IMG/VR virus record: IMGVR_UViG_3300018428_000084
Coordinates: 1-34,869 of that record
Strand: one strand, 5' to 3'
DNA length: 34,869 nt
Source: a virus
Position 1 is the stretch's first letter. Every line of letters starts with the position of its first letter. Shown here piece after piece: positions 1 to 34,869 of this stretch. The translations under genes and the position numbers were made by a program. The notes beneath the pieces were generated by a model, which searched no databases, was not told the DNA's origin, and worked only from the letters and a program-made list of their open reading frames with translations.

Positions 1-1860
1 ATCAAAAGAAATAACAGAATGAGGAATAGCATCAAGACCATGCTCAAAATTATGAACACCACTACTTGTATCTCTATATTTAATAATGGCAAAACCTAAT
101 TCTTTATTAGTGCTAACTGTATAGGGTTGAGTATTAAATGTTTTATGTTCAACATCAGTTCCAGCTCTAATACCTAATGCTTGCAAAGCCTCATTATAAC
201 TACCTAAAGTTGCATAAGATTTGTCAGTAATAGTATATTTTCTATTATCAGCACTAAATGAACCTAAAGGGTTGTTATTAATAACATCTTGACCTAAAAC
301 AACAGGTTGCAAGCCTGTCATATTATTATCAGGTTGTGGTACTTGATTGACAGTAAATATATCGCCAAGTTGAGATGGAAGCGAACCAATAACAGCATCC
401 ACAGGCACATTACCAAAATCAAGTGTGTCAGTATTAGCAAATTTTTGGAAATCAGTTGCTACATGCTCATGAATTTTAGGGCAATCATATTTTCTTAATA
501 TTTCATTAGTATTAAGTGGAACACACCCTTCAGGTGGCTCATAAACCCAATCTTTTTGCCCAAAATTAACCTCTAAAGAATCACCAACATTACCATCAAT
601 TTGAGCAAAAGGCACAATACTATCAATATTAGGAAGTTGACTTGGGTTGAGGGTAACCTTGTTTATGTAAGTACCATTTTGATAATAATGTAATTCTTTT
701 AAATCAGCATCCCATGCAACCCCAATGACATCCCCTTGAGACCATGCTGGCATCCAGCTTTGAGTAGGGACACCAATATTTTGAAGTGTGCCTGTTCCAT
801 TAACATAAACAGTATTGTTGTAGTTTGAAGAATCATTAGACCCAGCTTGAACAAGACCAATATGATTTTTAGCATTATCAGAACCAGTTATTGATAATAA
901 AGTCACCTCCCAATACCAAATGCCTGTCGGTGGTAAATAACTACCTTGTGCTTTGTAGCCATCAAAAGATTGATTGTCAGAATACAATCTTGTCCCACCA
1001 TGACTTAATCTAAAATTGTAATCACTATTGTTTGTTGTTTGCGAATTACAAGTAGTTGTCAAAGATACATAATTATTGCTAGGGGCATCATAACTATAAT
1101 CAACCTCACCTGTGAGAGTAATGTTGTTATTATTGCCTGAAGTGTCTGCATCAGTATGATTAAATTGCCAATAACCACCATTAGTGCCATAAGCACCTGA
1201 ATATTGTTTAGGTGTCCATTGGTTGTTTTCATTCCAATAGCCTGTGTTATCTAAAGGCTCAACAGCACTTTCAATAATAGATAGATGAGCCATTTGACCA
1301 TAACCTTTAGCTACCTCATTCACATTATCATGAATATACATCTTATAACCTGTGCCTAAAGGAAACCCACTTGCAAATGCAGTTGCATATTTTTCAGCCA
1401 TACCACCTTTAAGATAATAAGTAGTATTTGAGCTATCCATGGTTATGTGGATATGATGCCATGCTGTATCATCACCCATAGGGGCTTTAAGATAATGAAT
1501 ATCTGACCCTACACCTGTCTTAGTATGATTAAATATCAATTCATTTTTTTGAAAAGTATTGATATAAATTTTAATGACATGAGATTGATCTGCATTAGTT
1601 AAAGTAAGTATATTTCTGTCATTATTTTTAGGAAAATGACAAGGTTTATACCAAAAACTAATAGTCAATGCATCAGGATTAGTCCCATTATTATGTGTAA
1701 ACACACCTGTGGTATTTTCCTGAATCCTCAAGCTACCTAAATTGACATCTTCCTCAATAGGATTAGAACCATAGTAACTGTCTTTGATTTCTTTAGCAGT
1801 GATTTGATAATAATTATTATCTCTACCTACTACAAATAGGTCATTATCTTGAATAGGCAT
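1..1860 (-). CDS. Tail appendage protein with lectin-like and SPRY-like regions (3' truncated by window)
   Basis: The frame opens with ATG at 1860 (MPIQDNDLFVVGRDN) and stays open for 620 codons to base 1, so the C-terminus is outside the window. Residues about 50-200 look like a concanavalin A/LamG-type jelly roll (ISFWYKP, HHIHITMD). Residues about 280-430 look like SPRY/B30.2 (GIWYWEVTL, GVAWDAD, VNFGQKDWVYEPPEG). The last visible stretch (LGFAIIKYRDTS...FEHGLDAIP) resembles the DUF7483-type domain of marine phage tail proteins. The short N-terminal motif (DLFVVGRDN..Y.I.A.EI) resembles the start of the 34679-33807 tail protein (DLFLANRNNVSY), suggesting a common virion anchor. It lies 1 nt after the preceding tail gene in the late operon. 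A receptor- or glycan-binding appendage is inferred; the domain names are from pattern recognition. Confidence 0.8.
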   Translation of the reverse strand, partial: MPIQDNDLFVVGRDNNYYQITAKEIKDSYYGSNPIEEDVNLGSLRIQENTTGVFTHNNGTNPDALTISFWYKPCHFPKNNDRNILTLTNADQSHVIKIYINTFQKNELIFNHTKTGVGSDIHYLKAPMGDDTAWHHIHITMDSSNTTYYLKGGMAEKYATAFASGFPLGTGYKMYIHDNVNEVAKGYGQMAHLSIIESAVEPLDNTGYWNENNQWTPKQYSGAYGTNGGYWQFNHTDADTSGNNNNITLTGEVDYSYDAPSNNYVSLTTTCNSQTTNNSDYNFRLSHGGTRLYSDNQSFDGYKAQGSYLPPTGIWYWEVTLLSITGSDNAKNHIGLVQAGSNDSSNYNNTVYVNGTGTLQNIGVPTQSWMPAWSQGDVIGVAWDADLKELHYYQNGTYINKVTLNPSQLPNIDSIVPFAQIDGNVGDSLEVNFGQKDWVYEPPEGCVPLNTNEILRKYDCPKIHEHVATDFQKFANTDTLDFGNVPVDAVIGSLPSQLGDIFTVNQVPQPDNNMTGLQPVVLGQDVINNNPLGSFSADNRKYTITDKSYATLGSYNEALQALGIRAGTDVEHKTFNTQPYTVSTNKELGFAIIKYRDTSSGVHNFEHGLDAIPHSVISFD

Positions 1861-1861
1861 A

Positions 1862-2572
1862 TTATGGTAATGGGTCTAAATTTTGAATTGGGTATGCATC
1901 TACATAATCTTTAGTTGCATAGTTATAATTGGCATGGTTACCCCATGAGAAAGCCAAATCCCAATTAGCAATTTGTTCAGCAGTAATACCTTTAACATGA
2001 GCTGGTACTGTTGGGTCTGTTTCAGTTGTGAGATAGCCTTGACCACCTACCCATGCTTCTGTGGCATAGCCTGTAAGAGGTAAATTGGTTAATCCTGAAC
2101 CATTACCTGTAAATGAGGTAGCTGTGACCTCCCCAGCACCATCGACTGTTACAAGATTGTGATTCGGTATGCCTAATGATGTTAAGGTAGGTAAACCTGA
2201 CATATTAGAAGCATTACCAATAAAGTTAGAAGCATAAATGTTTCTAGTGTCTGCTCTTAAATTGCCAGCAACATCATAATGAGGGAATTTATCAGCTGGA
2301 ACTGTTAAGAATACTTCTGCACCAGCACCAATATTCCATTTTACAGTTGTGCCATTATGATTGATGATAGGGTTTCTAACAATACCTGTGGTAGTCTTAT
2401 TGCCATAACCTACCTCAAAAAAGTCACCTTGCTCAATACAGTAATAAACTGTTTCATTATCGGTAACTTGATTCCAATTTAAGAATCCAGCTTTATCTGC
2501 ACCAAAAACAATGTCACCTGTTCCTGTTGCCTGACATTCGGTTCTAACCCTGTCTTTTAATTGCACTGCCAT
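1862..2572 (-). CDS. Tail fibre-like protein with GDVTATSF-type repeats
   Basis: A 236-residue protein starting MAVQLKDRVRTE. The N-terminal ~110 residues carry a pattern often seen in marine phage tail proteins (DIVFGADKAGFLNWNQV, YCIEQGDFFEVGYG). The middle holds repeats related to those in the 34679-33807 tail protein: SNFIGNASNMSGLP, then SLGIPNHNLVTVDGAGEVTATSFTGNGSGLTNLP, given here as two parts of one module. The C-terminus (YLTTETDPTVPAHVKGI...YATKDYVDAYP) resembles stalk segments of fibre proteins. It sits between the DUF-type tail protein and the lectin-like appendage in the late operon. A structural tail fibre or stalk is likely; its target is unknown. Confidence 0.75.
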   Translation of the reverse strand: MAVQLKDRVRTECQATGTGDIVFGADKAGFLNWNQVTDNETVYYCIEQGDFFEVGYGNKTTTGIVRNPIINHNGTTVKWNIGAGAEVFLTVPADKFPHYDVAGNLRADTRNIYASNFIGNASNMSGLPTLTSLGIPNHNLVTVDGAGEVTATSFTGNGSGLTNLPLTGYATEAWVGGQGYLTTETDPTVPAHVKGITAEQIANWDLAFSWGNHANYNYATKDYVDAYPIQNLDPLP

Positions 2573-2582
2573 GATTTATTCC

Positions 2583-2966
2583 TTACTGAATGTTTAGACT
2601 TAAGTTATTGGTTGCTACTTTGAACACATCACCTGATTCAATATTTTTGTCATCATCAAGCATAGTAAAATAAAGCATATTACCACCTGAAATAGCATCA
2701 TAAATAGCCACATGAGTCACTAATCCCCAATTAGTAGATGCTGTTGCAAACTCTAAATCTGATGGGTTAGCAGATGTACCATTCACAGGTTCGGACATAG
2801 TAATAGGCACTCTAGAATAAGAGGCACCACTCACTTCTGTGCCTATGCCTTCTTTAGTTGGATCTGATAAAAACAAACCTAAATAAGTTGTTGCTGGTGT
2901 TGTGTAAGATTGACCTCTGACAGTAGCATTCACTATTGCATTAGCCAAATAGTTAGACATATCCAT
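2583..2966 (-). CDS. Conserved phage tail fibre-type protein
   Basis: A 127-residue protein with the recognisable pattern of a widespread phage structural family: an N-terminal YLANAIVN segment, then TPATTYLGLFLSDPT, GTEVSGASYSRVPITM, a WGLVTHVAIYDA segment and GGNMLYFTML near residues 85-105. Homologues are usually annotated as tail fibre or minor tail proteins; the exact role in the particle is not established. AGGA lies 8 nt before the first ATG, which favours the upstream of the two nearby ATG codons. It lies between the head-tail adaptor and the fibre genes, which fits an appendage or baseplate-like position. Confidence 0.75.
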   Translation of the reverse strand: MDMSNYLANAIVNATVRGQSYTTPATTYLGLFLSDPTKEGIGTEVSGASYSRVPITMSEPVNGTSANPSDLEFATASTNWGLVTHVAIYDAISGGNMLYFTMLDDDKNIESGDVFKVATNNLSLNIQ

Positions 2967-2978
2967 AAAATATTTCCT

Positions 2979-3596
2979 TTAAGATAGTTGAACTGCCAAA
3001 GGTTGAGCTGGATATTCCGACTCTTCACTTGACTTGGTTAAAGAAGCAAGCCCTACATTATATAGAGATTGCCATGTGGTTAGCCTTGCATCATCCATGA
3101 GATATGGGGCTGATTCAGCCAATGCACCATATAAAAGTAGATCAGGGCAATTAGCTAAATATTCATTACTAGGATTACTATCAGATAATGGGGTAGGTTT
3201 CTTATAATAAGTCATTTCTACCACATAAGCTGAATCAGGTGTCGGTGCATAAGCAAAATTACTCGACACTTGAGTGTAATAAGTAGGTTTTCCTGTTGTA
3301 TTCACTAAACCATTTCTAAAAAATACACTTGTTGATTGAAAGGTTAGGTTAGTAATAGGGTTAGTATTGAGATGCTGTTCTTTCATCTCTAAAAAATCAG
3401 CTGGAGTTGGCACATTTTTATTGCCTACTTCCATAGTATAAGTTGAATTCTGTAATGTTTGGCGAATTCTTAAATCTCTGTTGAGTCTGATTTCAGCTAA
3501 TTCAATAAAAGTAGGAATTTTGTCTGCAAGGTCAGCTCTTGCCAAATAATTAGTGATTTGTGTCTTTAAATCACTATAAGATGTAAAAACTGCCAT
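2979..3596 (-). CDS. Head-tail adaptor protein (phage adaptor family)
   Basis: A 205-residue protein beginning MAVFTSYSDLKTQITNYLARADLADKIPTFIELAEIRLNRDLRIR, described here in parts. The pattern TSYSDL..I..YL.R.DL...IPTFI.LAE.R..R.LR is characteristic of the phage adaptor family that sits under the portal, functionally comparable to P22 gp4 or T7 gp11. A central beta-rich part (VPTPADFLEM) and a C-terminal helical part follow, as in the family. It starts on the stop codon of the upstream small head protein (TAATG), showing translational coupling. It likely forms the ring joining portal and tail. The family call is from pattern, not from a search. Confidence 0.75.
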   Translation of the reverse strand: MAVFTSYSDLKTQITNYLARADLADKIPTFIELAEIRLNRDLRIRQTLQNSTYTMEVGNKNVPTPADFLEMKEQHLNTNPITNLTFQSTSVFFRNGLVNTTGKPTYYTQVSSNFAYAPTPDSAYVVEMTYYKKPTPLSDSNPSNEYLANCPDLLLYGALAESAPYLMDDARLTTWQSLYNVGLASLTKSSEESEYPAQPLAVQLS

Positions 3597-3886
3597 TATA
3601 ATTTTCCTTGTTTGGTTCTAAAAAATCGATTGTCAGGGTCATTAAGCCATTTGAAGAATCTTCGCTGGTCAATAATTTGGAAGCCTTGCATAATGCCATC
3701 TTTATTTAGCTGATCAATCACAATATTAGGAATACTTGCAATCTTATTTCCCAATGGATTACTTGACCAATTGCTGGTAGATTCATTGTATTCTTTTTTA
3801 TTCTGTTCTATATAAGGTGTTAAATCTTCTTCTTGCTTTATGACTGCATCATCATTTGCATCTGTAAGTATGGTTGTTTTTTTCAT
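3596..3886 (-). CDS. Small conserved head-region protein
   Basis: A 96-residue protein downstream of the major capsid gene. The C-terminal half (IASIPNIVIDQLNKDGI then RRFFKWLNDPDNRFFRTKQGK) is a motif shared by many short phage proteins found just after the capsid gene in P22/SU10-like phages. The function is unknown; a head-completion or capsid-associated role is inferred from position only. Its ATG lies just beyond the post-capsid hairpin, and its stop overlaps the adaptor start. Confidence 0.65.
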   Translation of the reverse strand: MKKTTILTDANDDAVIKQEEDLTPYIEQNKKEYNESTSNWSSNPLGNKIASIPNIVIDQLNKDGIMQGFQIIDQRRFFKWLNDPDNRFFRTKQGKL

Positions 3887-3902
3887 AATATAAATAAAAG
3901 AT

Positions 3903-3918
3903 GGGGGCTTTCGCCCCC
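3903..3918 (-). terminator. Hairpin terminator after the major capsid gene
   Basis: On the - strand a perfect six-pair stem GGGGGC-GAAA-GCCCCC with a stable GNRA-type tetraloop is followed by ATCTTTTATTT. It begins 8 nt after the capsid stop codon. Such partial terminators after capsid genes are known in other phages, where they raise capsid mRNA relative to downstream genes. The U-tract is interrupted, so read-through into the adaptor and tail genes is likely. Confidence 0.75.
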
Positions 3919-3926
3919 TATCTTAA

Positions 3927-4814
3927 TTAAACAATGTTAGAAATGATAGCACTAGATGCTTCATTTTTAACTTGTAATGTTACTTCGGTTAACATCATAT
4001 GTTTAGTAGAGTCACCTGTTTTCGCTAATTCTTGTTGTGTGAATGGGCGAAGGTAAGCCATGCTATACATAGATGGGTCGATCACTAAAGCACACTCAGG
4101 TGTTAAGAATCTATCAGGAACAACACTTAATGCACCGAAATCAGACAAATAAATGTCCGCTGCGCCAATAATGGTTGTTGGTGAAGACTTAGGAGCCATG
4201 TACCTTTGACCAGCAATACCTGTGAACTCTGACACAACTTGTTTTTGTGTTGGAGTTACAAGTAACATGGTTGGTGTGCCACCTGATTCAAATGCTTGTT
4301 TAACTGCATCTTTAAGCATATCTTCAGTAAATGCACCACCAGCACCATCAACTGTATTAGTTGTGAGCCATGTTTGGATACCAGCCATCTTGCGAGGTGT
4401 AGCATCTGAACCAGCATCTGCAACATTGTTGGAGAGTGCTGTCATCTCTAGGTCGCGCTTAATTTCTTTAGAGGCTTTAGTTAACTGATAAGCAGTCTCT
4501 CGGTTTCTGCCAGCTTTATCTACCACATCTTGTGTGTTAGATACAGTTACAGTTTTGCGAAGGATTTGAGTATAGTTACCTACTCTTGTTGTTGGTGCTA
4601 AATCTGCAAAGGTTGCATCTGCACCTTCAACTACTGCATTGTCTGCTGTTGCATCAGCTAAGTTATCAGTTTGCCACTCATGATAAGTAGCTTTCGCTTT
4701 GGATTTTCCCACAGTTGAAATAAATGGGGTATCTGTAGGCGAAATGTCATAAATGATGTCGGTTAGATCTTCTCTATTACCAACAGCATCATAGGTTTGA
4801 AATGGAACTGCCAT
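3927..4814 (-). CDS. Major capsid protein, SU10/DUF5309 family
   Basis: A 295-residue protein with the SU10-type capsid pattern: an N-terminal ...DIIYDISPTDTPFIS (about residues 19-33), HEWQTDNL at about 45-52, a long helix rich in charged residues (KEIKRDLEM), and a C-terminal block with ALVIDPSMYSMAYLRPF and TEVTLQVKNE. These are signatures of DUF5309/SU10 major capsid proteins, which adopt the HK97 fold. It follows the scaffold gene and is closed by a hairpin terminator. It should form the icosahedral shell. Length and neighbours fit the family well. Confidence 0.85.
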   Translation of the reverse strand: MAVPFQTYDAVGNREDLTDIIYDISPTDTPFISTVGKSKAKATYHEWQTDNLADATADNAVVEGADATFADLAPTTRVGNYTQILRKTVTVSNTQDVVDKAGRNRETAYQLTKASKEIKRDLEMTALSNNVADAGSDATPRKMAGIQTWLTTNTVDGAGGAFTEDMLKDAVKQAFESGGTPTMLLVTPTQKQVVSEFTGIAGQRYMAPKSSPTTIIGAADIYLSDFGALSVVPDRFLTPECALVIDPSMYSMAYLRPFTQQELAKTGDSTKHMMLTEVTLQVKNEASSAIISNIV

Positions 4815-4825
4815 TTTATTTTCCT

Positions 4826-5830
4826 TTAATTATTTAATATTGATTCAAATACCGAGACAGCAACATTACTGTCACCTGAATCTCGGAGTGCTTTTCTTTG
4901 GTTCTTATAGGCTTGTGACTTTGTATCTAGCATTTTTGCTTTAGATTTAGCCATTTTAGGGGCATCGGCAACCTTCTTGGTTGTCTTTGCTTTGTTTTTC
5001 ATTAGCTGATCATACTTCATCGCTTTATGTAAAACTAAAACATGCCTTGAATCATAAACTTGTGCAAGTTCTTGATCGGTAAAGCCTTGTGATAACCCAA
5101 AAGCTCGAATCTGATTCTTCAGTTGTTCGCCTTTCTCTTTGTGTGAAAAATCCGGTAGCAGTTCAGATAGCTTTCTTGTTTCTTCAGCGACTTGCTGTGC
5201 TAACTGTTGTTGCTGGTAATGTTGCTGGGCTTGAGCCACTTTTTGTTGCTCTGCCCTGATTGCATCAATTTTCTTTTTATTTTGACTTAATTCTGCAACT
5301 TTAACAGCATATTGTATCGGGTCTTTTTCTCTAAGTTCTTCAAGACTAGATTCATCTTCGGTGTCAACCAAAAGTTTCTCTATCTCTTGTAAACCTTGAG
5401 CATAATAATCTCGCATCTTGGCTGATTCATTAATAAGAGCCATGTTTTGTTCTACCTGTTGCCTTTGTTGGGCTAGGTCTTGGGTCTTTTTGGTGTAATC
5501 AGCACCGAGCTGATAGTTTTTAATAAGTTCATCTATGGTGACTTGTTTCTCTTCACCACTCGCTTTTACTGTCCAAGTTTGAGGTTCATCTTCAACAGAT
5601 TCCTCTAGCTCTTCTTCGGTAACTTCCTCTGCTTCTTCTTCGGTTACTTCTTCATCCGATTCAGTCGCATCAGCTTCCGCAGATACTTCCTCATCCATTT
5701 CTTCATTGGTTTCTTCCTCTGTTTGAGTGGGTTCTTCTGAACTCTCTACTTCGAGAAAAGATTCCATTCTTTGCTCGGCTGTTTGAGGTTCAATTCCCTG
5801 TTCTTGGGAGTCTTGAATTTGCTCTTCCAT
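4826..5830 (-). CDS. Capsid scaffolding-type protein
   Basis: A 334-residue protein with an extremely acidic N-terminus (about residues 1-85, mostly Glu/Asp/Thr/Ser). A short globular-looking segment follows (WTVKASGEEKQVTIDELIKNY), then a Gln/Glu/Lys-rich predicted coiled coil (about 115-235) and a basic C-terminus (KNKAKTTKKV...KMAKSKAKM). Acidic and helical with a basic tail is typical of phage scaffolds, whose C-terminus binds the coat protein, and the gene directly precedes the capsid gene. No protease motif was seen. It should direct procapsid assembly and leave before packaging; assignment rests on composition and position. Confidence 0.75.
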   Translation of the reverse strand: MEEQIQDSQEQGIEPQTAEQRMESFLEVESSEEPTQTEEETNEEMDEEVSAEADATESDEEVTEEEAEEVTEEELEESVEDEPQTWTVKASGEEKQVTIDELIKNYQLGADYTKKTQDLAQQRQQVEQNMALINESAKMRDYYAQGLQEIEKLLVDTEDESSLEELREKDPIQYAVKVAELSQNKKKIDAIRAEQQKVAQAQQHYQQQQLAQQVAEETRKLSELLPDFSHKEKGEQLKNQIRAFGLSQGFTDQELAQVYDSRHVLVLHKAMKYDQLMKNKAKTTKKVADAPKMAKSKAKMLDTKSQAYKNQRKALRDSGDSNVAVSVFESILNN

Positions 5831-5848
5831 TGTTGTTTCCTTACATTT

Positions 5849-5887
5849 GCTAGTTAGGTACTAGCGACCAAATAGGCTAAATGCCTA
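5849..5887 (-). other. Two tandem hairpins in the leader of the scaffold gene
   Basis: Between the stop at 5895 and the scaffold ATG at 5830 there are two inverted repeats on the - strand: TAGGC-N5-GCCTA (5887-5873) and GCTAGT-N5-ACTAGC (5865-5849). AAGGAAA and the ATG follow. No long U-tract is present. They could be mRNA stability or processing structures, or weak terminators; no function is shown by sequence alone. Confidence 0.5.
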
Positions 5888-5894
5888 AATTCTT

Positions 5895-6566
5895 TTATAT
5901 TGCATTAAACTGTTTTAGATAATCGACTAATGGCACATTGAGTTTAGATAGCCATTCATCGCCATAGACTTGATAGATCTCATCCATAAAGTCCTCACCC
6001 ATTTTATGTCCAATGAGTGCCTTGGCTGTATCACCATTGTATTTATTAAATAAATAATTGAGCTGGATTTGTGTCTCATCATTGTAATTAGGGTCAACCA
6101 ATTTCATCATAGCATCATTGCTAAAAGGTGAATAAGGGTCTTTAATAGGAGTCACAGGGGTATTATTATTGCCTAGATCAGCTTGAGGTTTGATTTGAGA
6201 TGGTTTAACAGGAGGTGTCCATCCACCTGAATTATCCCCTAAATCTGCCTCACCATAAGTCCTTGTACCCTCATTAGGTGTTTTCCATACATTAGCTAGG
6301 GCATCTGCTCTTGGGTCATAGCCACCTTGATTCTGTGCTGGCTCTAATTTAGAAGGTGTGAGTAGACTTTGTGTGTTACCTGTTAAATCAGCTGTGCCAT
6401 AAGTATTAGTCACACCATTAGATGTGATTTGACCAATGTTCTGTGGTTCATACCCACCCACTTTGCTGACAGTTTCAGCTAAAGTGTTACCACCTAATAA
6501 TCTTTTAGCATTTTCATGTGGGTCATACATTTTTTCTTGGCTAGATAACCATTTTATAAAGTCCAT
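5895..6566 (-). CDS. Unknown virion-region protein with internal repeats and SLT-like C-terminal pattern
   Basis: A 223-residue protein between the portal and scaffold genes. Residues about 55-135 contain imperfect repeats (TYGTADLTGN, TYGEADLGDN, QADLGNN) embedded in a Pro/Asn/Gly-rich linker. The last ~55 residues (LNYLFNKYNGDTAKALIG...YGDEWLSKLNVPLVDYLKQF) faintly recall the C-terminal half of lytic transglycosylase SLT domains (KYNGD..KAL...G...YV..F), but the catalytic-Glu half is absent. SD AGGATG precedes the ATG, and it overlaps the previous gene by 13 nt. A head or ejection protein is possible. I do not recognise it. Confidence 0.6.
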   Translation of the reverse strand: MDFIKWLSSQEKMYDPHENAKRLLGGNTLAETVSKVGGYEPQNIGQITSNGVTNTYGTADLTGNTQSLLTPSKLEPAQNQGGYDPRADALANVWKTPNEGTRTYGEADLGDNSGGWTPPVKPSQIKPQADLGNNNTPVTPIKDPYSPFSNDAMMKLVDPNYNDETQIQLNYLFNKYNGDTAKALIGHKMGEDFMDEIYQVYGDEWLSKLNVPLVDYLKQFNAI

Positions 6567-6781
6567 TTTGCATCCTCAATTTTTGTGCTGTCAATAATCG
6601 ACTGAATGTGGTCGACTAATTCCTTTGTTACCCTAATTCTTGTATAAGCTTTTTCTCTTGTGAATTCATCATTATCAGATGAGTTAATAATCACCTCAAC
6701 ATGACCTTTGATAATATCATCGATCACTTGTTTAAATGATGGGTCTTCAAGTATCTCTTTGAGTCTGTCTTTAGAAATCAT
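6554..6781 (-). CDS. Small protein after portal, unknown
   Basis: A 75-residue, mainly helical, charged protein (MISKDRLKEILEDPSF...). It starts on the portal stop codon (TAATG) and overlaps the next gene by 13 nt, so it is translationally coupled within the head module. No motif identifies a function. Small proteins at this position often occur in P22-like head modules without known role. Confidence 0.65.
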   Translation of the reverse strand: MISKDRLKEILEDPSFKQVIDDIIKGHVEVIINSSDNDEFTREKAYTRIRVTKELVDHIQSIIDSTKIEDAKWTL

Positions 6782-8856
6782 TAGTTCAATGCCCTTACCT
6801 TATCAATAGCTTTGACAATAGTTTCAATGTCTTTGTTGTCTTGCATTTTATCTTTTTGTGCCAATTCAGCTTCTTTCATAAGTGTTTCGGCTTGTAATTT
6901 AGCTCTTGCTGTTTCAATTTCTAGCATAGCTTTAGATGAATCTAATTCCATCTGTAATCTTTCAAGTTCCAATTTGGCTTTTTCTTGTTCTGCTTTGAGT
7001 TGCATTTCAGCCATTTTAGTTTGTTGTTGCATTTGAGCTTTCATTTGCTCTGCTTGGGCTAAAGCCTGCGCCGCTTTTACTTCGGCTGGGGTTTTATCTT
7101 TTTCAGCATCCATTTGAGCCATGGCTTGACTTTGCTCATCGCTGATTTCATTAATAAATTGAATTTCATCTTTATATCCTGATGCATTAATAAACTTGGC
7201 TAATGTTTCTCTATATTGTTTAATAGTGACAAGTGGGTTAGCCAAACCATAAGTAGTTAGAATCTGTTCTTGTTTTGCTAGAACATTACCTAACATTGCA
7301 ATTTTTTGATCTGAAGAACCATTACCTAAACCTACATTAATGCTTACATGATATTGAGTATCCCATTCTCTTGGGTCAATATTCATGGGTTTGTTATTAA
7401 TGCGAAGAAGTCTTGGTTCATTTTGGTATTTACAGACTAATTGTAAGATACCTTGGAATAAGTTTTTAACACCTGTATCAGCAAACACCCTAGCAATCAA
7501 TTCTAATTTGCCTTGTGATTGAGCAGTCATGGTAGCGACTGCTGTAGCTGACACATTCTGTAAAATATTACTGTCCAAGCCCTGATTTAAGTCATTAACA
7601 CCTGTTCTTTTGCCTTGCACTTCATCTAAATATTGAAGCATTGGGAAAGATTGTCCAGCAGATGATTGAACAGTCAATGGCACAATGCCATTAGCATTTT
7701 TCATTCTAATCACACCACCAGCAGTTGAGGTGAGAACATCATCGATATTGACTTGTCCTTCAACCACACCGATTCGGCTGTTGTTAGTGAGATAAAGATT
7801 GTCTAACATTTGTCTTGTGATAGTGGATTTAATCGCTTGTAAATCCATAGTCTTATCAGCTAATGAATGACCAAAGAATTGGTGAGGGATTGGGAAAGGA
7901 CAGAGTGAATAGAATGGAACATAATCACATTCTTCTTCTGATAAGATGACTTTAGATGCATAGCAGATTCTTTTCTTGATAGCTGTGCCATCTTTTTGCC
8001 CCACATCCATATAGCATTCATATAAAGTAATAATATCTTGAGATGGGTCTTTAGTATCGGTAGTCTTTGACCAATTAGCCTCATCAATACCAATCATGTC
8101 ATCAGTAGACAGATCATCGACCACTTTCTGATCAAAACCCATGTGAATTAAATCTGATCTTGTGACATATTGTCTTTGTGCTACAAAGGTAGCATCATTA
8201 ATTGAGGTGGCTCTTTTGTTGATTAAGAATTCTTCAGGTGGGACATTTTCAACTTTGACTTTGGAATTGTTTCTTTTAATAGCTATTTTTAAGTCATAGG
8301 CTTTGATTTCAGGAATGACTTCACCTGTGATAGGGTCTTCAGCCCTTTCCATAATCACTCTTTCTCGCTGGCTGACTACATCAATATCATCATCAGATTG
8401 TAAGAGTTGCACCATTTCATCTTCGGTCAGGTCTTTGTATGTTTCATGTGTAACTTCTTCTGAATCATTCCAATAGGCTTTTACAATACCTACCTTTTGA
8501 GTCAATGCATCAAACATCCAATTATGTAAGATAAATGCACCAGCATTGTCTTTGTTAAAGATATGATTGACATATTGTGTGACAGTATCAGCCATATTAT
8601 TATCGCCATCACCTACAGGATTAAATACAACTGATTCTTGAGATGATGTAAATATCTTCATGAGCTGGGGTAATGCACCATGCACAGCTTCAGACACCTC
8701 TGATGTAACTATTTGAGACTTACCTCTAACCTCATTGCCATAGGGTTTGCGAAGGTAATAGTCGAGTGCCATCTTTCTTTCAGGCTGAACAGTTTCATTG
8801 ATATAGTTGAGACTGTCATCTATATTATCTTCTATTAAATTAATTAATTCTATCAT
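6781..8856 (-). CDS. Portal protein, P22 gp1-like
   Basis: A 691-residue protein, close to the ~700 residues of P22 gp1. The N-terminal part has the P22-portal pattern (ERKMALDYYLRKPYGNEVRGKSQIV in two adjoining pieces, then SEVSEAVHGALPQLMKIFTSS). The middle has VPPEEFLINKRA and a DLNQGLDSNILQNVSATAV block typical of this portal family. Residues about 590-690 form a long Gln/Glu/Lys/Ala-rich coiled coil, like the C-terminal barrel region of P22 portals. It follows the large terminase, the classic order. It should form the dodecameric DNA channel and the packaging motor docking site. Confidence 0.9.
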   Translation of the reverse strand: MIELINLIEDNIDDSLNYINETVQPERKMALDYYLRKPYGNEVRGKSQIVTSEVSEAVHGALPQLMKIFTSSQESVVFNPVGDGDNNMADTVTQYVNHIFNKDNAGAFILHNWMFDALTQKVGIVKAYWNDSEEVTHETYKDLTEDEMVQLLQSDDDIDVVSQRERVIMERAEDPITGEVIPEIKAYDLKIAIKRNNSKVKVENVPPEEFLINKRATSINDATFVAQRQYVTRSDLIHMGFDQKVVDDLSTDDMIGIDEANWSKTTDTKDPSQDIITLYECYMDVGQKDGTAIKKRICYASKVILSEEECDYVPFYSLCPFPIPHQFFGHSLADKTMDLQAIKSTITRQMLDNLYLTNNSRIGVVEGQVNIDDVLTSTAGGVIRMKNANGIVPLTVQSSAGQSFPMLQYLDEVQGKRTGVNDLNQGLDSNILQNVSATAVATMTAQSQGKLELIARVFADTGVKNLFQGILQLVCKYQNEPRLLRINNKPMNIDPREWDTQYHVSINVGLGNGSSDQKIAMLGNVLAKQEQILTTYGLANPLVTIKQYRETLAKFINASGYKDEIQFINEISDEQSQAMAQMDAEKDKTPAEVKAAQALAQAEQMKAQMQQQTKMAEMQLKAEQEKAKLELERLQMELDSSKAMLEIETARAKLQAETLMKEAELAQKDKMQDNKDIETIVKAIDKVRALN

Positions 8857-9050
8857 TTATCATCCAAAGGTTGAATTGAGCTGACCCACTCATCAGACAA
8901 AGGCTGATTTGTAGTCATCTGTGATTGGTTTTGTCCAATCGGTTTGTTTAGATTGATTGCCAACAGCGATAGCATAATACCGAAGACTATCAGCACAATG
9001 GCTAGACCAATCATGAAGCGGGTTGTTAGTATATGCATTAAGTTTATCAT
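8853..9050 (-). CDS. Possible overprinted small membrane protein inside the terminase 3' end
   Basis: A 65-codon ORF in a second frame over the last ~158 nt of the large terminase gene, running exactly to the portal start (TAA overlaps the portal ATG by 4 nt). GGAGG lies 7 nt before its ATG. The product has one strong hydrophobic segment (MIGLAIVLIVFGIMLSLLAI, residues 13-32) followed by a polar tail. The SD and the clean junction with the portal support a gene. Against it, the SD falls in conserved terminase sequence (RRQYND) and the hydrophobicity may be a by-product of the other frame. Confidence 0.3.
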   Translation of the reverse strand: MINLMHILTTRFMIGLAIVLIVFGIMLSLLAINLNKPIGQNQSQMTTNQPLSDEWVSSIQPLDDK

Positions 9051-10161
9051 TGTATTGCCTCCGATAATTTCTTAAACATTCTAAACCAAATTTTGTTTTG
9101 TCTTTATTAAAATACATGTTAGGTAATATTTGCCTAACAGCTTGAATGCCATCATCAACTGACATCCTTGGTGCTACAATTATGTCTAATCCAGCATTGG
9201 TTAAAACTTCTAATCTAGATTTACCTGTGCCTAATTCTCTTACATTTACATCATGAGGCAAGATATGCTGATAATCAAAGTAACCATTATCTTTGAGCCA
9301 ACCTACATAATGATCAAGTGATTGCCCATGGTTTTCATAATAATCCATAGCTCTATGCTCACCACTTGCTGTTTCCATGACCCAAATACTTGTGCTGTCA
9401 CTCATACCTAAATCCCAAGCAGTCCACTTTTCAGTCATATTCTCGCTAGCTATATCTCTGATATGGTTTCTTTCTTCTATTTCATTGAGTAGCTGACCAT
9501 AATAAGAACCTACAATAGGGCTGTGGAAATTGATCTCAAATTCCTGATTGAACTTGTCAATGCCCATCGCTTTTTTAGCACTATCTAATTCATCTTGAGG
9601 AATGATACCTGTTTGGCTTGCTTTAAATTCAATCAGTCCCCATTCGGAATCTTGTTCAGCCTGATCTCTTAACTTTTTAAAGTAGTTATCACCAGCTGGA
9701 GTTCCAATAAAGGCACACCAACCTTTTCGATCTGATAATGCTGGTCTGATGACTTCATTAAATAGACTTGGTGATATTTGCGCACACTCATCTACAATAC
9801 AACCATCTAAATAAATGCCTCGAAGTGAATCAGGGTTGTCTGCACCATAAAGTGATATTCGCCTTCCCATAAAATCAGCTCGAAGTTCAGCGATATTGAT
9901 TTCACAATCTAGGTTCTTTGTGTACTCTCTTAAATAGTCGAGACTAATTCTTTTTGCACTTGAATAAGTGGGTGCTATATAGGCGAATCTAGGGTTAGGC
10001 TTATCACAGTTTAATGCACTATGTATAAGTTGATTCAATGAAGCGACTGTTTTTCCAAACCTTCTATGACAAACTGCAACTGAAAATCTGTGCTTGGCAA
10101 TCATTTCATGGAAAGCCTTTTGGTATTTTCTAGGCTTATACCCTGTAGCTATGGTTTTCAT
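8893..10161 (-). CDS. Terminase large subunit
   Basis: A 422-residue DNA packaging ATPase/nuclease. A deviant Walker A motif lies at residues 31-38 (CHRRFGKT), Walker B and catalytic Glu are in GCIVDECAQ, and the coupling motif is in FIGTPAG. The RNase H-like nuclease half has an Asp in TAWDLGMSDS and a C-terminal HDWSSHCADSLRYYA motif carrying the last metal-binding Asp. Length is usual for TerL. It starts on the small terminase stop (ATGA overlap) and precedes the portal gene. It drives DNA into the procapsid and cuts the concatemer; a headful mechanism would fit a circularly permuted genome, but this is not shown. Confidence 0.92.
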   Translation of the reverse strand: MKTIATGYKPRKYQKAFHEMIAKHRFSVAVCHRRFGKTVASLNQLIHSALNCDKPNPRFAYIAPTYSSAKRISLDYLREYTKNLDCEINIAELRADFMGRRISLYGADNPDSLRGIYLDGCIVDECAQISPSLFNEVIRPALSDRKGWCAFIGTPAGDNYFKKLRDQAEQDSEWGLIEFKASQTGIIPQDELDSAKKAMGIDKFNQEFEINFHSPIVGSYYGQLLNEIEERNHIRDIASENMTEKWTAWDLGMSDSTSIWVMETASGEHRAMDYYENHGQSLDHYVGWLKDNGYFDYQHILPHDVNVRELGTGKSRLEVLTNAGLDIIVAPRMSVDDGIQAVRQILPNMYFNKDKTKFGLECLRNYRRQYNDKLNAYTNNPLHDWSSHCADSLRYYAIAVGNQSKQTDWTKPITDDYKSAFV

Positions 10162-10505
10162 TTAATAACAGATAGTTTAGCCTTAGGTTGTTCCTCAATA
10201 CCTGTAATGACTTTAATAAATGAATCACCTACATGTTCAATGGTATGGTTTTCTTTCCAACCAGCTCGAGTCTTTAACCAAAAGATTTGTGCTGTGGTGT
10301 TGCCATCCATGGCTTGTTGAAATAATGCATTAGCGACTTTAGCATTGGCTTCTACTCTGCCAAGGTCTAATTCAAGCTGATAATATTTCTTTAAGGTATC
10401 ATCGGATATACCTAGTTTGGTTGCAATATCATCATATCTTGTTCCCATAGCAGATAATGACTTAACTAAAGTCCTGTTATCTTCGGTGGGCTCATGCTTT
10501 TTCAT
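10158..10505 (-). CDS. Terminase small subunit
   Basis: A 115-residue protein with an N-terminal helix-turn-helix (GTRYDDIATKLGISDDTLKKYY, about residues 21-42) followed by a helical ELDLGRVEANAKVANALFQQA oligomerisation-type segment and FWLKTRAGW. This is the common small-terminase architecture (DNA-binding head, oligomerisation helices). It directly precedes the large terminase with a four-base overlap. It should recognise the pac site and regulate the motor. AGGAG lies upstream of its ATG. Confidence 0.85.
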   Translation of the reverse strand: MKKHEPTEDNRTLVKSLSAMGTRYDDIATKLGISDDTLKKYYQLELDLGRVEANAKVANALFQQAMDGNTTAQIFWLKTRAGWKENHTIEHVGDSFIKVITGIEEQPKAKLSVIK

Positions 10506-10510
10506 ATTTT

Positions 10511-10678
10511 TTATAACTCCTGAATAATAATAAATATTTGTCTCACCTCACATTTATCAGGGTTAGGTAATTGCTCTAACTTCTTGATTGCATGGGATTT
10601 ATGGACAAATAAACATTCTTGCATAGGTTGGTTATCATGTTTAGTAACTACTGACCATCTTTTAAATGTTGCTGGCAT
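10511..10678 (-). CDS. Small protein between methyltransferase and terminase, unknown
   Basis: A 55-residue ORF (MPATFKRWSVV...IFIIIQEL). It overlaps the methyltransferase stop by 17 nt and ends 5 nt before the small terminase ATG, filling what would otherwise be a 156-nt gap. Composition looks protein-like (charged, with one hydrophobic C-terminal strand), and its 3' end carries the SD of the terminase gene. No motif gives a function. Confidence 0.55.
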   Translation of the reverse strand: MPATFKRWSVVTKHDNQPMQECLFVHKSHAIKKLEQLPNPDKCEVRQIFIIIQEL

Positions 10679-11873
10679 CTATCTTTTCAGCCTTTTTACC
10701 TGTGAATTCTTCCCATCTTTGTATTATAACATCACAATATTTGGGGTCTAATTCCATCAGCCTAGCTGATCTGTTTGTTTTTTCAGAGGCAATTAATGTG
10801 CTACCTGAACCTCCAAAGAGATCTAAAATAATATTGCCATGGTTACTGCTGTTTCTAATACATCTTTCAATGAGTTCTATAGGTTTCATAGTAGGATGTA
10901 GTTCAGACTTTTTAGGTCTTTGTATATCCCACACATCACTTTGCTTTCTATCATCAACTTCTTTTAACCTAGGACTACCATTGAGCCAGCCATACCAAAT
11001 AGGTTCATATTTAGTGTGGTAATCTTTTCGGCTAATCACAAGGGTGTCTTTATTCCATATGATAGTCGATGACCAATGATAATCAGCTAAACTTAAAGTC
11101 AGCATACAATTGCCCCACTCTTGTGCTGACATCACCACATAAGTTGGACAACCTTTCTGACTGTATTGACTCATGTTAGTAAATACATTAAACATGAAGT
11201 CTTTGAAATCTTCGGTGGACATACTATCATTCATGATAGATCTGTCTTTATATTTGCCATTAGCTAAATTAGAACCATAGTCTACATTCCAAGGTGGGTC
11301 GGTGAATACCATTTCGGCTTTATCATCACCCATCAGTTTGGCAAGATCAGTTGAGGAAGTGCTATCCCCACACATGAGTCTATGATTGCCTAATTGATAT
11401 AGATCACCTAATTTGGAAGTAGGTTCTTCAGGTACTTCAGGGATTTCATCTTCATCATTATTGCCTTCAACTTGTTCAGGCTCTAATAGACTGTTGAGTT
11501 CTTTAGCATCAAAACCTAACTCAATTAAATCCACATCAAGATCATCTAGGTTTTTAAGCTCTAAAGATAACAGCTCTAAATCCCAGCCACTATTCATAGC
11601 TATTCGGTTGTCAGCTAGAATGAATGCTTTTCTTTGGGCTTCGGTTAAATGTTCTAACATGATAGTTGGAACTTCTTTTAGCCCTAATTTTTTACCAGCT
11701 AATAATCTTCCATGCCCAGCAATAATGCCATTGTCTTTATCTATTAAGATCGGATTATTAAATCCAAATTCTTTAATGGAAGAAGCTAGCTGTCCAATTT
11801 GTTTGTCATCATGAGTTCTTGCATTATTCACATAAGGAATAAGCTCATCAATGTTTTTGCTTATGATTTCCAA
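10662..11873 (-). CDS. ParB-domain / DNA methyltransferase fusion
   Basis: A 403-residue fusion. Residues about 1-100 form a ParB/sulfiredoxin-type domain (IIAGHGRLLAGKKLGLKEVP, FILADNR). Residues about 160-400 form an N6-adenine/N4-cytosine methyltransferase with motif IV first (VFTDPPWNVDYGSN) and the SAM motif near the end (NIILDLFGGSGSTLIASE), i.e. a beta-type permuted order. HPTMKPIELIERCI precedes the SAM motif, as usual. It is among the first genes behind the late promoter and just before the terminase, so DNA could be modified before packaging, most plausibly against restriction. Target sequence and base cannot be told. Confidence 0.85.
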   Translation of the reverse strand: MEIISKNIDELIPYVNNARTHDDKQIGQLASSIKEFGFNNPILIDKDNGIIAGHGRLLAGKKLGLKEVPTIMLEHLTEAQRKAFILADNRIAMNSGWDLELLSLELKNLDDLDVDLIELGFDAKELNSLLEPEQVEGNNDEDEIPEVPEEPTSKLGDLYQLGNHRLMCGDSTSSTDLAKLMGDDKAEMVFTDPPWNVDYGSNLANGKYKDRSIMNDSMSTEDFKDFMFNVFTNMSQYSQKGCPTYVVMSAQEWGNCMLTLSLADYHWSSTIIWNKDTLVISRKDYHTKYEPIWYGWLNGSPRLKEVDDRKQSDVWDIQRPKKSELHPTMKPIELIERCIRNSSNHGNIILDLFGGSGSTLIASEKTNRSARLMELDPKYCDVIIQRWEEFTGKKAEKIDASNI

Positions 11874-11874
11874 A

Positions 11875-12123
11875 TTATTGTTTGTTGCTTACAAATTTAT
11901 AAAGTCTATCTGCATTAGCTAATACAATATCAAGGTTAGGAAAGTCAGGCATCTCAACTTTGTGTACCAGCTTTCCATCTTTATCTTGTGAAACTGACAT
12001 TTGCCACTCACCAAATTTGGCTTTGTATTCTTGCACAGCAAGATCGGTAGCAATATTAAGTATATCGGTTCTTATTTCAAAACCATTTTTATTAAATTTT
12101 ATTTCAGGTGATAATTTTGTAGA
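11875..12123 (-). CDS. Small unknown protein, first gene of the late operon
   Basis: An 82-residue protein starting MSTKLSPEIKFNKNGFEIR. An ATG further upstream at 12186 is in frame, but it lies at the base of a terminator hairpin and has no good ribosome site; the ATG at 12123 has GAGAGGA at proper distance, so I take the shorter form. Acidic and basic residues alternate, and no known motif was recognised. It is 1 nt from the methyltransferase gene, hence cotranscribed. Confidence 0.65.
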   Translation of the reverse strand, partial: STKLSPEIKFNKNGFEIRTDILNIATDLAVQEYKAKFGEWQMSVSQDKDGKLVHKVEMPDFPNLDIVLANADRLYKFVSNKQ

Positions 12124-12151
12124 CATTTTTTTATTCCTCTCTGTCTGTTTT

Positions 12152-12180
12152 AAAAAATGATAGGGGCATATTTCAGCCCC
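12152..12180 (-). terminator. Leader terminator before the late operon
   Basis: On the - strand GGGGC-N8-GCCCC (12180-12163) is followed by TATCA and TTTTTT (12157-12152). It lies about 70-95 nt downstream of the strong promoter at 12284-12255 and upstream of the first late gene. A terminator between promoter and gene implies it must be overcome, as in Q-controlled phage late leaders. Confidence 0.65.
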
Positions 12181-12212
12181 CATCACAAGGAGTGTAGATC
12201 ATGCATTAACAA

Positions 12213-12242
12213 AGAGTTGACAGAATCGCTGGATGCAACTCT
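12213..12242 (-). other. Leader stem-loop at the late transcript 5' end
   Basis: A perfect seven-pair inverted repeat AGAGTTG-N16-CAACTCT lies at 12242-12213 on the - strand, starting about 6 nt after the expected transcription start. It is followed 30 nt later by the leader terminator. It might be an antitermination (put/qut-like) or attenuation element. This is inference from position. Confidence 0.5.
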
Positions 12243-12254
12243 CCCAACCCCTAT

Positions 12255-12284
12255 ATTATAACACAGGACATCTATGTGAATCAA
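12255..12284 (-). promoter_or_regulatory. Strong late-operon promoter (extended -10)
   Basis: On the - strand: TTGATT (12284-12279), 18 nt, then TATAAT (12260-12255), preceded by TGT so that an extended -10 (TGnTATAAT) is present. It overlaps the stop codon of the nuclease-like gene and points at the methyltransferase/terminase genes. The -10 is a perfect sigma70 consensus, so the host polymerase should use it. Confidence 0.7.
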
Positions 12285-12619
12285 GATAAATCTGCAATTT
12301 TTACTTTCCATCGATTGCCTTCTTTATACCAGCCATGAACTTCAATCTGCCAAGAGGCTTGTCGCATCGAGGATAGAGCATAAAAATGCTCATCAGATTC
12401 CATCTTTTTTATTCTTGCATTCATGTTGTTTTTAGATGTAGTTTGAACTGCCAACACATCACCTTTATCATTCAAGGCTAATATATCAATAATACCAAAC
12501 AGGTCTTTGCGATTGCCTCCACCTTTACCGAATGGATTCCAATGCTCAACAATCTGTGCTAGAGTCCAGCCATCTGTCTTTATCTTCTTTAGGCTGTTTT
12601 GTGTTGGACTTATTGCCAC
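12281..12619 (-). CDS. Nuclease-like protein (PD-(D/E)XK-type pattern, variant active site)
   Basis: A 112-residue protein with GTG start; AGGA lies 5-6 nt upstream. The core KDLFGIIDILAL...VLAVQTTSKNN (about residues 38-65) has the spacing of the PD-(D/E)XK fold, but the usual E-x-K is Q-x-T, so catalysis is uncertain. WQIEVHGWYK...WKVKIADL closes the domain. Similar short proteins are common in phages as putative nucleases or resolvases. It overlaps the previous small gene by 74 nt. The late promoter -35 lies over its stop codon. Confidence 0.6.
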   Translation of the reverse strand: MAISPTQNSLKKIKTDGWTLAQIVEHWNPFGKGGGNRKDLFGIIDILALNDKGDVLAVQTTSKNNMNARIKKMESDEHFYALSSMRQASWQIEVHGWYKEGNRWKVKIADLS

Positions 12620-12725
12620 TTTCTTCCTTTCTAACTTTCATGGTTGTTTTAAATATTCTGTCCCAAGCTTCTTGTTCTTGTTCATCAGTTATGTTTTTTG
12701 GTCTTCTTCCACTTCCTTTTCCCAT
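12546..12725 (-). CDS. Small GKGSGRRP-type protein
   Basis: A 59-residue basic protein starting MGKGSGRRPKNITDEQEQEAWD. The N-terminus (GKGSGRRP) followed by a helical W-x-x-IF segment is a pattern seen in many short phage proteins of unknown role. The ATG at 12725, with GGGGA upstream, is preferred over an in-frame TTG at 12737. It begins right after the mom-like gene. Confidence 0.55.
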   Translation of the reverse strand: MGKGSGRRPKNITDEQEQEAWDRIFKTTMKVRKEESGNKSNTKQPKEDKDRWLDSSTDC

Positions 12726-12726
12726 A

Positions 12727-13377
12727 TCATTCCCCAAATAAATTAAAGTTATAAAACATATCTATGTGCTTACAATCATATTTTTGACTTTGACCTTTAG
12801 GATATTCTACCACTTTTAACTTCATATCCTTGATCATTTTCTTCTTTTCGCTTTTGCTGGCATTAAAATAAATATATCTGTGTGTGGGTTTTAATTTCTC
12901 AACTTTGACAATCTTACCTTTTTTATCGATGCCTCTTCTAATATCAAATGTGGAACCATCTTCAAAGTGATACCTTTTCTTTGGATTAGACACCCCTGTA
13001 TAAAACCAATTAGTTGCCTGATAAACATAGCCTACATGGTTTTGATTAGGGTCAGCATAACTGACAATAGCACAAGGCTTTGGTAATTTCTTTAATGCAT
13101 TAGATACAAAATAACTAGGTAAGTTTCTAATGCTGTGATCATTCACAACCAATCTATTGAGCTCTAAGGTTAAACACTCATAGGTGTTAAAAATACATTT
13201 TCCATTGTTATATTGAAAGTTAGGAGGATAACCAAAGGTGACCACCCCAACAATCTTACCATCATGAACTAACCCAAAAGCATAAGATATGCTAGGCAAT
13301 CTTCTAGCATAATGTTTTTCTAAAACCCAAGGCTTATATTCATCTTGATTAAGGGTAACAATCTTATAATCATTCAC
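12727..13377 (-). CDS. Mom-like DNA adenine modification protein
   Basis: A 216-residue protein resembling phage Mu Mom, a GNAT-fold enzyme that converts adenines in phage DNA to a carbamoylmethyl form and so blocks many restriction enzymes. Seen here: VLEKHYARRLPSISYAFGL (about residues 18-36), IVGVVTFG, LELNRLVV (the conserved ..L.R...), then AIVSYADPNQNHVGYVYQA with TNWFYTG directly after, matching the SYAD...H.G.iYQA.nW.y.G signature of the Mom family. It probably starts with GTG, overlapping the previous stop by 8 nt. Together with the methyltransferase it suggests two layers of DNA protection. Activity and target sites are not visible. Confidence 0.8.
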   Translation of the reverse strand: MNDYKIVTLNQDEYKPWVLEKHYARRLPSISYAFGLVHDGKIVGVVTFGYPPNFQYNNGKCIFNTYECLTLELNRLVVNDHSIRNLPSYFVSNALKKLPKPCAIVSYADPNQNHVGYVYQATNWFYTGVSNPKKRYHFEDGSTFDIRRGIDKKGKIVKVEKLKPTHRYIYFNASKSEKKKMIKDMKLKVVEYPKGQSQKYDCKHIDMFYNFNLFGE

Positions 13378-13636
13378 AGCCTTTGTGTTCCATGCAAGGA
13401 TAATCTGTAGTGTCTAAAACTGAACATTCAGTTTTGGCAAATTGATTACTAGGGTATTCATAAAAATATTTTTCTTTAAGTTTTTTAGGCAAATAAATAT
13501 AGTCTCTGTGCTGACAAGCTGAATCATACATGGGATAAACATTTCTCACATAATCTTCTGCTTGCTGGCAATTAGGAAAAGTCCCTACATAGTGAGGGGT
13601 ACTGCCTAAATAAATAATTAATAGATAATCAAGCAT
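13370..13636 (-). CDS. Unknown 88-residue Cys-containing protein
   Basis: Starts MLDYLLIIYLGSTPHYVGTF, a mildly hydrophobic N-terminus that could be a beta-rich start or a weak signal. The body is Tyr-rich with five Cys residues (NCQQAEDY, SACQHRDY, TECSV, YPCMEHKGCE). The ATG overlaps the end of the upstream Ref-like gene, and the stop overlaps the mom-like start. Function is not recognised. Confidence 0.6.
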   Translation of the reverse strand: MLDYLLIIYLGSTPHYVGTFPNCQQAEDYVRNVYPMYDSACQHRDYIYLPKKLKEKYFYEYPSNQFAKTECSVLDTTDYPCMEHKGCE

Positions 13637-13961
13637 CTAACTGTTCCTTGAGCCATGCTTGGAGTTCTCTTTCTGTGCCAAATTTTTCTTCCCACACTTT
13701 TTTGCCTGAATGAAATCCAACACCATATTCCCCCTGATGATGAGGATGGCATAAAGGTAATGTATCAAAATGACTGCTTCTCTTACCAACACCAGCACCA
13801 TCCCTAATGTGATGAATACAAGGAGGAGTGTGGCATCCAAGATGCTTTTTACAAACAACACAGCCAAATTCCACCAATTTTGCAAGGTATTCTTTTTCAC
13901 TCTTCTTCAAGTTTAAAACCATGCTCCCTAGCAAACTCTTTGACTCTTTCCAAATAGTCAT
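13629..13961 (-). CDS. Ref-like HNH-type recombination nuclease
   Basis: About 95-110 residues with the Ref-family pattern: FGCVVCKKHLG, then CIHHIRDGAGVGKRSSHFDTLPLC (split here: CIHHIRD and GAGVGKRSSHFDTLPLC), then HPHHQGEYGVGFHSGKKVWEEKFG. The Cys pair and His residues would hold zinc and the His-rich core is the HNH-like active site. Phage P1 Ref is a RecA-dependent nuclease; this short form is common in phage recombination modules. The start is uncertain: the ATG at 13961 overlaps the upstream gene by 65 nt, and an internal ATG at 13919 is also possible. Confidence 0.7.
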   Translation of the reverse strand: MTIWKESKSLLGSMVLNLKKSEKEYLAKLVEFGCVVCKKHLGCHTPPCIHHIRDGAGVGKRSSHFDTLPLCHPHHQGEYGVGFHSGKKVWEEKFGTERELQAWLKEQLDA

Positions 13962-14253
13962 TAAATTCTGATTGTTTCATTTTGGATGTTGATTCAATAG
14001 TAATAATTTCTTTACCTTTAATTGATTTCTTTTTAAGCAGAAATTTATACTTCATAATTTCATGCATTTCTTCTTTTGTTGTGCCAAAGTGATCAGCCAT
14101 GTCAGTTATCAAGTTCCAATAATAAGAGTTACTATCTAAAGTTCGAGAATATGAATACTCATTAATATGCACAGTATAAACTTTTTCAGGGTCGAGTGCA
14201 TCAATCCAATCATTAAATTGTAATCGGTTGTGCCTTGAGAGATTAAATTTCAT
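13897..14253 (-). CDS. NinB-like recombination protein
   Basis: A 118-residue protein starting MKFNLSRHNRLQFNDWIDAL. The ATG at 14253 has GGAA 7-8 nt upstream and overlaps the previous stop by 11 nt, so it is preferred over an in-frame start at 14307. The pattern YTVHINEYSYSRTLDSNSYYW (split: YTVHINEYSYSR, TLDSNSYYW), MADHFG.TKEEMHEIMKYKFL and MKQSEFNDYLERVKEFAREHG matches NinB/lambda Orf-type proteins, which bind single-stranded DNA and help recombination. Neighbour of the Ref-like gene, as in other phages. Confidence 0.6.
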   Translation of the reverse strand: MKFNLSRHNRLQFNDWIDALDPEKVYTVHINEYSYSRTLDSNSYYWNLITDMADHFGTTKEEMHEIMKYKFLLKKKSIKGKEIITIESTSKMKQSEFNDYLERVKEFAREHGFKLEEE

Positions 14254-14713
14254 TTTGATACTTCCCATGTGGGTCAAGAATTTTAAGTTCTCTAGGGCTG
14301 AGTTCATTATATACCTTTCTTGCTATGGATTCACCAACCCCTGAATAAAGTGGGTCAGATAAAATATTTATGACCCATTGTTTAGGATGAGGAGGTTTCC
14401 ATTCCCCAATCATCTTTTTAAATCGATCAATATTTCTTTGTGCTTGTTCTTTGGATACAGGCACATATTTATGTTCTAGTTGATTTTGCTCATAGGTTAA
14501 ATTGCCTCGGCACAAATTAATAATATCAAATGGCTTCGGCACATGAGGGTTGCTGTGCATATATTTTTCTATGCAAGCAGAAACATTTTTTATATCAAAA
14601 CCTTTCAGCCCTTCCCAAAAAACATTAATGGTGGAATCTGTTACAGGTTTTTGATAAACATCAAATAATTGTTTAATCATGAAATTAAATCTTTCTCTGT
14701 CTGTGATATGCAT
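14243..14713 (-). CDS. Helicase loader-like replication protein
   Basis: A 156-residue protein. The N-terminal ~75 residues (FNFMIKQLFDVYQKPVT, INVFWEGLKGFDIKNVSACI, EKYMHSNPHVPKPFDII) have the helical pattern L...Y......FW..L...D...V......Y......P.P.DI typical of G39P/DnaI-type helicase loaders or inhibitors of phages. The C-terminal half is charged and unassigned. It follows the initiator-like gene directly, the usual initiator-then-loader order. Likely delivers the host DnaB helicase to the phage origin; no phage helicase was seen. Confidence 0.5.
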   Translation of the reverse strand: MHITDRERFNFMIKQLFDVYQKPVTDSTINVFWEGLKGFDIKNVSACIEKYMHSNPHVPKPFDIINLCRGNLTYEQNQLEHKYVPVSKEQAQRNIDRFKKMIGEWKPPHPKQWVINILSDPLYSGVGESIARKVYNELSPRELKILDPHGKYQNEI

Positions 14714-14722
14714 ATTGCCTCC

Positions 14723-15277
14723 TTAAAATTTAAAAGGGTTAAGTGTAATACTTCTAGGCTTCTCATCAGTCCACCTTTCTTGGTTAAGCCAAGTCTGTGG
14801 ATTAGGAATAAAACCTTTTTGCCATTGATCACTTGCTATTTGCCACTTTAAAGTTTCAACACATTTTTCAAGATCAGGTTTTTTCTTATTCCATAATTCA
14901 TTGCATTTAGCCTTGGCTACTTTCTTGGGATATAGCTCCCAAAAATCCTCAAAACCTTGGTGATCACTTTTCACTTCAATATTTGTTTTAGTGACAACCT
15001 TGTCTCTTTTCGGTTGTAAGAAATCTTGTAACTCAATCATTTGCTGATTAATAAATTTTTGATCTCGCCTTAATCGGAATGCTATCTCTTCCACATCAGG
15101 TAACTCCCCATCATTTTCAGATGCCAATAACCAAAATTCCAATAAGGTGGCTTTGTTGGTATCTGATAATTGGTTCCATCCATAATCTTCTAATAATCTT
15201 CTGTAGACTTTAATCCAAATAATATTTCTATCAGGTTTCATACTTGGCTGATGTTCCTTCCAATTTTTAATAAACAT
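14723..15277 (-). CDS. Replication initiator-like protein (winged helix, DnaD/O type)
   Basis: A 184-residue protein. Residues about 1-90 look like the winged-helix N-terminus of phage replisome organisers (PDRNIIWIKVYRRLLEDYGW, then LPDVEEIAFRLRRDQKFIN). The C-terminus FEDFWELYPKKVAKAKCNELW...NPQTWLNQERW is the signature shared by many phage O/replisome proteins. It should bind the phage origin and recruit the loader/helicase. AGGGG lies before the ATG. No clear iterons were found within the gene by eye. Confidence 0.7.
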   Translation of the reverse strand: MFIKNWKEHQPSMKPDRNIIWIKVYRRLLEDYGWNQLSDTNKATLLEFWLLASENDGELPDVEEIAFRLRRDQKFINQQMIELQDFLQPKRDKVVTKTNIEVKSDHQGFEDFWELYPKKVAKAKCNELWNKKKPDLEKCVETLKWQIASDQWQKGFIPNPQTWLNQERWTDEKPRSITLNPFKF

Positions 15278-15285
15278 AACTACCC

Positions 15286-15606
15286 CTATTGCAAATAGAG
15301 GTAGTGACCAAAGGGGTCGATCTTCTCAACCAAATCTTCCCAATCATCAACCAAATTATATCTTACTGAATTTTTGCCAGCCTGATAAGGTCTATCTCGA
15401 TCAGCTGGTTTGTATATATCGCCATTGTTGGCATCGATAAAAGCATGGATTGTTTTATCGGAGTTAGTTGAAAATTTATAATTATCTTCTCTCCAAACCT
15501 TAATCCAAGTTCTGCCTTTGGTAAAATTGAATTGATGGCTTCTATCTAGTTTGTTTAATGCTTCGATGTATTTGTTGATTTCTGTAATTAATGTTTTCTG
15601 TTCCAT
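15286..15606 (-). CDS. Conserved small phage protein, first leftward early gene
   Basis: A 106-residue protein (MEQKTLITEINKYIEALNKL...). The pattern GRTWIKVWRED, IHAFIDANNGDIYKPAD, VRYNLVDDWEDLV and a terminal FGHYLYL recurs in small proteins of many phages and of marine viral sequences; the function is unknown. It has AAGGAGA before the ATG and is directly served by the leftward promoter 15666-15638, so it should be made early. Confidence 0.65.
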   Translation of the reverse strand: MEQKTLITEINKYIEALNKLDRSHQFNFTKGRTWIKVWREDNYKFSTNSDKTIHAFIDANNGDIYKPADRDRPYQAGKNSVRYNLVDDWEDLVEKIDPFGHYLYLQ

Positions 15607-15637
15607 TCTCTATCTCCTTGTTAATTAAGTGTGTATA

Positions 15638-15666
15638 ACTATATTCTCAAGTTTATCTAATAGCAA
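15638..15666 (-). promoter_or_regulatory. Leftward early promoter
   Basis: On the - strand TTGCTA (15666-15661), 17 nt spacer, TATAGT (15643-15638), located 32 nt before the ATG of the first leftward gene. Matches to the sigma70 consensus are 4/6 and 5/6 with ideal spacing. Confidence 0.6.
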
Positions 15667-15845
15667 GTATTTATTATTAATTATTTTAAATATATATATA
15701 TTAACTTATAGACATATATCTTATCTACTCTATATATACTCTACTCTACTCTAGGGAAACATTATTTTTCCGATTCGGAAACATTTCGGAACTTATAACT
15801 CAGTTAACTCATATATAAGACTATGGTATACCATGTATTTACCAT
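15667..15845. promoter_or_regulatory. AT-rich divergent control region with operator-like palindromes
   Basis: This is the centre of a 354-nt gene-free region. It holds an A/T-only tract (about 15668-15705), short tandem CTACT-type units (about 15735-15752), a perfect 15-base palindrome TTTCCGATTCGGAAA (15767-15781) with a repeated half-site TTTCGGAAC at 15784-15792, AGTTAACT at 15802-15809, and a perfect 12-base palindrome ATGGTATACCAT (15823-15834). These look like sites for dimeric regulators or a replication/partition site. No repressor gene is adjacent. Confidence 0.5.
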
Positions 15846-15882
15846 GATAAGTTTTACTTATCAAAGTGAAAGTTTTGATAAA
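15846..15882. promoter_or_regulatory. Composite operator copy A
   Basis: GATAAG-TTTTA-CTTATC (15846-15862) followed by CAAAG and, 31 nt from its start, GATAAA (15877-15882). The same layout and spacing recurs at 16864-16900. It lies immediately upstream of the rightward promoter -35, where a bound regulator could activate or repress. Confidence 0.55.
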
Positions 15883-15891
15883 TAAAAAAAG

Positions 15892-15919
15892 TTGACTTAA
15901 AGTTTCATAGAGCTATACT
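15892..15919 (+). promoter_or_regulatory. Rightward early promoter
   Basis: TTGACT (15892-15897), 16 nt, TATACT (15914-15919), 41 nt before the first rightward ATG. It is the best sigma70-like match in the control region and sits just downstream of operator copy A. Confidence 0.7.
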
Positions 15920-15933
15920 AAAACTGTAATAAA

Positions 15934-15946
15934 TGTTCTTTAACAA
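15934..15946 (+). promoter_or_regulatory. boxA-like antitermination element
   Basis: TGTTCTTTAACAA, very close to the ribosomal RNA boxA core (T-G-C/T-T-C-T-T-T-A-A-C/A-A) bound by NusB-S10. It lies about 8 nt after the predicted transcription start and before the RBS (GGAGAG) of the first gene. A hairpin terminator follows the first gene (16397-16428), so a processive antitermination role makes sense. No boxB hairpin was seen. Confidence 0.5.
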
Positions 15947-15960
15947 CTTGGAGAGTAATT

Positions 15961-16410
15961 ATGACATTCATTTACAATGATGGTGGTCGAGCTGATGCTG
16001 GCTATAAAGGTGATGCTGGTGATTGTGTTTGCAGAGCTATTAGCATAGCATCTAAAAGACCCTATCAAGAAGTCTATAATCGATTAGCCGAAGGCAACAA
16101 AAACCAAAGGCAATCCAAAAAATCTAAACATAAAAAAATTAGATCTGCTAGGAATGGAATTTCCACTTCAAAAAAGTGGTTTAAAGATTACATGACTGAG
16201 CTAGGATTTGAATGGGTAAGTTGCATGGGAATTGGCACAGGATGCAAAACACATCTTGATGCTAATGAATTACCCAAAGGCAGATTGGTTTGTCGAGTAT
16301 CTAAACATTTGACTGCGATGATTGATGGAGTTATACATGACACCTACAATCCTCAAAGAGATACAGGAAGATGTGTATATGGATACTGGATTTATAGGGA
16401 GGGGGAATAA
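15961..16410 (+). CDS. Papain-like fold conserved phage protein, first early gene
   Basis: A 149-residue protein of a family common in phages and some bacteria. MTFIYNDGGRADAGYKGDAG is followed by DCVCRAISIA (Cys at start of a helix), QEVYNRLAEGN, a basic linker RQSKKSKHKKIRSARNG, IGTGCKTHL, and HLTAMIDGVIHDTYNP with RCVYGYW at the end. A helix-borne Cys followed by His and Asp/Asn on later strands is the papain-like protease/amidase arrangement, but the family activity is not established. It is the first gene behind the early promoter and boxA, so it may act on host functions early (inference). Confidence 0.7.
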   Translation: MTFIYNDGGRADAGYKGDAGDCVCRAISIASKRPYQEVYNRLAEGNKNQRQSKKSKHKKIRSARNGISTSKKWFKDYMTELGFEWVSCMGIGTGCKTHLDANELPKGRLVCRVSKHLTAMIDGVIHDTYNPQRDTGRCVYGYWIYREGE

Positions 16411-16428
16411 ACCCCCCCACCCTTTTTT
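16397..16428 (+). terminator. Terminator after the first early gene
   Basis: GGGAGGGGG-AATAAA-CCCCCCC-ACCC followed by TTTTTT (16423-16428). The stop codon TAA of the upstream gene sits in the loop. A strong GC stem in an AT-rich genome followed by six T makes a convincing intrinsic terminator, which the boxA-type leader may help to pass. Confidence 0.8.
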
Positions 16429-16445
16429 AGCGAAAGGAAAATGTT

Positions 16446-16709
16446 ATGTATAAAATACCAAAAAGATTCTATGATGATTGTGATCAATACTGTGATTTAC
16501 CTATACCATCAGTATTAAAAGAATCAAAAAATCATTATTGGATTTCCAAAGATGAGGATGCAAGACTTCATGAGTTAAGAGATAGGGCACTCTGTTATGC
16601 AGAACCCAATCCTGACTATTGGCAGTATTGCAGAGGCATTGTATTATCAGCAAGAGCCACACTTAATGTGATTGGCTGGAAAAAGGGGGTGGCTTATGGC
16701 ACACACTAA
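16446..16709 (+). CDS. Unknown early protein (87 residues)
   Basis: Starts MYKIPKRFYDDCDQYCDLP with AAGGA upstream. Aromatic and acidic, with Cys residues at positions 12, 16, 49 and 62. A DARLHELRDRALCYAEPN segment looks helical. No known family was recognised. It follows the early terminator and overlaps the next gene by 14 nt. Confidence 0.6.
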   Translation: MYKIPKRFYDDCDQYCDLPIPSVLKESKNHYWISKDEDARLHELRDRALCYAEPNPDYWQYCRGIVLSARATLNVIGWKKGVAYGTH

Positions 16710-16872
16710 AGAGCAAATCATTGAAATTGCAAGTCGAGGCATGACCAAGGGTGAAGCTAAAAGGCTTCAAGCCATGTGCAATAGAACCCATCACACCGAC
16801 ATGGCAATATCGCCTGTGTATGGATTGCCCTACCAAGTGTTACTATTGTATGCTTCAAAGGTCGATAAGTAA
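16696..16872 (+). CDS. Unknown small early protein
   Basis: A 58-residue protein MAHTKEQIIEIASRGMTKGEAKRL..., chosen with the ATG at 16696 because GGGGGTG precedes it; an in-frame ATG at 16672 would overlap the previous gene by 38 nt. The helical IIEIASRGMTKGEAKRLQAM part could be a small DNA- or protein-binding helix pair. Operator copy B overlaps its last codons and the following gap. Confidence 0.55.
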   Translation: MAHTKEQIIEIASRGMTKGEAKRLQAMCNRTHHTDMAISPVYGLPYQVLLLYASKVDK

Positions 16873-16900
16873 AACTTATCAAAGGGTGGGTTGTGATAAA
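16864..16900. promoter_or_regulatory. Composite operator copy B
   Basis: GATAAG-TAAAA-CTTATC (16864-16880) followed by CAAAG and GATAAA (16895-16900), with the same 31-nt offset as in copy A. It lies before the gene at 16977. A weak -10-like TATAGT is at 16938-16943, but no good -35 was found, so any promoter here may need an activator. The leader ends with GGAGAG before the ATG, as in the first early gene. Confidence 0.5.
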
Positions 16901-16976
16901 AACAAATAGGTAACTATGAGCTATCATGACCCACATTTATAGTGTAAGATGTAATTGTTAAATAAGGAGAGTAATC

Positions 16977-17339
16977 ATGAAATTTGAAAAATTAACACAA
17001 ACATTTAAAACAAATGGTTCACACTTCCAAGGTGATATTGAAATCACATGGGATGAAATTGTAGCTGTGATTGGTAACCCATGCCATGATGGTGATGGCT
17101 ATAAAGTCGATGCCGAATGGGTTCTTGAATTTGAGGATGGCTGTATTGCTACCCTTTATAATTGGAAAGATGGCAAGAATTACTGTGGCGATCAAGGCTA
17201 TGATGTGAAAGAAATTAGGCATTGGCACATAGGTGGATTCAGCCAAGATGCTGTTGATAAAGTACATGTTTTATTTGGAAACAGAGCAGACTTTGTTTGC
17301 TGGAAAAACAACCATAGATCTTATAAGGAGGTTGCATAA
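16977..17339 (+). CDS. Conserved marine-phage-type protein, unknown function
   Basis: A 120-residue protein. The pattern ITWDEIVAVIGNP, DGDGYKVDAEWVLEF, GCIATLYNWKDGKNYCG and IRHWHIGGFSQDAVDKV is a recognisable family of short viral proteins from aquatic phages; the function is unknown. The last part looks like a helix-strand cap. AAGGAGAG lies upstream, and the stop shares bases with the next start (TAATG). Confidence 0.65.
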   Translation: MKFEKLTQTFKTNGSHFQGDIEITWDEIVAVIGNPCHDGDGYKVDAEWVLEFEDGCIATLYNWKDGKNYCGDQGYDVKEIRHWHIGGFSQDAVDKVHVLFGNRADFVCWKNNHRSYKEVA

Positions 17340-17530
17340 TGAAAGGTTGGAATTGGTTTCCATTAAGGCTCCTAGGCTGTATTGGTCTAGGAATCTTGGT
17401 GGGTTATTGGCTAGGTTTTGGCTGGGGATTATTAACCTATTTTTTAATGTTTATGGTTGAAGTATCCAAAGCTGAAACTGAACATGATGAACAACAACAA
17501 AAAGAAAGAGAGGAAGATTATTATGTTTAA
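17339..17530 (+). CDS. Small membrane protein with hydrophobic hairpin
   Basis: A 63-residue protein: a short basic N-terminus (MKGWNWFPLRLLG), a hydrophobic stretch of about 32 residues with Gly and Trp (likely two close membrane helices, about 9-24 and 27-42), then a charged tail EHDEQQQKEREED. A two-helix membrane protein with a charged C-terminus could be holin-like, but it lies in the early region. Translationally coupled to both neighbours. Confidence 0.55.
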   Translation: MKGWNWFPLRLLGCIGLGILVGYWLGFGWGLLTYFLMFMVEVSKAETEHDEQQQKEREEDYYV

Positions 17531-17774
17531 ATATTTATTTATGCTAGGTTTTGTTTATATTTTATTATTGCAAAATCCTGTCAAAGCAGAAGAGTTTGTT
17601 TGGGATGATGATGGCTTAATTGTGATTGATTCATCAGAACCTGTAGACATAACCTATTCTGCTGATGGGGATGTGGATATAAAAGTATCACCAAGTAGTG
17701 AGCCTACATTTATTTATGGGCATGATGAATTAACTGTAATACAGGAGACTGATTTTGGAATTATTTCATATTAA
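17523..17774 (+). CDS. Predicted exported acidic protein
   Basis: An 83-residue protein taken from the ATG at 17523 (GAGGA 8-9 nt upstream) rather than 17457. The N-terminus MFKYLFMLGFVYILLLQNPVKA looks like a signal peptide with A-x-A-like cleavage before EEFVWDDDG (described in two parts). The mature part is very acidic with Ser/Asp-rich beta segments (IDSSEPVDITYSADGDVDIK). An early exported protein could act at the envelope, for example in exclusion of other phages, but nothing in the sequence proves this. Confidence 0.6.
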   Translation: MFKYLFMLGFVYILLLQNPVKAEEFVWDDDGLIVIDSSEPVDITYSADGDVDIKVSPSSEPTFIYGHDELTVIQETDFGIISY

Positions 17775-17895
17775 TATGTTGCACTATTCTAAAATTAAGG
17801 ATAATATTGTTTATGTAGGTTTGGTGTTGGATACTCTCCATGTTACCTCCAATCCAATCCGATGCTGAACCTACACTTTTTATGGAGACACAGAT

Positions 17896-18243
17896 ATGGA
17901 AATGCATGGATATTTTAATGTTTACCAAAAACATTATGAAAAAAGAGGTGGCACAATTTACCATAAATTAGCTCACCTTAATAAAGCAGAAAGAAAACAA
18001 TTCATTAATCGAGCCATAGATCAATACCATTATTATACAAGATGGGCATTGACTCATTTGGATTGGCAAACAGCTAAAAGAAATAAATATATTTTAAGGT
18101 GGTGGCACCGAATGCAAAAGTATTCTGATGCATTACCTGAAATAGATTACTTCAAGGAAATTGATGCCTACTATGATTGGGCAAGATCTAACAACTTTAA
18201 AATAAATGAAGCATCTTTTAATCAATATAAGGAACTATCATGA
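17896..18243 (+). CDS. Unknown aromatic-rich early protein
   Basis: A 115-residue protein rich in Tyr, Trp, His and Lys (YHKLAHLNKAERKQFINRAI, YILRWWHRMQKYS). It is preceded by GGAGACAC. It looks all-helical. No family recognised. Its stop TGA overlaps the ATG of the next small gene. The 121 nt before it contain no well-supported gene. Confidence 0.55.
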   Translation: MEMHGYFNVYQKHYEKRGGTIYHKLAHLNKAERKQFINRAIDQYHYYTRWALTHLDWQTAKRNKYILRWWHRMQKYSDALPEIDYFKEIDAYYDWARSNNFKINEASFNQYKELS

Positions 18244-18401
18244 GCAAAATTATTTTAAATTTACCTGACAATTTTACCAAGAAAGAATCAGAAACATTTA
18301 CCAAGTTATTTATTGCCAAATTAGAAGATGAGTGTCCTTTACTTAAGATTAATTTGAAGGTAAAATCTAACAAGAAAGATAAAAAAAGTGATTCAAGTTA
18401 G
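18240..18401 (+). CDS. Small basic protein, unknown
   Basis: A 53-residue ORF MSKIILNLPDNFTKKESETF... with a Lys/Ser-rich tail (KVKSNKKDKKSDSS). Its start overlaps the previous stop (ATGA), a normal operon junction. Too short for a reliable family call. Confidence 0.5.
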   Translation: MSKIILNLPDNFTKKESETFTKLFIAKLEDECPLLKINLKVKSNKKDKKSDSS

Positions 18402-18429
18402 AGACATTATTAGAAAGCGAGGAAAAAAG

Positions 18430-18522
18430 ATGGAAAATTTTATTTTATATCTTTTGTTATTAGGTTGCATCGGTTTAGTGTTTGGAATTGGTGCTTATAT
18501 AGATGAGAAATATTTTAGTTAA
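18430..18522 (+). CDS. 30-residue single-pass membrane peptide
   Basis: MENFILYLLLLGCIGLVFGI then GAYIDEKYFS. GAGG lies 7 nt before the ATG. One membrane helix covers almost the whole peptide. It fills the gap before the ERF gene. The good ribosome site and placement support translation; the role is unknown. Confidence 0.45.
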   Translation: MENFILYLLLLGCIGLVFGIGAYIDEKYFS

Positions 18523-18536
18523 ACAAGGAGCATTGT

Positions 18537-19079
18537 ATGAAATTATTAGTGAAAATTCAGCAAGAACTATCAGTCCCTAAAAATCAGCACAATAAGTTTG
18601 GTAATTTTAATTATCGATCATGTGAAGATATATTAGAGGCTGTCAAACCTTATCTTAAGGATGGGGCTACCCTCACCCTTAATGATGAAGTCAAATGCAT
18701 AGGCGATCAGTTATATATCGAAGCCACAGCAAAATTGTCACATAATTCCGAGTCAGTATCAGTATCAGCACAGGCTGGTATCAATACCATGCGAAAAGGA
18801 ATGGATGTAGCGCAGTCATTTGGTGCTAGTTCTTCCTATGCGAGGAAGTATGCTTTGGGTGGGCTATTCTTATTAGATGATAGCAAAGACCCTGACAGCA
18901 AAGATAACTCTGATCAAAATCAACCTCCCACACCTGATAGAGTAAAAGAGATGTTGACTAGCTTAGATGAATCAACCACCAAGGCTGATTTAGAAAAGAT
19001 ATTCAAATCATTTAGCCCTATTGAGAGAAAAGAGGTGAGAGCTTATGCAAAAGAAAAAGCCGAATCATTTAGCCGATAG
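18537..19079 (+). CDS. ERF-family single-strand annealing protein
   Basis: A 180-residue protein. The N-terminal part (LLVKIQQELSVPKNQHNKFGNFNYRS split as LVKIQQELSVPK and FGNFNYRSCEDILEAVKP) and the central MRKGMDVAQSFGASSSYARKYALGGLFLL motif (given as MDVAQSFGASSSYARKYAL) are classic ERF signatures. DDSKDPDS starts an acidic linker before a C-terminal helical tail. ERF proteins form rings on single-stranded DNA and anneal homologous strands. It overlaps the exonuclease gene by 35 nt, making a two-part recombination unit (SSAP plus exonuclease), suited to making concatemers for packaging. Confidence 0.85.
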   Translation: MKLLVKIQQELSVPKNQHNKFGNFNYRSCEDILEAVKPYLKDGATLTLNDEVKCIGDQLYIEATAKLSHNSESVSVSAQAGINTMRKGMDVAQSFGASSSYARKYALGGLFLLDDSKDPDSKDNSDQNQPPTPDRVKEMLTSLDESTTKADLEKIFKSFSPIERKEVRAYAKEKAESFSR

Positions 19080-19632
19080 TCGAAGAGACTCTATCATCAC
19101 AGCCTCACAAGCTTGGGCTGTGATTAATGATAGAAAAAAGCTTTGGCAAGAAAAGACTAAAAGAGCCTTACCTTTTCAAGGGAATGAGGCTACCGAGTAT
19201 GGCAATTTATTTGAACCCCATGCCTTAGCATCTTTTGAGGATGATCACAATTGTATTTTACAAGAAGGTGATCAATTATATGTCCATGAGGAACTCCCTA
19301 TTGGAGCCAGCCCTGATGGTATATATACCGAAGAAAAGGCTGTGGTGGAATGTAAATGTCCATTCACTCAAGAGTTATATTTAGGCATTCCTGACCGATA
19401 CCAATATCAGATGCAAATTCAGATGTTTGTAACAGGTTTTGAGAAAGCCTATTTTTATGTATGGACACCGACTGAAAAGTCGACAGAAATTGTGCCATAC
19501 CAACCTGAATTCATTAGCTGGTATATTCCTCTTGCGAAAGCATTCATGGAATTTGTAGCTAGTGATGTTGAGCCACCTCGGTGGACTAAAAAACCGAAGT
19601 GGAATTTTAAACTAAAAGAGGGCAACCTCTGA
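19045..19632 (+). CDS. YqaJ-type viral recombination exonuclease
   Basis: A 195-residue lambda-exonuclease-fold nuclease. RRDSIITASQAW, then EATEYGNLFEPHALASFE, IGASPDGI (catalytic Asp) and AVVECKCPF (E-x-K) show the PD-(D/E)XK core, followed by PDRYQYQMQIQMFVTG, as in YqaJ proteins. It should resect 5' ends to give single strands for the ERF protein. GAGGTGAGAG lies upstream inside the ERF gene. Confidence 0.88.
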   Translation: MQKKKPNHLADSRRDSIITASQAWAVINDRKKLWQEKTKRALPFQGNEATEYGNLFEPHALASFEDDHNCILQEGDQLYVHEELPIGASPDGIYTEEKAVVECKCPFTQELYLGIPDRYQYQMQIQMFVTGFEKAYFYVWTPTEKSTEIVPYQPEFISWYIPLAKAFMEFVASDVEPPRWTKKPKWNFKLKEGNL

Positions 19633-19642
19633 AGGAGACACA

Positions 19643-20386
19643 ATGATACACATTAAAGACAGTCGAAAAGTTTATGAGACTAAAGACTATAAAATATTTA
19701 AAACTTTAGATGGCAACAGACCTTTAAATCTGATGCATGTCAAAAGATTAAAACAATCGATAGCTGAAAAGCCCATCGACATTCCTATTATAGTGAATGA
19801 AAAGATGCAAGTCATAGATGGTCAGCACAGACTACAAGCTTTAAAAGAGTTAAATAAACCTGTGCGATACCTAAAAAACTATGGATTAGGATTGCAAGAT
19901 GTTCAGAAATTAAATACCACATCACAGAAATGGAATATGGATGCATATCTATCTAGCTATATATTATTAGGCTACCCTGAATACATCAAATATAAAAAGT
20001 TCTATGATGAATATGGTTTTAATCATAATGAAACATTAATGCTTTTAAGTGGTTACAATGGACAAGTGGGTGGCAATTATACCCAAAACTTTAAGGAAGG
20101 AAAATTTAAAGTTTATGATTGGGATGAATCATGCAAGAAGGCTACCAAGATTCAAATGTGTAAATCTTTTTATCCTGAATATAAAAGAAGAAGCTTTGTT
20201 TTAGCCATGATTCATTGTATGAAACACTCTGACTTTAATGTCAGCGAGTTCATTGCAAAAATGAGATACCAGCAAGGCAAGTTAAAAATTCATGGCACAT
20301 GGCAAGAGTGTGTGGCTATGATCGAAGATATATATAACTACAAGCGACCTGTTGGTGAAAGAATTGCTTTATCAATAACTATTTAG
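19643..20386 (+). CDS. ParB/sulfiredoxin-like domain protein
   Basis: A 247-residue protein with an N-terminal ParB-like domain: RPLNLMHVKRLKQSI, DIPIIVNEKMQVIDGQHRLQAL (split), then a helical C-terminus rich in Lys/Tyr (PEYIKYKKFYDEYG, KATKIQMCKSFYPEYKRR). The DGQHR motif is the conserved nucleotide-handling loop. Such proteins are frequent in phage recombination/replication modules; DNA binding is likely, the exact role is not known. GGAGACACA lies before the ATG, the same RBS style as at 21334. Confidence 0.75.
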   Translation: MIHIKDSRKVYETKDYKIFKTLDGNRPLNLMHVKRLKQSIAEKPIDIPIIVNEKMQVIDGQHRLQALKELNKPVRYLKNYGLGLQDVQKLNTTSQKWNMDAYLSSYILLGYPEYIKYKKFYDEYGFNHNETLMLLSGYNGQVGGNYTQNFKEGKFKVYDWDESCKKATKIQMCKSFYPEYKRRSFVLAMIHCMKHSDFNVSEFIAKMRYQQGKLKIHGTWQECVAMIEDIYNYKRPVGERIALSITI

Positions 20387-20399
20387 TGAAAGGAAAGTT

Positions 20400-20699
20400 A
20401 TGAAAATAGGTTTTAGTGCAAGTATAGATGTAACCAAAATCGATAAAAGTAAGTTGGTGGTAGGTAAGAAAGGCAAATACCTAAACATCACCAGCTTCTT
20501 TGATGTTCACAACAAAGACCAATATGAAAACAATGGAATGATCACCGAGTCAGTCTCAAAGGAACAGCGAGAGGCTGGACAAAGAGGAACCATTCTTGGA
20601 AACATTAAGGTGTTTTATGTGAATGATGATAATGGGGCTAGCAAAGATAATGCACAAGTAGAAGGTGCTGATTTCGGTGAGGATGAAGTCCCATGGTAA
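20400..20699 (+). CDS. Possible single-stranded DNA-binding-type protein
   Basis: A 99-residue protein MKIGFSASIDVTKIDKSKL... with a strand-rich body (GKKGKYLNITSFFDV, GTILGNIKVFYVN) and an acidic C-terminus ending DFGEDEVPW. An OB-like core with an acidic tail ending in a few hydrophobic residues, placed after SSAP/exonuclease genes, is what phage SSB-type proteins look like. There is no decisive motif. It overlaps the next gene by 7 nt. Confidence 0.5.
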   Translation: MKIGFSASIDVTKIDKSKLVVGKKGKYLNITSFFDVHNKDQYENNGMITESVSKEQREAGQRGTILGNIKVFYVNDDNGASKDNAQVEGADFGEDEVPW

Positions 20700-21136
20700 A
20701 TGGCTCTATGCCTTTTCATGATAGAATCTCGGTGGCTAATACTGCCGAGATTTTATTTCAACAGCATTTTGAAAGGCTAGGGTATCAAGCTACAAAGATT
20801 GGGTTTAATGAACAAGATCATCTACCATTCTTTTGGCAAATTAATCCTGTGGCTAGAAATATTCCTGACTTTTATATTGTCAATGATGATGGTAAATCAG
20901 GTTTGTTTCAGGTTAAAGGCACACCCAATATAAAAGAAATTGAATTTAAATTATTGCCTGACATAGTTAAGGCTTATCATTCCAATCGATGCCCATTGTA
21001 TTATGCATTTTGTTTTGAGGAATGTGAGCCAATCATTATGAGCTGGCAAGAATTAGTTAGAAGGTATGAGGAAAGTTTTGACCAATCTTATGAGGATGAT
21101 GGAAAGGTCTATCGAAGAATAAGAATGGGGGACTAA
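20693..21136 (+). CDS. PD-(D/E)XK-like protein, last gene of the rightward recombination operon
   Basis: A 147-residue protein. AEILFQQHFERLGYQATK is a typical N-terminal helix of restriction-like nucleases; RNIPDFYIV...GLFQVKGT has the order P-D...Q-V-K expected for the PD-(D/E)XK core with Gln in place of Glu. It could be a resolvase or repair nuclease. The final codons overlap a bidirectional hairpin terminator shared with the convergent pqqA gene. Confidence 0.55.
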   Translation: MVNGSMPFHDRISVANTAEILFQQHFERLGYQATKIGFNEQDHLPFFWQINPVARNIPDFYIVNDDGKSGLFQVKGTPNIKEIEFKLLPDIVKAYHSNRCPLYYAFCFEECEPIIMSWQELVRRYEESFDQSYEDDGKVYRRIRMGD

Positions 21137-21143
21137 GCCCCCA
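21126..21143. terminator. Bidirectional hairpin terminator between convergent genes
   Basis: TGGGGG-ACTAAG-CCCCCA is a perfect six-pair stem. On the + strand it closes the recombination operon (its stop codon is in the loop) and is followed by CTACTTATTTATT. On the - strand it lies 4 nt after the pqqA stop and is followed by TTCTTATTC. It isolates pqqA as its own transcription unit. Confidence 0.75.
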
Positions 21144-21147
21144 CTAC

Positions 21148-21219
21148 TTATTTATTCATGACATACATTGTTACTTCAAAGCCGAATCGCATTTCTTCTG
21201 CTGATGGAGTAGTCCACAT
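21148..21219 (-). CDS. pqqA: PqqA, precursor peptide of pyrroloquinoline quinone
   Basis: A 23-residue peptide starting MWTTP and containing RFGFEVTMY, ending NK. This matches the beta/gammaproteobacterial PqqA pattern MW..P....R.G.EVT.Y. Glu15 and Tyr19 are spaced E-x3-Y, the two residues that PqqE (radical SAM, with PqqD) crosslinks to build PQQ, the redox cofactor of methanol and other dehydrogenases. Length (22-24) is normal. AGGA lies 7 nt before the ATG. It is transcribed against the early genes, alone, with a candidate promoter and a hairpin terminator. PqqB-F are absent from the window, so host enzymes would have to process it. It is most likely a host-derived auxiliary metabolic gene. 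The motif is very specific, so chance is unlikely. Confidence 0.87.
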   Translation of the reverse strand: MWTTPSAEEMRFGFEVTMYVMNK

Positions 21220-21237
21220 AATATTTTCCTTTAAAGG

Positions 21238-21265
21238 TTGATTAAAAACTAAATTATACTATAAT
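21238..21265 (+). promoter_or_regulatory. Promoter of the second rightward operon
   Basis: TTGATT (21238-21243), 16 nt, TATAAT (21260-21265), 68 nt before the DUF3310-like gene. The -35 TTGATT is the same as in the late promoter at 12284. It overlaps the divergent pqqA leader, so the two units may influence each other. Confidence 0.6.
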
Positions 21266-21287
21266 AGGTCAAATTAATAGGCACCAA
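21258..21287 (-). promoter_or_regulatory. Candidate pqqA promoter
   Basis: On the - strand TTGGTG (21287-21282), 18 nt, TATAGT (21263-21258), about 38 nt before the pqqA start. The -10 is good, the -35 only half consensus. The AT-rich core (ATTATACTATAATA) gives -10-like sequences on both strands, so the exact start is uncertain. Confidence 0.4.
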
Positions 21288-21333
21288 AAGATTGAGTTTG
21301 ATCTAATGAAATGTATGAGTTAAGGAGACACAT

Positions 21334-21636
21334 ATGGAAGCAGAAGACTTAATACTACCTAAATATTATAGAGTGACAGATGGATTAGAACTGCAAGATT
21401 TATTAGCATTACTCACCAAAGACTTAAGTGGTGTAGAGGCAGTCAATATTGGTTCAGTCATTAAGTATATCATTCGCTATGGGAAGAAACATCCCACCCC
21501 TCAAGGCAAAATAGAAACACTAGATAAAATGATTAATTATTTAGTGCTTACCAAAATTCAAGTGGAAAAAGAAATCAAAAGCCCAGCTGTGATGCCTAGC
21601 GAATGGGAAGATGACCCTCTGCATGATGAAGATTAA
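21334..21636 (+). CDS. DUF3310-like protein
   Basis: A 100-residue protein. PKYYRVTDGLELQDLLALL, then VNIGSVIKYIIRYGKK and IETLDKMINYLVL match the DUF3310 pattern (.hY...g.E..D.......f..GN.iKYi.R...K......DL.Ka..Yl). The family is widespread in phages, sometimes labelled nucleotide kinase-like, but its activity is not established. It is the first gene behind the 21238 promoter, with AAGGAGACA upstream. Confidence 0.75.
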   Translation: MEAEDLILPKYYRVTDGLELQDLLALLTKDLSGVEAVNIGSVIKYIIRYGKKHPTPQGKIETLDKMINYLVLTKIQVEKEIKSPAVMPSEWEDDPLHDED

Positions 21637-21793
21637 AGATAGATTTAATAAACCATTTAAGTGTGCTTTTTGCAATCAGCCAGCTGTATTTTTTGATTCA
21701 GATAAAAAATGGTACTGTGGTATAGAAGTTGGTTTTGGCACAATGAATTCTAAAGGATACTGTAAGAATGACAAAAGAGAAGAGAAAGATTGA
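21623..21793 (+). CDS. Small Cys-rich (zinc-finger-like) protein
   Basis: About 56 residues. FKCAFCNQPAVFF and KWYCG...GYCKND provide C-x2-C and two more Cys, consistent with a zinc site. The ATG at 21623 (overlap 14 nt) is chosen; 21611 and 21626 are also in frame. It could be a small nucleic-acid or protein binder. Function unknown. Confidence 0.5.
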   Translation: MMKIKDRFNKPFKCAFCNQPAVFFDSDKKWYCGIEVGFGTMNSKGYCKNDKREEKD

Positions 21794-21932
21794 GGAACAC
21801 AGATTTATATGGGAAGGTATGCCTTATTTAATTGTATTCACTCCAACAGAGGGTGGATATACATTTAATATTATTTATGAACACAATTCTAGGAATGTAA
21901 CTAAAGGAGAGATCAATGGCTTGGCAAAATAG
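21768..21932 (+). CDS. Small unknown protein in the regulator operon
   Basis: A 54-residue ORF MTKEKRKIEEHRFIWEGMPY... with a protein-like beta pattern (YLIVFTPTEGGYTFNIIYEHN). AAGGA lies 10 nt upstream. It overlaps both neighbours slightly (26 and 17 nt), and its last codons contain the RBS of the winged-helix gene. No family recognised. Confidence 0.5.
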   Translation: MTKEKRKIEEHRFIWEGMPYLIVFTPTEGGYTFNIIYEHNSRNVTKGEINGLAK

Positions 21933-22311
21933 TGAAGACCCCAATTTTTTATTAGATGGAAAACAAGTTAAAAGAGATATAGTACTTGACCGAATTACTC
22001 AAATATTAGAGGAACATGGTGTTCAAAGTTGTGCCGAGATTGTTGAGAAGATAGGTATGGAACACAAATCAGTCCATTATTGTCTAAGGTATATGACAAC
22101 CCTTGGCATGGTGCTTACCAAAAAAGTAGCTAGATGGACACATTATTTTTTGCCTGTCAATTGTGAATTAGATAATTTATTTCATCCTGAATTTAAACAA
22201 ATAAGAGCTATGGCTCGAACTACTAAAGGCAAAGTCTATACAAGTGATGATAAACATATATCGGCTCCTAATCCAAATAAACCTCAATCCCATACAGAAC
22301 ATATTTGGTAA
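21916..22311 (+). CDS. Winged-helix-type DNA-binding protein
   Basis: A 131-residue protein. VLDRITQILEEHGVQSCAEIVEKIGMEHKSVHYCLRYMTTLGMVL, seen here as ITQILEEHGVQSCAEIVEKI plus HKSVHYCLRYMTTLGMV, is a typical winged-helix (MarR/ArsR-like helix order) with the wing at LTKKVARWTHYFLP. The C-terminal third is polar and probably disordered. It is the best candidate regulator in the window and is cotranscribed with the Q-like gene, so it may act on the palindromes in the control region (inference). Confidence 0.65.
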   Translation: MAWQNSEDPNFLLDGKQVKRDIVLDRITQILEEHGVQSCAEIVEKIGMEHKSVHYCLRYMTTLGMVLTKKVARWTHYFLPVNCELDNLFHPEFKQIRAMARTTKGKVYTSDDKHISAPNPNKPQSHTEHIW

Positions 22312-22641
22312 ATGGAATTAAAAAGACTTGAAGCAATATTAAAAGATTGGTCTGTGTGGATGCGAGGAATGGATTCACATAAACTGTGGTATCCAACAAG
22401 ATCAACTTTTTTGTCTTCAGGTGGGGAATCTTCTCATGATGTGTTTGAACACATGATAGAAGAGTCAGATGATAAGAATGTTAAGATATTAGATGCTTGT
22501 ATTGATAGCCTTGTACCCATACAAAAAGAAGCAGTCTATAACCAATGGTTAAATGGTAAGCCAACCAGCTTTCATGAGAGAGATTATGCCCTCGCTTTGG
22601 ACAACTTGCTCACTATGGTTTCTAGAAGAATCTATGCTTAA
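22312..22641 (+). CDS. Q-like late antitermination protein candidate
   Basis: A 109-residue protein. LEAILKDWSVWMRGMDSHKLWYP at the start and ILDACIDSLVPIQKEAVYNQWL plus YALALDNLLTMVSRRI at the end (shown in parts) resemble the short Q/antiterminator family of phages, where an N-terminal LE.W..W segment is followed by an ID..I..L......A.....YL.G helix-turn-helix-like part. It is the last gene of the early region, the classic place for Q. The late promoter with leader terminator (12284-12152) supplies a likely target. Family assignment is from pattern only. Confidence 0.5.
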   Translation: MELKRLEAILKDWSVWMRGMDSHKLWYPTRSTFLSSGGESSHDVFEHMIEESDDKNVKILDACIDSLVPIQKEAVYNQWLNGKPTSFHERDYALALDNLLTMVSRRIYA

Positions 22642-22729
22642 ATTCCAATGAGCTATGGTGACAACTGTCAGGCAAAAGACAGCCACACAAAATAAAGAAA
22701 TAAAAATAAGTAATAAGGAGTAAACAAAA

Positions 22730-22864
22730 TCAGTCATCAGTAGCTGGCACATTCAAATAAATAGAATCCAACACAAGCTCAACATCCGACCCATCTTCTA
22801 AATAAAGAACTATGGTATCTTCCCCATAAACCACATCTACATTATCGATAATTTTACCCTCCAT
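22730..22864 (-). CDS. Small acidic protein, unknown
   Basis: A minimal 44-residue form MEGKIIDNVDVVYGEDTIVLYLEDGSDVEL... with a two-strand pattern around YLEDGSDVELVL seen in several short phage proteins. The same frame is open up to a TTG at 23014 with GGGGGA upstream, which would overlap the exonuclease zinc-ribbon region by 112 nt; I prefer the shorter form, but the start is unclear. It is the last gene of the late direction before the convergent early operon. No clear terminator was seen in 22642-22729. Confidence 0.45.
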   Translation of the reverse strand: MEGKIIDNVDVVYGEDTIVLYLEDGSDVELVLDSIYLNVPATDD

Positions 22865-22902
22865 ATGTTCTGCAATTTGATGAATGTCCACCCTTGTTTT
22901 CC

Positions 22903-23631
22903 TTAAATGGTTATATTTGAGTTTGAGTCTTTCAACCTTGACCCCCGACTTGCTCTTGACCAGCTCCCGCAAGATTGACATTGGAATCTTTGATAAGATG
23001 ATTTTATTGTGCAATAAGTCCCCCTTTTCTGTAAATGATCACTTCCACATTTAGGGCATACAGCACCTAGATGTCTTGGATGTTGTTTTATCCAGCCTTT
23101 AAGCTTTTCATAAACCTTTTCTAATATAACAACATCATTTTTATTATACTTCTTCATAACAGCCCATGCTTTTTTGTCTTTAGCCATACATTTTAACCAA
23201 AGCTCATGTCCTTCATGAGAAGTCTTTTTTCCGACACCTAATCTTTGTGCCACATAGTCTAATTTATTACTTGGAAATTTAAACTTGCCTCTCGCTGTCT
23301 TAAGTAGATCGATCTCTACATAGGGTGATGGTGGTTTTAAACCACACAATAAAAACTCTTTGTTGAGGGTTGGAATATCAAACTTACTTCCATTATAGTG
23401 AATAACTGCATCACACTCATCTAATAACCTATGAGCCATCTTAATCATATTCTTGTGAGTGTTTTCCATGATTGAATCAAACATAACTTTCCTGTCACCC
23501 AACCATTTGGCAGACCAGCACATCACATAACTTGAATCTAATAATTGGTTAATGCCTATATTTTGATTATATAAGCCCCAAATATGAGCGACATGCGGTG
23601 CGGTCTCGATGTCAATGAGTAGTATCTTCAT
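22903..23631 (-). CDS. RNase H-fold exonuclease with C-terminal zinc ribbon
   Basis: A 242-residue protein. DIETAP (D6, E8), NGSKFDIPTLNKEF and KYNKNDVVILEKVY carry the DEDD-type acidic residues of the DnaQ/RNase_H_2 (YprB-like) exonuclease fold. SNKLDYVAQRLGVGKK is typical of the phage branch of the family. The last ~45 residues form a zinc ribbon: CPKCG...FQCQSCGSWSR. Similar proteins occur in many aquatic phages. It probably degrades or proofreads nucleic acid; a role in host DNA breakdown or recombination is inference. GGGG lies before the ATG. Confidence 0.75.
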   Translation of the reverse strand: MKILLIDIETAPHVAHIWGLYNQNIGINQLLDSSYVMCWSAKWLGDRKVMFDSIMENTHKNMIKMAHRLLDECDAVIHYNGSKFDIPTLNKEFLLCGLKPPSPYVEIDLLKTARGKFKFPSNKLDYVAQRLGVGKKTSHEGHELWLKCMAKDKKAWAVMKKYNKNDVVILEKVYEKLKGWIKQHPRHLGAVCPKCGSDHLQKRGTYCTIKSSYQRFQCQSCGSWSRASRGSRLKDSNSNITI

Positions 23632-23700
23632 AATTTATACCCCTAGAAGCCATTTTAAGGCTCGCTGTGAGGTTTTTATAGTCAAGCTAATATCTTACCC

Positions 23701-23847
23701 CTATTTAAACAATTTATCTATAATTATTTGTCTTTTTTCATGGGAGTAATCTAGCCAATTTTCTATTTGCTCTAATGTTCTGCCACACCCAACACAAACT
23801 TCATTTTCGATGCGACAGACATTAGTGCATGGAGTTAAATGTCCCAC
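23701..23847 (-). CDS. DUF1289-family Cys-rich protein
   Basis: A 48-residue protein with GTG start at 23847 (or 23853). CTNVCRIENEVCVGCGRTLEQI has the DUF1289 signature C-x3-C-x6-C-x2-CGRT-x2-E/QI followed by W and KRQIIIDKL (first part given to 20 residues: CTNVCRIENEVCVGCGRTLE). DUF1289 proteins are small, predicted Fe-S or zinc binding, common in proteobacteria and now and then in phages; the function is unknown. It overlaps the upstream gene's end by a few codons. Confidence 0.7.
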   Translation of the reverse strand: MGHLTPCTNVCRIENEVCVGCGRTLEQIENWLDYSHEKRQIIIDKLFK

Positions 23848-24020
23848 TTCCACTTGGTATATAGCCAAACAGAACAGGGGTCATGTTCCCATGAGGTTAC
23901 TGTATTGTGAACTTTTGGATGTTCAGCTCTGCATTCAGCATAAGTCTGATGATTTTTAGACATATCATATTCAGACCAGCCTACTACAATTGCGACCAAT
24001 CCACTTAATACCCATTCCAT
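23835..24020 (-). CDS. Small membrane-anchored or exported protein
   Basis: A 61-residue protein: hydrophobic N-terminus MEWVLSGLVAIVVGWSEYD (one short membrane segment or uncleaved signal), then a polar part with two Cys (AECRAEHP, DPCSVW) and a Trp-rich end KWKWDI. An N-terminal anchor and a periplasmic domain with Cys is spanin-like in outline, but no lipobox is present. It lies 2 nt after the next small membrane-type gene in a possible lysis cassette. Confidence 0.5.
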   Translation of the reverse strand: MEWVLSGLVAIVVGWSEYDMSKNHQTYAECRAEHPKVHNTVTSWEHDPCSVWLYTKWKWDI

Positions 24021-24022
24021 AA

Positions 24023-24229
24023 TTAATCCTTTTCTTCATTAGTGTTAATTGTTTTCATTGTCGAACATTCAATGACTTTAGTCTCTTGCCCATCTGCATT
24101 GATAGTTGCAGTAGATGAGCATGTTTCTTGAACTATGACTTGGTTGGAATCATCTTCCACATTGAGGTTGGCTGGGTCTAGGTAATCCCCTAAACCCAAT
24201 CCAACTAAACCTATTAAAACTTCTATCAT
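24023..24229 (-). CDS. Small protein with hydrophobic N-terminus
   Basis: A 68-residue protein MIEVLIGLVGLGLGDYLDPA... followed by a Thr/Asp/Glu-rich tail with two Cys (QETCSSTATI, VIECSTMKT). The start overlaps the previous stop (ATGA). A short membrane-inserting N-terminus with a polar exported tail is possible. No family recognised; part of the possible lysis cassette. Confidence 0.5.
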   Translation of the reverse strand: MIEVLIGLVGLGLGDYLDPANLNVEDDSNQVIVQETCSSTATINADGQETKVIECSTMKTINTNEEKD

Positions 24230-24375
24230 CTTTTCAAGTTATGAGGTTTATTTTGCACCCAATGTTTGAATTTGTACCAGCTATGCTCTAGCCATACTTC
24301 CCAAACATATAATGCCACAACAACAGCAATTACCCACTGCCACCATGCCATTGATACTGTCCATAAATGTTCCAT
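24226..24375 (-). CDS. Single-pass membrane protein, holin-like candidate
   Basis: A 49-residue ORF MEHLWTVSMAWWQWVIAVVV... with one membrane helix (about residues 11-29) rich in Trp and Val, then a basic amphipathic tail (HSWYKFKHWVQNKPHNLKR). AAGGAAG lies before the ATG. It is the first of three small genes after the ejection proteins. Size, one helix and a positive C-terminus fit small (class III-type) holins, but there is no neighbouring endolysin to confirm. Confidence 0.5.
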   Translation of the reverse strand: MEHLWTVSMAWWQWVIAVVVALYVWEVWLEHSWYKFKHWVQNKPHNLKR

Positions 24376-24417
24376 GTTTCTTCCTTCTTTTAATTAAAAA
24401 AAAGTTACCTGTGTGTG

Positions 24418-26118
24418 TTACTGTTCATATGCATCAGATTGCAAGATGCCTGTAATAGTAGCACCTTCTTGTGCCACATACTTTTTGGCTAAATTAGCTA
24501 TTTGCTCATGTGTTTTACCTCTTCTTAACCAATCAGCTAATACTTTTTGAGATTTAGGGTTATACATCATGGTGGATACTGCTGGAATAGCCATAATAGC
24601 ACCTGTAGCTTTTAATGCACCCATAGATAAACCTCCAATAACAGGGGATAATAACCCAGCAGTTGTTAATATAGAAGTTAATCTTGATGCAGTTCCTGAA
24701 TTAGCTGTTAAATCTGACAACACTTCTGTAGCACCTTTAGTATTTTTCCAAGTTTGCCCCTCTTGTAATGCTTTTTGTAGAGCAGTATCATCAGGGTTAA
24801 CCCCTTTACCTAATTGTGCTTTAAATTGTTTCGGTGTAAATACTTCATTACCTTTAATGGTTCTTACAAAAGCTTTATAATCACCATAAGATTTGTCCAG
24901 CATATCTAACTTATTAAGTTTATGTGGATTCTGTAATTTAATTTCTTCTTTAATAGTTGTTTTTAAGTTTTTCAAATGTTTAAATGCTTCAAGGTGAGCA
25001 TACTTGTCTGAATTACCTATCGATTTAAGTTGTTTATTAAAGTCCATCTGTAAATGTTTGATGGATTGATCTTTAACTCCAGCACCTTTAGTTTGTTTAG
25101 TTAATTTTCTAGTAAACTGATTAATCACTTTCATGGTGTCTTTATCAGCACCTTCCTCAATCGCATTCTTTTTAATTTGATTAATTGAATTTTTAAATGA
25201 TTGAGTATTTTTTAATGTGGCACCTACAAGGGCATCATCATAAGCTTTGTCTACAGACTTTTTAACTTTGCCAGCCACATCACTTAAATCTAAACCATCA
25301 TCAAGTTTAGTAGATATGCTACCACCATAAGGTTTAGCTATTTGATTAGCTGTGGCTCTATTATATTGTTGGAGTGATCTGTCTCTAGCACTTTTAATAA
25401 AGGGTAAATCATCTAAAGAGTTCTCAAATTTATTAGCTATACCACCCATTGCCTGACCGGGGGTTAGGTCTACACCTTCATCAAGTAATCTTTGAGCATT
25501 AGCATTGACTTTAGCTGGTGCAATAAGTGAACTTAATCTGTTTAAACCAAAAGCGGCGCCAGCACCAAATTTAGCTGAATTAAGTGCATCAGAGGCTACC
25601 CCCATAGCTGTATCAGATTCAGATGAACCAGCACCATATAAACTAGCTTGCCCAGCACCATACCCTGTGGCTTTTAATGCACCTTGTGTAGCTAATCTTC
25701 CAGCACCCAAGCCCGGTATTGCAAGACCACCAGCAAGTTCAAGTGCAAGTGCTGTTTTAGGATTTTCTTTTCTAAAGACTGCATTTTGTCTTCTTAATCG
25801 ATCTCTAGCTTGTTCATAAGATTCATCACCAAACCATGACTGAATTTTACCTTCAATTTCATCAGCAAAACCAAAGGTGACACCTTGAGCAAAAGCCCTG
25901 AAGCCTTCTTTAGTTTCATTGTAATCAAGAGGTCTATCATCAGCAGTTCGATACTTGTCTTTCTCTTTAGCTTCTTGAGAGTCCCAAGGCTTTGCTTTGC
26001 CTAGCTTTTCTTTCTTTTCTTCCCAAGGCTCAATAATGTCTTTGACAGCATCCCCTCTTGCTTTTTGCTTTCTAGCTTTTTCTTCAGGGCTGTCCCAAGG
26101 ATATATAACTTCAGCCAT
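24418..26118 (-). CDS. DNA ejection/internal virion protein
   Basis: A 566-residue protein counted from the ATG at 26118 (GGAGAG 6 nt upstream, TAATG with the previous stop); an in-frame start at 26133 is less likely. The N-terminus repeats PWDSPEEKARKQK / PWEEKKEKLGKAKPWDSQEAKEK. Then come FRAFAQGVTFGFADEIEGK, a Gly/Ala-rich hydrophobic region (about 130-200: ELAGGLAIPGLGAGRLATQG), long helices, and a second hydrophobic patch near 500-540. This is the pattern of internal core or ejection proteins (P22 gp16/gp20 class) which line the channel through the envelope. Confidence 0.7.
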   Translation of the reverse strand: MAEVIYPWDSPEEKARKQKARGDAVKDIIEPWEEKKEKLGKAKPWDSQEAKEKDKYRTADDRPLDYNETKEGFRAFAQGVTFGFADEIEGKIQSWFGDESYEQARDRLRRQNAVFRKENPKTALALELAGGLAIPGLGAGRLATQGALKATGYGAGQASLYGAGSSESDTAMGVASDALNSAKFGAGAAFGLNRLSSLIAPAKVNANAQRLLDEGVDLTPGQAMGGIANKFENSLDDLPFIKSARDRSLQQYNRATANQIAKPYGGSISTKLDDGLDLSDVAGKVKKSVDKAYDDALVGATLKNTQSFKNSINQIKKNAIEEGADKDTMKVINQFTRKLTKQTKGAGVKDQSIKHLQMDFNKQLKSIGNSDKYAHLEAFKHLKNLKTTIKEEIKLQNPHKLNKLDMLDKSYGDYKAFVRTIKGNEVFTPKQFKAQLGKGVNPDDTALQKALQEGQTWKNTKGATEVLSDLTANSGTASRLTSILTTAGLLSPVIGGLSMGALKATGAIMAIPAVSTMMYNPKSQKVLADWLRRGKTHEQIANLAKKYVAQEGATITGILQSDAYEQ

Positions 26119-27770
26119 TACATTCTCTCCCAATTATTCTTATTACTGTAGCCTCGCTTATCAAATGATTTGCCAATGTATCTGTAAATTTCACCATCGC
26201 CAAAGTCTACCATTTGACCTCGAACAGCCCATTCAGGTTGATAATATAAACTATCGACTGCTGGAATATCATTTCTGTTAAATGTCTCTGTGATAAAGGT
26301 AGGTTCACCATAATCACTTCTGTATCTATCCATAAACACTTGTTCTGATTCTAGAATTTGTTTATCAAGTTCTAATAATGATTCCAAGATTTGATCTTCT
26401 GTCATACCATAATCGAGTGGAACATTCATGTTATCAAATCGCTTACCTTCAGCATCAGATAATGAACCCATGCCTCCACCTTTAGCTTTAATCTTGCCAA
26501 ATTCAGATGCAAATTCTCGGTTTTTAAGAACCTCGAAAATTTTCGCCGCATTTCTGTACTCGCCCGGCAGATCAGATAGCACACCATTCCAACCAGCTAA
26601 TCGCTTGTGATACCCTTTGTTAATAAATTCAGCAATAGTTTTTCTTGTGCCATAGTAAGTTTGATTAACTAATCTTAATGATGTTTGATCATTGGTTAGA
26701 TTCTTTTTCAACTCAACTTTGTGTTCACCACTTGCTGGATTGTAATAAGCTGGAGTTACTAATGAACCATCTGATAATGTGATGTTATTAGGATTATCAG
26801 GCTGGAAGTTAATAGTTTCAGCTTGCTTATTAGCAGTTTGTGTTTGTGTGGTTTGTGCTATGTTTTGCTGTTGAGCATTTTTAACTTGAGCCCAATATTG
26901 ATCATAAGCATCTTTCCCACCTTCTTGATAGGCTTTTCTACCACCTTCAACTATCTGCGCCCATGAAGCTTGAAGTTTAGCTTGAGTTTCAGGTGTATTT
27001 GCATCTAATACTCTTGTATCACCTGTGGCTACATATCTAGCCCATGATGGTTGAGTGAAGTCTTTTGGATTTAATTTGCTAATATTTAAACCATTCCCAG
27101 CTAATTCTGCTTTAGCCTGTGCATTTTTATACCTTGTATTAGCAACCAATTCCATATTTTCTAGATAAGGTTTCACTACTTCAGGATACATTTGCAATTC
27201 AGCCCATACTGCTTCATTTCTTTTTGGAACAGTCATCATTCGCTTCATAGGTTTGCCATCATCAGTATAACCTGTGCCTGAATAGTCAGGCATAATTTCA
27301 CCATTGGAACCAATAGTTCTAGATGATTGGCTAGCTACTTGACCTTGATAAGTTGGGTCTTCAACTTCTTCGGTTGTATATAGTTTAGACATTAAATCTA
27401 AACCTTTAGCTTTTCTTTGCTGTTCTGCTCTTTGAACTTGGTAAGCATCCATCTTCATTTTAAGATTAGCTTGTTTAGTTAAATCATCGATAGGGTCATC
27501 TGCATTTTCCATACCTACTTGGAATGCTTTCCCTATATATGGGTATATAGAGCCATAGCCTTGGTTTTTAGGTTGTGCTAAATAAGCTATGCCTGTTGAT
27601 AACAGACCTTTCATCAAAGACTTTCTTTGTGCATCTTCAATATCTTTTCTGCCAATAAGCCCAGCTTCTTTTAATAATTGTGTGCCAGCATCATCGGTAT
27701 CAACACCAAATATATTAATTCCATCACCAAAGAGGTTGTTATACCAGCCATTCTTATCATAGAGTGCCAT
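26118..27770 (-). CDS. Internal virion/ejection protein
   Basis: A 550-residue protein starting MALYDKNGWYNNLFGDG. Residues about 30-130 are helical (RKSLMKGLLSTGIAYLAQPKNQG, then QANLKMKMDAYQVQRAEQQRKAK); the middle is Gln/Asn-rich and the C-terminal third has a mixed fold (ATTFIT-type ...YGEPTFITETFNR, YRYIGKSFDKRGY). It is located between two other ejection-type proteins and is coupled to the next gene. Large, low-complexity, helical proteins here are typical for the DNA ejection apparatus of P22-like phages. No enzyme motif seen. Confidence 0.65.
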   Translation of the reverse strand: MALYDKNGWYNNLFGDGINIFGVDTDDAGTQLLKEAGLIGRKDIEDAQRKSLMKGLLSTGIAYLAQPKNQGYGSIYPYIGKAFQVGMENADDPIDDLTKQANLKMKMDAYQVQRAEQQRKAKGLDLMSKLYTTEEVEDPTYQGQVASQSSRTIGSNGEIMPDYSGTGYTDDGKPMKRMMTVPKRNEAVWAELQMYPEVVKPYLENMELVANTRYKNAQAKAELAGNGLNISKLNPKDFTQPSWARYVATGDTRVLDANTPETQAKLQASWAQIVEGGRKAYQEGGKDAYDQYWAQVKNAQQQNIAQTTQTQTANKQAETINFQPDNPNNITLSDGSLVTPAYYNPASGEHKVELKKNLTNDQTSLRLVNQTYYGTRKTIAEFINKGYHKRLAGWNGVLSDLPGEYRNAAKIFEVLKNREFASEFGKIKAKGGGMGSLSDAEGKRFDNMNVPLDYGMTEDQILESLLELDKQILESEQVFMDRYRSDYGEPTFITETFNRNDIPAVDSLYYQPEWAVRGQMVDFGDGEIYRYIGKSFDKRGYSNKNNWERM

Positions 27771-27771
27771 A

Positions 27772-28359
27772 TTAAATGCCTCCTATTCTAGCTCTTTTAA
27801 CTCTATACCTTGGGTCTTCATAAAGAGTTTTTTGGATAATTTCAGGGTCAGTACCTAATCCAAATGTTTCAGCTTCTTGCGGTCCTAATACATTAAGGTT
27901 ACCTGATGGAGCTTGTTCAACAGGATAATCAGCCTTAACATTTTGAATACTTTCATGCCTAATAGTGTTGTCAGGATTACCTTCAGTTGCCATATCAATA
28001 CCTGTGGTCAATGCCATAGTATTTAAGTCTTTATTGGTAATGCCTGTATGTTCTTCTAATAAACCTAATCCTTTGGAGCCAATGTTAGAGATCGCATCAT
28101 CTAAAGGTGAATTGCCTAAAATGCCACCTAGAGCTGGAGTTCCAGCATTTCTAACAGCTTCATTCATCATCATAGAAGCCCCTTCACCAGCCATTGTGCC
28201 ACCAGCTGTGGTTGCACCAGCATTGGCTAATGCACCTGAAAATCCTGAAGCCAAGCCACCACCGATACCACCCATCATGGCACCTTGAAGTGGGTCTTTG
28301 CCTCTTAACATATTAATACCAGCCCCAAGACCAGCACCCATTAATACACCTTTCATCAT
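27772..28359 (-). CDS. Gly/Ala-rich ejection-type protein
   Basis: A 195-residue protein. The first ~75 residues are a Gly/Ala/Met-rich hydrophobic stretch with glycine zippers (GAGLGAGINMLRG, MMGGIGGGLASGFSGALANAG) like the membrane-inserting part of ejection proteins; the rest is polar with a basic end YRVKRARIGG. GGAGG precedes the ATG. The order small Gly-rich protein, then two large helical proteins, is as in other podovirus ejection modules. Confidence 0.65.
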   Translation of the reverse strand: MMKGVLMGAGLGAGINMLRGKDPLQGAMMGGIGGGLASGFSGALANAGATTAGGTMAGEGASMMMNEAVRNAGTPALGGILGNSPLDDAISNIGSKGLGLLEEHTGITNKDLNTMALTTGIDMATEGNPDNTIRHESIQNVKADYPVEQAPSGNLNVLGPQEAETFGLGTDPEIIQKTLYEDPRYRVKRARIGGI

Positions 28360-28361
28360 AA

Positions 28362-29162
28362 TTATTTTCCTCCACCTGATTGTTGAGTGGTTTGAGACAT
28401 TGGCATAGGTGCGCCATAAGCACCAGCAAGGTAGTTAGAAAGTAGATTTTGCTGTTTATTAGCATTGTATTCATACTTCGCAATATCACCTTGTAATGCT
28501 TCTTTGTCATATCCTTCGAGTATTTCACCTACATTTTGTAACTGCCCTATATCATAGTAGTCCGCCTGTGCCATAGTAGGTGCTTGATTCATAGCATTAA
28601 GTTGGTTTTGTCTTTCAGTTGCATAATTGTTGTAATACAACTGCCCAGCTTGGTTAGTCAAAGCATTAGCCAAATTAGAGGAAGCATCTGACATAAGTCT
28701 TTGATGAGCATTTGAACCATATCTGCCTACAGAAGATGCATTAGAAGTTGCACCTTGTATAGCTTTATTAAAGTTAGTGGTTGCTGTATCAGCCCCAGCT
28801 TTTAATGCTTGTGCTAAATAAGGATTGCCAGCAGTTAAATAGTCACCTTGTATTGTCTTGTTCATTTGGTTTTGAGCATTGGTTACTAGAGGTGAACCTG
28901 TTATTGCCCTATTTTGTGCCATACTTAATGCAAGATTAGTTTGTGCTGATGGGTCTACCCAAGTCTGCCCACCATAATAATCTGCCGGTCCTTGTTGGTA
29001 CAACCGCTTCGCTTCCTGAAGACCATACTCCACAAAGGGTTTGACTGTAGGGTCTAATTCTTGTTTAGTGGTTGATGAACCACCCCCACCTCCACCTTTA
29101 TAAAAAGTGAAGAAATCATGGAAGCCTGTCACTATATTCCACATTAATTTATTGAACATCAT
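28362..29162 (-). CDS. Virion protein with poly-Gly linker, ejection module
   Basis: A 266-residue protein. After a short aromatic N-terminus (MMFNKLMWNIVTGFHDFFTF) comes a GGGGGG linker, then LDPTVKPFVEYGLQEAKRLY, GPADYYGGQTWVDPS, and an Ala/Asn/Gln-rich helical body (SNASSVGRYGSNAHQRLMSD) up to a Gly-rich end. This layout is shared by a family of virion proteins in aquatic podoviruses, with KPFVEYGL..AK.LY as a marker. Likely an internal or ejection protein; function by context. Confidence 0.65.
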   Translation of the reverse strand: MMFNKLMWNIVTGFHDFFTFYKGGGGGGSSTTKQELDPTVKPFVEYGLQEAKRLYQQGPADYYGGQTWVDPSAQTNLALSMAQNRAITGSPLVTNAQNQMNKTIQGDYLTAGNPYLAQALKAGADTATTNFNKAIQGATSNASSVGRYGSNAHQRLMSDASSNLANALTNQAGQLYYNNYATERQNQLNAMNQAPTMAQADYYDIGQLQNVGEILEGYDKEALQGDIAKYEYNANKQQNLLSNYLAGAYGAPMPMSQTTQQSGGGK

Positions 29163-29166
29163 AATT

Positions 29167-29580
29167 TTAGTCCTCTAGTTTTAATTCAACAAAAGTATAT
29201 TTAGGTTGAAACCCATAATGCTTCTGCCATAATTTGACAATACTCTCTGAAACAGCAGAGCCTGTTATTCGGTCACAGCCTTCTGACTTGACCCAATCCT
29301 TAAATTGTTCCCAGCCCTCTTTAGTATTTTTACCACCAATATAAGTGATATACATACTTTGGAAGGTTGGATAGTTATATCTAATAGTTGTTAAGGCACA
29401 ATGACAAGTGCCATTATCCACCACTAACAACAAAGTCTGTTCACCTCGACTACAGGCATATTCTAATGTAGTCAGATCAAACTCACCTTCACCTTTGTCA
29501 ATGGCTTGTTTTAAATGTGGTTCTGCAAGATACCAATGCTTGTGAACCATATGAGGTGGAATAATTATTAATTTACTCAT
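29167..29580 (-). CDS. GNAT-like protein of the virion module
   Basis: A 137-residue protein with a GNAT-like fold pattern: LLLVVDNGTCHCALTTIRYN as central strands, MYITYIGGKNTKEGWEQFKDWVKSEGCDRITGSAV (parts) and a C-terminal WQKHYGFQPKYTFVELKL. The acetyl-CoA loop is not clear, so it may be a degenerate, structural GNAT as found in other podoviruses near tail and internal protein genes. Its start overlaps the previous stop (TAATG). Confidence 0.6.
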   Translation of the reverse strand: MSKLIIIPPHMVHKHWYLAEPHLKQAIDKGEGEFDLTTLEYACSRGEQTLLLVVDNGTCHCALTTIRYNYPTFQSMYITYIGGKNTKEGWEQFKDWVKSEGCDRITGSAVSESIVKLWQKHYGFQPKYTFVELKLED

Positions 29581-29882
29581 TAACCTAATATAACATAATC
29601 AAAAATAACACCTTCTGAACCAGCTGGGTGTCCTATGACTGCTTTTCCTTTTTCTTTAGATTTAACAAAAGGCAGTCCAAAGGCAGAGATTGCCCTTGCA
29701 CTAAATAAGATAACAGACTCATAACCCATTCTCTCATCAAATAATTCTGTTTCTTCGCCTGTTTCCAGAGTGATGGTGCCTGTGGCATTCAGTTTTCCTT
29801 GCATAGCGCCATTCACCACTTCAGCTATTTGCCTACCTTGTGCTGTGCCATTATAAGGCAGAACTCTATAATAGGTAGCCAT
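29580..29882 (-). CDS. Small virion-region protein, unknown
   Basis: A 100-residue beta-rich protein MATYYRVLPYNGTAQGRQIAEVVNGAMQGKL... with GTITLETGEETELFDERMGYESVILF. Short proteins of this kind follow the gp10-like tail hub in related phages and are taken as structural. Coupled on both sides by TAATG-type junctions. Confidence 0.6.
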   Translation of the reverse strand: MATYYRVLPYNGTAQGRQIAEVVNGAMQGKLNATGTITLETGEETELFDERMGYESVILFSARAISAFGLPFVKSKEKGKAVIGHPAGSEGVIFDYVILG

Positions 29883-31312
29883 TACCTTGTTCCATTTTCA
29901 GCATAGTCGAGATCAACCCCAACAGCATGAGTCCAAGACCCCTTTGGAAAACAGCGAAGTCTGTGGAATCTGCCACCTGATCTTAAATCAGCCCTACCCT
30001 CATCTGATTCGGTAGATTTAGCTGAATATAAAATGTTATCCCCTAGTTTGTGTCTTGATGCAATTTGATACTCATTGGACACACCATTATCTATAATGCC
30101 TCTAGCAAGTAGCACAGTAGAATTATAACCAAACTCTAAATCTTGAGTGGTTAAATAACTATTGTCTTGTTGTCCTTCAAATGAAACTATATATTTACCT
30201 TCTGCACCAGCAAAAAGTGATTTACCACCAATAAATATCCTTGAATCTAAAGAGATACCCATTTCATCTAATATAGGATAGGTAGCATCTAGTTCATCAA
30301 GTGTTGTGCCTTGGTTCATTAAGTTGCCAACCACATTAGCTGTGGTCTCGCCATAAGTCCATTGTTTTGTAACATAGTTATACATCATCAATGCTCTTTT
30401 ACCATTGGTGTTGGTGTAATTCCAAACAACAAGGTTAAGCAAAGGATTAATAGCTGTGGACATAGTATCAATTTGTGCAAGAGATACATCATTCCAAAAG
30501 AACTTATCGACTTGTCCAGCACCAATAGGAACTACTTGAGCTCCATCAGTCATCATAAATCCAGCTTCGGATAGAAAGTAAACATAGCCATTATTTTGCA
30601 CAGCACTATTTCTTTCAAAACAACCTGTTCTAGCGACTAAGTCGAATTGCCAAAAGAAGGGCGACCCTATGTAGGATGCCCTTGTTATGGCTTTTTCTTG
30701 TAAGATAATAGCCTGTTCACCACCCATAATATTAATAATCGCCCCACCATCTGCTAGATATTGACTATCAGCTTGAGAGGTAGCGCCCGGTGTCCAGTTC
30801 TCATGATTATTAATGTCAGACCATTTTACAAGGTTGGTATTATCTACATCATTAGCAAATACAAAGTCTCTTACAATAGCAATACATGAAGCATTAGGGG
30901 CTTGGTCTACATCTAAAAATGTGCCACCTACTCCGATCTGCCTTTGTTGTAATTTTTGTCCATTACAGGCTAATACCACAGCACCGAATTGAGCAAAATC
31001 CCATGGGGCTAAAGATTGATAGCCATTAGGGTTAGATACATCTGTCACAGCACTTCTAGCAATACCTGTCACAGAATAGATTGCATTTTCTGCACCAGCA
31101 AAGATTTCAATATCTGCACCATATTTGCCAACAAATACAGAATTAATATCTTCAGGAGCTTCTACACTTACTTTAATAGGTGTAGGGAATGGGGCATAGC
31201 CAACTGCTGATGAATAGACATTATAAGCCTGATGCAACAGTTCTGTATTAGCACCTGTAAAGTCTGCACTATCAGGTTGCCAAGAGCCGAATTTTATTCT
31301 TTGTGTTGTCAT
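29882..31312 (-). CDS. Tail hub / packaged DNA stabilization protein, P22 gp10-like
   Basis: A 476-residue protein, the same length class as P22 gp10. N-terminal RIKFGSWQPDSADFTGANTE, a beta-propeller-like repeat of strand segments (SVFVGKYGADIEIFAGA..., WDFAQFGAVVLACNGQK, ARDFVFANDV-like IVRDFVFANDVDNTNLVKWSD), FWQFDLVARTGC, GYVYFLSEAGFMMTDG, and a C-terminal GGRFHRLRCFP match the family. It should plug the portal exit and carry the fibres. In this phage it follows the fibre genes instead of the head genes. Confidence 0.8.
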   Translation of the reverse strand: MTTQRIKFGSWQPDSADFTGANTELLHQAYNVYSSAVGYAPFPTPIKVSVEAPEDINSVFVGKYGADIEIFAGAENAIYSVTGIARSAVTDVSNPNGYQSLAPWDFAQFGAVVLACNGQKLQQRQIGVGGTFLDVDQAPNASCIAIVRDFVFANDVDNTNLVKWSDINNHENWTPGATSQADSQYLADGGAIINIMGGEQAIILQEKAITRASYIGSPFFWQFDLVARTGCFERNSAVQNNGYVYFLSEAGFMMTDGAQVVPIGAGQVDKFFWNDVSLAQIDTMSTAINPLLNLVVWNYTNTNGKRALMMYNYVTKQWTYGETTANVVGNLMNQGTTLDELDATYPILDEMGISLDSRIFIGGKSLFAGAEGKYIVSFEGQQDNSYLTTQDLEFGYNSTVLLARGIIDNGVSNEYQIASRHKLGDNILYSAKSTESDEGRADLRSGGRFHRLRCFPKGSWTHAVGVDLDYAENGTR

Positions 31313-31337
31313 ATTAGTCCGGTAAATATAAGTTTCA

Positions 31338-32039
31338 TTATCTGTGGAAAGGGCATCTTTTCTTAACTACTGTTTTATAGTTATTTTGAAACATAAAAAT
31401 AGGATGCTTCTGATATTTTTCCCATTCCTCTTTGCTATTAACTAATGTTAGTTTAAGTTCCACAGGTTTATTTGTAAGTGGAATGAGTTGCACCATAGGG
31501 GTATTCCATTTAACAAATATTTTTTCTTTGCCTTTAACCATGCAATTAATATTAGTAGTGGATTGGTTTTTAAATTCAACAATCCCCTGAATAATATCTA
31601 TATCATCATTAGTGTCATGGTAATAAGGCTTCTGCCATAACCATTGAATGTCATGACTGCAATTAAAATACCATGGACTAACCCACTTCATATGGGCATG
31701 GGTTTTAGGATTCCACCTACCTGTCCATTGTCTTGGGTCATGGTCATGGTTTTGGGTTTTGCTATCAGCAAATTGATATTCATATCCCCAGCCATCATCA
31801 TGTTTATTCATTTTAATAGATAAATCTGTCCACATAGGTAGAATAAAACCTTGTGTCATAGCATTTTGTAATGCTGGGCATTTCTTGATAGTGGATGCAG
31901 TAAATACTTCTGAATCATATCTACCTTTCATATGGCTATACCATTCAGGTGTATATTCAGAGGCTTTTTGTATCGGTGCAAACTCATAAACATAAGGTTC
32001 ATAAGTGATGCAATTTAGAATAATTTTTTTACCAAACAT
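31338..32039 (-). CDS. Conserved marine-phage protein, unknown function
   Basis: A 233-residue protein. Parts such as IKKCPALQNAM, FILPMWTDLSI, WVSPWYFNCSHDIQWLW, GIVEFKNQSTTNINC and WNTPMVQLIPL form a pattern I associate with a family of proteins in marine tailed phages (including T4-like cyanophages), where it has no proven function. It is rich in Trp/His/Cys with a terminal KKRCPFHR. It lies between a Gly-rich tail protein and the tail hub, so it may be virion-associated, or just inserted there. Confidence 0.55.
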   Translation of the reverse strand: MFGKKIILNCITYEPYVYEFAPIQKASEYTPEWYSHMKGRYDSEVFTASTIKKCPALQNAMTQGFILPMWTDLSIKMNKHDDGWGYEYQFADSKTQNHDHDPRQWTGRWNPKTHAHMKWVSPWYFNCSHDIQWLWQKPYYHDTNDDIDIIQGIVEFKNQSTTNINCMVKGKEKIFVKWNTPMVQLIPLTNKPVELKLTLVNSKEEWEKYQKHPIFMFQNNYKTVVKKRCPFHR

Positions 32040-32053
32040 TCCTTATTCTAACA

Positions 32054-32953
32054 TTAATTTACTCGGTTTCCTGTGATAGTTCCTAGTGTAACCCAAGTAA
32101 TTAGGTTATTACCTTTAACTGCATTACCAGCACCACCTCCCGCGCTCGGTCCCTGATTGTGTGTGCCACCATAGCCTTGCTCACCAGCTTGACCTAAATC
32201 ACCACCTTTACCACCTCGGTTAGTATCACCATTAGATGCATTAGAACCAGCACCCCCTGTGGTTAATCCCCCATCAGTAGCTCTTGCTGACCAATTTCGA
32301 TCACCCTGCGGTCCAGCACCAATACCACCATAGCCTTCAGGGATTGGAGTTGCATCAATACCTGTTCCAACAGCACTCGCAGTTGTTGCATAATGATAGC
32401 CACCAGCACCACCGCCACCTGAACCTGATGAGTGATAGGTATAGCGACCACCACCTCGACCACCACCACCTCCACCACCAGCGATTCGACCATTATTGGT
32501 CACCTGACAAGCGATGCCTGTTTGGAATCCTGTTCCACCAGCAGTTGGGTTAGTACCTGAATGGTCTTCTGATTGTGTGCCTCGACCACCATTACCACCT
32601 CGCCCAGCCACAATAGTACCTGAGCCAAAGGTAATAAATATCTCTGAACCAGCCTTAAAGTTGCCTACATTAAATGCTGGTGTGTTAATAGAGGTTGATA
32701 AGAATTCTTTATTATTACCTGAATTAAAGACTACTTGAACAGGGTCAGAAGGTGAACCCACATGAGTAAATAGGTTAAAGTTAATATTTCTAGATGGGAT
32801 AGAGCTTGCTGGAACCTCAATAGCATTATTCCAGCCTTCTTTCCATACACCATTGACATTATGAAATAGTTTATTAACCTCTTTCCATACACCATTATGG
32901 CGAACAAAGACCTTATTGATCTCTTTCCAAGTTCCTGAATGTCTTACTCTCAT
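32054..32953 (-). CDS. Glycine-rich tail fibre protein
   Basis: About 299 residues counted from the ATG at 32953 (TAATG with the upstream stop); a TTG six codons upstream is also in frame. The N-terminus has three tandem copies of a V-x-(H/N)-(S/N)-G-x-W-K-E motif (RHSGTWKEINKVF, RHNGVWKEVNKLF, NVNGVWKEGW). The C-terminal ~180 residues are strongly Gly-rich (GGGGGGRGGGRY, SGSGGGGAGG, GGKGGDLGQAGEQGYGG), likely polyglycine sandwiches as in phage receptor-binding tips. A host-recognition role is therefore plausible. Confidence 0.7.
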   Translation of the reverse strand: MRVRHSGTWKEINKVFVRHNGVWKEVNKLFHNVNGVWKEGWNNAIEVPASSIPSRNINFNLFTHVGSPSDPVQVVFNSGNNKEFLSTSINTPAFNVGNFKAGSEIFITFGSGTIVAGRGGNGGRGTQSEDHSGTNPTAGGTGFQTGIACQVTNNGRIAGGGGGGGRGGGRYTYHSSGSGGGGAGGYHYATTASAVGTGIDATPIPEGYGGIGAGPQGDRNWSARATDGGLTTGGAGSNASNGDTNRGGKGGDLGQAGEQGYGGTHNQGPSAGGGAGNAVKGNNLITWVTLGTITGNRVN

Positions 32954-33432
32954 TATTTCAATGTGTACCAAATATCACCATCAGCACCACCTGATGGACT
33001 AGCAGAGGTTGAAACAGTCTTATTGCCCTGACCATTAGTCCCTACCACAACCGAATTAATAGTTGTGCCTGTAATGGTTCCACCTGTAATATCTACAGCA
33101 TTTTTTGTTTGTAGTGCTAGATCGGTTAGGCTTTCCCAAACAGGTGCAGAATTAGAACCCATAGACTTAATGTATTGACCAGCATCACCTGTGCCATTAC
33201 CTAAAGTCATAGTGTAATTAAAAGTTACATCAGCATTAAATGTGGTTTGTCCATTATAAACACTATCGACTACTGCATCACCTGATTGCCATGCCCTGAC
33301 TTGTCGCATAATTTCGCGGAGGGAGTCATTCACATTTGAGGGGGGCATGCCTTCAGAAATGTTGATACCACCTACATCTGTATTATTGGAAGCGGTTACA
33401 CCATCCCAATCAGAAACATTATTTTTTGCCAT
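32953..33432 (-). CDS. Tail fibre N-terminal-type protein
   Basis: A 159-residue protein. DWDGVTASNNTDVGGINISEGMPPSNVNDSLREIMRQVRAW (seen as DVGGINISEGMPP and NVNDSLREIMRQVRAW) is a hallmark of marine phage tail fibre/appendage proteins. The rest is beta-structured with G-rich turns (GNGTGDAGQYIKSMGS, DITGGTITGTTI), ending GADGDIWYTLK. It could attach the Gly-rich fibre to the tail. Coupled to the next gene. Confidence 0.7.
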   Translation of the reverse strand: MAKNNVSDWDGVTASNNTDVGGINISEGMPPSNVNDSLREIMRQVRAWQSGDAVVDSVYNGQTTFNADVTFNYTMTLGNGTGDAGQYIKSMGSNSAPVWESLTDLALQTKNAVDITGGTITGTTINSVVVGTNGQGNKTVSTSASPSGGADGDIWYTLK

Positions 33433-33441
33433 TGTAATTCC

Positions 33442-33807
33442 TTACCAAGTTGTATTATTATCCCATTCATCTGTGCTAGGAGTTATCCTAACCCAGCCTT
33501 CGCCTAATTTTTCACCTTTGCATACAAAGTGAGTTTTGCCATCAATATTAATGCCTGTGATGTTCATCACCATACTGCCTTTAGCAGACAGTTCTGCAAC
33601 ACCATTTATGCTAATAAAGCTACCAAAGTTTTCTACTTCAGCAAAGATGTCTAGATCTGATGAGGTTGTGAAAGTAGCCTTACCTTGTTTTACAAGAGTT
33701 GCTAATACTTGTAAATCAGAAGATGTAAGTATAGAAGCACTACCTCCTAATTCTGCACCCGATAATGCACTTATAGGTGCTTCTGATATTGCATGAAAGC
33801 CTAACAT
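33442..33807 (-). CDS. Tail-associated protein, small
   Basis: A 121-residue protein. The N-terminus MLGFHAISEAPISAL and the C-terminal GEGWVRITPSTDEWD are markers of a short protein family found beside phage tail fibre genes. The centre is rich in Ala/Ser/Thr (SILTSSDLQVLATLVKQG, ATFTTSSDLDIFAEV), two related segments. Structural role inferred. Start overlaps the previous stop. Confidence 0.6.
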   Translation of the reverse strand: MLGFHAISEAPISALSGAELGGSASILTSSDLQVLATLVKQGKATFTTSSDLDIFAEVENFGSFISINGVAELSAKGSMVMNITGINIDGKTHFVCKGEKLGEGWVRITPSTDEWDNNTTW

Positions 33808-34679
33808 TATACTTTTAACCCTTCAATGTAATAATCTAACCAACCCATTGTATTTCCACTACTATCATAAAGTTGGAAACCTCTGCAATTAGTATTAGAG
33901 TGCATTCCAATAAATCCATTCACTTTACCATAACCCCAACCTGTTGAGTTATTCCATGAACCAAAGTTAGTCATAGTGTACTGAATAATAGGATAAGTGC
34001 CTACTTTCATAAAAAATTCACAGAGTGTTCCACTAGCGGAATTCAAAGGTAAGTTAGAATTTGAATCAAGCACAAGTTTACCATGGTCTCCATTAGAACC
34101 TGTGTTGGTTGCCATATGAGCGCCACCCTGATCTAAACCATTAACCCCACCATAATAATTACTATTGGTTGCACTTGCACCACTTGAATTAATAAACCTT
34201 AATCTAGCCTGTCTATTAGATGAACCTGATGTAAAAGACCTTAGGGTGCAATAAACTTTCACATATTTATAGCCTGTAAAGTTATCAAATACCACAGTTG
34301 CTAAAGCACCACTTGCTGTGCCTGATGAGGCTATTTTTTCCCATGTTCCAGCTTGAATTCCTGTTAAATTAGAACCATTACCTGAAAAACTATTAGCAGT
34401 CACATCACCATTAGCATTGACAGTTACAAGATTATGGTTAGGAATGTTCAAAGATGCTAATGTAGGTTGAGACACATTGGTTAAGTTAGAGCCATCACCT
34501 GTAAAACTTGTAGCAGTCACATCGCCTGTGGGGCTGACTACTACTTGTTCATGATTTGGAATGCCTAATGATTCTAAATTCACACCTGTATTAACATATT
34601 CAGCGACTTCAAGACCTGTGGTTCGGTAGGAAACATTATTTCTATTGGCTAAAAATAAATCTGTGGGTTGAACTGGCAT
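33807..34679 (-). CDS. Tail fibre protein with two tandem GDVTATSF modules
   Basis: A 290-residue protein. N-terminus MPVQPTDLFLANRNNVSYRT resembles that of the lectin-like appendage. Residues about 34-105 hold two tandem ~35-residue modules: SLGIPNHEQVVVSPTGDV + TATSFTGDGSNLTN, and SLNIPNHNLVTVNANGDV + TANSFSGNGSNLTG; a third copy sits in the 2572-1862 protein. The C-terminal ~180 residues start WEKIASSGTASGALATVVF and continue as a jelly-roll-like domain (YVKVYCTLRSF, GWLDYYIEGLKV), seen in tip domains of tail proteins. Likely part of the adsorption apparatus. Confidence 0.7.
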   Translation of the reverse strand: MPVQPTDLFLANRNNVSYRTTGLEVAEYVNTGVNLESLGIPNHEQVVVSPTGDVTATSFTGDGSNLTNVSQPTLASLNIPNHNLVTVNANGDVTANSFSGNGSNLTGIQAGTWEKIASSGTASGALATVVFDNFTGYKYVKVYCTLRSFTSGSSNRQARLRFINSSGASATNSNYYGGVNGLDQGGAHMATNTGSNGDHGKLVLDSNSNLPLNSASGTLCEFFMKVGTYPIIQYTMTNFGSWNNSTGWGYGKVNGFIGMHSNTNCRGFQLYDSSGNTMGWLDYYIEGLKV

Positions 34680-34687
34680 AGCTTTCC

Positions 34688-34869
34688 TTAATTTGTGAAC
34701 ATTGAGGCATAACCTACATCACCACCTGACATAGTCACATTTGATGAGGTAGCCCCCGCAGTAATATTAGCACTTCCTGAACCTATGGAGTAATTACCGC
34801 CACCACCAGCATTAAAATGAGGGTGAGCTGTTACATTGTATCCATTAGTCGCGCTAAAGGTATGTTGAC
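34688..34869 (-). CDS. C-terminal end of a tail protein (5' truncated by window)
   Basis: An open frame from the window edge to TAA at 34690-34688, about 60 codons: QHTFSATNGYNVTAHPHFNA, then a Gly/Ser/Thr-rich repeat-like end (GSGSANITAGATSSNVTMSG) finishing YASMFTN. No start is inside the window. Composition is like a beta-helical or Gly-rich tail tip. It is followed 8 nt later by the next tail gene (AAGGA before its ATG). It could be the end of a gene beginning left of base 1 on a circular map, but the frames do not join directly. Confidence 0.6.
   Translation of the reverse strand, partial: QHTFSATNGYNVTAHPHFNAGGGGNYSIGSGSANITAGATSSNVTMSGGDVGYASMFTN

Follow-up and report, generated by a model that had tools for sequence, protein, structure and literature searches.

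The pqqA locus

The window, by which we mean the whole stretch of 34,869 bases analysed here, is a virus record with phage genes throughout: terminase, portal, scaffold, structural protein, tail fibre, Erf, YqaJ and a DNA polymerase exonuclease subunit. On its minus strand lies a very short gene that encodes a PqqA peptide. The features that the argument depends on are as follows.

21148..21219, minus strand: pqqA, 23 codons and a stop, peptide MWTTPSAEEMRFGFEVTMYVMNK, with matches to PF08042 and TIGR02107
21227..21232, minus strand: Shine-Dalgarno-like AAAGGA, 7 bases upstream of the pqqA ATG, read from the sequence
21124..21145, minus strand: intrinsic terminator hairpin AGTGGGGGCTTAGTCCCCCATT with a T-rich tail, 2 nt past the pqqA stop, from a computed fold
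21233..21333, no strand assigned: intergenic region between pqqA and the divergent gene at 21334, a candidate pqqA promoter region if the gene is transcribed alone
20693..21136, plus strand: convergent neighbour, 147 aa, function unassigned
21334..21636, plus strand: divergent neighbour, 100 aa, DUF3310-like (PF11753, 25 bits against a cut-off of 24)
18537..19632, plus strand: Erf-like annealing protein and YqaJ/RecE-like exonuclease, a recombination module near pqqA
8893..10161, minus strand: terminase large subunit, 58% identical to that of the OM43 phage Venkman
6781..8856, minus strand: portal protein, 53% identical to Venkman's

The gene is read from 21219 down to 21148, and the plus strand is not open there. 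The first-pass annotation described a 23-codon gene with a Shine-Dalgarno sequence and with Glu15 and Tyr19 in the E-x3-Y spacing. The sequence confirms all of this and adds the strand, which had been left unstated. The cross-link is expected to join Glu15 and Tyr19. The identity proposed for the peptide also holds up under profile searches. Its score against Pfam PF08042 is 41.4 bits (E 1.3e-10, model positions 1-19 of 19, cut-off 21.1) and against NCBIfam TIGR02107 38.1 bits (model positions 1-21 of 21, cut-off 20), so it belongs to the PqqA family by full-model matches above the curated cut-offs. It is the only PqqA in the whole 34,869-base record. In the window a loose PqqA motif has one occurrence and 500 whole-window shuffles contain none; this control together with the PF08042 match rules out a chance open reading frame. 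No PDB relative was found.

The terminator hairpin folds at -15.4 kcal/mol (z -3.9) and may also terminate the convergent gene at 20693-21136. Both neighbours are antisense to pqqA. We found no sigma-70-like promoter for the gene on the minus strand of 21233..21333, and no excess of promoters over shuffles.

The carrier phage and its host

Bacterial contamination as the source of pqqA is ruled out by the phage genes that run throughout the window. The gene lies in a genuine phage genome and is found in cultured phages as well. We group the window phage with the OM43 phage Venkman because of the terminase and portal identities given above, and from its relatives we infer that its host is a member of the Methylophilaceae of the OM43/LD28 type. 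A methylotroph host had been guessed before any search was made; the hosts of the cultured relatives and the near identity of the peptide to Methylophilaceae PqqA both back that guess. The window phage encodes none of pqqB-E, and no PQQ alcohol dehydrogenase or methanol dehydrogenase is present in the window. A search with a neighbouring gene for syntenic relatives recovered a single other contig, identical over 2,400 bases, so no syntenic series can be had for this locus. The window also encodes two ParB-like proteins: the one at 10662-11873 combines a ParB-like nuclease and a DNA methyltransferase in a single protein (phrog_498), and the other lies at 19643-20386.

pqqA among named phages

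A tblastn search of 50,697 phage records with the window peptide matched 12 of them: nine records of Methylophilales phages, one Manatee Spring virus and two contigs labelled 'Acinetobacter phage'. PqqA queries of the Acinetobacter and Klebsiella types returned the same 12 records from this collection and none beyond them. The nine methylophage records are P19250A (a Methylophilaceae phage), Venkman, MEP301, MEP401, MEP402 and four Melnitz isolates. They were recognised through their pqqA, and the spread of the gene has to be read with this ascertainment in mind. MEP431-434, HIM624-A, phiMB624-A and Venkman EXVC038S are named in the NCBI taxonomy and stand outside the count; Venkman EXVC038S has no DNA match in the phage collection and MEP431-434 are absent among the terminase matches listed. 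Every published Methylophilales phage that could be checked carries pqqA.

The pqqA of P19250A has 23 codons (KX815270.1 28085-28153) and is 91% identical to that of the window. No annotated feature lies under the match in P19250A, Venkman, MEP301, MEP401 or MEP402. In Melnitz and the spring virus the match is overlain by a call of 'hypothetical protein', which runs on the opposite strand at both of the loci that were inspected. The 'hypothetical proteins' opposite the pqqA strand at L007 3961-4056 and L004 2067-2195 are probably false calls. Venkman EXVC282S is of the same lineage as the window and its pqqA is likewise antisense to the surrounding early genes, but its own copy is unannotated and goes unmentioned in the Venkman paper (PMC8163748). 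The papers searched on MEP301, MEP401/402 and Melnitz do not mention pqqA either.

The contigs labelled 'Acinetobacter phage MD-2021a' were dropped as phage carriers since they are apparently bacterial. One was inspected, and it has pqqB, C, D and E directly behind the pqqA match, so we take it to be bacterial. CAKLQF020000010.1, filed as a phage under this name, carries a polyphosphate kinase along with pqqABCDE and looks bacterial.

Blastp finds no meaningful similarity among the window/Venkman, MEP301, P19250A and MEP402 lineages in either terminase or portal, and Melnitz, a 141-kb T4-like phage, is a further carrier lineage. By terminase, the window is closest among named phages to the spring virus and Venkman, which both carry pqqA, and after them come SAR11 phages such as HTVC010P. 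For MEP301 the closest is the SAR11 phage Hodr; for MEP402 they are MEP401 and a spring virus, followed by Vibrio and Lentibacter phages. None of the three PqqA queries has a match in those SAR11, Vibrio and Lentibacter phages. Thus pqqA tracks the host and not the phage lineage, because its carriers are unrelated by terminase and portal and their nearest SAR11-infecting relatives are without it. The gene was gained by, or exchanged among, at least four and probably five phage lineages; 72 nt is too short to separate independent gain from exchange between phages. Records fetched by terminase for three lineages have pqqA in 16 of 40 cases, and in 11 of the 19 that are at least 30 kb long, in a set where some records are fragments and some may infect other hosts. 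A tail-fibre stretch of Venkman (L274 9330-12557 of the queried stretch) has 76-83% DNA identity to the otherwise unrelated MEP401 and MEP402, which looks like a sign of exchange between OM43 phages.

Viral copies in metagenomes

IMG/VR holds more than 120 further stand-alone viral copies of pqqA. A DNA pattern for GFEVTMY finds at least 120 loci there, each of which reads as a short PqqA-like frame, and a second pattern, with the N-terminal half fixed and codons 15-23 left free, finds at least 120 as well. Among the matches listed for the second pattern, all 128 viral genes have the same length and keep Glu15 and Tyr19 without exception. Third positions vary freely and pN/pS over codons 15-23 is 0.13. 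Part of this pooled 128-gene set was first fetched with the GFEVTMY pattern, which tilts the picture somewhat toward conservation; even so, the variant tails EVTLY and EITMY keep both the E and the Y. Loss of the E-x3-Y spacing or of the frame in relatives had been named at the outset as what would speak against a PqqA, and neither was seen. The first-pass annotation also took the gene to be a phage-borne auxiliary gene. That reading is supported by the genuine phage genome, the host-like peptide and the pN/pS, the last two of which indicate a host-derived metabolic gene kept under purifying selection.

A Shine-Dalgarno-like motif is present at all 151 of the located viral genes. A terminator follows the stop at 56 of 149 viral loci, as against 1.3% of base shuffles. 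Both neighbours are antisense to pqqA in 48 loci and both are co-directional in 42. No more than 5 kb separates pqqA from a recombination gene in 58 of 151 loci, the majority of which end early at contig ends. That the rest of the pathway is missing, as first claimed for the window, extends to the viral loci in general: none has pqqB-E apart from the Acinetobacter-labelled contig, and no PqqD scores above cut-off in 22 carrier records. Linkage to pqqBCDE is usual for PqqA without strictly defining it, and the viral loci do not have it. A methanol dehydrogenase is found in 1 of 39 carrier records.

The viral contig IMGVR_UViG_3300025120_009955 (G053; L553-L556; 72,356 bases) carries pqqA about 6 kb from two dehydrogenase genes. 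One encodes a full-length PQQ methanol-type dehydrogenase, scoring 608 bits (cut-off 480), and the other the alpha subunit of a formate dehydrogenase, scoring 885 bits (cut-off 666); the contig apparently holds a set of genes that would boost methanol and formate oxidation. We take it to be viral because of its ribonucleotide reductase, phage-type DNA ligase, endolysin and weak tail-fibre match and its listing in IMG/VR; the tested proteins include neither a capsid nor a terminase. It resembles the T4-like viruses from Lake Baikal (PMC7678222). DnaK, an IbpA-like chaperone, GroEL and CsgG are encoded on it as well.

Host genes and earlier reports

In cellular genomes the pattern MRFGFEVTMY is found mostly in methylotrophs, above all in the Methylophilaceae and Methylophaga. 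The peptide seen most often in the Methylophilaceae, MWTTPAATEMRFGFEVTMYVMNK, is likewise the most frequent one among the viruses. Methylophilaceae PqqA has the same length, the same core EMRFGFEVTMYVMNK and the same spacing of Glu15 and Tyr19 as the window peptide. The window copy differs in being phage-encoded without pqqBCDE and in having Ser6 and Glu8 in place of the Ala and Thr of the host consensus.

Within the host family pqqA is present in 149 of 150 genomes, with a mean of 4.2 copies and as many as 12, and 85 of the 119 host loci that were fetched have no detected pqqB-E neighbour. Stand-alone copies are usual in the Methylophilaceae. Published genomes have 3-12 copies of pqqA but typically only one set of the remaining pqq genes (PMC4109929). 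Of the five copies in one methylotroph, the two most transcribed include a stand-alone one (PMC9851590), and the same paper cites the conversion of purified PqqA to PQQ by cell extract. The hosts themselves thus apparently favour an extra dose of pqqA.

The first-pass annotation left open whether a phage pqqA had been reported before, and it has. Coutinho et al. (2020) proposed pqqA as an auxiliary gene alongside methanol dehydrogenase in the Lake Baikal virus population VP_266 (PMC7678222), and a list of viral genes from reservoir sediments published in 2026 includes pqqA, pqqD and pqqE (PMC13188868). VP_266 is like the window in its phage-borne pqqA, in its predicted Methylophilaceae host and in the role proposed, but it is T4-like and has methanol dehydrogenase, whereas the window phage is Venkman-like, 35 kb long, and carries pqqA by itself. 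According to the Baikal paper, P19250A has none of the methylotroph auxiliary genes that it describes (PMC7678222). Contrary to this, P19250A does carry pqqA. No report of a general association of pqqA with methylophages was found in the literature searched, which took in a minority of the subscription journals and no bioRxiv preprints. The idea itself is already published; what is new is the window member and the breadth of the distribution, which is far wider and more host-specific than reported.

The role of phage PqqA

PqqA is consumed in PQQ synthesis, one peptide for each cofactor, so what a phage copy contributes is substrate and not enzyme. We believe it is likely that the phage supplies extra PqqA to the host PqqBCDE and so sustains the PQQ-dependent methanol dehydrogenase, with expression, processing and benefit all predicted. 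During infection the phage-made PqqA would be bound and cross-linked, Glu15 to Tyr19, by the host PqqD and PqqE, and the remaining host enzymes would trim and oxidise the cross-linked peptide to PQQ. The extra PQQ would keep methanol dehydrogenase (XoxF/MxaF) loaded, so methanol oxidation and the energy supply would persist during host gene shutdown. The presence of pqqA in every published Methylophilales phage that could be checked suggests that methylotroph phages commonly help the host to keep oxidising methanol while they replicate. Cyanophage auxiliary genes of the psbA type are host-gene copies thought to sustain host energy metabolism during infection. Phage pqqA is like them in being a host-gene copy for host energy metabolism, but PqqA is a consumed precursor and not an enzyme or a lasting protein.

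The peptide might be made into PQQ as we propose and yet pay off elsewhere, through another quinoprotein, through redox protection or through product released on lysis. PQQ does have other uses in general, and the window has no PQQ alcohol dehydrogenase of its own, which speaks for this idea. However, pqqA among the named phages is confined to those of methylotroph hosts, and the dehydrogenase carried with it in G053 and the Baikal viruses (PMC7678222) is of the methanol type, and we regard a benefit outside methanol oxidation as unlikely. Co-carriage with methanol dehydrogenase also points to support of the pathway and away from a decoy or inhibitor that occupies host PqqD and PqqE and blocks PQQ synthesis. 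A PqqA homologue would bind both proteins and a viral metabolic block is conceivable, but an inhibitor should lose or alter the Glu or the Tyr. Because the reactive residues never change in viral PqqA, and the core is kept in every copy, we find a decoy very hard to credit; many viral peptides are exactly equal to the host peptide.

The same conservation bears on whether pqqA is simply a neutral passenger from the host with no effect on infection. Its small size and patchy occurrence among relatives would suit a passenger, but a pN/pS of about 0.13 with abundant synonymous change reflects purifying selection and contradicts this, and the at least four unrelated lineages that carry the gene have only the host guild in common. 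We give the idea very little weight. Phages that integrate at tRNA genes restore them with their own copy, and a phage that integrates into host pqqA might carry its pqqA as an attachment site for the same purpose. The hosts offer many scattered copies, five viral genes match a host gene exactly over 66 nt, and records of the MEP301 type have a serine recombinase. But a tyrosine integrase is found in 0 of 37 carrier records tested, the window included, and the window has no serine recombinase, so this role is highly improbable; the window gene is moreover at most 86% identical to any sampled host pqqA and has a Shine-Dalgarno sequence and terminator of its own.

We therefore keep to the supply of precursor to the host pathway as our reading of the gene. 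Somewhat more cautiously, we lean toward the wider view that stand-alone pqqA is a signature gene of Methylophilaceae phages at large, one that at least five unrelated virion lineages have gained or exchanged and that has escaped notice since gene callers pass over so short a frame. As such it would deliver a consumed peptide substrate and not an enzyme, and would mark the supply of PQQ precursor as a bottleneck in infected methylotrophs. Methylotrophs turn over methanol in lakes and coastal seas, and if methylophages routinely carry the PQQ precursor for methanol dehydrogenase then infection feeds methanol oxidation. A precursor-supply limit on the energy metabolism of infected cells becomes testable in cultured phage-host pairs. 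The 72-nt gene may also serve as a marker that assigns uncultured viruses to methylotroph hosts, and its recognition corrects the annotation of published methylophages along with one published statement.

Some minor observations concern individual carriers. The serine recombinase lies at 944-1360 in L272 (MEP301) and is also present in G009, G011 and G016, where it would fit a temperate phage or an inversion system. A viral contig of jumbo size (L249, IMGVR_UViG_3300023174_000036, 356,312 bases) carries a pqqA whose peptide is MWTKPTAQEMRFGFEITMYVMNR. Finally, a divergent group of 23-residue viral PqqA peptides (L011, L020, L025, L031, L035 and L032) may come from phages of other PQQ-making hosts.
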